From: Vibrio aphrogenes
GTDB lineage: Bacteria > Pseudomonadota > Gammaproteobacteria > Enterobacterales > Vibrionaceae
Assembly (NCBI RefSeq): GCF_002157735.2
Contig: NZ_AP018689.1
Span: 186,001 to 250,000, forward strand
DNA length: 64,000 nt
Direction: 5' to 3'
In this document: in pieces, positions 1 through 64,000 of the stretch
How positions within the stretch are numbered: position 1 is the first letter of the stretch
Layout of the letters: each line of letters begins with the position of its first letter
Notes under the pieces: generated by a model
The model's input: the letters and a program-made list of their open reading frames with translations, nothing else
Told to the model about the DNA's origin: nothing
Database searches by the model: none
Translations under genes and position numbers: made by a program

Positions 1-1077
1 GCCTTAATTCAAGCGCGTCTTCCGTATCGCATTTATGGCGGGATGCGCTTCTTCGAACGTCAAGAAATCAAAGATGCGCTGGGCTATCTGCGGCTAATGA
101 ACAACCGTAATGATGATGCAGCGTTTGAGCGTATAGTGAACACCCCAACGCGTGGTTTAGGCGAAAAAACCCTAGAAACCATTCGCATGACGGCTCGTGA
201 TCGCGGTACTACCTTATGGCAAGCCGGAGTTCAATTAATTGAAGAAAAAGTCCTTTCTGGTCGGGCTGCAAGTTCCTTTAGTCGTTTTATCGAATTAATC
301 AATGCCTTAGAAGATGACACTTTTGATTTAGCGCTGCACGAGCAGTTTGATCAGGTGATCAAATCATCGGGCTTGTTTACTATGTACGAGATGGAAAAAG
401 GCGAAAAATCCAAAGCACGCATTGAAAACTTGGAAGAACTGGTGACAGCAGCGCGTCAGTTTGAAAAGCCAGAAGAAGCTGATGACATGAGTATGCTGTC
501 GGCGTTTTTATCGCACGCGGCATTAGAGGCTGGTGAAGGTCAAGCGGATGAGTTTACCGATGCGGTGCAACTGATGACACTACACAGCGCCAAAGGATTG
601 GAATTCCCATTAGTGTTTATGGTGGGGGTAGAAGAGGGCATGTTCCCAAATCAAATGTCGGCAGAAGATGCGGCGCGTTTAGAAGAAGAACGCCGTTTGT
701 GTTATGTCGGCATGACCCGAGCGATGGAAAAACTCTACATCACTTATGCAGAAATGCGCCGTGTGTATGGGCAAGATAAATACCATAAACCGTCGCGTTT
801 TATTCGTGAAATTCCAGAAAGCTGTGTTGATGAAGTGCGAATGAAGGCGCAAGTCAGTCGTCCGGTGACGTCTGGTCGCTTTGCGGCGAGTGCGGTGAAA
901 GACAACTTTAACAGTACCGGCTACTCCTTAGGACAACGGGTCAAACATGCCAAATTTGGTGAAGGGACGATCATCAACTTTGAAGGCAGCGGTGCTCAAA
1001 GTCGAGTTCAGGTCGCCTTTAATGGTGAAGGGATCAAATGGCTGGTCACTGAGTATGCACGCTTAGAAAAACTATAG
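1..1077 (+). CDS. uvrD: DNA helicase II UvrD, 3' part (runs in from upstream)
   Basis: This is the C-terminal half of the superfamily 1 DNA helicase that acts in nucleotide excision and mismatch repair. The frame is open from base 1, so the start lies outside the window and about 358 residues are visible. Helicase motif V is seen around fragment residues 192-205 (TLHSAKGLEFP) and motif VI around 229-242 (CYVGMTRAMEKLY). The tail ends in the short C-terminal domain typical of UvrD (GQRVKHAKFGEGTI). The stop is the TAG at 1075-1077, followed closely by fieF on the same strand. Rep helicase is the main alternative, but the long tail with the KFGEG motif favours UvrD. Confidence 0.95.
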   Translation, partial: ALIQARLPYRIYGGMRFFERQEIKDALGYLRLMNNRNDDAAFERIVNTPTRGLGEKTLETIRMTARDRGTTLWQAGVQLIEEKVLSGRAASSFSRFIELINALEDDTFDLALHEQFDQVIKSSGLFTMYEMEKGEKSKARIENLEELVTAARQFEKPEEADDMSMLSAFLSHAALEAGEGQADEFTDAVQLMTLHSAKGLEFPLVFMVGVEEGMFPNQMSAEDAARLEEERRLCYVGMTRAMEKLYITYAEMRRVYGQDKYHKPSRFIREIPESCVDEVRMKAQVSRPVTSGRFAASAVKDNFNSTGYSLGQRVKHAKFGEGTIINFEGSGAQSRVQVAFNGEGIKWLVTEYARLEKL

Positions 1078-1110
1078 TGATTGAACATCAAAAGTCTGAA
1101 GAGGCAAGAC

Positions 1111-2010
1111 GTGGATAAGAATTACGCAAAATTGGTGAACTCAGCAGCATGGGCAGCCATGATCATTGCCACGGTGCTGCTGGTGGTGAAATTGATTGCT
1201 TGGTGGCAAACCAACTCCGTCAGTTTATTGGCTTCTTTAGTTGATTCATTGTTGGATATGGCGGCCTCATTGACCAATTTATTGGTGGTGCGTTATGCCA
1301 CTCAACCGGCGGATAAAGAGCATCAATTTGGGCATGGTAAAGCAGAATCTTTGGCGGCGCTGGCTCAGGCGATGTTTATTTCTGGTTCGGCCTGTTTCTT
1401 ACTATTAAACGGGGTTGATCGCTTCTTCCGACCGCAAGCTTTAGTTTCGCCAGAGCTTGGGGTATGGGTCAGTGGCTTTGCTATCTTGATGACATCGAGC
1501 TTAGTGTTATTTCAAAAGCACGTGGTTCGTAAAACTGGTAGTCAAGCCATTGCGGCCGATTCATTGCATTATCAAACCGATTTATTCATGAATATTGCGA
1601 TCATGATTGCGCTGGTCTTAAGTTGGTATGGCTTGAAACAAGCGGATGCGGTATTTGCGATGGGAATTGGGGTATATATTTTGTACAGCGCTTACCAAAT
1701 GGCGCATGAAGCGATTCAGTCATTGTTGGATCGTCAACTACCCCAAGAAGAGGTGGAAGCCATTTCAAATGCCTGTATTTCGGTAGAAGGAGTATTAGGC
1801 GCGCACGATTTACGCACTCGCATGTCAGGGCCGGTGCGTTTTATTCAAGTTCATATTGAGTTAGATGACCATTTGCCGTTACTTAAAGCACACCAAATTA
1901 GTGATGCGGTGGAAGCGAAATTGTATGCGTTATTCCCACATTCTGATGTAATCATTCACCAAGATCCGATTTCAGTAGTTCCAAGTGCAAAAGAGCAGCC
2001 AGTAAATTGA
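1111..2010 (+). CDS. fieF: Cation-efflux pump FieF (CDF family, Fe/Zn export)
   Basis: Inner-membrane cation diffusion facilitator that exports divalent metal (Zn, Fe) in exchange for protons. A GTG at 1111 is chosen because GAGG lies six bases upstream and the protein then aligns with E. coli FieF from its first residue; an upstream TTG at 1081 would add ten residues. With this start the transport-site residues fall at D45, D49, H153 and D157, exactly the E. coli numbering. Six membrane segments are followed by a cytoplasmic C-terminal domain ([10 protein letters not shown] to IIHQDP). Length is 299 aa, against about 300 in the family. It follows uvrD by 33 bases and may be cotranscribed. 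Confidence 0.94.
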
Positions 2011-3326
<1,316 letters not shown>

Positions 3327-3348
3327 CTTTTCCGAGACGAAAGCTTAT

Positions 3349-3383
3349 AAAACCGCTGGTCATGCTATGCCAGCGGTTTTTTT
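3349..3383 (+). terminator. Intrinsic terminator after pfkA
   Basis: Perfect 11-bp stem: AAAACCGCTGG (3349-3359) pairs with CCAGCGGTTTT (3370-3380) around a 10-nt loop, followed by more T residues. Confidence 0.9.
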
Positions 3384-3399
3384 ATGTGTGCAAAAAACA

Positions 3400-3424
3400 A
3401 AAGACTGGCACTAGGCCAGTCTTT
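3400..3424 (-). terminator. Intrinsic terminator after tpiA
   Basis: 10-bp perfect stem AAAGACTGGC / GCCAGTCTTT (3400-3409, 3415-3424) with a 5-nt loop. On the minus strand it is followed by a T-rich run, as expected for the end of tpiA. It also faces the pfkA terminator. Confidence 0.8.
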
Positions 3425-3434
3425 GCTATTTTTT

Positions 3435-3458
3435 CGAGCTTTCGAGCTTTCGAGCTTT
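3435..3458. repeat. Three tandem copies of an 8-bp unit CGAGCTTT
   Basis: CGAGCTTT occurs three times without interruption between the tpiA terminator and the tpiA stop codon. It is one of several short intergenic expansions in this window. Confidence 0.85.
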
Positions 3459-3478
3459 CAGCGTCGAATAACGAATTA

Positions 3479-4249
3479 TTACGCTTTTGCTTCTGCTGCT
3501 GCTTTCGCGATCGCTGCAAAGCTTTTCGCGTCAAGTGCTGCACCACCAACTAGAGCACCATCGATGTCTGGTTGTGCAAAGTAAGCTGCTGCGTTTTCTG
3601 GTTTAACCGAGCCGCCGTATTGGATAACAACGTTTTTCGCCACTTCTTCAGATTTCTCTGCGATGTGAGCGCGGATTTGTGCGTGAGTGCGTTGTGCATC
3701 ATCAGCAGTTGCAGCTTTACCAGTACCGATAGCCCAGATTGGTTCATAAGCGATAATCGCACCATTTAGAGCATCAACACCAAGAAGGTTGATTACAGCA
3801 TCGATTTGACGAGCACAAACAGCAACAGTTTCGCCTGCTTCGTTTTGCGCTTCAGATTCACCAATACAAAGAACAGGAGTTAGACCATTTTCTTTTAGGA
3901 AAGCGAATTTTTTAGCGATAAATTCGTCTGATTCGTTGTGGTATTCACGACGCTCAGAGTGACCGATGATGATGTGAGTCGCACCGAATTCTTTTAGCAT
4001 CGCTGGAGACATATCACCAGTAAATGCACCACTGTTGTGTAGGTCAGTGTTTTGAGCACCAAGAATGATGGCACTGCCTGCTTCAGTCAGAGTGCGCTCT
4101 GCAAGATCAACGAACAGTGCTGGTGGAGCGACTGCAACGTCGACGCCAGTTACGCCTTCAAGTTCAGCATTTAGACCAGTTAGCAAATCAACAACCATTT
4201 CTTTGCTGCCGTTTAGTTTCCAGTTACCCATTACTACAGGTTGACGCAT
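3479..4249 (-). CDS. tpiA: Triosephosphate isomerase
   Basis: Cytoplasmic TIM-barrel enzyme interconverting dihydroxyacetone phosphate and glyceraldehyde 3-phosphate. 256 aa, the normal length. Catalytic residues are visible: K11 in NWKLNG, H97 in IIIGHSERR and E169 in [11 protein letters not shown]. The phosphate-binding GGSVKPENA and [10 protein letters not shown] segments near the C-terminus are intact. It is convergent with pfkA, and the two terminators lie between them. Confidence 0.98.
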
Positions 4250-4557
4250 AGGATATTCTCCAATTCGATTAAATTAAAATTAAGATCCAACGATCTTAAA
4301 TGGCTACCAAGGAATATAACAGATTAATGTGATGAGATCATGATTCTCATCATGCCTAAACGATCAATAATATCGAGTAGTGCACGGCTTTTTGCGGTGT
4401 TTTATAGCAAATTGGCTAGTCGCTGTTTTTCTCTCGAATAAAACGTAGCCAATGGAAAGGGAGAAGTCTAACGCTCACTGAGATTTTTTATTGTTATCTA
4501 ATGGGAAAGATTAGATAGTGTAGGCTGTTTTGTTTTTTTGCTATACAAGGATGCTAT
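4250..4557. promoter_or_regulatory. Divergent promoter region of tpiA and the tautomerase-like gene, with two inverted repeats
   Basis: 308 bases without a gene. It holds an imperfect palindrome at 4331-4351 (GATGAGA, seven central bases, TCTCATC) on the tpiA side, and an 8-bp inverted repeat TATCTAAT / ATTAGATA (4495-4502, 4510-4517) on the other side. Both could be operators, but neither matches a regulator consensus I can name with confidence. The first is only loosely Fur-like. Confidence 0.4.
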
Positions 4558-4917
4558 ATGCCCAATGTCGTCATGGAATATTCGAACTCAATTGAAGAAC
4601 GGATCAATACCCAAGCCTTACTCGAAGACTTACATCAAGTGACGATTCAAAGTGGTTTGTTTGAGATTCAAGACGTTAAATCAAGAACATTACGCACGCA
4701 TCATTGGTTGGTTGGCGACCTTGATAATGAGGTTGATTTTATTCATATCACAGTGGAATTATTAGATGGTCGGACGGATGAGCAGAAATTAGCCCTTGCT
4801 CAATCATTGATGGCAACACTGCAAGCAAAAGCGTCTTTTGTGGCCAGCTTGACGGTGAATATTCGCGATATGGATAGAAAGTGTTTTCAAAAAGTGACCA
4901 ATTTAAGCAGTCATTAA
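4558..4917 (+). CDS. 5-carboxymethyl-2-hydroxymuconate isomerase-like protein (tautomerase family)
   Basis: 119-residue protein resembling the CHMI/HpaF family of small tautomerases, in which an N-terminal proline freed by Met removal is the catalytic base. Here Pro follows the initiator Met (MPNVVMEYS), and the body has the expected pattern (RTHHWLVGD, FIHITVELLDGRTDEQK). In the family the enzyme belongs to homoprotocatechuate breakdown, but no other genes of that pathway are nearby. The true substrate is unknown, and it may be a stand-alone tautomerase. The DUF805 gene follows ten bases later and is probably in the same operon. Confidence 0.75.
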   Translation: MPNVVMEYSNSIEERINTQALLEDLHQVTIQSGLFEIQDVKSRTLRTHHWLVGDLDNEVDFIHITVELLDGRTDEQKLALAQSLMATLQAKASFVASLTVNIRDMDRKCFQKVTNLSSH

Positions 4918-4927
4918 AGGAGAGAGA

Positions 4928-5353
4928 ATGACAATAAAACAATGGTTATTTTCTTTTCAAGGACGGATTTCTCGTCAGCGTTTTTGGATGTGGAACCTGT
5001 TTTACTATTTGGTCATGATGGGGCTGATAGGGATCGGCGCTCAAAATATCTCAAGCCATTATACCGAGTTGGTGATTCTTATAGCCAGTGCAGCTTTATT
5101 ATTTCCCGATTTAGCGGTCACGGCTAAGCGCTGGCATGATCGCAACAAATCTAATCGTTGGCTATTGATGCACGTCCCATTAGTGCTTGGGCGCTTAATG
5201 GTGCCAACAGAAGCCGCTGCTACGTCAAGCTCTTCTAGCGTACAACTGGTGGTATCGCTATTGGCATTAATTTGTGGGATTTGGATGCTGATTGAGTGTG
5301 GTTTCATGAAAGGCACTCAGGGTGAGAATCAATATGGTGCGGAGCCAGAGTAA
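4928..5353 (+). CDS. DUF805 inner-membrane protein
   Basis: 141-residue membrane protein of the DUF805 (YhaH/YhaI-like) family, function unknown. It starts with the typical WLFSFQGRISRQRFWMWNLF segment, followed by a hydrophobic stretch at about residues 25-60. The conserved TAKRWHDRNKSNRWLL lies near residues 65-80, and one or two more membrane segments end in the ECGFMKGTQGENQYG tail. It lies ten bases after the tautomerase-like gene, with a ribosome site AGGAGAGAG. A terminator follows. Confidence 0.85.
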   Translation: MTIKQWLFSFQGRISRQRFWMWNLFYYLVMMGLIGIGAQNISSHYTELVILIASAALLFPDLAVTAKRWHDRNKSNRWLLMHVPLVLGRLMVPTEAAATSSSSSVQLVVSLLALICGIWMLIECGFMKGTQGENQYGAEPE

Positions 5354-5371
5354 AGGAAGATGAGCAAATGT

Positions 5372-5399
5372 AAAAAGGCAGCCAAGGAGCTGCTTTTTT
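5372..5399 (+). terminator. Intrinsic terminator after the DUF805 gene
   Basis: AAAAAGGCAGC pairs with GCTGCTTTTTT (one G-U pair) around a short loop and ends in a T run. It may also serve the convergent regulator gene. Confidence 0.75.
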
Positions 5400-5432
5400 G
5401 TAACTGGAGCCGTTGTTATAAGTCGAGCCGTA

Positions 5433-6053
5433 TTATAAGTGCAGGGTAATTTTATAACGACAACGATGCGCCCCTTGTATGATGTGCTCTTGGCGTTGAA
5501 TATCGCATTCATCTTTAAATAAGGTTTGAAAGATATTGAGCTCCGAGCGACACAATTGTGGGCATTGTTTGGCAGCAAAGCAAATAGGACAATGATTTTC
5601 CGTTAAAAAATAGCCAGTTGCAGTGACTTCTAATTCTGCCATGTAACCGTCTTGTTCTCTTAACTGAACTAACGCACGCAATCTTTCTTCTGTCGTGTGG
5701 AAGTGAGAAAGGTATTGCTGGTAACGACGTAAAATTTTTGCTTCACGTTGAGCGGTGATCTGCTCAATGCCAGGAAGGCCAAAGACCTCATCAATAGAAG
5801 TAAGAATATCGATGCTTAAATCTTGGTGGCGGTCAATGAATTGGTTGTGGCCTAATTGGGTGAGTGACCAATGGCGAGCCGGGCGTCCGACTTTCATTTT
5901 GATATCATTAAAACTAATCAACCCTTCATTTTCGAGCATTTGTAGGTGCTGGCGAGCTCCCATTGTCGTGATCGATAAATGCTCAGCTAACTGACGTGCC
6001 GTGATTTGGCCTTCACGTTTTATTATGTCGAGAATTTTATCGCTGGTTTTCAT
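5433..6053 (-). CDS. Winged-helix transcriptional regulator with Cys-rich C-terminal domain (COG2345/SufR-like)
   Basis: 206-residue DNA-binding protein. Residues 1-65 form a winged helix-turn-helix (ITARQLAEHLSITTMGARQHLQ, then the wing KVGRPARHW). The C-terminal part holds a cluster of cysteines: CPIC, QC and LC near residues 158-170, then DEC and HRC further on. This layout resembles the SufR/COG2345 group, some members of which bind an iron-sulfur cluster. Whether this one does is inference. No sufB-type operon is beside it, so the target is unknown. It is convergent with the DUF805 gene. Confidence 0.7.
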   Translation of the reverse strand: MKTSDKILDIIKREGQITARQLAEHLSITTMGARQHLQMLENEGLISFNDIKMKVGRPARHWSLTQLGHNQFIDRHQDLSIDILTSIDEVFGLPGIEQITAQREAKILRRYQQYLSHFHTTEERLRALVQLREQDGYMAELEVTATGYFLTENHCPICFAAKQCPQLCRSELNIFQTLFKDECDIQRQEHIIQGAHRCRYKITLHL

Positions 6054-6205
6054 GGATTCGCCTTGTTGCTATCGAAAAGTGGCTATAGAAATAAGAGCCA
6101 AAGTGATGGCACTCTTATGGCTATGATGGCTGAAAAAATTAATAAAGCAAACACTTAACATAGTCTAATTCTTAACAAGGGTAGCTTATCAAAGTGACGG
6201 ATATA

Positions 6206-6230
6206 AAAAACGCAACTCGAAAGTTGCGTT
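6206..6230 (-). terminator. Intrinsic terminator after glpX
   Basis: AACGCAACT / AGTTGCGTT stem (6209-6217, 6222-6230). On the minus strand it has a TTCG tetraloop and is followed by a run of T. Confidence 0.85.
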
Positions 6231-6251
6231 AATTTTGAAGCATTCAGTGGC

Positions 6252-7259
6252 TTATAAAAGGTGATCTTTTACATCGTCATCTTTACGCTCAAGGTAGTGG
6301 ATTGACTTAATGCGACGAATAGTACGGCTCTTTCCTCGAATCACTAAGGTTTCCGTGGTCGCGATATTACCTTTGCGAGTGATCCCTTCTAATAAGTCAC
6401 CTTTGGTAATTCCGGTTGCGGCAAATACTACGTTATCACTGTGCGCCATATCGTCCATTTTTAAGACGACGTTTGCGTGTACACCCATTTCTGCGCAACG
6501 CTTCAGTTCCAGTTCACCATGGATACGGTTTTCTTCACTGTCGCCTTTTACTTCATGACGTGGCAATAAACGACCTTGCATATCACCATCAAGCGCACGG
6601 ATCACAGCAGCAGAAACCACACCTTCAGGGGCACCACCGATACAGTACATCATGTCAACTTCACTATCCGGCATGCAAGTTAAAATAGAGGCTGCAACAT
6701 CACCATCTGGCACAGCAAAAACGCGCGCGCCCATGTTTTGGATATTGGCAATCACTTGATCGTGACGTGGTTTGGCTAAAGTGATGACTGTTAATTCATG
6801 TAGTGGTTTATTTAATGCTTTAGCCACATTGCGGATGTTTTCTTCTACGGATTTGTTGAGATCGATACAACCTTTTGCGCCTGGGCCAACTACCAGTTTT
6901 TCCATGTACATATCCGGTGCTTTTAGGAAGCTGCCTTTTTCACCCGCGGCTAATACTGCGAGGGCATTCGATTGACCCATTGCAGTCATTCGAGTTCCTT
7001 CAATCGGATCAACAGCGATATCTACGGCATCTCCACCTAGGCCAACTTGCTCGCCAATATACAGCATCGGCGCTTCATCAATTTCACCTTCACCGATGAC
7101 GATTTCACCGCTGATTTCAGTTTTATTCAGTAGGGTACGCATCACGGCTACTGCGGCTCCATCAGCGGCATTTTTATCGCCTCGGCCTAACCATTTATAT
7201 CCGGCAAGCGCAGCACCTTCTGTCACTCGAGAAAATGCTAATGCTAAATCGCGTTTCAT
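6252..7259 (-). CDS. glpX: Fructose-1,6-bisphosphatase class II
   Basis: Gluconeogenic phosphatase removing the C1 phosphate of fructose 1,6-bisphosphate. ATG at 7259 is chosen because GGGAG lies just upstream and the protein then begins MKRDLALAFSRVTE, like E. coli GlpX; an ATG seven codons earlier is possible. Metal-binding motifs are GEGEID (residues 56-61) and DPIEGT (84-89). 335 aa, the family norm. It is monocistronic here, not attached to glpFK, and divergent from zapB. Confidence 0.96.
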   Translation of the reverse strand: MKRDLALAFSRVTEGAALAGYKWLGRGDKNAADGAAVAVMRTLLNKTEISGEIVIGEGEIDEAPMLYIGEQVGLGGDAVDIAVDPIEGTRMTAMGQSNALAVLAAGEKGSFLKAPDMYMEKLVVGPGAKGCIDLNKSVEENIRNVAKALNKPLHELTVITLAKPRHDQVIANIQNMGARVFAVPDGDVAASILTCMPDSEVDMMYCIGGAPEGVVSAAVIRALDGDMQGRLLPRHEVKGDSEENRIHGELELKRCAEMGVHANVVLKMDDMAHSDNVVFAATGITKGDLLEGITRKGNIATTETLVIRGKSRTIRRIKSIHYLERKDDDVKDHLL

Positions 7260-7569
7260 ACTGACTCCCAATAAATCCAAAAGAGAAGAAAATTATGCGA
7301 CGTATTTTAGCACAGCCAAAACGGTAACGTTTGCATTTTTGATTTTGATGGCTGGAAAATAAGGTTATCAATAGGATATGGTTGGAGGGTGGCACCCAAA
7401 TTGTCATAATTCAGTGAAGTTTGTTGCTTTTTTGCGCATCTAAGCCGAAATAGTTGAATAAGACAGTGGCACAGAGAAGCAAGCTGAGTAGAATGAGGGT
7501 AACGAACGTGATAAAGAAACCATGTGGTCAACTTTGTCGCTCATCATGGTCATTTAATAGGTAGCAAAG
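7260..7569. other. glpX-zapB divergent intergenic region
   Basis: 310 bases that must hold the promoters of glpX and zapB. I see no clear operator, structured RNA or extra reading frame. The zapB ribosome site is weak (AGGTAGC). Confidence 0.3.
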
Positions 7570-7812
7570 ATGTCTTTCGAAGTATTAGAACAGCTAGAAG
7601 CAAAAATCCAAACCGCAGTGGATACCATTGCATTATTGCAAATGGAAGTGGAAGAGCTTAAAGAAAAAAATGAGCAATTGGCTTCTGAAGCCGGTCAACT
7701 ACGTGAAGGCCGTGCGGAATTAGAGCAACAAACTCAAGCGATGCGTCAAGAACAACAAGCATGGCAAGAGCGTGTCCGTAACCTGCTTGGTAAAATGGAC
7801 GATGTAGAATAA
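7570..7812 (+). CDS. zapB: Cell division protein ZapB
   Basis: 80-residue, almost entirely coiled-coil protein that joins the Z ring through ZapA and helps link it to the chromosome terminus. The heptad pattern runs the whole length (LEQLEAKIQTAVDTIALLQ, then Glu/Gln-rich heptads) and the length matches E. coli ZapB (81 aa). It lies alone between glpX and rraA, as in other gamma-proteobacteria. Confidence 0.93.
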   Translation: MSFEVLEQLEAKIQTAVDTIALLQMEVEELKEKNEQLASEAGQLREGRAELEQQTQAMRQEQQAWQERVRNLLGKMDDVE

Positions 7813-7843
7813 GCCAGACATCTTAATGTCGCGTTTATTGAAT

Positions 7844-7877
7844 AAAAAAAACAGAGCCTTTGCGCTCTGTTTTTTTA
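7844..7877. terminator. Bidirectional terminator between zapB and rraA
   Basis: ACAGAGC (7851-7857) pairs with GCTCTGT (7864-7870), flanked by A and T runs on both sides, so it can end both convergent genes. Confidence 0.85.
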
Positions 7878-7916
7878 TGATCAGTCTTGTGCTTAACCAA
7901 CAAGAACAATAAAGAA

Positions 7917-8441
7917 TTAATCTTCTAATGGCTCAAGCTCGTCATCGTCAAGATCGAGTTCAATATCCAGAGGTTCTTGAGAAATGATCACACCGGTATT
8001 ATCGGCGTATAAAAAATCTTCTGGAAGGAAAGTGACGCCACCAAAGTTGACGGGTACATCCACTTCACCAATGTTATTTTGAGTAGCGCCGACAGGAATG
8101 GAAGCTATTGCTTGAATGCCAATTTCCATTTCTTCTAAATCATCAATTTCACGGACACAACCGTAAACAACCAACCCTTCCCAGTCATTCTCTTCTGCTA
8201 ATGCTGCAATTTCAGCATCAATAAGAGCACGACGTAATGAGCCACCACCATCAATTAATAACACTCGACCCGCTCCGTCTTCTTGTAAGATGGTGCGAAT
8301 AATGCCGTTATCTTCAAAGCATTTTACTGTGGTTAATTGCCCCGAAAATGAGGTTAAACCGCCAAAGTTGCTAAACATAGGCTCAACAACATCAACTTGA
8401 TCTTGGTAAATATCACACAGTGCAGAGGTATTGTATTCCAT
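7917..8441 (-). CDS. rraA: Ribonuclease E activity regulator RraA
   Basis: 174-residue RraA-fold protein that binds RNase E and lowers mRNA turnover. The sequence follows E. coli RraA closely ([50 protein letters not shown]) and ends in an acidic tail of about 20 residues ([13 protein letters not shown]). It lies downstream of menA as in E. coli. The family name MenG is an old misassignment from this neighbourhood. Confidence 0.96.
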
Positions 8442-8567
8442 AGTGGTTTCTCTTTGCTTTCAGGGGATGGTTACGAGTATATCCGCTCAGGGTGGCTTTG
8501 CAATGACAAAGGACATTTTCCTGAACAGACTTTGATTTCAACACGTCTTTAGGTTAACGGTTTGATT

Positions 8568-8610
8568 CACTTCAAAAACCAACCATCCATGGTCGTTGGT
8601 TTTTGAAGTG
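8568..8610. terminator. 16-bp perfect hairpin between menA and rraA
   Basis: CACTTCAAAAACCAAC (8568-8583) and its exact complement GTTGGTTTTTGAAGTG (8595-8610) enclose an 11-nt loop. It probably ends the menA message, although the T stretch is inside the stem instead of after it. Confidence 0.65.
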
Positions 8611-8646
8611 AGTTGGTCATTTTGTTGAAGCGAGTGAGGAGGGAGC

Positions 8647-9558
8647 TTATTGTTGGGCTAAAACGACAGTCACAGCGAAAATAATATTGGTAATAAAGGC
8701 GCATTTCACCATATCAGGTAGCATAGGAATAAACTGTTTTGATTGCTGAACTTTCCAGATCGTCACACCGTGTTTAGTCACAAATATCAACGGGATAAGC
8801 ATGGAGAGATTGAGCCAAAATGGCTGTACATGCATCAATAAGTAGCCCGTCATGGTGAGCCAACCTAACGCTAATAATCCGAGGTGGTAGCATTTGGCTC
8901 TGGCTATTCCGATGCGAACCACTAGAGTGCGCTTGTTGCTGACAGTATCGTTTTCCACATCACGCATATTGTTGATATTGAGAACGCCCATGGAAAATAA
9001 ACCAGAACCAATAGCAGGCAATAAGAGTGAGGCGGTAATGGTTCCTGTATGTAAAAAGTAGGTGCCTAGAATCGCCAGCAATCCAAAAAAGATAAAGACC
9101 GAAATATCACCAAGACCGATGTAGCCATAAGGCTTGCTTCCCATGGTATAAGCAATCGAGCTGATAATCGACAAGAAACCTAAAATGATAAAGGCTGCAA
9201 TACTGGTTGGAGTTTGTAGGGCATAAAATACTAACACCAATCCACTGATGACGATGAAGACGATGTTAATCGCAATGGCTTTTTTCATCGCTGATTGAGT
9301 AATGGCTCCTTGTTGCATGCCTCGAATTGGGCCGATCCGGTTTTCGTTATCGGTTCCTTGGACTGCATCGCCATAGTCGTTGGCTAGGTTCGATAAAATT
9401 TGCAGCAGAGTTGCGGTCAATAAAGCCAACAAAGAAATTGCATAAGAAAAGTGGTGGTCGGCATACGCAAGGCTACTACCGGTGGCAATCGCGGCAATGG
9501 CAAGCAATAAAGTTTTTGGTCTAGCGGCATCAAGCCAGATAGCTAAGGATGATTTCAT
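8647..9558 (-). CDS. menA: 1,4-dihydroxy-2-naphthoate octaprenyltransferase
   Basis: Inner-membrane UbiA-family prenyltransferase making demethylmenaquinone. The first Asp-rich motif is NLANDYGDAVQGTD (residues 57-70) and the second is NNMRDVENDTVSNKRTL near residue 200. Eight or nine hydrophobic segments are visible and the 303-aa length is normal. It lies between hslU and rraA on the same strand. Anaerobic respiration is implied. Confidence 0.95.
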   Translation of the reverse strand: MKSSLAIWLDAARPKTLLLAIAAIATGSSLAYADHHFSYAISLLALLTATLLQILSNLANDYGDAVQGTDNENRIGPIRGMQQGAITQSAMKKAIAINIVFIVISGLVLVFYALQTPTSIAAFIILGFLSIISSIAYTMGSKPYGYIGLGDISVFIFFGLLAILGTYFLHTGTITASLLLPAIGSGLFSMGVLNINNMRDVENDTVSNKRTLVVRIGIARAKCYHLGLLALGWLTMTGYLLMHVQPFWLNLSMLIPLIFVTKHGVTIWKVQQSKQFIPMLPDMVKCAFITNIIFAVTVVLAQQ

Positions 9559-9628
9559 ATAATTATACAGTTAGGGCGAATAAACTAAGAAAGTATAGCA
9601 AGGGACGTACACCTGATATACCGGAAAG

Positions 9629-9659
9629 TAAAAAGCTCGCATGAGGGCGAGCTTTTATA
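9629..9659 (-). terminator. Intrinsic terminator after hslU
   Basis: AAAAGCTCGC (9631-9640) pairs with GCGAGCTTTT (9648-9657) around a 7-nt loop. On the minus strand it continues into T-rich sequence. Confidence 0.85.
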
Positions 9660-9683
9660 TTATATCGAATAATGAGGGGTATC

Positions 9684-11021
9684 TTACAAGATAAAGCGGC
9701 TTAAATCTTCATCAGCGACAAATTCACCTAAACGTTGTTTCACGTAATCGCCGTCAATAGCCACCTTCATTCCAGGATTATCTGTTGCATCAAAGGAAAT
9801 TTCATCCATTAATCGTTCCATGACGGTATGTAAGCGACGTGCTCCAATATTTTCGGTGGTTTCATTGACCTGCCAAGCGGCTTCAGCAATTTGCGTGATG
9901 CCTTCTTCGGTAAATTCAATATCGACATTTTCTGTGGCCATCAAGGCACGATATTGCTCGGTTAACGAGGCATGAGGTTCAGTCAAAATACGTTTAAAGT
10001 CATGGCTGCTTAAGGCTTCTAACTCAACACGAATCGGCAAACGGCCTTGTAATTCAGGGATCAGATCCGATGGACGAGCCACTTGGAAAGCTCCCGATGC
10101 CACAAATAAAATGTGGTCGGTGCGCACCATACCGTGTTTGGTTGAGACTGTGCTTCCTTCGACTAAGGGCAGTAAATCACGTTGTACCCCTTCACGAGAC
10201 ACATCGCCACCACCGGTTTGGTCTGCACGTTTACAAATTTTATCGATTTCATCAATGAAGACAATGCCGTTGTTCTCGACATTAAAGATCGCTTGCTCTT
10301 TAAGGTCTTCTTGATTGACCAGTTTTGCTGCTTCTTCTTCCGTTAACGCTTTGAAAGCATCTTTGATTTTCATCTTACGGCTTTTTTTCGTATCTCCTGC
10401 GAGGTTTTGGAACATACCTTGCAGTTGATTCGTCATCTCTTCCATACCTGGAGGCGCCATGATTTCAACCCCCATTTGCGGCGCAGCAACATCGACTTCA
10501 ATTTCTTTATCGTCTAATTGGCCTTCACGTAATTTTTTACGGAAGACTTGGCGAGTGTGAGAGCTGCTCTCCGAAGTTTTTTCGTCTTGTCCCCAGCCTT
10601 CACGTGGTGGTGGAAGTAAGGCATCTAAAATACGCTCTTCGGCTTGTTCTTCTGCGCGGTATTTTACTTTTTCCATTTCTTGTTGATGTGTCAGTTTGAC
10701 GGAAACATCAGTCAGATCACGGATGATAGATTCGACTTCTTTACCGACATAGCCCACTTCAGTGAATTTAGTCGCTTCGACTTTAATGAAAGGGGCGTTG
10801 GCTAATTTGGCTAAACGACGGGCAATTTCTGTTTTACCCACACCGGTTGGACCGATCATTAAAATATTTTTTGGAGTCACTTCTGCGCGCAGAGCTTCGT
10901 CTAATTGCATGCGACGCCAGCGGTTACGTAGGGCAATAGCCACGGCACGTTTCGCTTTATCTTGGCCAATGATGTGTTGGTTGAGTTCATGAACAATTTC
11001 ACGAGGTGTCATTTCAGACAT
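9684..11021 (-). CDS. hslU: HslUV protease ATPase subunit HslU
   Basis: AAA+ unfoldase that feeds proteins to the HslV peptidase. Walker A is GPTGVGKT (residues 57-64), the pore loop GYVG is at 90-93 and Walker B is VFIDEID (254-260). The intermediate I domain lies at roughly 110-245. The C-terminus ends RFIL, the tail that inserts into HslV. 445 aa matches E. coli (443). The start has AGGATAA ahead of it. It lies 120 bases after hslV on the same strand and is probably cotranscribed. Confidence 0.98.
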
Positions 11022-11141
11022 AACGTTATCCTTTTACCTGATTCAAGGTGCGCACTGCAAGTTGCTGTGCGCATGGTCAATGATGAATGAGTCTTGGGCT
11101 TGAAAGCGAAATGCAAAGCTCACATCACTGAAAGATGAATA

Positions 11142-11660
11142 TTAAAGTTCTTCGATAGTGTGGTGATGGTTCGTGAAGACACAAATATCACCTGCGATAG
11201 TCAGTGCTTTTTCAGCAATGTCTCGCGCTTCTAAATCGGTGTTTTCCAAGAGAGCGATGGCCGCCGCTTGAGCAAAGTTGCCACCAGAACCGATCGCAAT
11301 CAGATCGCGTTCAGGCTGAACTACGTCACCATTACCAGTAATGATTAATGATGCGGTTTCATCGGCTACTGCCAATAAAGCTTCCAACTTGCGTAAGGCA
11401 CGATCGCTGCGCCATTCTTTAGCTAGCTCTACCGCAGCCTTAGTTAAGTGACCTTGATGCATTTCCAGTTTGCGCTCAAAGCGTTCGAAAAGCGTAAACG
11501 CATCCGCAGTACCGCCAGCAAAACCAGCTAATACTTTGTCGTTATATAAACGGCGGACCTTCTTGGCATTGCCTTTCATGACGGTGTTGCCTAAAGAAAC
11601 TTGGCCATCACCTGCGATGACGACTTTATTATTGCGGCGTACAGATACAATCGTAGTCAC
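11142..11660 (-). CDS. hslV: HslUV protease proteolytic subunit HslV
   Basis: Threonine peptidase with proteasome beta-subunit fold. The start is a GTG (11658-11660 on the other strand) preceded by AGAGG. After Met removal the first residue is the catalytic Thr ([10 protein letters not shown]). Visible segments are [25 protein letters not shown] and GIGSGG-like [13 protein letters not shown]. At 172 aa it is four residues shorter than E. coli HslV, at the C-terminus only. In this part of the chromosome the order ftsN-hslV-hslU is ancestral. Confidence 0.97.
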
Positions 11661-11812
11661 GAGAAACCTCTTAGTTATTCTGCTGTTTTAACTGATATGA
11701 GGTTAGGACAAAAAGAATTCAAGAGAAAGGGGAATAAAATGTCGAGGAGTCGTTAAGAAGATAGGAAGCTTTTAAGGAAAGTATTTGCTGCTCACAAAGC
11801 AGAATCGAGATG

Positions 11813-11875
11813 CGAGAACGCTGCGCTCGGGATCCGAAAAGAATGCTTGACATTAGGTAGTCTCGCCACATAATC
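11813..11875 (+). repeat. 63-bp dispersed module, copy 1 (partner at 47282-47344)
   Basis: This stretch matches 47282-47344 at 59 of 63 positions by eye, in the same orientation and with the same 7-bp tandem tract starting at the next base. Both copies contain CGCTGCGCTCGGGA, CCGAAAAGAATG and TTGACATTAGG. Confidence 0.9.
11847..11874 (+). promoter_or_regulatory. Sigma70-like promoter inside repeat module, reading into the 7-bp tract
   Basis: A perfect -35 TTGACA (11847-11852) is followed after 16 bases by CATAAT (11869-11874), five of six to the -10 consensus. Transcription would start inside the tandem tract and run antisense to the end of ftsN. This is a motif match only. Confidence 0.45.
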
Positions 11876-12106
11876 CTCTCGGCTCTCGGCTCTCGGCTCT
11901 CGGCTCTCGGCTCTCGGCTCTCGGCTCTCGGCTCTCGGCTCTCGGCTCTCGGCTCTCGGCTCTCGGCTCTCGGCTCTCGGCTCTCGGCTCTCGGCTCTCG
12001 GCTCTCGGCTCTCGGCTCTCGGCTCTCGGCTCTCGGCTCTCGGCTCTCGGCTCTCGGCTCTCGGCTCTCGGCTCTCGGCTCTCGGCTCTCGGCTCTCGGC
12101 TCTCGG
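11876..12106 (+). repeat. 7-bp tandem repeat CTCTCGG, 33 perfect copies
   Basis: 231 bases made of 33 uninterrupted copies of CTCTCGG. Because 7 is prime to 3, the reverse strand reads as a 7-residue peptide repeat (PRAESRE) in an open frame, which explains a spurious 115-codon ORF here. Copy number is likely to vary between isolates. Confidence 0.97.
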
Positions 12107-12108
12107 CT

Positions 12109-12690
12109 TTACCGCAACGTATCTTTCATGATGATACAAGGTTCAATTTTGGCACGTTGCAATACGTGTTGTTCTTTCACCGCATCTCGTTTAAAGGTAT
12201 ATGGGCCTAAAATAATGCGATACCAACTGCTGCCTTCTAGTTTCACCACTTTGCTGCTCAAGCCTTGGAAAGCAATATTGGCTTTGCGTTGCTCTGCTTG
12301 AGAAGGGGTTTTATAAGCACCACATTGCATAATGTATGGAATTTTAGGGATCTCCACTTCTTTGGCTTGCACTTCGATTTCTCGTTTCGGCAAGGTTTCC
12401 ATGTAATCCCATTTTTCTTGTGGTGGTGGTGGCAGTGATTCGGCCGGTTTTGATTTTTCCGGAACGGCAATCGGGACGGTGTTATTGTCTAATACCGTGG
12501 GTTCTGGGTCGTTATTGAGCTTTGACAGGAGGGCAATTAACCCAGCTAACAAGATAACGGCAATGATCGCGGCTTTCCAAGGAATAGCACGAGAGGCAGG
12601 CTTCTTTTTCGATGCCGATCTTTTGGGGGTTCTATTGCCATTTTTCTTGTTAGAAGTTGGATTTTTTCTTACGTAATCTCGATTTGCCAC
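12109..12690 (-). CDS. ftsN: Cell division protein FtsN
   Basis: Bitopic late divisome protein that triggers septal peptidoglycan synthesis and binds glycan through its SPOR domain. I start at the GTG at 12690 because the protein then begins VANRDYVRKN, like E. coli MAQRDYVRR; a TTG six codons earlier is the alternative, and neither has a strong ribosome site. A basic cytoplasmic tail is followed by one membrane helix at about 38-56 and a Pro-rich linker. The SPOR domain occupies about 117-193 (YIMQCGAYKTPSQAEQRKANI). The stop lies three bases from a 7-bp tandem tract. Confidence 0.9.
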   Translation of the reverse strand: MANRDYVRKNPTSNKKNGNRTPKRSASKKKPASRAIPWKAAIIAVILLAGLIALLSKLNNDPEPTVLDNNTVPIAVPEKSKPAESLPPPPQEKWDYMETLPKREIEVQAKEVEIPKIPYIMQCGAYKTPSQAEQRKANIAFQGLSSKVVKLEGSSWYRIILGPYTFKRDAVKEQHVLQRAKIEPCIIMKDTLR

Positions 12691-12876
12691 GGCGGTGTTG
12701 TTACTCAATGGAATAAAAAAGGACTTCTATGTTAAAGCAGTTTTTTGAGCAATACCATATTTTTAAAGGGATGAATAGCGGTCGTTGAACAGGATAAAAA
12801 CGTCCGCTATTTGAACCCGTTAATCGGCAGTTTATGCTGCGTTTGTTATTTAAGGTTTCGTAATTGAGCGCCTTGG

Positions 12877-14129
12877 TTAACGTCTCGGTGGCGCTGCACT
12901 ATTTCGGATCACTAAGTTAGCTTCAAGCAGTCGCGAACCTGCGCGTACTTCTCGGCCTTTGAGAGTCTCTAATAACATCAACATCGATTGGCGACCGATC
13001 TCATAACGGGGTTGCGCAATAGTGGTGAGCGGCGGATCGCAATATTGTGAAAATTGAATGTCATCAAAACCTACAATCGAGAGGTCTTGCGGCACTTTAA
13101 AGCCCAGTTTTTTCGCTTGTTGAATTGCCCCGATGGCCATGCAGTCGTTATGGCAAAAAATAGCAGTAGGTGGTTCGGCGAGCGTCAAGAGTTTGTTGGC
13201 TGCGATAACCCCTGATTCTAACGTAAAATCCCCATAGGCTTGATAAGTGGGGTGCATATCAATACCCGCGCGGCGTAAGGCTTGCTGATAACCTTGGTGA
13301 CGAAATTGACATAAAGGAGCTTCAACAGGGCCCGACATTTCGGCAATCCGTTTGTGACCCATTTGAGTTAAGTAATTAACCACATCAAAAGCGGCGGTCA
13401 GATTATCGATATGCACGGTAGGCAATTCTAATTCTGGCGCGTATTCACAGGCCATGACCAAAGGAGGAAGGTTTTTTTGTTCAGGCTTACTCACGTCGAA
13501 TGGTACATCGGCCCCTAGTAACAGCATGCCATCAGCTTGTTTGGTGAATACCAGATTGACAAAAGTGCTCTCACGCTTGAGTTGTTGATTGCTATCGCCC
13601 AATAAGACTAAATAATTGTGCTCGGCTGCCGTATCTTCAATGCCGCGAATGATTTCACTGAAATAAGGATCACATCTAATTCTGGCGCGTATTCACAGGC
13701 CATGACCAAAGGAGGAAGGTTTTTTTGTTCAGGCTTACTCACGTCGAATGGTACATCGGCCCCTAGTAACAGCATGCCATCAGCTTGTTTGGTGAATACC
13801 AGATTGACAAAAGTGCTCTCACGCTTGAGTTGTTGATTGCTATCGCCCAATAAGACTAAATAATTGTGCTCGGCTGCCGTATCTTCAATGCCGCGAATGA
13901 TTTCACTGAAATAAGGATCACAGATATCCGGGACAATGACGATGATGGTTTTAGATTCATTTCTTCTTAAATTACGAGCTAAAGAATTGGGAGCGTAGCC
14001 GGATTCAAGTACGGCATCTTCCACGCGTTTACGTGTTGCACTGGAGACTTTTTCTGGATTCATCAGCGCACGGGAAACCGTTGCTGTTGACACTCCAGCG
14101 AGTTGGGCAACCTCCTTCATTGTCGCCAT
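12877..14129 (-). pseudogene. cytR: cytR disrupted by a 248-bp tandem duplication (LacI-family nucleoside regulator)
   Basis: LacI-family regulator of nucleoside uptake and catabolism; in V. cholerae CytR also promotes competence and represses biofilm. The start ATG (14129) has GAGAGG upstream and the product begins with an intact helix-turn-helix (MKEVAQLAGVSTATVSRALMNP). After residue 152 the frame enters the second copy of a tandem duplication, shifts, and stops at 13608, giving 173 aa. The rest of the sensor domain (AIFCHNDCMAIGAI, SIVGFDDIQFSQYCDPPLTTIAQPRYE) stays open in another frame down to 12877. Removing one copy restores a 334-aa protein like E. coli CytR (341). A short HTH-only protein could still be made. 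Confidence 0.85.
13427..13922. repeat. Exact 248-bp tandem duplication within cytR
   Basis: Copy A is 13427-13674 and copy B is 13675-13922; they look identical base for base. 248 is not a multiple of three, so the duplication shifts the reading frame. No microhomology is seen at the joints: bases before copy A and after copy B differ from the joint at the first position. Confidence 0.93.
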
Positions 14130-14170
14130 AAGTATTCCTCTCTATTTACTTTCCTACCCAAATGGGCAAA

Positions 14171-14196
14171 TAAAAAAGCTTATTGATGAAATAAGC
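14171..14196 (-). terminator. Terminator-like hairpin in the cytR leader
   Basis: GCTTATT (14178-14184) and AATAAGC (14190-14196) enclose five bases. On the minus strand the stem is followed by TTTTTTA, 40 to 50 bases before the cytR start codon. It could attenuate cytR or end a short upstream RNA. The stem is only 7 bp and A/T-rich. Confidence 0.4.
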
Positions 14197-14405
14197 AAAA
14201 AAGAAAGATGTGGTCGCTTAGGTTCCGTGAATTAGAACCGGTTGGACTCACCTTAATTTAGGGCAATCACATCAAGCCAGTTAGGATGATGGTATCGATA
14301 ACGACTGCTATACCCAAAATACGCCAAGGTATTATGTTATGAGGATATTTTATGTCCTTAATTTGATACTGAATAGCATTAGGTTAACAAATCCTACATG
14401 CTTTA

Positions 14406-14421
14406 AGTGATATGCGTCACA
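14406..14421 (-). promoter_or_regulatory. Candidate CRP-cAMP site upstream of cytR
   Basis: AGTGA, six bases, TCACA: nine of ten core positions match the TGTGA-N6-TCACA consensus. In E. coli cytR is itself CRP-activated, which fits. It is about 280 bases from the cytR start codon. Confidence 0.5.
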
Positions 14422-14548
14422 TAGCAAGTTTTTGATTTATAGGCTTTATTGATTTAAGAGGGTATGCCCATGTTTAAACTAAGGTTAAAGACAAAAATAA
14501 TAAGAAGATTCTTATCAATAATAGCCGACTTAGCTCAAGGTTAGACGA

Positions 14549-16750
14549 CTAACTTAAATCTTGCGGCTCAACATCGAGGTTCCAACGAACTTTTTTGGCT
14601 AAAGGTAAAAGTTGAATGGCGGTTTTAGATGACAGTAATAGGCGTTGCATTTGACTACGAGTGCTTACTTGTAACATTAATTGCCAACGGAATTTGCCCG
14701 CTCTTTTGGCTAAAGGAGCCGGCATTGGGCCAAGTACTAAACATTGCTCATCGAATAAAGGGTGCGCCTCTAAGGTATAGCGAACCTGGCGTAAGAAGGC
14801 TTCAACATTGTCATTGTGGTTAGCTTCTGCACGGAAAAGGGTCAAAAAGCTGTACGGAGGTAACTGAGCCATTTTGCGTTCTGCTAAAGCGGTTTGAGCA
14901 AAGTGCTGATAATTTTTATGTAGCAAAGATTGTAATAGTGCGTGCTCGGGATGATGGGTTTGCAATAGCACTTCACCGGGTTTACTAGCGCGACCGGCAC
15001 GTCCTGCCACTTGAATAAATAATTGGGCTAATCGTTCTGAAGCGCGAAAATCACTGCTATAAAGAGAACCATCGACATCTAAGAGCCCGACTAAGGTGAC
15101 ATTCGGAAAGTGGTGACCTTTCGCCAGCATTTGTGTGCCGATCAGAATTTGATATTCACCTGAGCGGATCGATTCTAATGCACTTTCTAAGCTGCCTTTA
15201 CGACGAGTACTGTCCCGATCAATACGAATGGTTTTAAATTCAGGAAACAAGATCTCTAATTGTTTTTCTAACTGTTCGGTTCCTACTCCTACCGAAACCA
15301 GTTGAGTGGAGCCACAACCTTGGCATTGCTGAATTACCGGGCGTTGTGAACCACAATGATGGCAACGAATTTCTTGGTTCCCTTGATGATAGGTGTAATA
15401 GGCATCGCAGCGTTTGCATTCCGCGATCCAGCCACATTCATGACACATCAGTGCCGGAGAAAATCCACGGCGATTCAAAAAGAGCATCACCTGATTACCA
15501 GCATTTAAGTGACGGCGCATTTGTGCAATTAAAGGGGCGGATAACCCTCCTTCTAAATACAATCCTTTAATATCTAAGACATGATGTTTGGCTGCACTAG
15601 CATTACCCGCGCGTTGAGTTAGGCTGAGGTAATGGTATTTGCCACTTTGAGCATTGTGTAAGCTTTCTAACGCTGGCGTTGCTGAGCCTAACACCACCGG
15701 AATGTTTTCTTTATGGCCACGCATCACCGCCACATCACGAGCATGATAACGTAAACTATCTTGTTGTTTGTAGGAGGCGTCGTGTTCTTCATCTACGATG
15801 ATAATGCCGAGATCAGCAAATGGCGTAAATAAGGATGAGCGAGTTCCAATAATAATACCGGCTTGACGTTCACGGGCGGCCAACCAAGCATTAAGCCTTT
15901 CGCTGTCATTTAAGCCTGAGTGCATCACTTCAATGGGAACATGAAAGCGGCGCTTAAATCGATTGATGGTTTGTGGGGTTAACCCAATTTCAGGTACTAA
16001 CACCAAGGCTTGCTTGCCAGCGGCTAAGACTGGCTTGATTAAGTTTAAGTACACTTCGGTTTTACCAGAACCGGTCACACCGTCAATCAAATAACAGCCA
16101 AATCCTGATGCTTGATTGATGGTGGCAACTGCAATGGCTTGCTCGGCATTGAGTTGGGGTTTGTGTTGCTCATTTTCGATCAGGTTAGGCCACACAGTTT
16201 TTGCCGGTTGAGTATGTTTCATTTCAATCCAGCCTTTTTGCTGCAGCGCTTTTAAAGTGGCACTGCTAATGCCTTCATCGATCATTGCTTGATGAGGTAA
16301 AGAGGAAGACTCCAGCAAACGCACCACTTTTTCTTGTTGGTGCGCACGGCCAAATCCTTGGATTAATTTGTTTTTACCTGCTTCGGTAAGGTGCCAGGTT
16401 TTTAAGCTGGTAAAGTCCGCAGTTTTGCCTTTTTTTAATAAAGCCGGTAAGGCCATCGCCAAGGTTTCTCCAAGAGGGTATTGGTAAAACTGGCTGCACC
16501 ATTGCAATAATTGATACAGCGGCGCCGGCCAAATCGGATGGGTATCGAGACTGGCTTTGATGGGTTTAAGTTGCTCTCGCGGAAAGTCTGAATGATCGAC
16601 TATATTAATGACAATCCCAACCAGAGTTTGCCGCCCAAAAGGGACAGAGACACGGCCGCCAATAACCGGAAAAAGGTAATTAGGGATGAGATAATCGAAG
16701 CACTTATCTAAAGGAACCGGTAAGGCAACTTGAGCAATATTGGGCTGCAT
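14549..16750 (-). CDS. priA: Primosomal replication restart helicase PriA
   Basis: 3'-to-5' helicase that reloads the replisome at stalled forks. 733 aa, as in E. coli (732). The N-terminal 3'-end-binding domain covers about 1-105. Walker A is GVTGSGKT (224-231), the DEEH box is 320-323, and a zinc-binding insert with four CxxC pairs lies at about 437-480 (CHECG, CKRC, CHHC, CQGC). Helicase motifs V and VI follow (GTQMLAKGHHFPNVTLV, QVAGRAGR). It is divergent from rpmE and upstream of cytR, the common gamma-proteobacterial order. Confidence 0.98.
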   Translation of the reverse strand: MQPNIAQVALPVPLDKCFDYLIPNYLFPVIGGRVSVPFGRQTLVGIVINIVDHSDFPREQLKPIKASLDTHPIWPAPLYQLLQWCSQFYQYPLGETLAMALPALLKKGKTADFTSLKTWHLTEAGKNKLIQGFGRAHQQEKVVRLLESSSLPHQAMIDEGISSATLKALQQKGWIEMKHTQPAKTVWPNLIENEQHKPQLNAEQAIAVATINQASGFGCYLIDGVTGSGKTEVYLNLIKPVLAAGKQALVLVPEIGLTPQTINRFKRRFHVPIEVMHSGLNDSERLNAWLAARERQAGIIIGTRSSLFTPFADLGIIIVDEEHDASYKQQDSLRYHARDVAVMRGHKENIPVVLGSATPALESLHNAQSGKYHYLSLTQRAGNASAAKHHVLDIKGLYLEGGLSAPLIAQMRRHLNAGNQVMLFLNRRGFSPALMCHECGWIAECKRCDAYYTYHQGNQEIRCHHCGSQRPVIQQCQGCGSTQLVSVGVGTEQLEKQLEILFPEFKTIRIDRDSTRRKGSLESALESIRSGEYQILIGTQMLAKGHHFPNVTLVGLLDVDGSLYSSDFRASERLAQLFIQVAGRAGRASKPGEVLLQTHHPEHALLQSLLHKNYQHFAQTALAERKMAQLPPYSFLTLFRAEANHNDNVEAFLRQVRYTLEAHPLFDEQCLVLGPMPAPLAKRAGKFRWQLMLQVSTRSQMQRLLLSSKTAIQLLPLAKKVRWNLDVEPQDLS

Positions 16751-16858
16751 AAGCGAAGAGTGGGTCCTGTTTGCCGTGATAAAACCAATGGAAGGGTATG
16801 ATAAAACAGCCCATATTGATATAAAACTGAAATATTGTAGAAAAAGAGAGCAAATGAG

Positions 16859-16887
16859 TTGATCGAAACCAGAGTATTCTCTATTAT
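16859..16887 (+). promoter_or_regulatory. Likely sigma70 promoter of rpmE
   Basis: TTGATC (16859-16864), 17 bases, TATTAT (16882-16887). TATACT at 16885-16890 is an alternative -10. A start near 16894 gives a leader of about 125 nt. Confidence 0.5.
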
Positions 16888-16901
16888 ACTGCGCCTCTAA
16901 C

Positions 16902-16980
16902 GATGTATATATCTACATCATTTTTTAGTAACTACGTATGGTGTCTGACCGCTCTTGTAGGTAACTCTTACAAGGGGATG
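16902..16980 (+). promoter_or_regulatory. Structured rpmE leader (possible L31 autoregulatory leader)
   Basis: Two hairpins are visible in the rpmE leader: GATGTA / TACATC (16902-16919) followed by a T run, and CTTGTA / TACAAG (16954-16974) just before GGGG. Ribosomal protein L31 leaders are described in gamma-proteobacteria. I could not compare this one with a model, so the identity is a guess from position. Confidence 0.35.
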
Positions 16981-17018
16981 ATTCAGATAGCGATACGGAC
17001 CAATAAAAGGTTTGTCCT

Positions 17019-17237
17019 ATGAAAACTGGTATCCACCCAGAATACAAAGCTGTTAGCGCTAACTGCTCTTGTGGTAACACTTTTGAGTTCAACACAACTC
17101 TAGACAAAGAGTCAATCCACCTAGACGTATGTGACAAATGTCACCCATTCTACACTGGTAAGCAACGTATCGTAGATACAGGCGGCCGTGTTGATCGCTT
17201 CAACAAACGTTTTGGTGCACTTAGCAGCAAAAAATAA
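17019..17237 (+). CDS. rpmE: 50S ribosomal protein L31 (zinc-binding type)
   Basis: 72-residue ribosomal protein bridging the two subunits. It has the four zinc ligands of the C+ form: C16 and C18 in NCSCG, then C37 and C40 in CDKC. The body follows E. coli L31 ([40 protein letters not shown]). Because it keeps the cysteines it should be the zinc-replete form, not the Zur-repressed paralogue. A strong terminator follows. Confidence 0.98.
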
Positions 17238-17274
17238 TCGATCACTAAAACACTTTAGTGTGAGACCGAATTGG

Positions 17275-17302
17275 AAAGGGATGCTTAGGCGTCCCTTTTT
17301 TC
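17275..17302 (+). terminator. Intrinsic terminator after rpmE
   Basis: AAAGGGATGC pairs with GGCGTCCCTTT (one G-U pair) and is followed by TTTTTC. A second hairpin, CACTAAA / TTTAGTG, lies just upstream at 17243-17260. Confidence 0.8.
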
Positions 17303-17396
17303 TTATCTAAAATGCGCGACATTAACTACCAAGTTTTAATTTGATCCATTAAGATTGACACTTATCCCTCCGTATACATTTTAGGACTACAGCATA

Positions 17397-18656
17397 ATGT
17401 CAGATGATCAGCAGCAAGATGACTTTCGTCAAAGAGCACTTAACTACCACGCTCAACCTACCGCCGGCAAAATCGCTATTGCTTTAACAAAGCCTGCCGA
17501 TACCGCAGAAGACCTCGCCCTCGCTTATAGCCCAGGGGTAGCAGAACCGGTTCGTGAAATTGCCCTGAATCCTGATAATGCTTATAAGTACACTGCGAAA
17601 GGCAATACCGTTGCAGTGATCTCAAATGGTACGGCGATTTTAGGTTTAGGTAATTTAGGCCCCTTAGCCTCTAAGCCTGTAATGGAAGGTAAAGCGCTAT
17701 TGTTCAAGCGTTTTGCCAATCTTGATTCAATTGATATTCAAGTAAAACATCGCACCATTGATGAATTTATTGATACGGTTGCCAATATTGCCGACACTTT
17801 TGGCGGTATTAATCTAGAAGATATTAAAGCTCCTGATTGTTTTGAAATTGAACGTCAGTTGATTGAACGTTGTGACATACCAGTTTTCCATGATGACCAG
17901 CATGGTACCGCTATCGTAACGGCAGCAGGTATGTTAAATGCCATTGAGTTACAAGGTAAAAAACTATCAGAATGTAAAATTGTTTGCTTAGGTGCTGGGG
18001 CGGCTGCGGTCGCTTGTATGGAGCTCTTGATCAAATGCGGCGCCTTACGTGAAAAGATTTATATGCTCGATCGTAAAGGCGTGATTCATACTCGTCGTGA
18101 TGACTTGAACGAATACAAACAATTATTTGCCAATAATACGGATATGCGTACCTTAGAAGATGTGATTGAAGGTGCTGATTTATTCTTAGGTGTGTCAGGT
18201 CCAAATCTATTACCAGCTGAAGCGCTTGCCTTGATGGCGGATAAGCCGGTTGTTTTTGCTTGCTCTAACCCTGATCCTGAAATCAAACCTGAAATCGCGA
18301 CCAAAGTGCGTAATGACTTGATCATGGGAACAGGGCGCAGCGATTATCCAAACCAAGTGAACAATGTGATTTGTTTCCCATTCATTTTCCGTGGAGCATT
18401 GGATGTGCGTGCCAGTGAAATTAATGATGAAATGAAGCTGGCTGCAGTTGAAGCGATTCGTCAACTAGCAAAACAAGAGGTTCCGGCGGAAGTATTAAAA
18501 GCAGCTGGCGTCGATCATCTAGAATTTGGCCCAGATTACATCATTCCAAAACCAATGGACCCACGTTTGCTCTCTGAAGTTGCGGGTGCTGTGGCTCGTG
18601 CCGCGGTTGAATCTGGCGTAGCACGTATTGAGTTGCCGGAAGAGTATAAGCGATAA
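17397..18656 (+). CDS. Malic enzyme (oxaloacetate-decarboxylating), short form
   Basis: Cytoplasmic enzyme converting malate to pyruvate and CO2 with reduction of NAD(P). 419 aa covers only the malic domains; the phosphotransacetylase-like extension of E. coli MaeB (about 760 aa in total) is absent. Visible parts are AYSPGVAEPV near residue 44, the metal-binding EDIKAPDCFEIE near 140, FHDDQHGTAIV near 165, and the nucleotide motif CLGAGAAAVA near 200. Cofactor choice (NAD or NADP) cannot be read safely. A gene of this size between rpmE and metJ is known in Vibrio. Confidence 0.93.
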   Translation: MSDDQQQDDFRQRALNYHAQPTAGKIAIALTKPADTAEDLALAYSPGVAEPVREIALNPDNAYKYTAKGNTVAVISNGTAILGLGNLGPLASKPVMEGKALLFKRFANLDSIDIQVKHRTIDEFIDTVANIADTFGGINLEDIKAPDCFEIERQLIERCDIPVFHDDQHGTAIVTAAGMLNAIELQGKKLSECKIVCLGAGAAAVACMELLIKCGALREKIYMLDRKGVIHTRRDDLNEYKQLFANNTDMRTLEDVIEGADLFLGVSGPNLLPAEALALMADKPVVFACSNPDPEIKPEIATKVRNDLIMGTGRSDYPNQVNNVICFPFIFRGALDVRASEINDEMKLAAVEAIRQLAKQEVPAEVLKAAGVDHLEFGPDYIIPKPMDPRLLSEVAGAVARAAVESGVARIELPEEYKR

Positions 18657-18693
18657 CGGAGCTCGAATTTCGTTTCTCGTTATTCGAAAAAGC

Positions 18694-18726
18694 AAAAGCC
18701 AGAACGTTGATTCGTTCTGGCTTTTT
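18694..18726. terminator. Bidirectional terminator between maeB-type gene and metJ
   Basis: AAAAGCCAGAACG (18694-18706) pairs perfectly with CGTTCTGGCTTTT around a 6-nt loop, with T-rich sequence on the plus strand. It is flanked by inverted copies of CGTTTCTCG (18671-18679) and CGAGAAACG (18779-18787). Confidence 0.88.
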
Positions 18727-18812
18727 ATTATGAGTAACTAAAAATTTATAGTGGTGAATTAAAACGAGAAAGAATATTCGAGAAACGAGCCACGAATATG
18801 CGAGACACGTTT

Positions 18813-19130
18813 TTAATCATCAAAATTTTCGAATTCAATCCCCATTTCCGTCATTAAACGTTTTACTTCCGTTGGGATATCATCAGGGCGGTCTTTACGT
18901 AGATCTTCATCTGTTGGTAAAGGTTGGCCGGTATAAGCATGCAAGAAGGCTTCACATAGCAACTCACTGTTGGTTGCGTGGCGTAAGTTATTGACCTGAC
19001 GGCGAGTGCGTTCATCGGTCAAAATCTTCAGTACTTTTAAGGGAATTGAAACAGTGATTTTTTTGACTTGTTCACTTTTTTTTCCATGCTCTGCATACGG
19101 GCTAATGTATTCACCATTCCAATCTGCCAT
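18813..19130 (-). CDS. metJ: Methionine repressor MetJ
   Basis: 105-residue ribbon-helix-helix repressor that binds Met boxes with S-adenosylmethionine as co-repressor. ATG at 19130 gives [16 protein letters not shown], matching E. coli from residue 1; the in-frame GTG just before it is not needed. The DNA-contacting strand [22 protein letters not shown] and the helix [16 protein letters not shown] are unchanged. It is divergent from metB, with four Met boxes between them. Confidence 0.98.
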
Positions 19131-19204
19131 CACACACCTTCGTTATTGATTATTTAAAATTTGTGGCTGTGGGTAATTTTAGGTGCATTTACCGCCAAAA
19201 GTAA

Positions 19205-19236
19205 AGACACTTAGATGGCTAGAAGTCTTGACGTCC
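19205..19236. promoter_or_regulatory. MetJ operator: four contiguous Met boxes
   Basis: Four adjacent 8-mers in register (19205-19212, 19213-19220, 19221-19228, 19229-19236) match AGACGTCT at 5, 6, 7 and 6 of 8 positions; the third is AGAAGTCT. They lie between metJ and metB, as in E. coli. Another isolated box, AGACATCT, is at 19302-19309. Confidence 0.85.
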
Positions 19237-19445
19237 TGCTTTGGCAGCGATAAAGTTAACCTCTCTTTAGACACTGTGAGCCTGTAGAGTCAAATGATCG
19301 TAGACATCTTCATCGTCAGTGATGACTTATGCCTTGATTGATATGATTATTTTAAGAAATTCCCTAGGCAAAAATAGCGCTTTAATAGTATTTAAGTATA
19401 GTGTCTATATACATTGATTGAGCACGTAACGTAAGGAATACACCA

Positions 19446-20612
19446 ATGAGTTCAAGAAAGCCCGCGACTGTCGCTGTTCGAACCGGAATTGAATCTGATA
19501 GCCAATTTCATGCCGTCGTTCCGCCAATTTACCTTTCGACCAATTATGGCTTTCCTGCTTTTGGTGAAGTGCCTCAATATGATTATACTCGCTCTGGTAA
19601 CCCCAATCGTGGTTTGCTAGAACAAGCTCTGTCTGAATTAGAACAAGGCGCTGGTGCGGTTATTACTAATTGTGGCACTTCCGCTTTGAACTTATGGGTT
19701 TCGGCCTTTATCGGCCCCGATGACTTAATCATCGCTCCCCATGATTGTTATGGTGGGACTTACCGCTTGTTTAATACTCGGGCCCAAAAAGGAGATTTTA
19801 AGGTTCAGTTTGTTGATCAATCCAATCAAGCGGAATTTGATGCGGCGCTCGCTAACAAGCCGAAGTTAATCTTATTAGAAACCCCTTCCAATCCTTTAGT
19901 GCGAGTGGTGGATATCGCACAAGCTTGCGCAAAAGCCAAGCAAGTGGGCGCATTAGTGGCCGTAGATAACACCTTCTTGACACCGGTGTACCAAAAACCG
20001 TTAACCTTAGGGGCAGACTTTGTGGTGCATTCGACCACCAAGTACATTAATGGTCATTCCGATGTGATTGGTGGCGTCATCATTGCAAAAGAAGCCGAGC
20101 ATGCTGAAACATTAGCCTGGTGGGGAAATTGCATTGGGGCAACGGGCACACCGTTTGATAGTTATATGACGCTTCGTGGCCTGAGAACCTTGCCAGCCCG
20201 GATGCGTGTTCATGAAGAAAGCGCCCAAACTTTACTGGCTTATCTTCAACAACAGCCTTTAGTAGGGACGATTTACCATCCGAGTTTACCGCAGCATCCT
20301 GGGCATGATATCGCCAAAGCTCAGCAAAGTGGTTTCGGCTCCATGCTCAGTTTTGAAATCAATGGCAGCATGGAACAACTCAAGACCTTCGTGGGTCAGT
20401 TACAACTATTTTCTCTAGCGGAGTCGTTAGGTGGAGTAGAAAGCTTAATGTGTCACCCTGCATCAATGACTCATCGAGCTATGTCAGATGAAGCACAAGC
20501 AGAAGCGGGGATTTCGCCGCTATTATTGCGTGTTTCTGTTGGATTAGAGGACAGTCAGGATTTAATCGCTGATTTAGAGCAAGCTTTCAAAAAAGCACAA
20601 GAGGTAGCGTAA
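19446..20612 (+). CDS. metB: Cystathionine gamma-synthase
   Basis: PLP enzyme joining O-succinylhomoserine and cysteine to cystathionine in methionine synthesis. 388 aa, the family norm (E. coli 386). The PLP lysine is K199 in HSTTKYINGHSD. Other conserved parts are DYTRSGNPNR (residues 46-55), CGTSALN near 77-82 and ETPSNPL near 145-151. It runs straight into metL: the stop TAA is followed immediately by the metL ATG. O-acetylhomoserine-using relatives are similar, but the metBL arrangement favours MetB. Confidence 0.97.
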   Translation: MSSRKPATVAVRTGIESDSQFHAVVPPIYLSTNYGFPAFGEVPQYDYTRSGNPNRGLLEQALSELEQGAGAVITNCGTSALNLWVSAFIGPDDLIIAPHDCYGGTYRLFNTRAQKGDFKVQFVDQSNQAEFDAALANKPKLILLETPSNPLVRVVDIAQACAKAKQVGALVAVDNTFLTPVYQKPLTLGADFVVHSTTKYINGHSDVIGGVIIAKEAEHAETLAWWGNCIGATGTPFDSYMTLRGLRTLPARMRVHEESAQTLLAYLQQQPLVGTIYHPSLPQHPGHDIAKAQQSGFGSMLSFEINGSMEQLKTFVGQLQLFSLAESLGGVESLMCHPASMTHRAMSDEAQAEAGISPLLLRVSVGLEDSQDLIADLEQAFKKAQEVA

Positions 20613-23027
20613 ATGACATCTGCTCGTCAGTTACACAAATTTGGTGGTAGTAGTTTGGCCAACCCAGAGTGCTACAAACGAGTCGCCAACATTTTAAAAG
20701 AATATTCATCTCCAGCCGATATTATCGTCGTCTCTGCGGCAGGCAGTACTACTAACCGTTTGATCGATTGGATCAGTGCGTTAGAAAAAGATGGTCGTAT
20801 TGCACATGAAGTTTTACAGCAATTACGCCAGTTTCAAATTGGCTTGGTGGAAGAACTATTACCAGAAGAAAAAGCTCAGCCTTTGTTGGACTTATTGGTC
20901 GCAGAATTTACCGCATTAAGTGATATTCATGGTCCGATCAATGACGTTATGCGTGCGAGTATTTTAGGTCATGGTGAAGTCTGGTCATCTCGTTTATTAG
21001 CGGCGTTATTATGCCATTTAGATATGGAAGCGGCACAACTGGATTCTCGTGATTTTTTACGTGCAGAGCGAGGCGCACAGCCTGAAGTCGACCGCGGCCG
21101 TTCTTTACCATTATTAAAAGAAATTTTGGCGCAACATGGTAGTAAGCGTCGCCTAGTGATTACGGGTTTTATGGCGCGTAATGAAGTGGGCGAAACGGTC
21201 TTACTTGGGCGTAATGGTTCCGATTATTCGGCCACTGTGATTGGTGCACTAGCGGAAGCAAAACGCGTCACTATTTGGAGTGATGTGGCCGGAGTGTACA
21301 GCGCCGATCCACGTAAAGTCAGTGATGCTTGCTTATTGCCATTATTACGCTTAGATGAAGCCAGTGAATTGGCACGATTAGCCGCCCCAGTGTTGCATAG
21401 CCGTACATTGCAGCCGGTTGCACAAAGTGCCATGGATTTAAGCTTACGTTGTAGTTATCAACCTGAGTCTGGCTCGACACGCATCGAGCGCGTATTAGCT
21501 TCTGGGCGTGGTGCGAAAATCATTACTTCACTTGATGAAGTCTTACTCGTCCAAGTTAATTTTGGTTCAGGACATGATTTTGAGCGCCTAGAATCTGAAT
21601 TATTGCGCACCTTAACTCGAGCTCAATTGCAGCCCTTGGCAACCTTATCTCAGCCAGACCAAGGCAGTGTGTCGTTGGCCTATACGGCAGAAATTGCCGC
21701 AGGAGCGTTAAGTTATCTGCAAGACACAGCCGTTGGCGCTGAAATCAAATTGCTGGAAGGCTACTCCATGGTCGCGGCAGTTGGCGCAGGCGTTTCTAAT
21801 AATCCTAATCATTGTTATGGATTTTATCAGCAGCTTAAAAATGCCCCAGTTGAATTTATGTGCGAATCTGAATCCGGCTTAAGCTTGGTAGCGATTTTAC
21901 GCAAAACCGATGTCGCTAAGCTGGTGGTCGGCATTCATAGCCAATTATTCCAAGCACAAAAACGTATCGCCATTGCTTTGTGTGGTAAAGGTAATATCGG
22001 CTCTAGTTGGTTGGAACTCTTTGCCGAGCAAAAATCAGAACTGGAAAAGCGTCGCGGCATGAGTTTTGATTTAGTGGCGGTGGTCGATAGTCAAACTTAT
22101 TGGCTGGATTTAAAAGGCATCGATCCGACTCAAGCATTGACTCGTTTTAGCGATGAAGCCGTAGCAAATGATGGCAAAACTTGGTTACAGACACTAGCGC
22201 ATCAAAGTGATTACCATGAAGTGGTGGTTATGGATGTGACGGCCAGTGAAGAGTTAGCAGGCCAATATGAACAGATTGCAGAGCTAGGGATGCATTTAAT
22301 CTGTGCCAATAAAGTGGCTGGCTCAGCCTCCACTCAAGATTATCTACGCATCATGAATGCCTTTGAAAAAACTGGCCGTCATTGGTTGTATAACGCCACA
22401 GTTGGGGCTGGGTTGCCAGTCAACTACGCGATTCGTGACTTACGTAATAGTGGCGATCAAATCACGGCTGTTTCTGGTATTTTCTCAGGTACTCTATCTT
22501 GGCTATTCCAACAATTTGATGGCAGCATTCCTTTTCTTGAGCTGGTCGATCTAGCGTGGCAGCAAGGGTTAACCGAACCGGATCCTCGTTCGGATTTGGA
22601 TGGTTCTGATGTGATGCGTAAATTAGTGATCGTGGCGCGAGAATCGGGATTAGAAATAGAGCCGGAAAACGTCAAGGTAGAAACGTTAGTGCCAGAAGAA
22701 TTAAAAGATTTATCGATCGATGATTTTTTTGATAAAGGCAAAGTACTCAATGAGCTATTGTCAGAGCGTTTAGCTAAAGCACAGAAGCAAGATAAAGTGT
22801 TGCGCTATATCGCACGATTATCTCGTGACGGCAAAGCCACGGTTGGCGTTGAGGCCTTGTCACCTGAACATGCGTTAGCGAACTTATTACCGTGTGATAA
22901 TGTTTTTGCTATCGAAAGTAAATGGTACAAAGATAATCCATTAGTGATTAAGGGGCCGGGGGCAGGGCGAGCTGTCACCGCCGGTGCCTTACAATCGGAT
23001 TTAAATCGCCTCTCTAACTTGATATAA
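20613..23027 (+). CDS. metL: Bifunctional aspartokinase / homoserine dehydrogenase II
   Basis: Catalyses the first and third steps from aspartate to homoserine. The N-terminal aspartokinase begins KFGGSSLANPE (residues 8-18) and includes GRNGSDYSATVIGALAEAKRVTIWSDVAGVYSADPR near 200-230. The C-terminal homoserine dehydrogenase starts with the nucleotide motif ALCGKGNIGSS near 455 and contains ATVGAGLPV and GIFSGTLSWLF near 600-640. 804 aa against 810 in E. coli MetL. It is translationally adjacent to metB and under the same MetJ operator. ThrA is similar, but the metB linkage identifies MetL. Confidence 0.97.
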   Translation: MTSARQLHKFGGSSLANPECYKRVANILKEYSSPADIIVVSAAGSTTNRLIDWISALEKDGRIAHEVLQQLRQFQIGLVEELLPEEKAQPLLDLLVAEFTALSDIHGPINDVMRASILGHGEVWSSRLLAALLCHLDMEAAQLDSRDFLRAERGAQPEVDRGRSLPLLKEILAQHGSKRRLVITGFMARNEVGETVLLGRNGSDYSATVIGALAEAKRVTIWSDVAGVYSADPRKVSDACLLPLLRLDEASELARLAAPVLHSRTLQPVAQSAMDLSLRCSYQPESGSTRIERVLASGRGAKIITSLDEVLLVQVNFGSGHDFERLESELLRTLTRAQLQPLATLSQPDQGSVSLAYTAEIAAGALSYLQDTAVGAEIKLLEGYSMVAAVGAGVSNNPNHCYGFYQQLKNAPVEFMCESESGLSLVAILRKTDVAKLVVGIHSQLFQAQKRIAIALCGKGNIGSSWLELFAEQKSELEKRRGMSFDLVAVVDSQTYWLDLKGIDPTQALTRFSDEAVANDGKTWLQTLAHQSDYHEVVVMDVTASEELAGQYEQIAELGMHLICANKVAGSASTQDYLRIMNAFEKTGRHWLYNATVGAGLPVNYAIRDLRNSGDQITAVSGIFSGTLSWLFQQFDGSIPFLELVDLAWQQGLTEPDPRSDLDGSDVMRKLVIVARESGLEIEPENVKVETLVPEELKDLSIDDFFDKGKVLNELLSERLAKAQKQDKVLRYIARLSRDGKATVGVEALSPEHALANLLPCDNVFAIESKWYKDNPLVIKGPGAGRAVTAGALQSDLNRLSNLI

Positions 23028-23040
23028 CGCCAATCAATTG

Positions 23041-23088
23041 ATGCCACTCTGCTTACCCTTCTGTGGTAACTGAGTGGCATTGTTGTAT
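23041..23088 (+). terminator. Two-tier hairpin, probable terminator after metL
   Basis: Outer stem ATGCCACTC / GAGTGGCAT (23041-23049, 23072-23080) encloses an inner stem TTACC / GGTAA. It is followed by TTGTTGTATTT. Confidence 0.7.
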
Positions 23089-23166
23089 TTGAGAGCAACT
23101 CAACATTATCATGAAGAAAATTCATGTTTATAAGATTGACATTAGATCCTATTCAATACATTCTGT

Positions 23167-23182
23167 AGACATATAGACGTCT
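23167..23182. promoter_or_regulatory. Met boxes upstream of metF
   Basis: AGACATAT (23167-23174, 6 of 8) is followed directly by a perfect AGACGTCT (23175-23182), about 140 bases before the metF start. Confidence 0.8.
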
Positions 23183-23276
23183 AAATGAAAGTGAGCGACA
23201 ACCAGATAAGTCAAGGGTTGAGCCAAGGCGGGAATTAGTCGGACGAGGAAGCTCCGGCCGTATTTTATAATTTTAG

Positions 23277-24206
<930 letters not shown>

Positions 24207-24242
24207 TTCTTTTATATCGTGAGGTTAATAACTGCACGATGC

Positions 24243-24275
24243 AAGGCCGATGAATGATTTTTCATCGGCCTTTTT
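24243..24275 (+). terminator. Intrinsic terminator after metF
   Basis: 12-bp perfect stem AAGGCCGATGAA / TTCATCGGCCTT (24243-24254, 24261-24272) with a 6-nt loop and a following T run. Confidence 0.92.
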
Positions 24276-24294
24276 GTTTGCCGACAATTTTTTG

Positions 24295-24351
24295 CTGATT
24301 AGTTTTTTTTGATTGTTTTTTTCTGATTGGTTTTTAGTGATTGGCTTTTTG
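24295..24351. repeat. T-rich imperfect tandem repeat, four units of 13-15 bp
   Basis: Four degenerate units of the form (C)TGATTGG followed by a T run stand between the metF and ppc terminators. Unit starts are at 24295, 24310, 24323 and 24338. Confidence 0.7.
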
Positions 24352-24369
24352 CGAATCAACAGGAAGCGA

Positions 24370-24410
24370 TAATAAAAAACCGCGCAGAGCATGATGACGC
24401 TGCGCGGTTT
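24370..24410 (-). terminator. Intrinsic terminator after ppc
   Basis: 11-bp stem AAACCGCGCAG / CTGCGCGGTTT (24377-24387, 24400-24410). On the minus strand it is followed by TTTTTTATT. Confidence 0.9.
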
Positions 24411-24431
24411 GTGATTGAGGTGTGCGATAAC

Positions 24432-27062
24432 TTAAGCGGTGTTACGCATACCTGCCGCAATACCTGCAATCGTTAGCATCAATGCTTCTTCCAACTCTGA
24501 AGAAGGGTTGTCAGTTTGACGAGTACGATAAAGTAATTCGGCTTGTAGCATGTTCAATGGCTCAACGTAGATGTTACGTAGGCGAATTGATTCTAATCCC
24601 CACGGATCACTTTGCATTAAGTTCTCGTTATTTTCGACATTCAGAACCGTTACGATGTCTTTTTGCAGTTGTTCACGGAGGCGCTCGCCCAGTGGCCACA
24701 AAGATTCGTCGGTTAGGCGATGATCGTAGTAACGAGAGATATCGATATTACATTTTGAGTACACCATTTCTAGCATACCTAAGCGGGTTGAGAAGAATGG
24801 CCATTCACGACACATTTCTTCTAGCATAGGTTGATGGCCTTGATTTACAACATGTTGAATTGCTTCACCTGCGCCAAGCCAAGCCGGTAAGACTAAGCGG
24901 TTTTGGCTCCAAGAGAAGATCCATGGAATTGCACGTAAGCTTTCTACGCCACCATTCGGGTTACGTTTAGAAGGGCGAGAACCTAAAGGTAATTTGCCCA
25001 ATTCCATCTCAGGGGTGGCCGCGCGGAAATAAGGCACGAAATCAGGCTCACCACGAACTACGCCACGGTAAGCATCACATGAGACATCCGAAATGGTTTG
25101 CATCAATTCACGCCATTCTTTTTTCGGCTCTGGTGGTGGCAATAAGTTGGCTTCTAAAATCGCAGCGGCGTACAAATTAAAGCTATTTACGGCGACGTCG
25201 GGTAAACCAAGTTTAAAGCGAATCATCTCACCTTGCTCGGTCACACGTAGGCCACCTTTTAAGCTGCGAGGCGGTTGAGATAAGAGTGCAGCGTGTGCAG
25301 GTGCACCACCACGGCCAACTGTACCACCGCGACCGTGGAAGAGGGTTAAATCAATCCCTTCGGCATCAGACACTTTAACCAGTTTATCCATCGCATCGTA
25401 CTGTGCCCAACCTGCGGCCATGACACCAGCATCTTTCGCCGAGTCTGAATAGCCAATCATTACCATTTGATGGTTGTTGATGAAATTACGATACCAATCT
25501 AATGAGAACAGTTGTTTCATGACTTCTTCAGAGCGATTTAAGTCATCCAAAGTTTCGAATAATGGGCAGACATCCATACGGAATTTGCAGCCACACTCTT
25601 GCAAGATAAGGTGCACCGCTAGGACATCAGAAGCGGTACGTGCCATGGAAATTACATAAGCACCGAAGGCTTCACGCGGATGCTCTGCCATGACGCGGCA
25701 AGTATCAAGCACTTCTTGCACTTCCGGTGACGGCTCCCAATTACGAGGAAGAAGCGGGCGTTTTGAGCTCAGCTCTTTGATTAAAAAGGCCACCTTTTCT
25801 TCTTCAGGCCATTGATCATAATCGCCAATTTCTAAAAAGCGTGTCATTTCGGTAATAACATCGGCATGACGAGTGCTTTCTTGGCGAATATCAAGGCGTA
25901 CTAAGTGAATACCGAACGCATTAACGCGACGCAGAGTATCCAACAAAGAACCTTCGGCAATGATGCTCATACCGCATTCATGCAGTGATTGGTAACAGGC
26001 CAGTAATGGGTCCCATAACTGCTCAACTCGTTCTAAAATCGGCAAACTTGGGACTTCTTTACCATTAATACGTGCATCAAGGACGGTACAGGTATTATTT
26101 AATAAAGTACGTAAGCGCTTGAGAATGGCGCGATAAGGTTCGTGCTCTTCACCTGACAATTCACGCACTTTATGATTACAGGCGGTCATTGATAACTCAG
26201 TAATCAGATCTTGAATGTCTGTGAAGTATAAATCAGCTGCTTTCCAGCGAGAGAGTAGGAGCACTTCTGCGGTGATTGGATGAGTCACATTTGGGTTACC
26301 GTCGCGGTCTCCCCCCATCCAGGATGAGAAATGTACCGGACGAGCATCAATCGGTAACGATTCACCAGTGAATTCTTTAACTCGGCCATTAAATTCACGT
26401 AGGAATTCAGGCACGGCTTGCCAAAGTGAGTTTTCGACAACCGCAAAGCCCCATTTAGCTTCATCTAATGGAGTTGGGCGTTGCTGACGAATGACATCGG
26501 AATGCCAAGCCTGAGCAATCAGACCTTCTAAACGACGTTCGGTTTTTAGGCGTTCACGACGAGATAAATCACTGTGTTCTAAAAGCGCGAGGCATTTGTT
26601 GATTTTGACCAATTTATTGATCATGGTGCGACGAGCAATTTCAGTTGGGTGCGCGGTTAATACCAGTTCAATGTTCAATTCTTTGATGGCTTGCGCTGCA
26701 GCATCTTGGCTGATGTTATTGGAGGCTAATTTGTTGAATAAGGATTCAATGGCGTCAGGTTCACAAATGTATTCTTCGCAATGGCGAGAAATAGTATGAA
26801 ATTGTTCAGCGATATTGGTTAAGTTCAAGAATTGGCTAAAAGCATGGGCAACGGGAGTCAGTTGGTCATCGGGAAGATTTTTGATTTCTTCAACTAAGCT
26901 TTCCCTTGCTTCTTGGTTACCTGCACGAGCGGATTTGGAAAGTTTTCGAATGGTTTCGACTTTCCCAAGAATCGCGTCACCATGCGCTTCTTGAATGGTT
27001 GCGCCGAGTAAGTCACCGAGCATGCGTACGTTGCTCTTTAAAGCGGCATATTTTTCATTCAT
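24432..27062 (-). CDS. ppc: Phosphoenolpyruvate carboxylase
   Basis: Anaplerotic enzyme forming oxaloacetate from PEP and bicarbonate. ATG at 27062 has AAGGTGA upstream and gives [20 protein letters not shown], like E. coli MNEQYSALRSNVSMLG; an ATG eleven codons earlier is less likely. The catalytic His is H138 in [12 protein letters not shown], and the glycine-rich PEP loop [15 protein letters not shown] lies near residue 580. The C-terminus ends [13 protein letters not shown], as in the family. 876 aa (E. coli 883). Confidence 0.98.
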
Positions 27063-27323
27063 TGTCGTTTCACCTTGTAATTTAATTACATCCATTTAAT
27101 TTTTAACCACTACAATCTAGCGAAAATATTTGCACTGAGTCAAATATTTGCCGCCATAGTGAAAAAATAATACCGATATTCTTGACGTAAATCAGTTATG
27201 GCCAAGTGATAAAATTGATTCAATTGCAGTAAGAAACTGTTGTTATTTATACCATAGTGCGCAAAAAGAGACCGTCTTGCCGTGTGTGAATGCGGCAAGA
27301 TTCATTTTTCACTCGCCGTTGTT

Positions 27324-28493
27324 TCATTTTGCGTCTCGGCCAGCAAAGCAATATTCCTGTATGGCTTTAGACAATAAACGAATGGTTGGGTCGATAAACT
27401 CAAAGGCTAAAAATTCATCAGGTTGATGAGCTTGGTCTATCGAACCTGGGCCCATCACTAATGTGGGGCAGACTTGCTGTAAAAATGGCGCTTCCGTGCA
27501 GTAGTTAACGGTTTCACAAGGCATTTCTGTTAAGGATTCGATGCTGTGAATAAAAGGGTGGTCGTGATGACACTCATACCCCGGGATCGCTTCATGTAAT
27601 GGTTGGATATCAATGCGACCAGGCCATTTGTCTTGCACTTCCTTTAGCGCTGACGTCAGCATGTTATTTAAGCCATCTAAGCTGATACCCGGTAAAGGAC
27701 GGACATCGTAATGTAATTCACAGCAGCCACAAATTCGATTAGCGCTGTCACCACCATGAATATGCCCAAGGTTTAAGGTCGGGGTTGGAATATCAAAACC
27801 CGGATGATGGTATTGCTTGATCAGTTGATTGCGCAGTTGCATTAACGCAAATAATACTTCATGTATAATTTCAATGGCATTTACGCCTAAAGCCGGATTT
27901 GACGAATGCCCTGAATGGCCAGTAACTCGAATGGCGTTGGCAACATGGCCTTTGTGCGCTCGAATCGGTTTTAAACTTGTAGGCTCACCAATGATGCAGT
28001 AATCGGGTTGATAAGGGGTATCACCATTGAGGCAGGATTCGGTAAAATGCCGAGCACCTAGCATGCTGGTTTCTTCATCACAGGTGGCTAAAACATATAA
28101 AGGCTTGGTTTGGTTGGTCCAATCGATGCTTCTGACGGTTTCTAAAATAAAGGCGAAGAAGCCTTTCATATCCGCAGTTCCTAAACCATAAAAGCGGTTG
28201 TTATCTTCGGTGAGAGCATGTGGATTATAATTCCAGCGACCTTCATCAAATGGCACGGTATCTGAATGGCCAGACAACAACAGCCCGCCTTCACCTTGTC
28301 CCTTCTTGGCGATGAGATTGTGCTTTCCTTGTGCTACCTCGATAACTTCGACCGTAAAGTCTAAATCTTCAAACCATTGCGCGAGTTTGGCGATGACTTG
28401 TGCGTTGCCTTGATCCCAAGCTGGGTCGGTGGCGCTAATCGAAGAGGTCGAGATCAGGTCACGATAAACCGTTTTAAAATTCGGTATTGTCAT
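27324..28493 (-). CDS. argE: Acetylornithine deacetylase
   Basis: M20-family zinc enzyme releasing ornithine from N-acetylornithine. ATG at 28493 gives [15 protein letters not shown]; upstream in-frame codons would cover the argE-argC control region and are rejected. Metal and catalytic residues are H76 and D78 in [11 protein letters not shown]108 in GTADMKGF, and E140/E141 in [10 protein letters not shown]. 389 aa (E. coli 383). It is divergent from argCBGH, as in E. coli and Vibrio. Confidence 0.96.
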
Positions 28494-28803
28494 AATAAGT
28501 CCATTTAATCCGTTAAAAGGTCGCAAAAGAGAGACTGTCATTGAGGTAAGACAGCACAGCCTCATTGTGCTCGATAAGCTTTCTATTGACAAGAAGCATA
28601 TAAAACGATAAAACACATATTAAATCATTATTTGTGAATAAAAAATCAAATAATGGCGATTTTTTAGAGAGTGTAGTCAGCTTCGATAATACATTGCAGC
28701 AAAATTTTAGCCCTGTTATGGTATAGCGAGCTTGATGAGAAAGTGTTCAACAAGCACCACGAGTACATGAAGAACTCGCACACAAACAAATGGATAGGTG
28801 AGT
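28494..28803. promoter_or_regulatory. argE-argC divergent control region
   Basis: 310 bases. The only motif I can support is the ArgR-type site described separately. An 18-bp A/T-rich stretch around 28600-28665 is the likely operator core. No further gene is visible. Confidence 0.6.
28612..28650. promoter_or_regulatory. Candidate ArgR operator (paired ARG boxes) between argE and argC
   Basis: Box 2 (28633-28650) contains TGAAT-N4-AATCA, nine of ten core positions of the ARG box. Box 1 (28612-28629) is weak (six of ten). The two are separated by exactly 3 bp, the spacing ArgR hexamers use. Confidence 0.55.
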
Positions 28804-29805
28804 ATGCTGAAAACAGTCATTATTGGAGCCAGCGGTTATACCGGGGCAGAGTTGGCCTTAATGGTAGAAAAACACCCACAGCTGACTTTGTCGGGTTTAT
28901 ACGTATCGGAAAAGAGTGTCGATGCTGGTAAGCCGATTTCACAATTACATGGCAAACTCAAAGGATTGGTTGATCTTCCTGTCCAACCGTTAATCTCAGT
29001 CGGCGATGTCGCAACTCAATGCGATGTGGTTTTTCTCGCAACCGCCCATGAAGTTAGCCACGATCTTGCCCCAACATTTCTTGCCCACGATTGCACCGTC
29101 TTTGATTTATCTGGCGCTTATCGAGTGAAAGCGGAAGGTTTTTATCCTCAATATTACGGTTTTGAACATACCGAATCGCAATGGCTTGAGAAAGCGGTGT
29201 ACGGCTTGGCTGAATGGAATGAACAGCAGATTGAGAATGCGCAATTAATTGCCGTACCGGGTTGTTATCCTACGGCCTCTCAATTGGCGATCAAACCATT
29301 GGTGGAAGCTCAACTGCTCGATTTAACCCAGTGGCCTGTGATTAATGCCACCAGCGGCGTCACGGGTGCTGGACGTAAAGCCACTATGACCAATAGCTTT
29401 TGTGAAGTCAGCTTGCAGCCTTATGGTGTCTTTAACCATCGTCATCAACCTGAGATCGCCAAGCATTTGGGTTGCGATGTGATTTTTACTCCTCACCTTG
29501 GCAATTTTAAACGCGGCATCCTCGCAACTATTACTATGAAATTAGCCGCTGGGGTGACGCAAGAGCAGATTCAGCAAGCCTTTATCTCGGCCTATCAAGG
29601 CAAGCCAGCAGTACGTCTTTTAGATGTGATTCCTCGTTTACAACATGTTGAGAATACACCGTTTTGTGATATCGGCTGGAAGGTACAAGGTGGGCATATT
29701 ATCGTGGTTTCAGCGATCGATAACCTGCTAAAAGGCGCTTCAAGCCAAGCGATGCAATGTTTGAATTTGCGTTACGGCTTTCCTGTCTTAACGGCATTAG
29801 TGTAA
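28804..29805 (+). CDS. argC: N-acetyl-gamma-glutamyl-phosphate reductase
   Basis: NADPH enzyme of arginine synthesis. I start at ATG 28804, which gives [17 protein letters not shown] as in E. coli; a GTG two codons earlier is the alternative and overlaps the AGGTGA ribosome site. The nucleotide loop GASGYTGAE (residues 8-16) and the catalytic C154 in VPGCYPTA are intact. 333 aa (E. coli 334). It is the first gene of argC-argB-argG-argHA, and argB starts nine bases after its stop. Confidence 0.96.
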
Positions 29806-29814
29806 GGGCGTCGC

Positions 29815-30594
29815 ATGAGCATTAATCCATTAGTGATCAAATTAGGCGGCGCGGTGTTATCGGATACCGATACTTTGGCGTTGCTGTTTCAAACCATTTC
29901 CCATTATCAACAACAAGCTCAGCGCGCGGTCGTGATCGTGCACGGTGGCGGCTATTTAGTCGATGAGCTTATGGACAAACTCCAACTGGAAACGGTTAAA
30001 AAAAATGGCTTACGTGTGACTCCGTTTGAGCACATTAACTACATTAGCGGTGCACTGGCCGGAACGGCGAACAAATTACTGCAAGGTCAAGCGATGAAGC
30101 TGGGGCTGAATGCGGTGGGCTTAAGCTTGGCGGATGGTGGATTGTGTCAGGTGACGCAACTGTCACAAGACTTAGGCGCAGTTGGGGAAGCGAAGGCTGG
30201 AGAGGCGAGCGTGCTTAAGGCGATTTTAAGTACAGGGGCGCTGCCGATCATTAGCTCAATTGGCCTGACAAAAGAAGGGCAATTGATGAACGTGAATGCT
30301 GACCAAGCGGCGGTTGCGGTGGCGACAGCGTTAGATGCGGAACTGGCATTATTGTCTGATGTGTCAGGGGTATTGGATGCAAAAAAACAATTGATCGCTC
30401 AACTGGATCAAAACATGGCGGATCAATTGATCGCACAAGGCGTGATTACCGACGGCATGATCGTCAAAGTCCAAGCTGCATTAGACGCTGCAAAACAATT
30501 AGGCCGCGCCATTGAAGTGGCTGGCTGGAAAGAGCCGCAAAAATTAACACAGCTCTTAGCGGGCAATAGCATCGGAACTCGCTTTTTGCCTTAG
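29815..30594 (+). CDS. argB: Acetylglutamate kinase
   Basis: Amino-acid kinase phosphorylating N-acetylglutamate. 259 aa (E. coli 257). Visible motifs are VIKLGGAVL (residues 7-15), [11 protein letters not shown] near 43-53 and [12 protein letters not shown] near 160. This is the short form without the N-terminal helix of arginine-inhibited kinases, so feedback control probably acts elsewhere. It lies nine bases after argC. Confidence 0.97.
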
Positions 30595-30701
30595 TGGCGA
30601 GAAGCATTATTAATTATCCACGGATTAACGCTAATACAAACTAACGCTTAACCGCGTGCGTGATTCCAAGGAAGGCAAAATCAATATTTGGGAGAAGTAC
30701 A

Positions 30702-31934
30702 ATGAGTATATTAAGCGTTGATAAATCAAGTGTTAACAAGGTTGTCGTGGCGTATTCGGGAGGCTTAGACACCTCGGTTATCATTCCGTGGTTAAAAGAA
30801 AACTACGAATGTGAAGTGGTGGCGTTTGTGGCCGATGTTGGTCAAGGTGAAGAAGAGTTAGTCGGCATTAAAGAAAAAGCCATCGCCTCTGGTGCCTCTG
30901 AGTGTTATATCGCAGACCTAAAAGAAGAAATGGTCGCTGACTATATTTACCCAACCCTAAAAACAGGCGCTTTGTATGAAGGTAAATATCTATTAGGCAC
31001 CTCAATGGCTCGTCCTATTATTGCTAAAGCGCAAGTTGAAGTAGCACGTAAAGTTGGGGCTGATGCTTTGTGTCACGGCTGTACCGGTAAAGGGAATGAC
31101 CAAGTCCGTTTTGAAGGTGCGTTTGCTGCGCTTGCCCCAGATTTGCATGTGATTGCACCGTGGCGTGAATGGGATTTAGTAAGCCGTGAAGAATGTTTAG
31201 ATTACCTAGCGGAGCGTAATATTCCGTGTACCGCTTCTTTGACTAAAATCTACTCGCGTGATGCGAACGCATGGCACATTTCAACCGAAGGTGGCGTGCT
31301 AGAAAATACTTGGAATGCGCCGAATGAAGATTGTTGGGTATGGACGGTCGATCCGGAGCAAGCGCCCAATGAAGCGGAATACGTAACATTAAAAGTAGAA
31401 AAAGGCGCGGTTGTTGCCGTTGATGGCCAAGCGCTTTCTCCGTATCAAACGCTGGTAGCCTTAAATGAGAAGGGAGCCAAACACGGAGTTGGTCGTATAG
31501 ATATCGTGGAAAACCGTTTGGTTGGCATGAAGTCTCGTGGTTGTTATGAAACTCCGGGAGGCACCATCATGATGGAAGCGTTGCGCGCAGTTGAACAACT
31601 GGTATTGGATAAAGCCTCTTTTGAGTTCCGTGAAGAATTAGGGGTGAAAGCATCGCACCTTGTTTATGATGGCCGTTGGTTCACTCCTTTATGTAAATCA
31701 CTACTTGCTGCGACCGAAACCTTGGCGCAAGATGTGAATGGTGAAGTGGTGGTTAAGCTTTATAAAGGTCAAGCTACGGTGACGCAAAAACGTTCTGATA
31801 ACAGCTTATATTCAGAAGAGTTTGCGACCTTCGGTGCCGATGAAGTTTACGACCAAAGCCATGCGGGTGGATTTATTCGTTTGTACTCACTAGCAAGCCG
31901 TATTCGTGCGTTGAACGAAGCGAAGAAGAAATAA
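30702..31934 (+). CDS. argG: Argininosuccinate synthase
   Basis: Joins citrulline and aspartate with ATP. ATG at 30702 has GGGAGAAG upstream, and the upstream in-frame GTG (30660) is not needed. The ATP loop AYSGGLDTS lies at residues 15-23. Also visible are [12 protein letters not shown] near 90-101, [13 protein letters not shown] near 121-133 and [11 protein letters not shown]. 410 aa is the type I bacterial length. It lies 107 bases after argB and is followed by a CTAG-rich intergenic element before argHA. Confidence 0.97.
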
Positions 31935-31941
31935 AAAAGAA

Positions 31942-34001
<2,060 letters not shown>

Positions 34002-34106
34002 GCAAAAGAAATAATGCAATGAAGGGTTGAGTCGTTGGAACTTTATTTTTAGTTAAGCGTCTTAACAGTACACTGCTTTTTCTTAATTTGAATCTCCTTA
34101 AGATGG

Positions 34107-34256
34107 TTAAGAACGCCCCGTTTCGGTTTCGATGCGGGGTTTTTTGTTGCCATCATTTTCACTCCAATAATAGTGAGTGTCATGCTCCCCACTAAAATAA
34201 AGAGCTGCGTAAAAGCCTTCCTGTATTAAGCGCATATTATGGATAAATGTTTTCAT
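34107..34256 (-). CDS. Small hypothetical protein, 49 aa
   Basis: A short frame on the minus strand opening MKTFIHNMRLIQEGFYAALY and ending in TAA at 34107. It has a good ribosome site (AGAGG six bases before ATG) and a balanced, protein-like composition rich in aromatic residues, but I do not recognise a family. Its last dozen codons overlap the argHA terminator hairpin on the other strand. A minus-strand terminator lies 25 bases before its start, so it needs readthrough or its own promoter. It could be a chance frame. Confidence 0.42.
   Translation of the reverse strand: MKTFIHNMRLIQEGFYAALYFSGEHDTHYYWSENDGNKKPRIETETGRS
34111..34146 (+). terminator. Intrinsic terminator after argHA
   Basis: CCCCG (34116-34120) pairs with CGGGG (34135-34139), with a 14-nt loop and six T residues after it. 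The core stem is short (5 bp). Confidence 0.7.
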
Positions 34257-34280
34257 TGTGACCTCTTTGGGAGTGATGAG

Positions 34281-34309
34281 AAAAAAAAAGAGGCCAAAAG
34301 GGTGGCCTC
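34281..34309 (-). terminator. Intrinsic terminator on the minus strand upstream of the small ORF
   Basis: GAGGCC (34290-34295) pairs with GGCCTC (34304-34309). On the minus strand it is followed by nine T residues. No recognised gene lies between it and oxyR, so it implies a short transcript. Confidence 0.8.
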
Positions 34310-34395
34310 AAAGCAGTCGAGTGCGCGACTTTGTTGCATCAACAATAAGGTTAGGTGAGTAACCATTAAGCTGATTGAAGAGTTTTGATCCTAAT
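34281..34395 (-). ncRNA. Candidate OxyS-like small RNA divergent from oxyR
   Basis: The minus strand from about 34395 to 34281 would give an RNA of about 115 nt. It starts below an OxyR site and ends in an intrinsic terminator: GAGGCC / GGCCTC with an 8-nt loop, then nine T residues. Other stems are CCATTA / TAATGG near the 5' end and AGTCG / CGACT in the middle. E. coli OxyS (109 nt) has the same position, length and three-stem layout. A possible -10 is CATATT (34402-34407). There is no sequence match to OxyS that I can assert, so this is an inference from layout. Confidence 0.5.
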
Positions 34396-34430
34396 GGCTT
34401 TAATATGGACAAAAAGCTTTGATAGCTCCA

Positions 34431-34467
34431 ATCATTTAGTGCTATTGTTTTGATAGTTTTTAACTAT
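34431..34467. promoter_or_regulatory. OxyR binding site between oxyR and the candidate sRNA
   Basis: The right half ATAGTTTTTAACTAT (34453-34467) fits the OxyR half-site ATAG-n-T-nnn-A-n-CTAT at every fixed position. The left half (34431-34445) ends in CTAT and lies exactly 7 bp away, the spacing of the full four-element site. It overlaps the oxyR promoter region, suggesting autoregulation and activation of the divergent transcript. Confidence 0.8.
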
Positions 34468-34478
34468 GGAGTGATAGC

Positions 34479-35369
34479 GTGAATATCCGTGACTTTGAAT
34501 ACTTGGTTGCTTTAGCCGAGCATAAACATTTTCGCAAAGCCGCAGAAGCTTGTTTTGTCAGTCAGCCTACTTTAAGTGGCCAGATTCGTAAGCTGGAAGA
34601 TGAACTCGGAACCTCGTTATTAGAACGCAGTAGCCGACGGGTATTATTTACCGATTCAGGGTTACAACTGGTCGCTCAAGCTAAGCGTGTTTTAGGCGAA
34701 GTGAAAACCTTCACTGAAATGGCAAGCTTGCAAGGTAAAGAAATGAGTGGCCCATTGCATATTGGTTTTATTCCAACCATTGGTCCGTATATCTTACCGT
34801 TAATAGTACAGCCGCTTAAAAAAGCATTTCCTGATTTAGAATTGTTTTTACACGAAGCTCAGACCAATCAATTGGTTCGTCAACTGGAAGAAGGACGAAT
34901 TGATTGCATTATTTTAGCCTCTGTTGCGGAAACCGAACCTTTTATTGAGTTGGATATGTTTGATGAGCCCCTCATGATGGCGGTGCCAGAGAATCATCCG
35001 TGGGCAGAAAAAACCGAATTGGATATGCATGAGCTGAAAGGACATACGGTCTTGTCTTTAGGAGATGGTCACTGTTTACGCGATCAAGCCTTGGGCTTTT
35101 GCTTTGCCGCAGGAGCTAGCGATGATGACCGCTTTAAAGCCACCAGTTTAGAAACTCTGCGTAATATGGTTGCCGCAGGGGGCGGAGTGACGTTACTGCC
35201 TAAATTATCTGTGCCGAAAGAGAAAGTAAAAGATGGCGTGAGTTATTTGAAGGCGGTCAATCCAACACCAAGTCGTAAAGTAGTGTTGGCTTATCGACCG
35301 GGCTCACCATTACGTAAACGTTTTGAACAGCTTGCTGACTTTGTGACTCAAACCGTTGCGATGGAATAA
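34479..35369 (+). CDS. oxyR: Hydrogen peroxide-inducible regulator OxyR
   Basis: LysR-family regulator that senses H2O2 by disulfide formation. The start is GTG with GGAG seven bases upstream, giving MNIRDFEYLVALAEHKHF, as in E. coli. The helix-turn-helix lies at about 18-37 (AAEACFVSQPTLSGQIRKLE). The two redox cysteines are C199 and C208 (DGHCLRDQALGFC), identical to E. coli numbering. 296 aa (E. coli 305); the difference is at the C-terminus. A terminator follows. Confidence 0.97.
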   Translation: MNIRDFEYLVALAEHKHFRKAAEACFVSQPTLSGQIRKLEDELGTSLLERSSRRVLFTDSGLQLVAQAKRVLGEVKTFTEMASLQGKEMSGPLHIGFIPTIGPYILPLIVQPLKKAFPDLELFLHEAQTNQLVRQLEEGRIDCIILASVAETEPFIELDMFDEPLMMAVPENHPWAEKTELDMHELKGHTVLSLGDGHCLRDQALGFCFAAGASDDDRFKATSLETLRNMVAAGGGVTLLPKLSVPKEKVKDGVSYLKAVNPTPSRKVVLAYRPGSPLRKRFEQLADFVTQTVAME

Positions 35370-35415
35370 TGATAATTAGAGACAAATTCAGTTGTTAGTG
35401 AGTGAAAACAGAGAG

Positions 35416-35443
35416 AAAAAAGAGGCCAGTGGCCTCTTTTTTA
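35416..35443. terminator. Bidirectional terminator between oxyR and mrcA
   Basis: AAAAAAGAGGCC (35416-35427) and GGCCTCTTTTTT around a 3-nt loop. Convergent genes on both sides can use it. Confidence 0.9.
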
Positions 35444-35468
35444 TTGGTAGGATTGATACATAACAGAC

Positions 35469-38039
35469 TTAGAATAAGCTATCGCCATCTTCATCTTCTG
35501 TATATAAATCCGTGCCTTTATCATCAGAGATATATTCGGTTGGTTCTGTACCCGCTTTAAAGTATTCCCACATTGAGGAATCATCATTTTTACGAGTTAA
35601 CAGCCCTGAATCACGGTCGATACGGACACGAATAATACCCGCAGGTAGTTGAGTTTCTTGCTCTGGCACATTTTTTAGCGCCACTTTCATGAAGTCTACC
35701 CAAGCCGGTTGCGCGGTTGTTGCTCCAGATTCTCCACCGTTATATTGCTCTTTACGGGTAAAGTTTGCATTGGCGGCAGTGTAACCGAGTGGGCGGTTAG
35801 CTTGGTCAAATCCGACCCAAGTGGTGGCTACAATTCCGGGAGCATAACCATTAAACCAAGTATCGACAGAGTCATTGGTGGTACCGGTTTTACCGCCGAT
35901 GTCACGACGTTTTAAAACTTGTCCACGCCAGCCGGTGCCATTCCAACCTGTGCCCTTACTCCAGACGCCACCACCCCAAATATTGCTGTACATCATTTCA
36001 CGCACTAAGAACGCGGTTTGTTCGGAAATGACTTTTTCAGCATGTTTTGGCATTTCTTCTGTGCCTTTATCATCCACCACAATAGGCTGTTGCGAGCATT
36101 GGGTATCGCATACTGTGGTTGGGTTTGAGCGGTATAATAAGTTGCCATAAGGATCATTAACATGATCAATATAGTAAGGCTCGACGTAGTAACCACCGTT
36201 GGCGAACACCGAAATACCTTGTGCCATTTGCATTGGTGTTAAACTACCAGCCCCTAGAGCTATGGTTTCTGAGTGTGGCAGCTTTTCCGGGTCAAAACCA
36301 AAACGAGGTAGGTAATCGAGTACATTATCTAAGCCAACTCGTCTGAGGGTACGTACCGCCATAACGTTCTTCGATTGTGCTAGGCCGCGGCGCAGCATTG
36401 TCGGTCCAAGGTACACTGGTGGCGAGTTTTTCGGACGCCATGCTGTGCCTTGCCCCTGATCCCATTGGTTGATCGGCGCATCGTTAATTAAGGTCGCTAG
36501 AGTTAAACCTTTATCAATTGCGGCAGAATAAATAAATGGCTTGATACTTGAACCTACTTGACGCTCTGCCATTGTGGCGCGGTCAAACTTACTGTGGACA
36601 AAGTTAAAACCACCCACCAGAGAGAGCACCGCACCATCTTCAGGGTTGAGTGCGACAAAGGCGGTGTTCACAATCGGCACTTGGCTGAGTTGCCAAGACA
36701 CTTTATCTAAAGGATCGATACCTTGTTCATCTTCGTCCACATCTTGTTTCATTAAGGTATTTTCGGTTTCTTCTACAGCTGGTTTTTCCTGTAAAACTCC
36801 CATAGGACGAACCCAGATTTGCTGACCAACTTCAAGCATATCTGACGCTTTACTTGGTGCAGGACCTTGACGTTTGTCATTGTAATATTTACGAGCCCAT
36901 TTCAAGCCATCCCATTCGATGGTTTGTTCACCACGGTTTTTGATATACACCGTCGCGGAGCGTTGCGCAATGCTGGTCACCAAGGCAGGATGAATTAACC
37001 CAAAAGTCGGTTTGTTTTTGAGGTATTTATCCATTTGTTCTTGGGTAAATGCTTTGTCCGTTGGTTTCCAAGCGATGGCTTCAGGGCCACGATAACCGTG
37101 ACGCTCATCGTAATTTAATAGGTTACCAATGGCGGCTTCGTTGGCGGCTTCTTGTAAGTCAGATTTAACGGATGTGTAGATTTGTATACCGGAGCTGTAA
37201 GCCTCTTCACCGTAGCGTTTAACTGCCCAACCACGTGCTAACTCAGCAACATAGGGAGCATTCACTTCAATATGAGCGCCGTGGTATTTACCATCAATCG
37301 GTTCGGCATCGGCAGCATCAAATTCTTGTTGCGTGATGTATTTCTCTTCGAGCATACGCAGTAGTACCACATGGCGACGAGTTTTAGCGCGATCAATTGA
37401 GTAAATCGGGTTCATGGTAGAAGGGGCTTTCGGTAAACCTGCGATAATCGCCATTTCACCTAAAGTTAAATCTTTCGGCTCTTTACCAAAATAAGTTAAC
37501 GAGGCTGCACCCACACCATAAGAGCGATAACCCAAATAAATCTTATTTAGATAGAGCTCTAAAATTTCTTGTTTATTCAACACTTGTTCAATGTGCAGTG
37601 CGATAAAAATTTCTTTAATTTTACGCATAATCTTCTTGTCATTGGATAAGAAGAAGTTACGAGCTAGTTGCTGAGTAATGGTACTTGCACCTTGTTTTGC
37701 TGAACCTGATATCGCAACTACCACGGCAGCACGTACGATACCAATGGGATCGATACCGTAGTGTTGATAGTAACGACTGTCTTCGGTCGCAATAAACGCT
37801 TCCTGCATTTTTAGCGGAATATCATCAAGTTTAAGAGGGATACGTCGTTTTTCACCAAATTGGGCGATTAACTTTCCATCTTGACTGAAAACTTGCATTG
37901 GCGTTTGCAGTTGTACGTTCTTTAAGGTTGCAACGTCTGGGAGCTGTGGTTTTAGGTAGTAATAGAACCCAAAAATTGTAGTCACTCCAAGAATCATGCA
38001 AACAAATGAAAATATGAGCAATGGCTTTATGAACTTCAC
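35469..38039 (-). CDS. mrcA: Penicillin-binding protein 1A
   Basis: Bifunctional peptidoglycan synthase of the inner membrane: glycosyltransferase plus transpeptidase. A GTG at 38039 follows AGGGA and gives VKFIKPLLIFSF, which aligns with E. coli MKFVKYFLILAV; the longer frame adds 14 residues. One membrane anchor lies at about 7-30. The glycosyltransferase 51 domain includes TEDSRYYQHYGIDPIGI and QGASTITQQLARN. The transpeptidase has SSIKPF (SxxK) and KTGTTND (KTG). 856 aa (E. coli 850). It is divergent from pilM, the usual Vibrio arrangement. Confidence 0.97.
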   Translation of the reverse strand: MKFIKPLLIFSFVCMILGVTTIFGFYYYLKPQLPDVATLKNVQLQTPMQVFSQDGKLIAQFGEKRRIPLKLDDIPLKMQEAFIATEDSRYYQHYGIDPIGIVRAAVVVAISGSAKQGASTITQQLARNFFLSNDKKIMRKIKEIFIALHIEQVLNKQEILELYLNKIYLGYRSYGVGAASLTYFGKEPKDLTLGEMAIIAGLPKAPSTMNPIYSIDRAKTRRHVVLLRMLEEKYITQQEFDAADAEPIDGKYHGAHIEVNAPYVAELARGWAVKRYGEEAYSSGIQIYTSVKSDLQEAANEAAIGNLLNYDERHGYRGPEAIAWKPTDKAFTQEQMDKYLKNKPTFGLIHPALVTSIAQRSATVYIKNRGEQTIEWDGLKWARKYYNDKRQGPAPSKASDMLEVGQQIWVRPMGVLQEKPAVEETENTLMKQDVDEDEQGIDPLDKVSWQLSQVPIVNTAFVALNPEDGAVLSLVGGFNFVHSKFDRATMAERQVGSSIKPFIYSAAIDKGLTLATLINDAPINQWDQGQGTAWRPKNSPPVYLGPTMLRRGLAQSKNVMAVRTLRRVGLDNVLDYLPRFGFDPEKLPHSETIALGAGSLTPMQMAQGISVFANGGYYVEPYYIDHVNDPYGNLLYRSNPTTVCDTQCSQQPIVVDDKGTEEMPKHAEKVISEQTAFLVREMMYSNIWGGGVWSKGTGWNGTGWRGQVLKRRDIGGKTGTTNDSVDTWFNGYAPGIVATTWVGFDQANRPLGYTAANANFTRKEQYNGGESGATTAQPAWVDFMKVALKNVPEQETQLPAGIIRVRIDRDSGLLTRKNDDSSMWEYFKAGTEPTEYISDDKGTDLYTEDEDGDSLF

Positions 38040-38302
38040 CGGATATTCCCTGATTGAGTAAGGATGTGTCGATATAAACACCTGTACAGTAGGTGCTCAT
38101 ATTAGCATATCGTTAAAAAAATGCGTTCTTAACTTTATATTTCATTGGTTCAAAAAAGAGGTCATTCACAACGGAGTGACATCCATAAGTGTATCCATGT
38201 ATTTCGTTAATTTCTTAAGCAAATTCATTGATCATCGATATGTGTGTGTTTGTTAATCCAACCATTATGGAGGTGATCAGCCTCTGACTGGAGCCGAGTG
38301 TT

Positions 38303-39325
38303 ATGGGTAAATCTTTTGTTACGGGTATTGATATCGGTCATCACAGTATAAAAGCTGTGGTTGTTAAGCCCGTTGGAGTGCAGTTTGAACTGGTGACTTA
38401 TGCCGAAGTACCAGTAAGCGGCGCTATTTTTTCAGATAACCATACGGTGAATCATCAAGAAATTGTCAAAAATCTAAAACAGCTCAAAAAACAGCTTCCG
38501 ATGAGAGCCAAAAAAGTGGTGTTGGCGGTGCCCGATAGTGCCGTGATCAGTAAATTGTTGCATATCGATAGTGAACTTGAGGAGCGCGAAAAAGAATTTG
38601 CGCTTTATCAGTTGTTTGCTCAACAGTCGCCATTTCCCATCGAAGAGTTGAGCTTAGATTATGTCAAGCTTGAACCGGAGCGGGCAACGGTCTCTAGCAC
38701 GAGCACTTATCAAGTCTATGCTACCCGCAAAGAGGTAATTGAAAGTCGCGTTGAGGTCATCAAAAAATCGGGCTTTACTCCATGGGTGATGGATTTACAA
38801 GCGCACGGATTATTACGAGTGTGGCAAATGGCTTGCCAAGAACAAGCCGAAAAAGCCAATGGCTTATTGGTTGATATCGGTCAAAGCCAAACCTCTATCT
38901 GTATTTTGCCGGCAGGGCGTCCCGCTTATTACAAAGATTTTCCCCTTGGCACGCAGCAGCTGCCTTCCTCGTTAACTACATCACAAGCGGTTTCCGAGCC
39001 GAGTTTTACTTTGTCATTGGAACCACCTGAGTCCTTTATTGCTGAATTAGCGGAGCGCTTAACTCGGCAATTGAGTTTGTATGCTTCGGTAAACCAGCAA
39101 CATCAGATTGACGGGGTGTGGCTGACCGGTGGAGGAGCGACCTTGCTTGGGCTTGAAGAATCACTCTCTACTAAATTGAATTTGCCAGTGGCGCGCTTTA
39201 ACCCTTTTGCTCGCTTACAAGGCAAGTTGACCATTCCTGAGCGTATGGAACCTGGTACTTTTGGGGTTGCTGTGGGCTTAGCACTCAAAGGGTTGCAGTG
39301 GCAAGGAGGAAAACATGTTGCATGA
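38303..39325 (+). CDS. pilM: Type IV pilus inner-membrane assembly protein PilM
   Basis: Actin-like cytoplasmic ATP-binding protein that binds the PilN tail and anchors the pilus alignment complex. 340 aa, with the fold signature GIDIGHHSIKAVVV near residue 8, DIGQSQTSICIL near 192 and LTGGGATLLG near 275. GGAG precedes the ATG. It overlaps pilN by 11 bases. It is the first gene of the pilMNOPQ operon, required for pilus extrusion and natural DNA uptake in Vibrio. Confidence 0.95.
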   Translation: MGKSFVTGIDIGHHSIKAVVVKPVGVQFELVTYAEVPVSGAIFSDNHTVNHQEIVKNLKQLKKQLPMRAKKVVLAVPDSAVISKLLHIDSELEEREKEFALYQLFAQQSPFPIEELSLDYVKLEPERATVSSTSTYQVYATRKEVIESRVEVIKKSGFTPWVMDLQAHGLLRVWQMACQEQAEKANGLLVDIGQSQTSICILPAGRPAYYKDFPLGTQQLPSSLTTSQAVSEPSFTLSLEPPESFIAELAERLTRQLSLYASVNQQHQIDGVWLTGGGATLLGLEESLSTKLNLPVARFNPFARLQGKLTIPERMEPGTFGVAVGLALKGLQWQGGKHVA

Positions 39326-39929
39326 CATTAACTTATTGCCCTGGCGAGAAGAAAAAAGGCAGCAATATAAACAACGATTTTACGTCATGGTGGTTGCCGG
39401 CATGGTGTTGGCGTTTTTACTGCAGTGGGCGGGCAGCGCTTATCTTGATTACCTAAAAAATGAGCAAAGGCAACGTAATCAACAATTACAAACCTATTTG
39501 TCTGAGCTGGATAAACAATTGCTCAATATGAAAGAAATTGAAGCCAAGCACAGGTCGATTTTAACTCGTTTACGCTTAGTGGAATCGCTACAAAATGAGC
39601 GTAATAAAACCACGGATTTTATGAATTTGATGCCAGCCTTGGTTCCGGAAGGCGTGTATATCGACAAAATTAAAATGAGTGGCCGAGAAGTGGAGATGGC
39701 TGGCATGAGTGACAGTACCGCACGCCTTGCCACGATGCTTGATAATTTTGAAAACTCGAAGTGGCTAACCGAGGTTGAAATGCATTCGATCATTTCAGGC
39801 AAAGTGTTATTTGGTAAAAAATTCCAAAGTTTTAAATTGTCGTTTCGCTTTGATGGGAGCGCCACCGCACCGCTCACTACTGAGCAAATCACTAGCGCTC
39901 AAGTGCTCACTCAGGGAGGAAGTCACTAA
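39315..39929 (+). CDS. pilN: Type IV pilus assembly protein PilN
   Basis: 204-residue bitopic inner-membrane protein. The N-terminal INLLPWREEKR motif (residues 5-15) binds PilM. One membrane helix covers about 25-45, then a coiled coil (QQLQTYLSELDKQLLNMKEIEAK) and a periplasmic ferredoxin-like domain follow. Start overlaps pilM, and the stop codon overlaps the pilO start by one base. Confidence 0.95.
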   Translation: MLHDINLLPWREEKRQQYKQRFYVMVVAGMVLAFLLQWAGSAYLDYLKNEQRQRNQQLQTYLSELDKQLLNMKEIEAKHRSILTRLRLVESLQNERNKTTDFMNLMPALVPEGVYIDKIKMSGREVEMAGMSDSTARLATMLDNFENSKWLTEVEMHSIISGKVLFGKKFQSFKLSFRFDGSATAPLTTEQITSAQVLTQGGSH

Positions 39930-40513
39930 TGGTCGATTTTCGTGAATTGGATCTTGATGACATGCCAGAATGGCCATTATTACCGCAATTATTAGCGATT
40001 GGTGGCCTCATTATTGTGCTGCAAATTGTGGGTACTTGGTTTTACCTGTCACCGCAACATGATGAGTTAAACCAAATTCGCCAACAAGAAGTGACACTCA
40101 AAAGCTCAATTCGTATCAAGGCGGCCAAAGTGGCTGCTTTACCTCAATTACAAGCTCAATTGGATGAGCTCAATACCCGTTATCAATATCTACTCAAGCA
40201 ACTGCCGGTGCAAAAGGAATTAGCCAGCATGTTGTCTTCGGTTAATGACATGGGGCTTAAGAATGATTTGACCTTTACGCGAGTGGATTGGGGAGAAAAG
40301 CAGGTACAAGAATTCTTGTATCGCTTACCGCTGAATATCGAATTAACAGGGGCTTACAACAATATTGGGCAGTTTTCAGAAGCGATTGCTAAGTTGCCTC
40401 GTATTATCAGTTTACACAACGTGGAATGGCAACGAGTCAGCCAAGAGAGCAGCACTTTGCATTTTCGGGTTCGAGCGTACACCTACCAGTTTAAGTCACA
40501 GGAGGTGCAGTAA
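39929..40513 (+). CDS. pilO: Type IV pilus assembly protein PilO
   Basis: 194-residue bitopic partner of PilN. One membrane helix lies near 18-40 (LLAIGGLIIVLQIVGTWFYL), then a coiled coil and a periplasmic domain (LELTGAYNNIGQFSEAIAKLPRIISLHNVEW, the PilO-type core). Overlapping start and stop codons with pilN and pilP suggest translational coupling. Confidence 0.95.
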   Translation: MVDFRELDLDDMPEWPLLPQLLAIGGLIIVLQIVGTWFYLSPQHDELNQIRQQEVTLKSSIRIKAAKVAALPQLQAQLDELNTRYQYLLKQLPVQKELASMLSSVNDMGLKNDLTFTRVDWGEKQVQEFLYRLPLNIELTGAYNNIGQFSEAIAKLPRIISLHNVEWQRVSQESSTLHFRVRAYTYQFKSQEVQ

Positions 40514-41034
40514 TGAAATATCACTTTGGGTGGCACTCTGCTGCTTGGGCCATGATTGTCATGCTAACAGGGTGTCAAACATCAGAAAATGACATTGATA
40601 GTTTTATCGCTCAAGTGGAAAACCAATCGCGTAAAGAAATTGCCCAGTTAGAGCCTGAAAAAACCTTTCAAGCCAGTCAGTTTAATGCTCACGAGCTTCG
40701 AGGGCCGTTTATGCTGCCTGCCATTGCGGTCGCCAATCAGCCCAAAATCAAGCAAGACTGTTGGCAACCTCGCTTGAGAACGAAAACCGGAGCCTTGGAG
40801 TTATACCCTTTAGAACAACTGTCTTTAAGAGGAGTAATGGCAAGCAAAGGGGATATTTCAGGTTTAGTACAAACCCCCAAAGGGACTTTAGTCAGTGTGA
40901 CGGCAGGGGAATACCTTGGCCTGAATAATGGGAAAGTAACCAAAGTGACTCCGCAATTTATTTTAATCAAAGAAACCCTCCCAGATGGGCTGGGATGTTG
41001 GCAACAGCGTAGTGTGAAGCTAGCGCTGAAATAA
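40513..41034 (+). CDS. pilP: Type IV pilus lipoprotein PilP
   Basis: 173-residue outer-periplasmic lipoprotein linking PilNO to the PilQ secretin. A lipobox LTGC ends the signal peptide, with the acylated Cys at residue 19. The C-terminal beta domain is recognised by LRGVMASKGDISGLVQTPKGTLVSVTAGEYLGLNNGKV. It starts one base into the pilO stop. Confidence 0.94.
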   Translation: MKYHFGWHSAAWAMIVMLTGCQTSENDIDSFIAQVENQSRKEIAQLEPEKTFQASQFNAHELRGPFMLPAIAVANQPKIKQDCWQPRLRTKTGALELYPLEQLSLRGVMASKGDISGLVQTPKGTLVSVTAGEYLGLNNGKVTKVTPQFILIKETLPDGLGCWQQRSVKLALK

Positions 41035-41075
41035 CCTCTACCACAAACATGAAGACAATAATTGAGTATTACATT

Positions 41076-42896
41076 ATGCATAAAGGATTAACGCTGACAG
41101 GATTAACGCATCACACTGGTTTGATATCGGCCATAGCCTGTTTATTTATGTTTGGACCCATCGCGATGGCAGCCCCTACGACGACGTCTACGGTTTCCAC
41201 AACCCAAACTTCGGTACAACCGGCGTTTAGCAATCAATTTGTTGGGCTCGATTTTCGGATCAATAAACAAAAAGAAGGGGTGATTGTGGTGAAACTCTCC
41301 TCTTCAACTTCTGCTGTGGATATTAAAAAGAATGCCCAAGGCTTAACGATCGATCTGATTCATACGCGTGTCAGTGATGATGACTTATACGTTATTGATG
41401 TTAAAGATTTTTCAACGGCAGTCAGTACCGTTGAGGTCTTTCGAGAGGGGGAGAATACCCGTTTACAAGCGGTGGTGAGCGGTGACTTTAGTTATGACTA
41501 TCGCTTAAAAGGCAACAATCTTGAAATCACCGTCACGGAGAGAAAAGCAACGAAGTCGGCGGCTCAATCTAAGACGGTGTTAGAAGGGGAAAATAAAAAG
41601 ATTTCGATTAACTTTCAAGATATTCCGGTGCGAAACGTCCTGCAATTAATCGCAGAGTATAACGGTTTTAATCTCGTGGTCTCAGATTCGGTAACGGGTA
41701 ACCTAACTCTGCGCTTAGATGGCGTACCGTGGCAACAAGTGCTGGATATTATTTTGCAAGTAAAAGGACTGGATAAGCAAATTGAAGGTAATGTGGTGTT
41801 AGTGGCTCCGCAAGCTGAACTGGATGCTCAACAAAAACAACGTTTAGAGCAAGCTCGTATGGAAGAAGAGCTTGGCAACTTGAGTTCAGAGTTGGTGCAA
41901 ATTAATTTTGCTAAAGCTTCGGATATTGCCGCCTTAATTGGAGGGGAAGGGGAAGTCAGTATGTTGTCGAGTCGTGGCAATATCAATGTCGATGAACGTA
42001 CCAACTCGCTGCTTATTCGTGATTTAACCACCAATATTGAAGTGATTAAAGGCATTATTGAAGCGTTAGATATTCCGGTAAAGCAGGTGCAAATTGAAGC
42101 TCGTATTGTGACTGTGAGTGAGGGGAATTTGCAAGATCTCGGCGTGCGTTGGGGGGTGAGTAATACTAATGGTTCGTTTTCGACCGGCGGTTCGATTGAA
42201 AGCAATTTAGCCAATGCCAATCGTCATGGTCAAAATGGTCGTGGTGGTTTAATGGATGGTGATGATTTGGACTTTGCTGGCGGCGATCAAAAAGTTGGCA
42301 TTGATGATTTTTTAAATGTTAATTTAGCCGCAACCAGTTCCAATGCTTCAAGTATTGCCTTTCAAGTGGCTAAATTAGGCTCTGATACGTTATTGGATTT
42401 AGAGTTATCGGCGCTACAAGCTGAATCGAAAGCTGAAATTATTTCCAGCCCACGCCTGATCACGACCAACAAGCAACCGGCTTATATTGAGCAAGGGACC
42501 GAAATTCCTTATTTGGAAGCCTCCTCCAGTGGTGCTACCTCAGTCAGTTTTAAAAAAGCGGTGCTGAGTTTAAAGGTTACTCCTCAAATTACCCCAGACA
42601 ATCGCTTGGTGTTGGATTTGAGTGTGACGCAAGACCGCCCCGGTGAAGTGGTGAAGACTGGAGATGGGGAAGCGGTGGCCATTGATACCCAGCGCATCGG
42701 AACTCAAGTGCTGGTGGATAATGGAGAAACGGTCGTGTTGGGCGGTATCTATCAACATTCAGTCCAAACCAGTGTTGATAAAGTGCCTTTGTTAGGTGAT
42801 ATCCCTTATCTTGGGGCGTTATTTCGTCGTAGTTATGAAAATTATGGCAAGAGCGAGTTATTGATTTTTGTTACGCCTAAAGTCATTCTACAGTAG
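41076..42896 (+). CDS. pilQ: Type IV pilus secretin PilQ
   Basis: Outer-membrane secretin through which pili emerge and DNA enters. ATG at 41076 gives a compact signal peptide ending around AMAAP. An ATG at 41049 would add nine residues and lacks a ribosome site; either is possible. An AMIN-type region covers about 50-140. Secretin N domains follow (KISINFQDIPVRNVLQLIAEYNGFNLVV), and the secretin core closes the protein (PSRL-like SSPRLITTNKQPAYIEQGTEIPY, VPLLGDIPYLGALFRR). About 606 aa. Confidence 0.93.
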   Translation: MHKGLTLTGLTHHTGLISAIACLFMFGPIAMAAPTTTSTVSTTQTSVQPAFSNQFVGLDFRINKQKEGVIVVKLSSSTSAVDIKKNAQGLTIDLIHTRVSDDDLYVIDVKDFSTAVSTVEVFREGENTRLQAVVSGDFSYDYRLKGNNLEITVTERKATKSAAQSKTVLEGENKKISINFQDIPVRNVLQLIAEYNGFNLVVSDSVTGNLTLRLDGVPWQQVLDIILQVKGLDKQIEGNVVLVAPQAELDAQQKQRLEQARMEEELGNLSSELVQINFAKASDIAALIGGEGEVSMLSSRGNINVDERTNSLLIRDLTTNIEVIKGIIEALDIPVKQVQIEARIVTVSEGNLQDLGVRWGVSNTNGSFSTGGSIESNLANANRHGQNGRGGLMDGDDLDFAGGDQKVGIDDFLNVNLAATSSNASSIAFQVAKLGSDTLLDLELSALQAESKAEIISSPRLITTNKQPAYIEQGTEIPYLEASSSGATSVSFKKAVLSLKVTPQITPDNRLVLDLSVTQDRPGEVVKTGDGEAVAIDTQRIGTQVLVDNGETVVLGGIYQHSVQTSVDKVPLLGDIPYLGALFRRSYENYGKSELLIFVTPKVILQ

Positions 42897-42978
42897 TGAA
42901 TTTGCTCTCAAAAATGAGATTGTGGAACTGGCTCAGTTGGAGATAAATTCACACTTAGTAAAATTAAAGTTGCATTAG

Positions 42979-43040
42979 TGGCACCATACTTAGATAATTT
43001 CGGGTCTGATCACGAATTATCTGTGAGGAATTAGGTGCCA
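42979..43040. promoter_or_regulatory. Two-tier hairpin in the pilQ-aroK interval
   Basis: Outer stem TGGCACC / GGTGCCA (42979-42985, 43034-43040) encloses inner stem AGATAATT / AATTATCT (42992-42999, 43015-43022). There is no T run after it on the plus strand, so it is not a plain terminator. It may be an aroK leader structure or a palindromic element. Confidence 0.45.
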
Positions 43041-43138
43041 TAATGATATCTAATGAGCTTTTGTTTGTTTAAAAACAATGGGTTAATTAGAGAGTCCAAT
43101 GGCGATGTCATTAAATTAACGTTGAATTACTGCTAAAC

Positions 43139-43657
43139 ATGGCCGAAAAACGCAATATTTTTCTTGTTGGCCCAATGGGTGCCGGCAAAAGTACAATTGG
43201 TAGACATCTAGCTCAACAGCTGCACATGGAGTTTTTAGATTCTGATACGGTTATTGAGCAAAGAACTGGTGCAGACATCAGTTGGGTATTTGATGTTGAA
43301 GGTGAAGAAGGTTTCCGCGTTCGCGAAGAAGCCGTCATTGACGATCTAACACAAGAGCAAGGTATCGTTCTTGCGACAGGTGGTGGCTCAATTAAGAGCA
43401 AAGATAACCGCAATCGCCTCTCTGCTCGTGGTATTGTTGTCTATTTAGAAACCACGATTGAAAAGCAATTAACACGAACAAACCGTGATAAAAAGCGTCC
43501 ATTATTACAAACGGGTGAGCCGCGTGAAGTGTTAGAAGCATTAGCGGCGGAACGTAATCCTTTATATGAAGAGATTGCAGACTATACCGTACGTACGGAT
43601 GATCAAAGCGCGAAAGTTGTGGCAAATCTTATTGTTAAGATGTTAGACGAAAATTAA
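43139..43657 (+). CDS. aroK: Shikimate kinase I
   Basis: P-loop kinase of the aromatic amino acid pathway. Walker A is GPMGAGKST (residues 11-19). The shikimate-binding [11 protein letters not shown] and [12 protein letters not shown] are intact, and the lid [11 protein letters not shown] is present. 172 aa (E. coli 173). The ribosome site is weak. aroB begins 24 bases downstream and is in the same operon. Confidence 0.98.
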
Positions 43658-43681
43658 TCGATAGCTTAGGAGCCCCAAACC

Positions 43682-44764
43682 ATGGAACGGATTAATGTGG
43701 ATCTTGCAGAGCGGAGCTATCCCATTTCGATTGGCGCTGGATTATTAAGTGATCCAGCGCTTTTCTCATCTTTAAAACCACAGCAAAAAGTCGTCGTTAT
43801 TAGTAATACCACGGTGGCTCCTTTGTACGCCCCAAGATTAATGGCGACCTTACAAAGCCTCGAATGCCAAGTTGATTTACTGACGTTACCAGATGGTGAG
43901 CAATACAAATCGCTGGAAACGTTCAATACCATCATGACTTTCTTATTAGAAGGCAGTTATAACCGTGATGTGGTATTGGTGGCATTAGGTGGTGGTGTGA
44001 TTGGTGATTTAGTTGGCTTTGCTGCCGCTTGTTATCACCGTGGTGTCGATTTTATTCAAGTACCCACGACCTTGTTATCCCAAGTGGATTCTTCGGTTGG
44101 GGGGAAAACGGCGGTCAATCATCCTTTAGGTAAGAACATGATCGGGGCTTTTTATCAGCCCAAGTCGGTAGTGATTGATACCGACTGTTTAAATACCTTA
44201 CCTGAACGTGAATTCGCAGCGGGCATGGCCGAGGTGATTAAGTACGGCATCATTATCGATAGTGATTTTTTTGCCTGGCTTGAACAGCATGTCGATAAAT
44301 TAGTGGCGTTGGATAATCCCGCGCTGTGCTACGCCATTGCTCGTTGTTGCCAGATTAAAGCTGATGTTGTGAATGCCGATGAAAAAGAGTCCGGTGTTCG
44401 GGCGTTGCTTAATCTCGGTCATACCTATGGTCATGCGATTGAAGCTGAAATGGGGTATGGCAATTGGTTACATGGCGAAGCGGTAGCCTCAGGTACTATG
44501 ATGGCGGCCCAGACGTCAGTATTACGTTCGTTGATGACCCCACAACAGTTAGAGCGAATTAAAACGCTGTTAGTCAAATTCAACTTACCCATTCATACCC
44601 CAGAAAGCATGTCGTATGAGCATTTTATTAAGCACATGATGCGAGATAAAAAAGTATTAGCAGGGCAGTTACGGTTAATCTTACCTACCGGGATAGGCTC
44701 TGCAGAGGTTCTCGGTGATACCGATGAAGCCATCATTAGACAAGCGATAGAAGCCTGTCGTTAG
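43682..44764 (+). CDS. aroB: 3-dehydroquinate synthase
   Basis: Second step of the shikimate pathway, NAD- and zinc-dependent. Glycine-rich segments [20 protein letters not shown] near residue 100 and [21 protein letters not shown] near 140 are clear, and the metal-binding [10 protein letters not shown] and LHGEAVASG lie near 250-270. 360 aa (E. coli 362). It forms the aroKB operon that continues toward damX and dam, as in E. coli. Confidence 0.98.
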
Positions 44765-44768
44765 TATT

Positions 44769-44796
44769 AAGGCCTTTGAGTTATATCAAGCTCAAA
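44769..44796 (+). terminator. Intrinsic terminator after aroB
   Basis: GGCCTTTGAG pairs with CTCAAAGGTC (one G-U pair) and is followed by TTTTTC. Confidence 0.8.
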
Positions 44797-44900
44797 GGTC
44801 TTTTTCATTGCATTCAAGAAATTTATGTTTATTTGACATATATAACTTACTAACATGTTAATACAAAAAGAAAATTTTCTTGATTTGAAAGAGGCTAGTA

Positions 44901-46313
44901 ATGAGTATGACTCATGATGGAGCACCCATTGTGCAATTGGAATCGCAACAACAATTATTAGACAACTTGCAACAGATGATTCGTCTCGATTCAAATCTGA
45001 TCTGTGTCGCCGGTAAAAAGGGGGCAGGTAAGTCTTGGTTAGCGCAACGTTTCCTTAATACTGACTCCGCCATTCAAACCTTGTCTTTTCTCATTTGTTT
45101 ACCATCTCAAACGGCAGAACAGCAACGCAGTGTGCTACTGGGACAATTGCTTTCAGATAGCTTCTGTACTGGCGAAGAAACCTTAACCGAAAGTTTAGGG
45201 ACTTTTCGTGGCGAGCAAGAATGCAAAGCTACGATTGTGGTTGATGATGCTAACTTACTGACGCATCATCTATTGGATGAATTAGCCCAACTGGTGTTGG
45301 AAGCTCAGAACCAACCACTGTGGCAAATCAATGTTATTTTATTTGCTAACCCAGATTTAATCGATGAAGCTTCGTTAACGACCCTACCAAAACCCGATTT
45401 TAAACATTTGGTAATTGAGCCTTTCCGTCCTCAAGAAGTGAATGATTTTCTTGAACAACTGGTGATCCCTGCACATCATGTAGATTCAGAGAAAAAGCAA
45501 CAAGCCATTTATCAGGCCGCTCAAAAAGTCGAAGCTTATCCCGGCAATCTTTATGCTTTGGCGGAAAAACATCGCCCACCGGTCGTATGTTGGGTAAAAC
45601 GTTCTTTAATTGCCATTATCATTTTATTGCTCGCCTTAGGCGGTTGGTCTTGGTGGACCAGCTATCAAGCGAGGGTACAAGACCAAATGCTTGATGCTGG
45701 AAGCCAGAAGGATGAGCAACAAGTAGCCCCAACGGACGAATCCGCGACAACTGACGCGAGCAGTTCGGCGCAATCAACCCTTTCATCTCAAAGCGAGTCA
45801 ACTCAACAAGACGATGCGCTGCCACCGAGTGTTACTGAAAAAACCTTAACGGTTGGCGATGAGACCAATGGCGAGCAAAAACGTGTCGTGGTACCGGCGA
45901 ATGTGGTGGATGCGCTGTTAAATGGTGAAAGCCCAAAATCGGCCAAAGTCAGTCAAGAAGACGTACAAAACTTACCGGCGACGAATTATTCTTCGATTGC
46001 TGATGGTAACTTAACCCTAGCAAGCGAAGCGTTATTAGCGATTCCTGAGCAGCGCTATACTTTGCAATTGGCAGCAGTTACCGAAGAAGAGGAAGCGATC
46101 AATTTCCTTAAAATGTATGACTTAGATGGCAAAGTTCGTATTTATCGTACCCTTCGTGGTCAACAGCCTTGGTATATTATTACCTATAAAGATTTTGCTA
46201 GCATTCAGGAGACTCGAGAAGCGATTCAAGAGTTATCGTTAGCGCTACAAAAAGAACAACCTTGGCCAAAATCAATGGCACAAGTGCATCAAGAAATTGA
46301 GAAAGCGAAATAA
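44901..46313 (+). CDS. damX: Cell division protein DamX (SPOR domain, AAA-type N-terminus)
   Basis: Septal-ring protein that binds denuded glycan through a SPOR domain. Here a cytoplasmic P-loop region precedes the membrane segment: Walker A GKKGAGKS (residues 38-45) and Walker B-like TIVVDDANLL near 113. One membrane helix lies at about 231-250 (SLIAIIILLLALGGWSWW), then a long Ser/Gln/Thr-rich linker and the SPOR domain near 390-460 (YTLQLAAVTEEEEAINFLKM). 470 aa. ATG 44901 has GAGG seven bases ahead. It is followed by dam. Confidence 0.93.
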   Translation: MSMTHDGAPIVQLESQQQLLDNLQQMIRLDSNLICVAGKKGAGKSWLAQRFLNTDSAIQTLSFLICLPSQTAEQQRSVLLGQLLSDSFCTGEETLTESLGTFRGEQECKATIVVDDANLLTHHLLDELAQLVLEAQNQPLWQINVILFANPDLIDEASLTTLPKPDFKHLVIEPFRPQEVNDFLEQLVIPAHHVDSEKKQQAIYQAAQKVEAYPGNLYALAEKHRPPVVCWVKRSLIAIIILLLALGGWSWWTSYQARVQDQMLDAGSQKDEQQVAPTDESATTDASSSAQSTLSSQSESTQQDDALPPSVTEKTLTVGDETNGEQKRVVVPANVVDALLNGESPKSAKVSQEDVQNLPATNYSSIADGNLTLASEALLAIPEQRYTLQLAAVTEEEEAINFLKMYDLDGKVRIYRTLRGQQPWYIITYKDFASIQETREAIQELSLALQKEQPWPKSMAQVHQEIEKAK

Positions 46314-46409
46314 CGCTGAGTCTCGCGCTGAAATGTGTTACATTCCCCACCCCATTAGCAATAGTTGATGGGTTGGTGAAAGATATGTGGTCGGTGAGTA
46401 GTAAAATAA

Positions 46410-47231
46410 ATGAAGAAGCAGCGAGCTTTCCTCAAATGGGCAGGCGGTAAATACGGATTAGTTGAAGATATTCAACGTCACCTACCAGAAGGTAGAAAAC
46501 TGATTGAGCCTTTTGTCGGGGCTGGTTCAGTGTTTCTTAATACCGACTATGACCAATACTTATTAGCCGATATCAACCCTGATCTGATTAATTTGTATAA
46601 TTTGCTTAAAGAGCAGCCGGATAACTTTATCCAAGAGGCTCAGCGCTTTTTTACGAGTGAATACAATCGTAAAGAGGTGTATTTAGGCATCAGAGCCGAT
46701 TTTAATCAAAGCCAAGATACCTTTTTTCGCTCCTTAGCTTTCCTCTATATGAACCGTTTTGGATTTAATGGCTTATGCCGTTATAACAAAAAGGGCGGAT
46801 TTAATGTGCCGTTTGGTTCGTATAAAAAACCTTACTTTCCTGAAAAAGAAATGCTGCATTTTGCTGAAAAAGCTAAAAAAGCCAGCTTTGTCTGTGAAAG
46901 TTATCCCCAAACCTTTGCGCGTGCTCGTAAAGGGTGTGTCGTATATTGCGACCCCCCGTACGCTCCCCTTGCTCAAGCCAGTAATTTTACGTCGTATGCC
47001 GGCAATGGCTTTTCGTTGGATGACCAAGCTGAATTAGCCAGTATTGCTGAACACACAGCAATGCAGCGAGAGATCCCTGTTTTGATTTCTAATCACGATA
47101 CGGCATTAACTCGTCGTCTTTATAAAGGCGCTCAATTAAATGTTGTGAAAGTAAAACGCACCATCAGCCGTAATGGCTCAGGCCGTAATAAAGTGGATGA
47201 GTTGTTGGCGTTGTTTGAAGCGAAGGGATAG
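46410..47231 (+). CDS. dam: DNA adenine methyltransferase
   Basis: GATC-specific N6-adenine methylase used in mismatch repair, replication timing and, in Vibrio, chromosome II control. The SAM-binding FVGAGS lies at residues 35-40 and the catalytic DPPY at 181-184, as in E. coli. The target-recognition region (RYNKKGGFNVPFGSYKKPYFP) is intact. 273 aa (E. coli 278). It is downstream of damX, with a long repeat-bearing interval before rpe. Confidence 0.98.
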   Translation: MKKQRAFLKWAGGKYGLVEDIQRHLPEGRKLIEPFVGAGSVFLNTDYDQYLLADINPDLINLYNLLKEQPDNFIQEAQRFFTSEYNRKEVYLGIRADFNQSQDTFFRSLAFLYMNRFGFNGLCRYNKKGGFNVPFGSYKKPYFPEKEMLHFAEKAKKASFVCESYPQTFARARKGCVVYCDPPYAPLAQASNFTSYAGNGFSLDDQAELASIAEHTAMQREIPVLISNHDTALTRRLYKGAQLNVVKVKRTISRNGSGRNKVDELLALFEAKG

Positions 47232-47281
47232 GCTGGTTTCTGGTTTCTGGTTTCTGGTTCCTAGTTTCTAGGTACGAGTTA

Positions 47282-47344
47282 CGAGGACGCTGCGCTCGGG
47301 AGCCGAAAAGAATGGTTGACATTAGGTAGTCTCGCCACACAATC
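47282..47344 (+). repeat. 63-bp dispersed module, copy 2 (partner at 11813-11875)
   Basis: 59 of 63 positions match copy 1 by eye. It runs in the same orientation, with the tandem tract beginning at the next base. Confidence 0.9.
47316..47343 (+). promoter_or_regulatory. Sigma70-like promoter inside module copy 2
   Basis: TTGACA (47316-47321), 16 bases, CACAAT (47338-47343). The -10 is weaker than in copy 1 by one base. It reads toward rpe. Confidence 0.35.
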
Positions 47345-47477
47345 CTCTCGGCTCTCGGCTCTCGGCTCTCGGCTCTCGGCTCTCGGCTCTCGGCTCTCGG
47401 CTCTCGGCTCTCGGCTCTCGGCTCTCGGCTCTCGGCTCTCGGCTCTCGGCTCTCGGCTCTCGGCTCTCGGCTCTCGG
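47345..47477 (+). repeat. 7-bp tandem repeat CTCTCGG, 19 perfect copies
   Basis: 133 bases of uninterrupted CTCTCGG, the same unit and orientation as at 11876-12106, in a different copy number. It creates a spurious open frame (Ser-Ala-Leu-Gly-Ser-Arg-Leu). Confidence 0.97.
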
Positions 47478-47658
47478 CTCTTCCTAGCAGCGAAGCGAAA
47501 CTAGGGACTAGCTACCTAGAACCTTTATGTGACCATTCACCCGTAAACGCTTTCCTGCCTTGTATCTAATCGTTTGCTTGGGTAAACTTGCGCCGAAATT
47601 ATATTCAATTGTGTTCACGATTGAGCTTCTACTGTTTTGGCCTTATTCGGAGTTATCC

Positions 47659-48333
47659 ATGAAAGACTTTTTGATTGCCCCTTCCATTCTCTCTGCTGAC
47701 TTTGCGCGTTTAGGCGAAGACGTAGAAAAAGTATTGGCAGCTGGTGCTGATGTTGTTCACTTTGATGTGATGGATAATCACTATGTGCCAAACCTGACTT
47801 TTGGTGCGCCGATTTGTAAAGCGTTGCGTGATTACGGTATTACCGCGCCAATTGATGTTCACTTGATGGTGAAGCCAGTAGATAGCATCGTACCTGAGTT
47901 TGCCAAAGCCGGTGCCAGCATGATCACTTTCCATATTGAAGCCACGGAGCATGTGGACCGCACTTTACAATTAATCAAAGAGCACGGCTGTCAAGCTGGG
48001 GTAGTCTTTAACCCGGCGACGCCATTACACCATCTTGATTACATCATGGATAAAGTGGATATGATTTTGTTGATGTCAGTAAACCCAGGTTTTGGCGGTC
48101 AGTCTTTCATTCCTTCGACATTAGATAAGCTGCGTGAAGTGCGCAAACGCATCGATGAAAGTGGACGTAACATCCGTTTGGAAATTGATGGTGGCGTTAA
48201 AGTAGATAACATTCGTGAAATCGCGGAAGCGGGTGCTGATATGTTTGTGGCCGGTTCTGCTATTTTCAATCAGCCTGATTATAAAGAAGTGATTGACCAA
48301 ATGCGCAACGAATTAGCCCAAGTAAAAGAATAA
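47659..48333 (+). CDS. rpe: Ribulose-phosphate 3-epimerase
   Basis: Pentose phosphate pathway enzyme. ATG at 47659 has GGAG upstream and begins [21 protein letters not shown], matching E. coli Rpe; the longer frame to 47560 is rejected because it adds an unrelated hydrophobic segment. Metal ligands lie in [16 protein letters not shown] (residues 34-49), DVHLMV near 65 and LEIDGGV near 174. 224 aa (E. coli 225). A terminator lies between it and gph. Confidence 0.97.
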
Positions 48334-48368
48334 GCCCGAGTTAATAGGACTATGTAGCGCATAGGTTA

Positions 48369-48408
48369 ATATAGCTCATGGGTCGATATAGCTAATAGGG
48401 TCGATATA
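48369..48408. repeat. Imperfect tandem repeat of about 17-18 bp, rpe-gph interval
   Basis: ATATAGCTCATGGGTCG is followed by ATATAGCTAATAGGGTCG and a partial third unit. It sits directly before the rpe terminator. Confidence 0.6.
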
Positions 48409-48409
48409 A

Positions 48410-48446
48410 AAACAGGCTTGAGATACACTCAAGCCTGTTTTTTTAT
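48410..48446 (+). terminator. Intrinsic terminator between rpe and gph
   Basis: 13-bp stem AAACAGGCTTGAG / CTCAAGCCTGTTT (48410-48422, 48428-48440) with a T run to 48446. The gph start codon lies only about 15 bases beyond. Confidence 0.88.
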
Positions 48447-48460
48447 CGATGGACATGGTA

Positions 48461-49147
48461 ATGGCACTACAAGATATTCAATTAATCGCATTTGATTTAG
48501 ACGGAACCTTACTCGATAGCGTGCCAGATTTGGCCGAAGCGGCCGATCTTGCGGTGCGCAGTCTCGATTTTCCAAGTGTGACTCAAGCGCAAGTTCGCGA
48601 CTGGGTGGGTAATGGCGCAGATATTTTGATCGCTCGAGCATTGAGTCAAGATATTCTGATTGATGAGAACTTAGATGCCGAGCTGGTTAAGCAAGCGCGA
48701 GTACGTTTCGATGAATTTTATCACCAAGGCGGGCATCGACTCAGCCACCTGTATGACAAGGTGAAATCAACGTTGCAAACCTTGCATGGCGCAGGTTACA
48801 AAATGGCGATTGTGACCAATAAGCCTTCGGCGTTCGTCCCCGACATTCTGGCTCAACACGGTATTGCTGATGTATTTGTTGATGTGATTGGCGGCGATGA
48901 TTTTCCGAACAAAAAACCCGATCCTATGGCGTTGAACTGGCTACTTGAGAAACACCAAGTGAGTGCTAAGCAAATGTTGATGGTTGGCGATTCTAAAAAT
49001 GACGTTCTGGCGGCGAAAAATGCTGGTTGTCATTCATTTGCTTTAACTTATGGTTACAACCATGGCGAACCGATTGCCGATTCTGCTCCTGATTTTGTCG
49101 CAGATAATTTGGCTGAATTGTTGGATGTGCTGGCGGTGGTAAATTAA
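48461..49147 (+). CDS. gph: Phosphoglycolate phosphatase
   Basis: HAD-family phosphatase that removes 2-phosphoglycolate from DNA repair. Three in-frame ATGs (48449, 48455, 48461) are possible. I prefer the last because GGA stands seven bases ahead and the protein then reads MALQDIQLIAFDLDGTLLDS. The HAD nucleophile motif is DLDGT, the lysine motif lies in NKKPDP near 150 and the metal motif in GDSKNDVLAA near 174. 228 aa. Expression has to pass or bypass the terminator just upstream. Confidence 0.93.
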   Translation: MALQDIQLIAFDLDGTLLDSVPDLAEAADLAVRSLDFPSVTQAQVRDWVGNGADILIARALSQDILIDENLDAELVKQARVRFDEFYHQGGHRLSHLYDKVKSTLQTLHGAGYKMAIVTNKPSAFVPDILAQHGIADVFVDVIGGDDFPNKKPDPMALNWLLEKHQVSAKQMLMVGDSKNDVLAAKNAGCHSFALTYGYNHGEPIADSAPDFVADNLAELLDVLAVVN

Positions 49148-49212
49148 TTTGTCTCTTGGAAGCAATTAGTCTGATAAAACGCTAGTCAAACCGAGCTAGA
49201 TCAGTAAACTGA

Positions 49213-49259
49213 AATGCCTGTTATTTCCTATTATTTTAGGGGAAGCAGGCATTATTTTT
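49213..49259 (+). terminator. Intrinsic terminator after gph
   Basis: AATGCCTG (49213-49220) pairs with CAGGCATT (49246-49253), with a T-rich tail. The loop holds a second partial stem. Confidence 0.7.
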
Positions 49260-49309
49260 AATTCAAGCCCAAGACATCCTGATTGGGTAGACAGGTAAAG
49301 GAAAGAAAC

Positions 49310-50326
49310 ATGAGCAAACCCATTGTATTAAGTGGTGTTCAACCGTCTGGTGAACTGAGTATTGGTAACTACTTGGGTGCTCTACGTCAATGGCAACAAA
49401 TGCAAGACGATTACGACTGCCAATATTGTGTCGTGGACTTGCATGCGATCACGGTTCGCCAAGATCCGAAAGCATTACATGAAGCGACCTTAGATGCGTT
49501 AGCGGTTTGTCTTGCAGTTGGTGTTGACCCTAAAAAGAGCACGTTATTCGTACAATCACACGTACCGGAACACGCTCAATTAGGCTGGCTTTTAAACTGC
49601 TATACCCAAATGGGTGAACTGAATCGTATGACTCAGTTTAAAGACAAATCTCAACGTTACGCGAATGATGTTAATGCGGGTTTATTTGCTTACCCTGTTT
49701 TGATGGCGGCGGATATTTTGTTGTATGGCGCTCACCAAGTGCCGGTCGGTAACGATCAGAAACAACATTTAGAGTTAGCACGTGATATTGCGAACCGTTT
49801 TAACAATGTGTATAGCCCAGATGAGCCTATCTTCCAAATTCCAGAGCCTTACATTCCACAAGTGAATGCGCGTGTCATGAGCTTGCAAGATGCGACGAAG
49901 AAAATGTCAAAATCGGATGATAACCGTAAAAACGTGATCACTATTTTGGAAGATCCTAAGTCGATTTTGAAAAAGATCAATAAAGCACAAACGGATACAG
50001 AAACGCCACCACGTATCGCTCACGATGTGGAAAACAAAGCAGGTATTTCAAACTTGATGGGCTTGTATTCTGCTGCAACAGGCAAGAGCTATGCGGAAAT
50101 CGAAGCGCAATATGCTGGCGTTGAAATGTACGGCCCATTTAAGAAAGATGTAGGTGAAGCGGTAGTTGCTATGCTAGAACCGATTCAAGCGGAATATCAT
50201 CGTATTCGTGCTGATCGCGCTTACATGGATGAAGTGATGAAAGTGGGCGCTGAAAAAGCATCAGCAAAAGCGGCGGTAACGTTAGCAAAAGCCTTCCAAG
50301 CGGTGGGGTTTGTACCACGAGCTTAA
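49310..50326 (+). CDS. trpS: Tryptophanyl-tRNA synthetase
   Basis: Class I aminoacyl-tRNA synthetase. ATG at 49310 has AGGAAAG upstream; the upstream in-frame TTG is not needed. The HIGH-type motif is [13 protein letters not shown] (residues 12-24) and KMSKS lies near residue 196. 338 aa (E. coli 334). The order dam-rpe-gph-trpS is as in E. coli. Confidence 0.98.
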
Positions 50327-50337
50327 TCGTCTAAATG

Positions 50338-50395
50338 ATGCCTCTTTTGGTGTTTTGACCGAAAGCGAGTCTATTGACTGAAAGAGGCATTCTTT
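50338..50395 (+). terminator. Probable terminator after trpS
   Basis: ATGCCTCTTT (50338-50347) pairs with AAAGAGGCAT (50381-50390), followed by TCTTTCCCTT. The loop is 33 nt, longer than usual. Confidence 0.55.
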
Positions 50396-50426
50396 CCCTT
50401 CTGTTTTAAATGAGCCCAATCCACCC

Positions 50427-51008
50427 ATGCTATTGATTATCGATAATTACGATTCCTTTACTTACAACCTATATCAGTATTTTTGTGAATTAGGCCAGCA
50501 AGTGCGTGTTATTCGTAATGATGAAATTGATATTGCAGGTATTGAAGCTCTGAATCCAACTCATTTAGTTATCTCTCCAGGACCTTGTACACCCAATGAG
50601 GCCGGTATCTCATTGCAAGCGATTGAACATTTTGCCGGGCAATTACCCATTTTAGGGGTATGCCTTGGTCATCAAGCGATTGCTCAAGTATTTGGAGGGC
50701 AAGTGGTACGTGCACGACAAGTGATGCATGGTAAAACTTCTGCGATCGTACATAACGGAACCAGTGTCTTTACTGGCTTGCCAAATCCTTTGACGGTGAC
50801 TCGTTACCATTCCTTAGTAGTGCAAACCGAAAGCTTACCAGATTGCTTCGAATTAACCGCTTGGAGTACCCTCGAAAGTGGTGAAATGGATGAGATCATG
50901 GGTTATCGACATAAAAGCTTGCCAATTGAGGCGGTGCAGTTCCATCCTGAATCAATTAAAACCCAATGTGGTCATCAGATCCTAGCGAATTTTATCCAGC
51001 AATCTTGA
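50427..51008 (+). CDS. pabA: Aminodeoxychorismate synthase glutamine amidotransferase subunit
   Basis: Class I glutamine amidotransferase that feeds ammonia to PabB for folate synthesis. The nucleophile is C79 in GVCLGHQ, and the His-Glu pair lies in QFHPESI near the C-terminus. 193 aa (E. coli PabA 187). TrpG is the close alternative, but a stand-alone gene before argD fits PabA in Vibrio. Confidence 0.92.
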
Positions 51009-51132
51009 CCTAATGGAAGTCAGAAGTGTTAGATATTGCACAAGCTGACGACGATTATTTTATCCTTTCGTTATTTTCCACTACGCTTATTATCAATAAT
51101 GTCAGTCGATTGATCGCACTGATATCAATACT

Positions 51133-51171
51133 ATTGAATTTTTATTTTAAAAAAGTGAATAAAAATCTATT
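51133..51171. promoter_or_regulatory. Candidate ArgR operator upstream of argD
   Basis: Two 18-bp ARG-type boxes (51133-51150 and 51154-51171) each begin with TGAAT after two bases. The second halves are ATTTT and ATCTA, against the consensus ATTCA. They are exactly 3 bp apart, the proper ArgR spacing, and lie 63-100 bases before the argD start. Confidence 0.7.
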
Positions 51172-51233
51172 GCTACTCGATGCGGAGTTCGCTAAATTAA
51201 TCACCAATGGGTCGTGGATAAAAGGGATTAGGG

Positions 51234-52454
51234 ATGTCTATAAATACACAAGTAAAAAGAAGTTGGTTTGATGAGGTCATGGTGCCATGTTACAGCCCGA
51301 TGGAGATGATTCCGGTTCGTGGGCAAGGTTCTGTGGTGTGGGACCAACAAGGAAAAGAGTACATTGATTTTGCTGGTGGCATTGCCGTTAGCTGCTTAGG
51401 CCATTGCCATCCCATCATGGTAGAAGCTTTAACGGAACAAGCCCATAAAATTTGGCATTTAAGTAATGTGATGACCAATGAGCCTGCCTTACGTTTAGCG
51501 AAAAAGTTAACGGAAATCAGTTTTGCGGAAAAAGTCTTTTTTGCCAACTCTGGTGCCGAAGCCAACGAAGCGGCCTTGAAATTGGCGCGTCGTTGGGCAA
51601 AAGAGGTTCATGGTGAAGAAAAAAGTGAAATCATTGCGTTTGTACAAGGTTTCCACGGCCGAACGTTCTTTACTGTTACCGTGGGCGGTCAACCGAGCTA
51701 TTCGGATGGTTTTGGCCCGAAACCAGGTAATGTGACGCATATTCCTTATAACGATCTTGCCGCCTTAAAAGCACACATTTCGGAGAAAACTTGCGCGGTG
51801 ATGATGGAGCCGTTGCAAGGTGAAGGTGGGGTCATCTCTCCGGATAGCGACTTTATTCACGCCGTTCGCGATCTTTGTGATCAACATAATGCGTTGTTGA
51901 TCTTCGATGAAGTACAAACGGGTAATGGGCGTACTGGCCACTTTTATGCTTACCAAGGCCTAGGGGTGACTCCGGATATTTTGTCTACCGCAAAATCATT
52001 AGGGGGAGGCTTTCCCATTGGTGCGATGCTTACCACCAGTGAATTGGCTCAACATATGAAAGTGGGAGTACATGGCTCCACTTATGGTGGTAACCCATTA
52101 GCGTGCGCCGTGGCGGAAGCGGTGGTGAATCACATCAGTCAACCGATGGTTTTACAAGGCGTTGTCGAACGTGAGCAATGGTTGAAGCAAGGTTTAGAAG
52201 CATTAAATCAAAAGTATGGGATATTTGCAGATATCCGTGGCAAAGGTTTATTGATTGGCGCTGAACTCAATGAAGAATGGCAAGGGCGTGCTCGTGATAT
52301 CTTGGTGGCCGCAGGTCAGCACGGTTTATTACTGCTGGTGGCCGGAGCGAATGTGGTACGTTTTACCCCTTCTTTAGTGATCACTAAAAATGAGGTTCAA
52401 CAAGGTTTAGAGAAGCTGGATGCAGCGTTGGCTTCATTGGTGAATCAGTCTTAA
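51234..52454 (+). CDS. argD: Acetylornithine / succinylornithine aminotransferase
   Basis: PLP aminotransferase forming N-acetylornithine in arginine synthesis; it also serves lysine synthesis or arginine breakdown (AstC) in relatives. 406 aa. The PLP lysine is K254 in [14 protein letters not shown], and [11 protein letters not shown] lies near 225-235. The same locus in V. cholerae continues with astA and astD; here it does not. Paired ArgR boxes precede it. ArgD and AstC cannot be told apart from sequence alone. Confidence 0.93.
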
Positions 52455-52483
52455 TCCGTTAACACTAACTCAGCGAGTAAACT

Positions 52484-52518
52484 AAGGCGTTCCCGTTATT
52501 GTGGAGCGCTTTTTTTTG
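52484..52518 (+). terminator. Intrinsic terminator after argD
   Basis: AAGGCGTTCC pairs with GGAGCGCTTT (G-U pairs included) and is followed by a run of T. Confidence 0.75.
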
Positions 52519-52667
52519 TCCCGTTATTTTTGTGCGCTCAATGTGAGTTTTACGAAAGAAATTAAACTGTTACCTATTGCTTTTGCTCACTTGAACTATA
52601 GTTATACCCATCAAAGCAATTTAATGTGATTGGTATGAATACCATGAGTCGCTATCGGAGAAATGCT

Positions 52668-53465
52668 ATGTTGAGTGTTGAGCAATTATTTGAACATCTG
52701 TGGCAAGACTACACGACCCGCCTGTGTCCTTCTGCCTTGAAAGTGCAGAAACTTCTGACCCATCAGCAGGGTGAGCCGATTAATGACCATATTGCATTAC
52801 GCACTTTTTCGGGCTCTAAGTTAGGTCTTGAACAATTGGCCAAGCATTTTGTTGAATTGGGGTACTACCAGGCTGGTGAATATCATTTTGAAGCGAAAAA
52901 GCTGTATGCTCATCATTATCAACATCCTGAAGCTGATTATCCGAAAGTCTTTATTAGTGAACTTAACCTAGCGGCGTGTTCAGAGACCCTAAGAGATATC
53001 GTTAACAAGCTGACGCATGATATTCCATCTCAATATACAGATGATGTTCGTTTTTTATTTCAAGGCAGACCGTGGCGTATTTCGAAACAAGATTATGCTG
53101 AGTTGTCGAAAGAAAGTGAATATGCTGCTTGGGTTGCTGCTCATGGCTTTGGTGCGAATCATTTTACGATCAGTGTGAATGCACTGCCTGGCTTTGCAGA
53201 TCTTGAACAAGTAAATGACTTTCTCGTTTGGCATCATTTTGAATTAAATCATTCGGGAGGTGATATTAAAGGGAGCGAAGCGGTGGGGTTACAACAGTCC
53301 TCGACCATTGCAGACCAAGTGTCGGTGGCGTGTTCTGATGGTGAGCTTTGTATTCCAGGCGGGTTTTATGAGTTTGCGAAACGCTTTCCTTTAGCGGATG
53401 GGGTTTTGTATCAAGGTTTTGTGGAAGCGTCAGCCGACAAAATTTTTGAAAGCACGAATCGTTAG
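52668..53465 (+). CDS. DUF1338 protein (2-oxoadipate dioxygenase/decarboxylase-like)
   Basis: 265-residue protein of the DUF1338 family, some members of which (HglS/YdcJ) are Fe(II) enzymes turning 2-oxoadipate into D-2-hydroxyglutarate. ATG at 52668 has GGAG eight bases upstream; the frame extends to a GTG at 52626. Conserved elements seen are INDHIALRTF (residues 38-47), AHGFGANHFTISVN and GGFYEFAKRFP. Substrate here is unknown. It is the family found beside astD in V. cholerae, so it may belong to amino-acid breakdown. The astAD genes themselves are absent. Confidence 0.85.
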   Translation: MLSVEQLFEHLWQDYTTRLCPSALKVQKLLTHQQGEPINDHIALRTFSGSKLGLEQLAKHFVELGYYQAGEYHFEAKKLYAHHYQHPEADYPKVFISELNLAACSETLRDIVNKLTHDIPSQYTDDVRFLFQGRPWRISKQDYAELSKESEYAAWVAAHGFGANHFTISVNALPGFADLEQVNDFLVWHHFELNHSGGDIKGSEAVGLQQSSTIADQVSVACSDGELCIPGGFYEFAKRFPLADGVLYQGFVEASADKIFESTNR

Positions 53466-53553
53466 GCGCTGTCTGTTAAGTGCTGTCCATTAAGTGACTT
53501 CTCTAATGACACTCGTGACTGGAATTTTTTGACTCGAGCAACGAGTGCCATAG

Positions 53554-53587
53554 ATAAAGAGCTTTCGTTTATAAAGAGCTTTTGTTC
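53554..53587. repeat. Two tandem 17-bp units, DUF1338-spoT interval
   Basis: ATAAAGAGCTTTCGTTT (53554-53570) is followed by ATAAAGAGCTTTTGTTC. Just before it are a CACTCGT / ACGAGTG inverted repeat (53510-53547) and an imperfect 15-bp duplication (53468-53499). Confidence 0.7.
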
Positions 53588-53689
53588 ATGAGGGCCTGAT
53601 TGTAGAGCAACGACTTATCGAAAATGGATGCTTGTTCTCAAGTCATTTCCCTACGCAATATCAGACCATCTCATTCGTGTATCATGCGA

Positions 53690-55819
53690 TTAATTACGAG
53701 CACGACGCACTTTTAAGGCATGCGGCATGACGCGAATACGTTTCATGATACCAGCAAGGTGCACACGATCTTTGGTGGTCAATAATAAGGTAACGGTATA
53801 TAAACGACCATCACGTTCTTCGGTTGCGATGCCATGAATATTCGAGCCAGTCGAAGCAACCACATTGGTTAAGTCGGCTAAAGCCCCTTGGCGATTTTGC
53901 ATGTCGATTTTAAGTTCAGTTATAAACTCTTGCTCAAAATCTTTCGACCATTCAACGGCCATATAACGTTCAGGTTCTTTTTGATAACCACGAATATTAG
54001 GGCAAGTTTCACGGTGAATGACTAAGCCTCGACCCGGTGATACGTGAGCAATAATATCGTCGCCAGGGATCGGGTGACAACATTTCGCATAGGTCAATAA
54101 AATACCTTCTGCACCACGAATTGGTAGCTTTTTATTGGTTGATAGAGCGTCGTCCTCGTTAGAAGGTAGCTCAGTTAACTCATCGGCATCACCTAATAAA
54201 CGACGAGCAATCACAATACTCATCAATTCGCCTAAGCCAATCGCTGCCAATAATTCATCTTCACTTTTCAGTTTTAGATCCGCAATGACATGCTTAATAT
54301 TTTCCGCGCTAATGTCTTTAAGAGATAACTCACCAAGCGCATGATTGAGCAAGCGACGACCGAGTGCCACCGATTCTTCTCGGCGCATGGTTTTCAGAAC
54401 TTGACGAATTTTAGTGCGAGCACGCGAGGTCACCACATAATTTAGCCAAGCGGCATTAGGGCGAGCACCGGGTGCACTGATGATTTCAATGGTTTGACCA
54501 TTTTTGAGTGATTTACTCAGCGGATAAGGATTGCGATCTACTCGCGCGCCTACGCAGGTATTACCCACATCAGTATGTACAGCGTAAGCAAAATCAACCG
54601 CAGTGGCTCCTGCCGGTAATTCAATAATGCGGCCTTTTGGCGTGAACACGAAAATTTCATCTGGGAAGAGATCAGATTTAACGTTTTCAATAAATTCGAA
54701 AGAGTTACCCGCACTTTGCTGGAGTTCAAGTAGGCTTTGCATCCAACGTTGCGCTTTAATTTGTGCGGTGGTGCCTGAGCTGTCGCCATTGGCTTTGTAA
54801 GACCAATGCGCCGCCACCCCTTTATCCGCCATCTGGTCCATGTCTTCAGTACGAATTTGCACTTCAACAGGCACACCATGAGGACCAACCATCGAAGTGT
54901 GTAAAGATTGATAGCCGTTGGCTTTGGGGACTGCGATGTAATCTTTCATACGGCCAGGGCGAGGTTTATACAGATTATGTACCTGACCTAGCACGCGATA
55001 ACAAGTATCTGGCGTATCGACAATCACGCGGAAGGCATAAATGTCCATAATGGTATGAAAACGTTGCTCTTTAGTACGCATCTTATTGTAGATGGAGTAC
55101 AAATTCTTCTCACGTCCCAACACTCGAACTTGTAAGCCGGCTTCTTGGAGACGACCTTCAATTTCACTATGGATGCGTTGGATCATTTCTTTGCGGTTAC
55201 CACGAGCAGCTTTCACAACTTCTTTTAACACTCGGTAGCGATTGGGATAGAGTGCTTCAAAACCCAGCTCTTCGAGTTCGGTTTTGATGTTGTTAATACC
55301 TAAGCGGTGCGCCAAGGGGGAGAAGATTTCTAACGTTTCACGCGCAATGCGACGACGCTTATCTGGGCGTAAGGCGTCAAGAGTGCGCATATTATGAGTG
55401 CGGTCTGCCAGCTTGATTAAAATCACGCGAATATCTTGCACCATGGCCAAGATCATTTTGCGGAAGTTTTCAGCTTGTGCTTCTTTGCGATCGCGAAATT
55501 TGAGTTTATCGAGTTTAGAGACACCATCCACGAGTTCAGCTACGGTTTCACCAAACTGAGCAGCGAGATCTTCTTTGGTGGTGGCAGTATCTTCGATGAC
55601 ATCATGTAATAACGCTGCCATTAAGGTTTCGTTATCCAGATGCATTTCTGCGAGGATGCGGGCTACCGCGACAGGGTGGATGATATAAGGTTCGCCACTG
55701 GAGCGACTTTGACCTTCATGCGCCTCTTTTGCGACCAAAAAGGCTTGTCGCAGAGTCTCAAGTTGAGACTCTGGCAAATATTCTTGGGCAACGGCCTTTA
55801 AACTTTCAAATAAGTACAA
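53690..55819 (-). CDS. spoT: Bifunctional (p)ppGpp synthase/hydrolase SpoT
   Basis: Controls the alarmone (p)ppGpp in response to starvation. The HD hydrolase domain is at about 25-180 (HPVAVARILAEM, LLHDVIEDT, RTHNMRTL). The synthetase domain covers about 200-340 (YSIYNKMR, DIYAFRVIV, KDYIAVPKANGYQSLHTSM). A TGS domain lies near 385-445, and an ACT domain closes the protein (ITELKIDMQNRQGALADLT). 709 aa (E. coli 702). It is downstream of rpoZ and gmk on the same strand, the usual gmk-rpoZ-spoT operon. Confidence 0.97.
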   Translation of the reverse strand: MYLFESLKAVAQEYLPESQLETLRQAFLVAKEAHEGQSRSSGEPYIIHPVAVARILAEMHLDNETLMAALLHDVIEDTATTKEDLAAQFGETVAELVDGVSKLDKLKFRDRKEAQAENFRKMILAMVQDIRVILIKLADRTHNMRTLDALRPDKRRRIARETLEIFSPLAHRLGINNIKTELEELGFEALYPNRYRVLKEVVKAARGNRKEMIQRIHSEIEGRLQEAGLQVRVLGREKNLYSIYNKMRTKEQRFHTIMDIYAFRVIVDTPDTCYRVLGQVHNLYKPRPGRMKDYIAVPKANGYQSLHTSMVGPHGVPVEVQIRTEDMDQMADKGVAAHWSYKANGDSSGTTAQIKAQRWMQSLLELQQSAGNSFEFIENVKSDLFPDEIFVFTPKGRIIELPAGATAVDFAYAVHTDVGNTCVGARVDRNPYPLSKSLKNGQTIEIISAPGARPNAAWLNYVVTSRARTKIRQVLKTMRREESVALGRRLLNHALGELSLKDISAENIKHVIADLKLKSEDELLAAIGLGELMSIVIARRLLGDADELTELPSNEDDALSTNKKLPIRGAEGILLTYAKCCHPIPGDDIIAHVSPGRGLVIHRETCPNIRGYQKEPERYMAVEWSKDFEQEFITELKIDMQNRQGALADLTNVVASTGSNIHGIATEERDGRLYTVTLLLTTKDRVHLAGIMKRIRVMPHALKVRRARN

Positions 55820-55845
55820 TGTGTTCTACGCCCAGAATAGAGAGA

Positions 55846-56118
55846 TTAACGGTGGTGAACGATGCTGCTTACTGCTGCTAGTTCTGCCGCGTCTTGCTCT
55901 TGTTGTTCTTGGCGCTCACGTGCGTCCAATACTTCTTTAGTGATCAAGCCTTCTTCGATCTCACGTAGAGCGATCACGGTCGTTTTATCGTTTTCTTCCG
56001 GAACCAATGCATCCTTGTTACCAGTTTGCATTTGACGTGCGCGGCGAGCCGCAATAAGAACTAGGTCGAAACGGTTACCGATTTTTTCAACAGCGTCTTG
56101 GACAGTTACGCGTGCCAT
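55846..56118 (-). CDS. rpoZ: RNA polymerase omega subunit
   Basis: 90-residue omega subunit, begun by [21 protein letters not shown] and containing the ARRARQMQ helix, ending in a Gln/Glu-rich tail. Same length as E. coli (91). It lies 26 bases before spoT and shares its operon. Omega contributes to ppGpp response, which fits its partner. Confidence 0.98.
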
Positions 56119-56236
56119 GGTGACTCCAATTAGTGAATTTTATTTAGAATGACGGGAAATTATACAACCATACTTGTTGAGATTCTAGCAATAACATGCC
56201 CGTCGATAGATTTACTTTCGTTACGTTGGCGCAGAA

Positions 56237-56863
56237 TTATTCTGTGAGCAACGCTTTTAACATGCCGTTGTATTTAACCGCTTGTTTATCTTGTTTTAAA
56301 CGCTCAGCACGGATGATAGCTTTAAAGTCCATTAGGGCGGCGTCAAAGTCATCATTGATGATGAGATAATCGTATTCGTTGTAATGAGAAATTTCTGCTT
56401 TGGCTTTGCTCATGCGTCCAGCGATCACTTCAGCACTATCTTGGCCTCGAGTGTTCAAACGACGCTCTAGCTCCCCGTTAGAGGGTGGCAAAATGAAAAT
56501 ACCTTTTGCTTGCGGCATTTGTTCACGAATTTGACGAGCACCTTGCCAATCAATATCGAGGAAAATATCGATGCCTTTATTGAGGTTTTCTTCAATCCAG
56601 ACTCGAGAGGTGCCGTAATAATTGCCAAACACTTCGGCATGTTCAAGAAATACGCCTTGTTGCATTAATTCCACAAAATGTTCTTTTTCCACAAAGTGGT
56701 AATGAACGCCATCTTCTTCGCCAGGACGTTGATCGCGAGTGGTGTGTGAAATAGACACTTTCATCGCGTAGTTAGGGTTTTTTTCTAACATGGCAGAAAT
56801 TAAGCTCGATTTACCTGCACCACTTGGTGCAGAAACAATATAAAGCGTACCTTTACCGATCAT
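56237..56863 (-). CDS. gmk: Guanylate kinase
   Basis: P-loop nucleoside monophosphate kinase that makes GDP. Walker A is [11 protein letters not shown] (residues 10-20). The GMP-binding [21 protein letters not shown] is intact. 208 aa (E. coli 207). First of the gmk-rpoZ-spoT set, so guanine-nucleotide supply and alarmone control stand together. Confidence 0.98.
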
Positions 56864-57079
56864 TATTCATTCACTTTTGTTGTGGTTTGCCTTCCTATTT
56901 TAGTCGCTTACCATCAGGTGTGGTAGACAACGCACACAAAGGATAAAAATAGTCAGGGAAAAAATGGGGAGCGAAGAGTAGCACAACTGCACTCTAATTT
57001 GAATCGGTTGGCTATTATTTCCTATGTTCAGAGTGACTTTTCGGTATACTCAAGCGGTGTATTTAAGATTGATGTTGCT

Positions 57080-57925
57080 ATGAAAAACTCCCACTCACGA
57101 TTGCCGCTTATTCCTGTACCCGATTCTGTTATACAAGCAGCTCCGGTGACTCGTTTTCGCTCTCAGGCCACATCTGCTGTGGTGAATGAGCAAGAGCAGT
57201 TTGCCATCGAAACCCCAGTAGCCTTGATATACAACGGTATTTCTCACACGGTATTGATGTGCAGTCAAACGGATCTGGAGGATTTGGCGATAGGGTTTTC
57301 ATTGTCTGAAGGCATTATTGATTATGCTCGTGATATTCATGACATTGAGATACAAACCTCTGAGGCGGGGGTAGAGCTGTACATTGAATTATCCAATCGT
57401 TGTTTTGAAAGGTTAAAACAAGCTCGTCGGACAATGGCAGGCAGAACCGGTTGTGGTATTTGTGGCTCTGAGCATTTATCACATGTGGTGCGCTCCCAAC
57501 CACCACTTCCTAATCAGAGCGTGTTAGATTGGCATCTTATTGATGGGGTGTTGGCACAACTTAAAGATCTGCAAGCGCTTAACCAAATCACAGGGGCAAC
57601 ACATGCGGCGGTCTATTTGTCGCAGCAAGGAGAGATTGTCGCCATTCGAGAAGATGTCGGTCGTCATATTGCTTTAGATAAATTGGTGGGGTATATCGCA
57701 AAAAATAAATGCTCAGGAGGGGCGATTTTGGTGACCAGTCGTGCCAGTTTCGAAATGGTACAAAAGACCGTGAGCGCAGGGGTGGAAATTTTGTTGGCTA
57801 TCTCTGCCGCCACCAGTATGGCGGTGACACTGGCTGAGCAATCGAATTTAACCTTAGTGGGCTTCTGCCGCCCAGGACGTGCGGACGCTTATACTTATCC
57901 GCATCGATTATTGATAGAGCCATAA
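57080..57925 (+). CDS. fdhD: Formate dehydrogenase accessory sulfurtransferase FdhD
   Basis: Sulfur carrier that gives the molybdenum cofactor of formate dehydrogenases its terminal sulfur, taken from IscS. The CGICG motif has the reactive C125 and C128. Also seen are YNGISHTVLMC, GFSLSEGII, REDVGRHIALDKL and LVGFCRPGRADAYTYP. ATG at 57080 (281 aa) is preferred over the upstream TTG frame, as E. coli FdhD has 277 aa; the ribosome site is weak. It is convergent with the ydeP-type gene, a likely client enzyme. Confidence 0.93.
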   Translation: MKNSHSRLPLIPVPDSVIQAAPVTRFRSQATSAVVNEQEQFAIETPVALIYNGISHTVLMCSQTDLEDLAIGFSLSEGIIDYARDIHDIEIQTSEAGVELYIELSNRCFERLKQARRTMAGRTGCGICGSEHLSHVVRSQPPLPNQSVLDWHLIDGVLAQLKDLQALNQITGATHAAVYLSQQGEIVAIREDVGRHIALDKLVGYIAKNKCSGGAILVTSRASFEMVQKTVSAGVEILLAISAATSMAVTLAEQSNLTLVGFCRPGRADAYTYPHRLLIEP

Positions 57926-57952
57926 CACTCGATTCCAGCTTCTTTATGGTTT

Positions 57953-58088
57953 AAGTAAGTTAATGATTTAAGCAAGATTTTGGTTCAAGAAGGCTAATAG
58001 TTAAAGAAGGCTAATAGTTAAAGAAGGCTAATAGTTAAAGAAGGTTAATGGCTCAAGAAAGCTAATGATTAAAGAAAACTTATAGCCA
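57953..58088. repeat. 17-bp-period tandem repeat, eight units
   Basis: Units start every 17 bases from 57953. Three central ones (57987-58037) are identical AAGAAGGCTAATAGTTA, and those on either side are diverged. Divergence increases toward both ends, which suggests growth from the middle. Confidence 0.85.
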
Positions 58089-58091
58089 AAT

Positions 58092-58137
58092 AAAGCTCAG
58101 GCCGAACATATTATTGATGTTCGGCCTGAGCTTTTTT
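58092..58137. terminator. 18-bp perfect hairpin, bidirectional terminator of fdhD and ydeP-type gene
   Basis: AAAGCTCAGGCCGAACAT (58092-58109) pairs without mismatch with 58117-58134 around a 7-nt loop, followed by T residues. Confidence 0.92.
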
Positions 58138-58260
58138 GTCACATTGATAAATGTGTCACTTGATAAATCAGCGATATAGCCAACTACTTTGTGACATAGT
58201 GGTGTGACTCAACGTCCTAAATGAAAATAGCTGGTGCTCGGTATTAACTCGTGCTTGGTA

Positions 58261-60591
58261 TTAATAAGACACGACATGGATATTTTCATCGGTTTCAGCA
58301 CTTTTCTTCACAGTAACGGCGATCGCTTTAGACACTGGGGTATGGCTTAAATCTCCACTATCATGCAGCGCCACTAATGGGTTTGCTTCTGGGAAGTAAG
58401 CGGCAATGTTGCCGACCGGAATATCATAGGCGACCAATTTAAAGCCAAAGACTTCACGTTCATATTGATCGGCATAAAGCGAACGAATATCAACCCGTTC
58501 ACCAGCTTTTAGACCGATTTTCTCGATGTCTTGCGCATTCATAAACAGCACTTTTCGCTCACCAAATACGCCACGATAGCGATCATCAAAGCCATAAATC
58601 GTGGTGTTGTATTGATCGTGAGAACGCATGGTTTGTAACACGAACACCGCTTGATCACTCATGGCACGTAATTTAGCGGGTAATAAATGTTCAGGTAAAT
58701 CATGGGTTATGATTTCAGCCTTACCCGATGGAGTTTGCCAGTTATTTTCTCGCGCTGAGTTGCCAAGGTAAAAACCACCCGGTTGTTTGATCTTCTCATT
58801 CACGCCAGCAAAGCCTGGGATCACTTGTTCGATTAACGATCGAATACGATCATAATCATCAACTAAATCTAACCATGCGACCGGATGAGAGCCTAATGTG
58901 GCTTGAGCCATTCCTGCAATGATCGCAGGCTCGGAGCGCATCTCACCTTGATCGTTATGCTCTTTATCATTAGCAACTGCACCATAAGAGGCATGCACCA
59001 TGCTAAAGGAGTCTTCGACCGTAACACATTGTTGTCCTTGTTTTTGTAAGTCGATATCGGTACGACCTAAACAAGGCAGGATCAGGGAGTCTTTACCCGG
59101 CGATAAATGCGTGCGATTGAGTTTGGTGGCAATACTCACGGTTAAGTGACAACTTTCCAAAGCTTGTTGAGTTAGGCGTGTATCGGGGGTGGCGGAAACA
59201 AAGTTACCCCCAAGAGCGATGAAGACTTTGCTCTCCCCAGCTAACATGGACTTGATCGATTCAACTACGTTGTGGCCCGGCTGTTTAGGAACGGTGAAGT
59301 TGAAAACTTGTTCCATTTTATGATTGAAAGCCGCTGAGGGTTTTTCATTAATGCCAACCGTACGGTCACCTTGGACATTACTGTGTCCACGAACAGGGCA
59401 GACGCCAGCGCCTTCACGACCAATTTGCCCAAAGAGCAACTGTAAGTTTACGATCTCTTGAATGGTATTGACCGAATGTTTGTGCTGGGTGATTCCCATC
59501 GCCCAGGTTGTGATCACGCGTTTAGCTTGGCGGTAAGTGGTGGCGGCGCTGTCAATTTCTTCGCGAGTTAATCCTGATTGCTCAAGGATGTCATCCCAAG
59601 GGGTGGCCGCGACTTTAGCGAGATAATCTTCCATGCCGTTAGTATGGGCGGCAATATATTCATGATCGAAAATGGAGGGGCGGCCTTGGGCAATTTCATT
59701 TTGATCAAATTCGTATAGTGCCTTAACCATGCCACGTACCGCGGCCATGTCACCGCCTAATTTTGGCTTGAAGTAATGACCACTGATTGGAGTTGACCCG
59801 TTGGTGATCATTTCAATTTTATTTTGTGGGTTGGTAAAGCGTTCTAAGCCACGCTCTTTAAGATTATTGAAAGAGACAATCGAAGCGCCACGGCGTGAAG
59901 CCTTGTATAAGGTATCCATCATGCGTGGATGATTGGTTGCTGGGTTTTGCCCAAATAAGAAAATAGCGTCGGCTTTAGCGAAATCTTCCATGCGCGTAGT
60001 GCCTTTGCCAATCCCTATAGACTGAGCTAACCCCACGCTGGTGGCTTCGTGACACATATTCGAACAATCAGGGAAATTATTGGTGCCAACTGCGCGAGCA
60101 AATAATTGATATAAAAATGCCGCTTCATTACTGGCGCGTCCAGAAGTATAAAACTCAGCCTGATTGGGGGATTCTAATTGATTGAGATGTTTAGCAATAA
60201 GAGCAAAAGCATCATCCCAGCTAATAGCTTCATAATGGTCGGTTTGTGAGTTGTAACGAACGGGTTGATTTAAGCGACCTTGATATTCTAAAAAATAATC
60301 GCTTTGTTTGCGCAACCAACTGACAGGATGTTGCGCAAAAAATGCGGCATTTACACGGCGACGAGTACCTTCCCAGTTAACAGCTTTGGCTCCATTTTCA
60401 CAAAAGTGGAAAAAGCCTTTTTCGCCATCTTCACCCCAAGCACAACCGGGGCAGTCAAAACCTTTATCTTGGTTGGTCCGTAATAAATTGCGGATATTTT
60501 TAGCGACATTTTCGCTTTTTAGTAAGTGCTTGCTGGTGCTGATAAGTGCGCCCCAGCCGCCCGCCGCGTGGGTATATTTTTTTATTGCCAT
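58261..60591 (-). CDS. FdhF/YdeP-family molybdopterin oxidoreductase
   Basis: 776-residue molybdenum-cofactor enzyme of the YdeP group. It has only two N-terminal cysteines, C47 and C50 in FDCPGC, not the four needed for the usual 4Fe-4S site. No selenocysteine codon was seen. Conserved parts are AISWDDAFALIAKHLN, NMCHEATSVGLAQSIGIGKGTT, GQNPATNHPRMMDTL and the C-terminal GNIAAYFPEANPLV. E. coli YdeP is tied to acid resistance; the substrate is not established. No small subunits or membrane partner lie beside it. fdhD next to it may supply cofactor sulfuration. Confidence 0.88.
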   Translation of the reverse strand: MAIKKYTHAAGGWGALISTSKHLLKSENVAKNIRNLLRTNQDKGFDCPGCAWGEDGEKGFFHFCENGAKAVNWEGTRRRVNAAFFAQHPVSWLRKQSDYFLEYQGRLNQPVRYNSQTDHYEAISWDDAFALIAKHLNQLESPNQAEFYTSGRASNEAAFLYQLFARAVGTNNFPDCSNMCHEATSVGLAQSIGIGKGTTRMEDFAKADAIFLFGQNPATNHPRMMDTLYKASRRGASIVSFNNLKERGLERFTNPQNKIEMITNGSTPISGHYFKPKLGGDMAAVRGMVKALYEFDQNEIAQGRPSIFDHEYIAAHTNGMEDYLAKVAATPWDDILEQSGLTREEIDSAATTYRQAKRVITTWAMGITQHKHSVNTIQEIVNLQLLFGQIGREGAGVCPVRGHSNVQGDRTVGINEKPSAAFNHKMEQVFNFTVPKQPGHNVVESIKSMLAGESKVFIALGGNFVSATPDTRLTQQALESCHLTVSIATKLNRTHLSPGKDSLILPCLGRTDIDLQKQGQQCVTVEDSFSMVHASYGAVANDKEHNDQGEMRSEPAIIAGMAQATLGSHPVAWLDLVDDYDRIRSLIEQVIPGFAGVNEKIKQPGGFYLGNSARENNWQTPSGKAEIITHDLPEHLLPAKLRAMSDQAVFVLQTMRSHDQYNTTIYGFDDRYRGVFGERKVLFMNAQDIEKIGLKAGERVDIRSLYADQYEREVFGFKLVAYDIPVGNIAAYFPEANPLVALHDSGDLSHTPVSKAIAVTVKKSAETDENIHVVSY

Positions 60592-60733
60592 AAACGGTTC
60601 CTCGGTGAGGTGAAAAGTTAGAGTTTGTTAAATAAAACTCAAGAATGTTGCGTCATGGTGAGGAGTGGCTAAAGATACACCTAAATATTAGCCGTTATCA
60701 ATAAAAGTTATAAAAAATGTAAGACTTTTTTAA

Positions 60734-60770
60734 CCCCTCATAGCATTTTGAGTCAAAATACCATGAGGGG
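60734..60770. promoter_or_regulatory. Two-tier inverted repeat between metT-type gene and ydeP-type gene
   Basis: CCCCTCAT / ATGAGGGG (60734-60741, 60763-60770) encloses ATTTTG / CAAAAT (60745-60750, 60754-60759) with symmetric 3-base bulges. It has no T run on the minus strand, so it may be an operator or hairpin 140 bases before the ydeP-type gene and not a terminator. Confidence 0.45.
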
Positions 60771-60803
60771 GTAGAGGAAACCGAAGGGAAAAGAGGCAGT
60801 AAG

Positions 60804-62159
60804 TTAGAGACGATGAGGTTTAAGTAGCATGGCTAACATCGCGCAAGCCGCTAACACAAAACAGTAATAAGAGTTGCTGACGATCTCTAAAGGCGAAAGC
60901 TGAAAAATGGAACCCAACAACAAAATTTGTGCCCCATAAGGAAGAATGCCTTGTGTCACGCAAGAAAAGATATCCAACACACTGGCCGAGCGACGTGGTG
61001 AGACATCATTTTGTTGTGAAAGCTCACGGGCCACGCTGCCTGAAACAATGATTGCGACCGTATTATTGGCCGTACAAAAATTGGTTAAAGACACCAAAAT
61101 GGCGATACCAAACTCACTGGCTTTAGAATTGGCATCATGAGAATGTTGGGTGCCAAACTTTTGAATGATACGGCTGACGAATTGAGTTAAAAAGGCTAAG
61201 CCACCTTGTCGACGCATCAATTCACTTAAACCACCAATTAACATTGAAAGAATGAAGATTTCTTGCATGTTGCCAAAGCCTGCATAAATGTCTTTACCTA
61301 ATTGGGTTAAGGCATAATCTGGCACTGCAAACAGGCTGACCGCTCCGGCAAAAATAATACCTAAACTCAATACTACGAACACATTTAACCCTGATACCGC
61401 TAAAACCAAGATGGTGATATAAGGCAAGATTTTAAGCCATTCAATCTCCGAGGTCGCGGGAGTTTGCGTTGCAGTACTACTCAAAGCAAAAATCACCAAC
61501 GCAATGAGGGCGGCAGGAAGTGCGATCTTAATATTCTCGCGAAATTTATCTTTCATCTCACAGCCTTGTGAACGAGTTGCCGCAATCGTGGTATCGGAAA
61601 TGATCGATAAGTTATCTCCAAACATAGCACCACTTAATACGACGCCTGCCGTTAATGGCAAACTCATGCCTGCTGAATGGGCAATGCCAACGGCCACCGG
61701 AGCCACGGCGGCAATGGTGCCCATTGAGGTGCCCATCGCCGTGGCAATAAAGGCGGAAATTAAAAAGATGCCGGGCAAAATCATAGTAGTGGGTAACAGG
61801 GATAAGCCTAAGTTGACCGTTGCATCGACACCACCTGACGCTTTGGCAACCGCCGCAAAGGCACCCGCTAATAGGTAGATCATGCACATGGCAATAATGT
61901 CTTGGTGACCAACGCCTTTTAAAAATTGCTCAATCGCTTGGTTAATTTTGTCTTTACTTAAGGCAATCGCCAATACAATCGCTGGTAATGCCGCGATCGG
62001 TGCAGGCAATTGATAAAACGCAAAATCGACCCCTTGTAAAGTCAAATAAGCCCCTACGCCAATGAATAACGCCAGAAAGACCCCTAAAGGTAATAAAGCT
62101 AAAGCCGAAGGTGTGATGTTGCTCGCTGGAGTTGAATTGGATGGAGGGATAGCAGACAT
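60804..62159 (-). CDS. metT: NhaC-family transporter, probable methionine transporter MetT
   Basis: 451-residue inner-membrane protein with about eleven hydrophobic segments, of the NhaC Na+/H+ antiporter superfamily (VNLGLSLLPTTMILPGIFLISAFIATAMGTSMGTIAAVAPVA-like core). Family members regulated by MetJ or SAM riboswitches have been predicted to import methionine. The perfect Met box in its promoter region points to the same role here. An ordinary Na+/H+ antiporter remains possible. No partner gene is required. Confidence 0.72.
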   Translation of the reverse strand: MSAIPPSNSTPASNITPSALALLPLGVFLALFIGVGAYLTLQGVDFAFYQLPAPIAALPAIVLAIALSKDKINQAIEQFLKGVGHQDIIAMCMIYLLAGAFAAVAKASGGVDATVNLGLSLLPTTMILPGIFLISAFIATAMGTSMGTIAAVAPVAVGIAHSAGMSLPLTAGVVLSGAMFGDNLSIISDTTIAATRSQGCEMKDKFRENIKIALPAALIALVIFALSSTATQTPATSEIEWLKILPYITILVLAVSGLNVFVVLSLGIIFAGAVSLFAVPDYALTQLGKDIYAGFGNMQEIFILSMLIGGLSELMRRQGGLAFLTQFVSRIIQKFGTQHSHDANSKASEFGIAILVSLTNFCTANNTVAIIVSGSVARELSQQNDVSPRRSASVLDIFSCVTQGILPYGAQILLLGSIFQLSPLEIVSNSYYCFVLAACAMLAMLLKPHRL

Positions 62160-62221
62160 AACATTCCAAAAAGTAATAATAGAAACAGGGCGCGCAGATT
62201 AAAGCTTGAGCAGAGGAATGT

Positions 62222-62245
62222 CAACGTCTAGACGTCTAAATGGCT
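62222..62245. promoter_or_regulatory. MetJ operator upstream of the metT-type gene
   Basis: Three adjacent 8-mers: 62222-62229 (6 of 8), a perfect AGACGTCT at 62230-62237, and 62238-62245 (5 of 8). They stand 63-86 bases before the start codon. The sequence AGACGTCTAAATG is shared with the metF operator. Confidence 0.82.
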
Positions 62246-62357
62246 GGTTAGGGGTGAGGGCTTCATAATAAATACGAAATGTAAGTATTGTGTAAAATCA
62301 TGAATAAGTTATTGAATATCAAGATACTAATAGTTATCTATTCATTTTAAATAAATT

Positions 62358-62415
62358 ATGCCCAAGTTTTATGCTCTATTATCTTTGATAAACATTGAGC
62401 TTAGGACTTGGGCAT
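62358..62415 (-). terminator. Long inverted repeat after ulaG, possible terminator
   Basis: ATGCCCAAGT (62358-62367) pairs with ACTTGGGCAT (62406-62415) over a 38-nt loop that holds GCTC / GAGC. It lies just beyond the ulaG stop, and on the minus strand the tail is AATTTATTT. Confidence 0.45.
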
Positions 62416-62451
62416 TGAGTATATTTCTAATTTATAGCTTATTTTAAATTG

Positions 62452-63519
62452 TTATAAAAATGCTCGGTAAGGTAGTTCGGGGTCATTTTTGAATATATCA
62501 GCAAAACCACGAAAATGCTGATAATGCATACGATTTTTATCTGTTGGGTAAGTATATTTACCTCCCACTTGCCAGAAGAAAGGTGCGAAATTGTATTGAA
62601 GACGTTCTTTTTTCATGTTCCATAGCACCTCGATTTCGCGTGGGTCGTTTTGGAAGTTAGCCCAAATGTCATGGTGGAATGGTACAACTATTTCACAATT
62701 TAAAGATTCTGCTGCACGAAGAATATCTGAGGAGGTCATTTTATCTGTTACCCCGCGTGGGTTTTCACCATAAGAAAGCAATGCAACGTCAATCTTGTGA
62801 TCGTTACCGTGCTTAGCGTAGTAGTTAGAGTAATGTGAATCACCAGAGTGGTAAATTGAGCCGCCGGTTGTTTCGACTAAGTAATTAACTGCGCGGTCGT
62901 CCATACCATCTAAGATGTCTTTATCTAAAGAAGATGTACCTTCCGGTAGTGTAACTAATGCTGTACGATCGAAAGCGTCTAGAACTTTTATGTTCACGTC
63001 TTTGATTTGAATTTCATCTCCAACTTTTGCAATAATACAACGATCTTCTGGAACTCCCCATTTTATCCACAGATCTACACATGCTTTAGGCCCGATGAAT
63101 TTCACATGCTCGTCACAGTTTTTTAGAACAGCTGCCGCTACGTTGATATCAATATGGTCACCGTGGTCATGGGAAGCCATTACAGCATCGATTTTTTTTA
63201 TTGCAAATGGGTCTAAAGGGAAAATAGAGGTACGCAGGTTTGGTTGGAGTGCTTCAACTCCGCCCATACGCATCATTTGATGTTGGTTTTTCATTTTCTG
63301 AATTGCTTGTGTTTTTTTACCGGTACCACACCAGAAATCCATTGATAGGTTTGCACCACCTTCTGATTTTAGCCAAATACCAGTACAACCTAACCACCAC
63401 ATAGAGAAGGTATTTGGGGCAACAACTGCTTGTTCGATTTCTTCATTTAACCAAGTACCCCATTCCGGGAATGTATTTAGGATCCAAGATTCGCGGGTTA
63501 TTTCACTTATATTTTTCAT
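62452..63519 (-). CDS. ulaG: L-ascorbate-6-phosphate lactonase UlaG
   Basis: Metallo-beta-lactamase-fold lactonase that opens L-ascorbate 6-phosphate in ascorbate use. ATG at 63519 has AAAGG upstream and begins [20 protein letters not shown], close to E. coli UlaG. The metal site HDHGDH is at residues 117-122 and later ligands lie in [12 protein letters not shown] and PFHHDIW. 355 aa (E. coli 354). It follows ulaR on the same strand; the ula transport genes would lie beyond the window. Confidence 0.96.
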
Positions 63520-63639
63520 GATGATACCTTTAAATTTCAATTATTTGATTAGTTTTAGATGTAGGGAGCCGAGCACCTTAATTAGAATTAAAGTACTGAG
63601 CTGAGCTTTATTATTATTTTTTGGGTTAGTTCTTTAGGT

Positions 63640-64000
63640 TCACACTAATATGACTTGCACCCCTTGAGCTTCAATCTTTTTAATAACATTTGGGTTGGCA
63701 TCTTTACCAGTAATGACAATATCTATTTGCTTGGCATTACAAAACAGCATTCCGGTTCTTTGACCTACTTTAGAGCTATCGACTACAACGACTAACTTGT
63801 CGACTTGTTCTAACATCTGTTGCTCGGCAACGGCGGTTAGCATGTCGGCTTTATAGAGACCCGCATCAGTTAACCCTTTACCAGACGTAAACATCCAGTT
63901 CCCGGCATAGCCACTCAATGAGTTTGGTGCTGGGTTTAAAAAGATGTTTTGTGCCTTGTTGTATTGGCCACCAATGATGATCACGTCGTCATGATCTTCG
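63640..64000 (-). CDS. ulaR: Ascorbate utilisation repressor UlaR, C-terminal part (runs off window)
   Basis: DeoR-family repressor of the ula regulon that senses L-ascorbate 6-phosphate. The frame is open to base 64000, so the DNA-binding N-terminus is outside; about 119 residues are seen. The visible part follows E. coli UlaR ([17 protein letters not shown] [45 protein letters not shown]). It lies 120 bases before ulaG on the same strand, as in E. coli. Confidence 0.93.

Follow-up and report, generated by a model that had tools for sequence, protein, structure and literature searches.

Features between argH and oxyR

The window analyzed here, that is, the whole 64-kb stretch of V. aphrogenes DNA, contains at 34479–35369 (plus strand) the gene of the peroxide-sensing LysR-type regulator OxyR, identified by a score of 527.3 bits with the NCBIfam OxyR equivalog NF008361 (cut-off 329) and by the Pfam domains HTH_1 and LysR_substrate. 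An OxyR tetramer-type site is found at 34431–34467 on the minus strand. One half of this site, ATAGTTAAAAACTAT, is perfect (10/10 fixed positions), and the second half lies 7 bp away; together, they agree with the consensus used at 17/20 fixed positions, the top score of the window, the next best site elsewhere in the window reaching 13/20. The end of the site adjoins a poor −35 region, an arrangement that is expected of activated promoters, and a candidate −10 element, CATATT (34402–34407, minus strand), predicts a start of transcription near 34395. The promoter points away from oxyR, into a minus-strand stretch (34281–34395) that is predicted to yield a terminated RNA of approximately 115 nt, the 5′ end being a prediction. 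A preliminary description of this DNA had reported a half-site perfect at all fixed positions, with a second half 7 bp off, between oxyR and a minus-strand unit, and had called the −10 element weak. The ranking of the site and the identification of oxyR bear out the first of these statements, and we agree with the second.

A feature absent from that description is a small ORF of 49 codons, belonging to no known family, at 34107–34256 on the same strand. It starts 24 nt past the T-tract of the predicted RNA and is preceded by the Shine–Dalgarno sequence AGAGGT (34261–34266, minus strand); a purine-rich sequence of this kind precedes the ORF in 7/7 genomes compared. Because the ORF and its Shine–Dalgarno sequence begin beyond the T-tract, the terminator separates the promoter from this gene.

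Other elements of the window were observed alongside. The 3′ UTR of argH contains at 34065–34146 (plus strand) an element that starts with TACACTGCTTTTTCTTA and continues into a GC hairpin and T6; a close form, TACCACTGCTTTTTCTTAGAaGAATCTAAGA with terminator, was present in the covered part of 32 out of 80 named Vibrio oxyR loci, and in CK2-1 it is preceded by a different gene. This element, which had no Rfam match at E ≤ 5, is a candidate for a 3′ UTR-derived sRNA. At 37773–38002 (plus strand), antisense to a penicillin-binding protein gene, the asponA model (RF02812) scored 46 bits, below its gathering score of 113; this match is probably conserved coding sequence.

The promoter block and its usual gene, prxA

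The OxyR site lies within a promoter block that was matched in 135/227 genomes (E ≤ 1e-3) and is conserved over 61 aligned loci out of the 80 named Vibrio loci, the remaining 19 not being anchored by the pattern. The consensus reads gATAGaaa..A.CTATCAAAACCATAaCAtcAAACGATTaGAgCTATCAAAg..TTT.Tt.aATAAT, and V. aphrogenes has CATATT in place, and in the register, of AATAAT. Behind the block, 66 of the 80 named loci carry prxA, which encodes a peroxiredoxin–glutaredoxin fusion; a locus in which the contig ends after the first 35 residues (L059) was counted with prxA, and one with just 508 bases upstream (L114) was counted without it. According to two V. cholerae studies, prxA is transcribed divergently from oxyR, is strongly induced by H2O2, and loses its expression when oxyR is deleted (PMC3534063), and its transcript rises more than 10-fold with H2O2 in RNA-seq (PMC5289545).

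The nearest named relatives of the seaweed Vibrio V. aphrogenes belong to the Rumoiensis clade, and none of the nine Rumoiensis-type genomes searched, V. aphrogenes included, gave a prxA match at E ≤ 1e-10. The V. aphrogenes genome (3,375,144 bases, two contigs) contains only partial prxA matches of 32–34% at E ≤ 1e-3. A sister genome, G046, retains prxA (85% identity) behind the promoter block. In the tree, G046 clusters with V. hibernica and G194 (100/99), which implies either repeated loss of prxA or a separate origin of the 44-codon ORF found in the latter two genomes (see below). Judging from this distribution, the promoter is older than the V. aphrogenes RNA.

Outside the clade, ten further named loci also lack prxA at the locus, and their neighbors vary. 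In the prxA-less loci L061, L071, L072, L076, L078, and L097, the OxyR promoter block is followed by the gene of a small protein (KKIGKCQRCMDQLT...) that we take to be a cysteine-rich membrane-type protein. At L084 and L088, the convergent gene is presumably ridA-like. In V. mytili (L073, positions 1–210 upstream of oxyR), prxA is gone, the OxyR promoter block is kept, and no gene precedes the terminator shared with argH, so that a further RNA, independent of the first, may lie behind the promoter block there; a V. mytili contig (G019) gave only a 48% match to part of prxA.

Structure of the predicted RNA

Folding of the 115-nt strand gave three stems at −27.9 kcal/mol (z = −3.07; 2/200 shuffles as good), and the three-stem shape recurs in the close relative G091 (z = −3.57), so that the three stems thought possible from the sequence were recovered by folding. 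SL1 (34338–34375, minus strand) is not conserved in sequence, and its position in G091 is taken by a different hairpin. SL2 (34315–34330, minus strand; AGUCG-CGCACU-CGACU) is identical in stem and loop in G091, and CK2-1 and V. litoralis keep CGCACU and not the stem. The 3′ end is an intrinsic terminator (34281–34309, minus strand) with a 7-bp stem (34309–34290) and the nine T residues noted previously (34289–34281); it is kept in G091, CK2-1 (G197), and V. litoralis (G111) and absent in G014. A 20-nt core, CGCACTCGACTGCTTTGAGG (34306–34325, minus strand), lies within the SL2–terminator block and is a candidate seed or regulatory element. No competing antiterminator was apparent in the folds of V. 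aphrogenes and its relatives, and no Rfam riboswitch or leader matched at E ≤ 5 within 30000–39000.

Conservation among relatives

Between V. aphrogenes and G091, the only close pair with the full 115-nt form, SL2 and the terminator are identical at 46 of 50 positions (three differences and one gap), compared with 52.6% identity at third positions of oxyR. The 5′ part of the leader has 33 identical, 20 different, and 17 gapped columns out of 70. In the small set of four genomes with the terminator, 30 of the 36 positions of the SL2–terminator block are invariant, loop and flank included. Of the stems whose conservation in relatives had been called for as a check, SL2 (identical in G091) and the terminator stood, and SL1 did not. 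Covariation is nearly nil: of the 15 pairs in the consensus fold of the two sequences, one has changes in both partners, and this fold does not recover SL1.

CK2-1 and V. litoralis have a shorter leader of approximately 50 nt, in which the terminator is the only part that folds (z = −2.93 and a weak −1.88, respectively, the latter with 9/200 shuffles as good). The leaders of these two genomes are identical at 62/67 positions and their 3′ UTRs at 75/80; since the 3′ UTR is equally similar, this pair alone shows nothing special, and the case for conservation rests on the wider comparison. By that comparison, the predicted terminated RNA is itself conserved.

G014 lacks the terminator, and a GAGG ahead of its place serves as the Shine–Dalgarno sequence there; the core has diverged and is still recognizable. 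As G014 clusters with CK2-1 and V. litoralis (98/98) and thereby nests inside the five-genome clade (100/99), loss of the terminator in G014 is the simple reading.

A 21-nt core pattern was matched in 9/227 genomes. The three matches without mismatch all lie at oxyR (V. aphrogenes, labeled G000, and G111 and G197); the other six have two mismatches, lie away from oxyR, and are about as many as expected by chance, a backwards control having matched two genomes. The G091 core at oxyR, longer by one T, escaped this pattern. That the core is conserved letter by letter suggests sequence-specific pairing, which would probably be in trans, because the stretch is kept where roughly half of the synonymous sites have changed, and because it comprises more than a hairpin.

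Relation to OxyS

E. coli OxyS also lies between oxyR and argH, and the V. aphrogenes unit likewise points away from oxyR and follows an OxyR site. The OxyS covariance model (RF00035) had no match at E ≤ 5 within 30000–39000, and its best hit in the whole genome, away from this locus, scored 14 bits (E = 3.58), against a gathering score of 75 that was exceeded in 1/14 control genomes. On these searches of the locus and the genome, homology to OxyS was rejected; the preliminary description, too, had claimed no assertable sequence match. That the unit is an OxyS is thus not supported, although it may work like one. We found no report of an OxyS-like RNA in Vibrio, or of a small RNA of V. aphrogenes, among licensed PMC texts. 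What stands of the suggested OxyS-like regulatory RNA is the OxyR-type promoter and the conserved, terminated unit of approximately 115 nt; what is not supported is the kinship to OxyS, and, with a small gene behind the terminator, the notion of a stand-alone RNA is probably incomplete.

The unit could still be a stand-alone, OxyS-like Hfq sRNA if the small ORF were irrelevant or not expressed from this promoter. The position, the size, the U9 tail, the OxyR-type promoter, and a conserved core, unpaired in CK2-1, all accord with such an RNA. We nevertheless regard it as distinctly unlikely, given an ORF that is under purifying selection and has ribosome-binding sites in seven genomes, and given that G014 lost the terminator and kept the ORF. 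With a small protein gene directly past the terminator, the RNA may instead be a leader or a two-output unit.

The small protein gene

Among the nine prxA-less genomes of the clade, V. aphrogenes, G091, G014, CK2-1, and V. litoralis carry an ORF of 35–49 codons at this place, facing away from oxyR. V. hibernica and G194 carry a 44-codon ORF whose relation to this family is uncertain; the 44-codon ORFs were in the profile used for database searches, so the E-values obtained are no proof of kinship. The small-protein search missed the ORFs of V. litoralis, V. hibernica, and G194, which were taken from the locus sequences, and a match in G204 was dismissed as chance since no strong oxyR match accompanied it. 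The small proteins have no Pfam match at cut-off. Protein databases yielded seven proteins, all of the small-protein kind and none with a Pfam domain (0/7). AlphaFold predicts a single helix (residues 2–31) with low confidence (mean pLDDT 65.4, pTM 0.31).

For five pairs, selection was assessed by comparison with a random redistribution of their changes. V. aphrogenes and G091 differ at the three codon positions by 6/5/16 (dN 0.19, dS 2.0; P = 0.0012). Over the first 22 codons, V. aphrogenes and G014 gave P = 0.0068, and for G014 and CK2-1, 0/5000 null draws were as extreme. The value for V. hibernica and G194 was P = 0.0066, and that for CK2-1 and V. litoralis, P = 0.0624, is not significant alone. 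The changes are mostly synonymous and, by this measure, the small ORF is under purifying selection on its amino acids. In V. aphrogenes, the stop codon of the relatives is lost and the ORF runs into the hairpin shared with argH.

That last feature would suit a decaying remnant, in which the promoter drifts after the loss of prxA and both RNA and ORF are passing leftovers. RNA and ORF are both missing from G063, whose promoter is degraded (CTATAAG), and from V. rumoiensis 1S-45, and the ten prxA-less loci outside the clade with their varied neighbors fit the same picture. We consider this very improbable in view of the selection on the ORF and of an SL2–terminator block strongly conserved at a saturated synonymous distance.

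A greater concern is that the RNA is the by-product of an attenuator, that is, of a leader that limits the small protein in cis and has no targets in trans. An intrinsic terminator stands between the promoter and the ORF in four of the five nearest genomes (V. aphrogenes, G091, CK2-1, and V. litoralis), translation being inferred from selection. The ORF is the common denominator, being present in 5/5 of these genomes, the terminator-less G014 included, compared with 4/5 for the terminator. In CK2-1 and V. litoralis, the ORF starts about a dozen nucleotides past the T-tract and the terminator abuts the Shine–Dalgarno sequence, which leaves no space for a separate promoter, so that the ORF of these genomes depends on read-through. 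The core has no second copy or near-complement in the V. aphrogenes genome (≤3 mismatches of 20; one match for the backwards control), yet pairing between sRNAs and their targets is usually short and imperfect, and a missing near-complement does not exclude targets. Moreover, terminators conserve pairing and not letters, whereas here loop and flank belong to the 30/36 invariant positions, and no antiterminator is apparent in the folds. We view a purely cis-acting leader as somewhat unlikely.

Related candidates were rejected. A 37-codon upstream ORF (34366–34253) overlaps the small ORF by ATGA; it has no clear Shine–Dalgarno sequence and, by eye, no counterpart in G091, and leader-peptide attenuation by it was discarded. 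The core as a cis antisense to the start codon of the small ORF was likewise dropped, since, by eye, the CK2-1 sequence pairs partly and those of V. aphrogenes and V. litoralis do not.

A kept promoter with two predicted products

The explanation that we favor, with a probability of about 0.5, is that a prxA-type promoter was kept and that OxyR directs from it a terminated RNA of approximately 115 nt and, by read-through, a 49-residue microprotein. By analogy with V. cholerae prxA, OxyR oxidized by peroxide would activate the kept promoter. Transcription would start near 34395, and most polymerases would stop at the T-tract to give the RNA, whose CK2-1 and V. litoralis forms would measure approximately 50 nt; a minority would read past the tract, allowing translation of the microprotein. 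The terminated RNA may have a sequence-specific role through its core, pairing probably in trans or else engaging some other factor. The steps of this scheme read directly from the genomes are the promoter block, the missing prxA match in the clade, the SL2–terminator block, and the ORF under purifying selection.

A bolder version, which we offer tentatively, is that a clade of Vibrio, once prxA was lost, turned the vacated OxyR promoter into an analogue of OxyS by convergence. The products would be an RNA that is induced by peroxide and acts in trans and, by read-through, a helical microprotein that is likewise induced by peroxide and belongs to an undescribed family. If true, this would be a datable case of the origin of a regulatory RNA, in which an OxyR promoter loses its enzyme gene and the sequel becomes an RNA plus a microprotein, and an OxyS-like solution would have been reached independently of OxyS. 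The relatives provide natural variants, with the terminator present or absent, prxA retained, or everything lost. The locus also adds to this clade a small protein family without Pfam match and with a predicted link to peroxide.

Comparison with known systems

The V. aphrogenes unit shares with the divergent oxyR–prxA pair of Vibrio (V. cholerae VC2637) the promoter block, the geometry of the site, and the place, and differs in that its clade has no prxA match and carries the RNA unit and the small ORF instead. Like transcription attenuators of 5′ leaders, it has a terminator between the promoter and the Shine–Dalgarno sequence of the only downstream ORF; unlike them, it has no apparent antiterminator, conserved leader peptide, known ligand, or Rfam riboswitch or leader match (E ≤ 5, 30000–39000). 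With E. coli OxyS (RF00035), it has in common the divergence from oxyR, a similar length, hairpins, a U-rich terminator, and predicted control by OxyR, whereas it does not match that family, its promoter block is shared with the prxA gene of other vibrios, and its terminator is followed by the gene of a small protein. In terms of these comparisons, the unit is apparently an OxyR-divergent RNA at the place of OxyS, of separate origin and combined with a microprotein.
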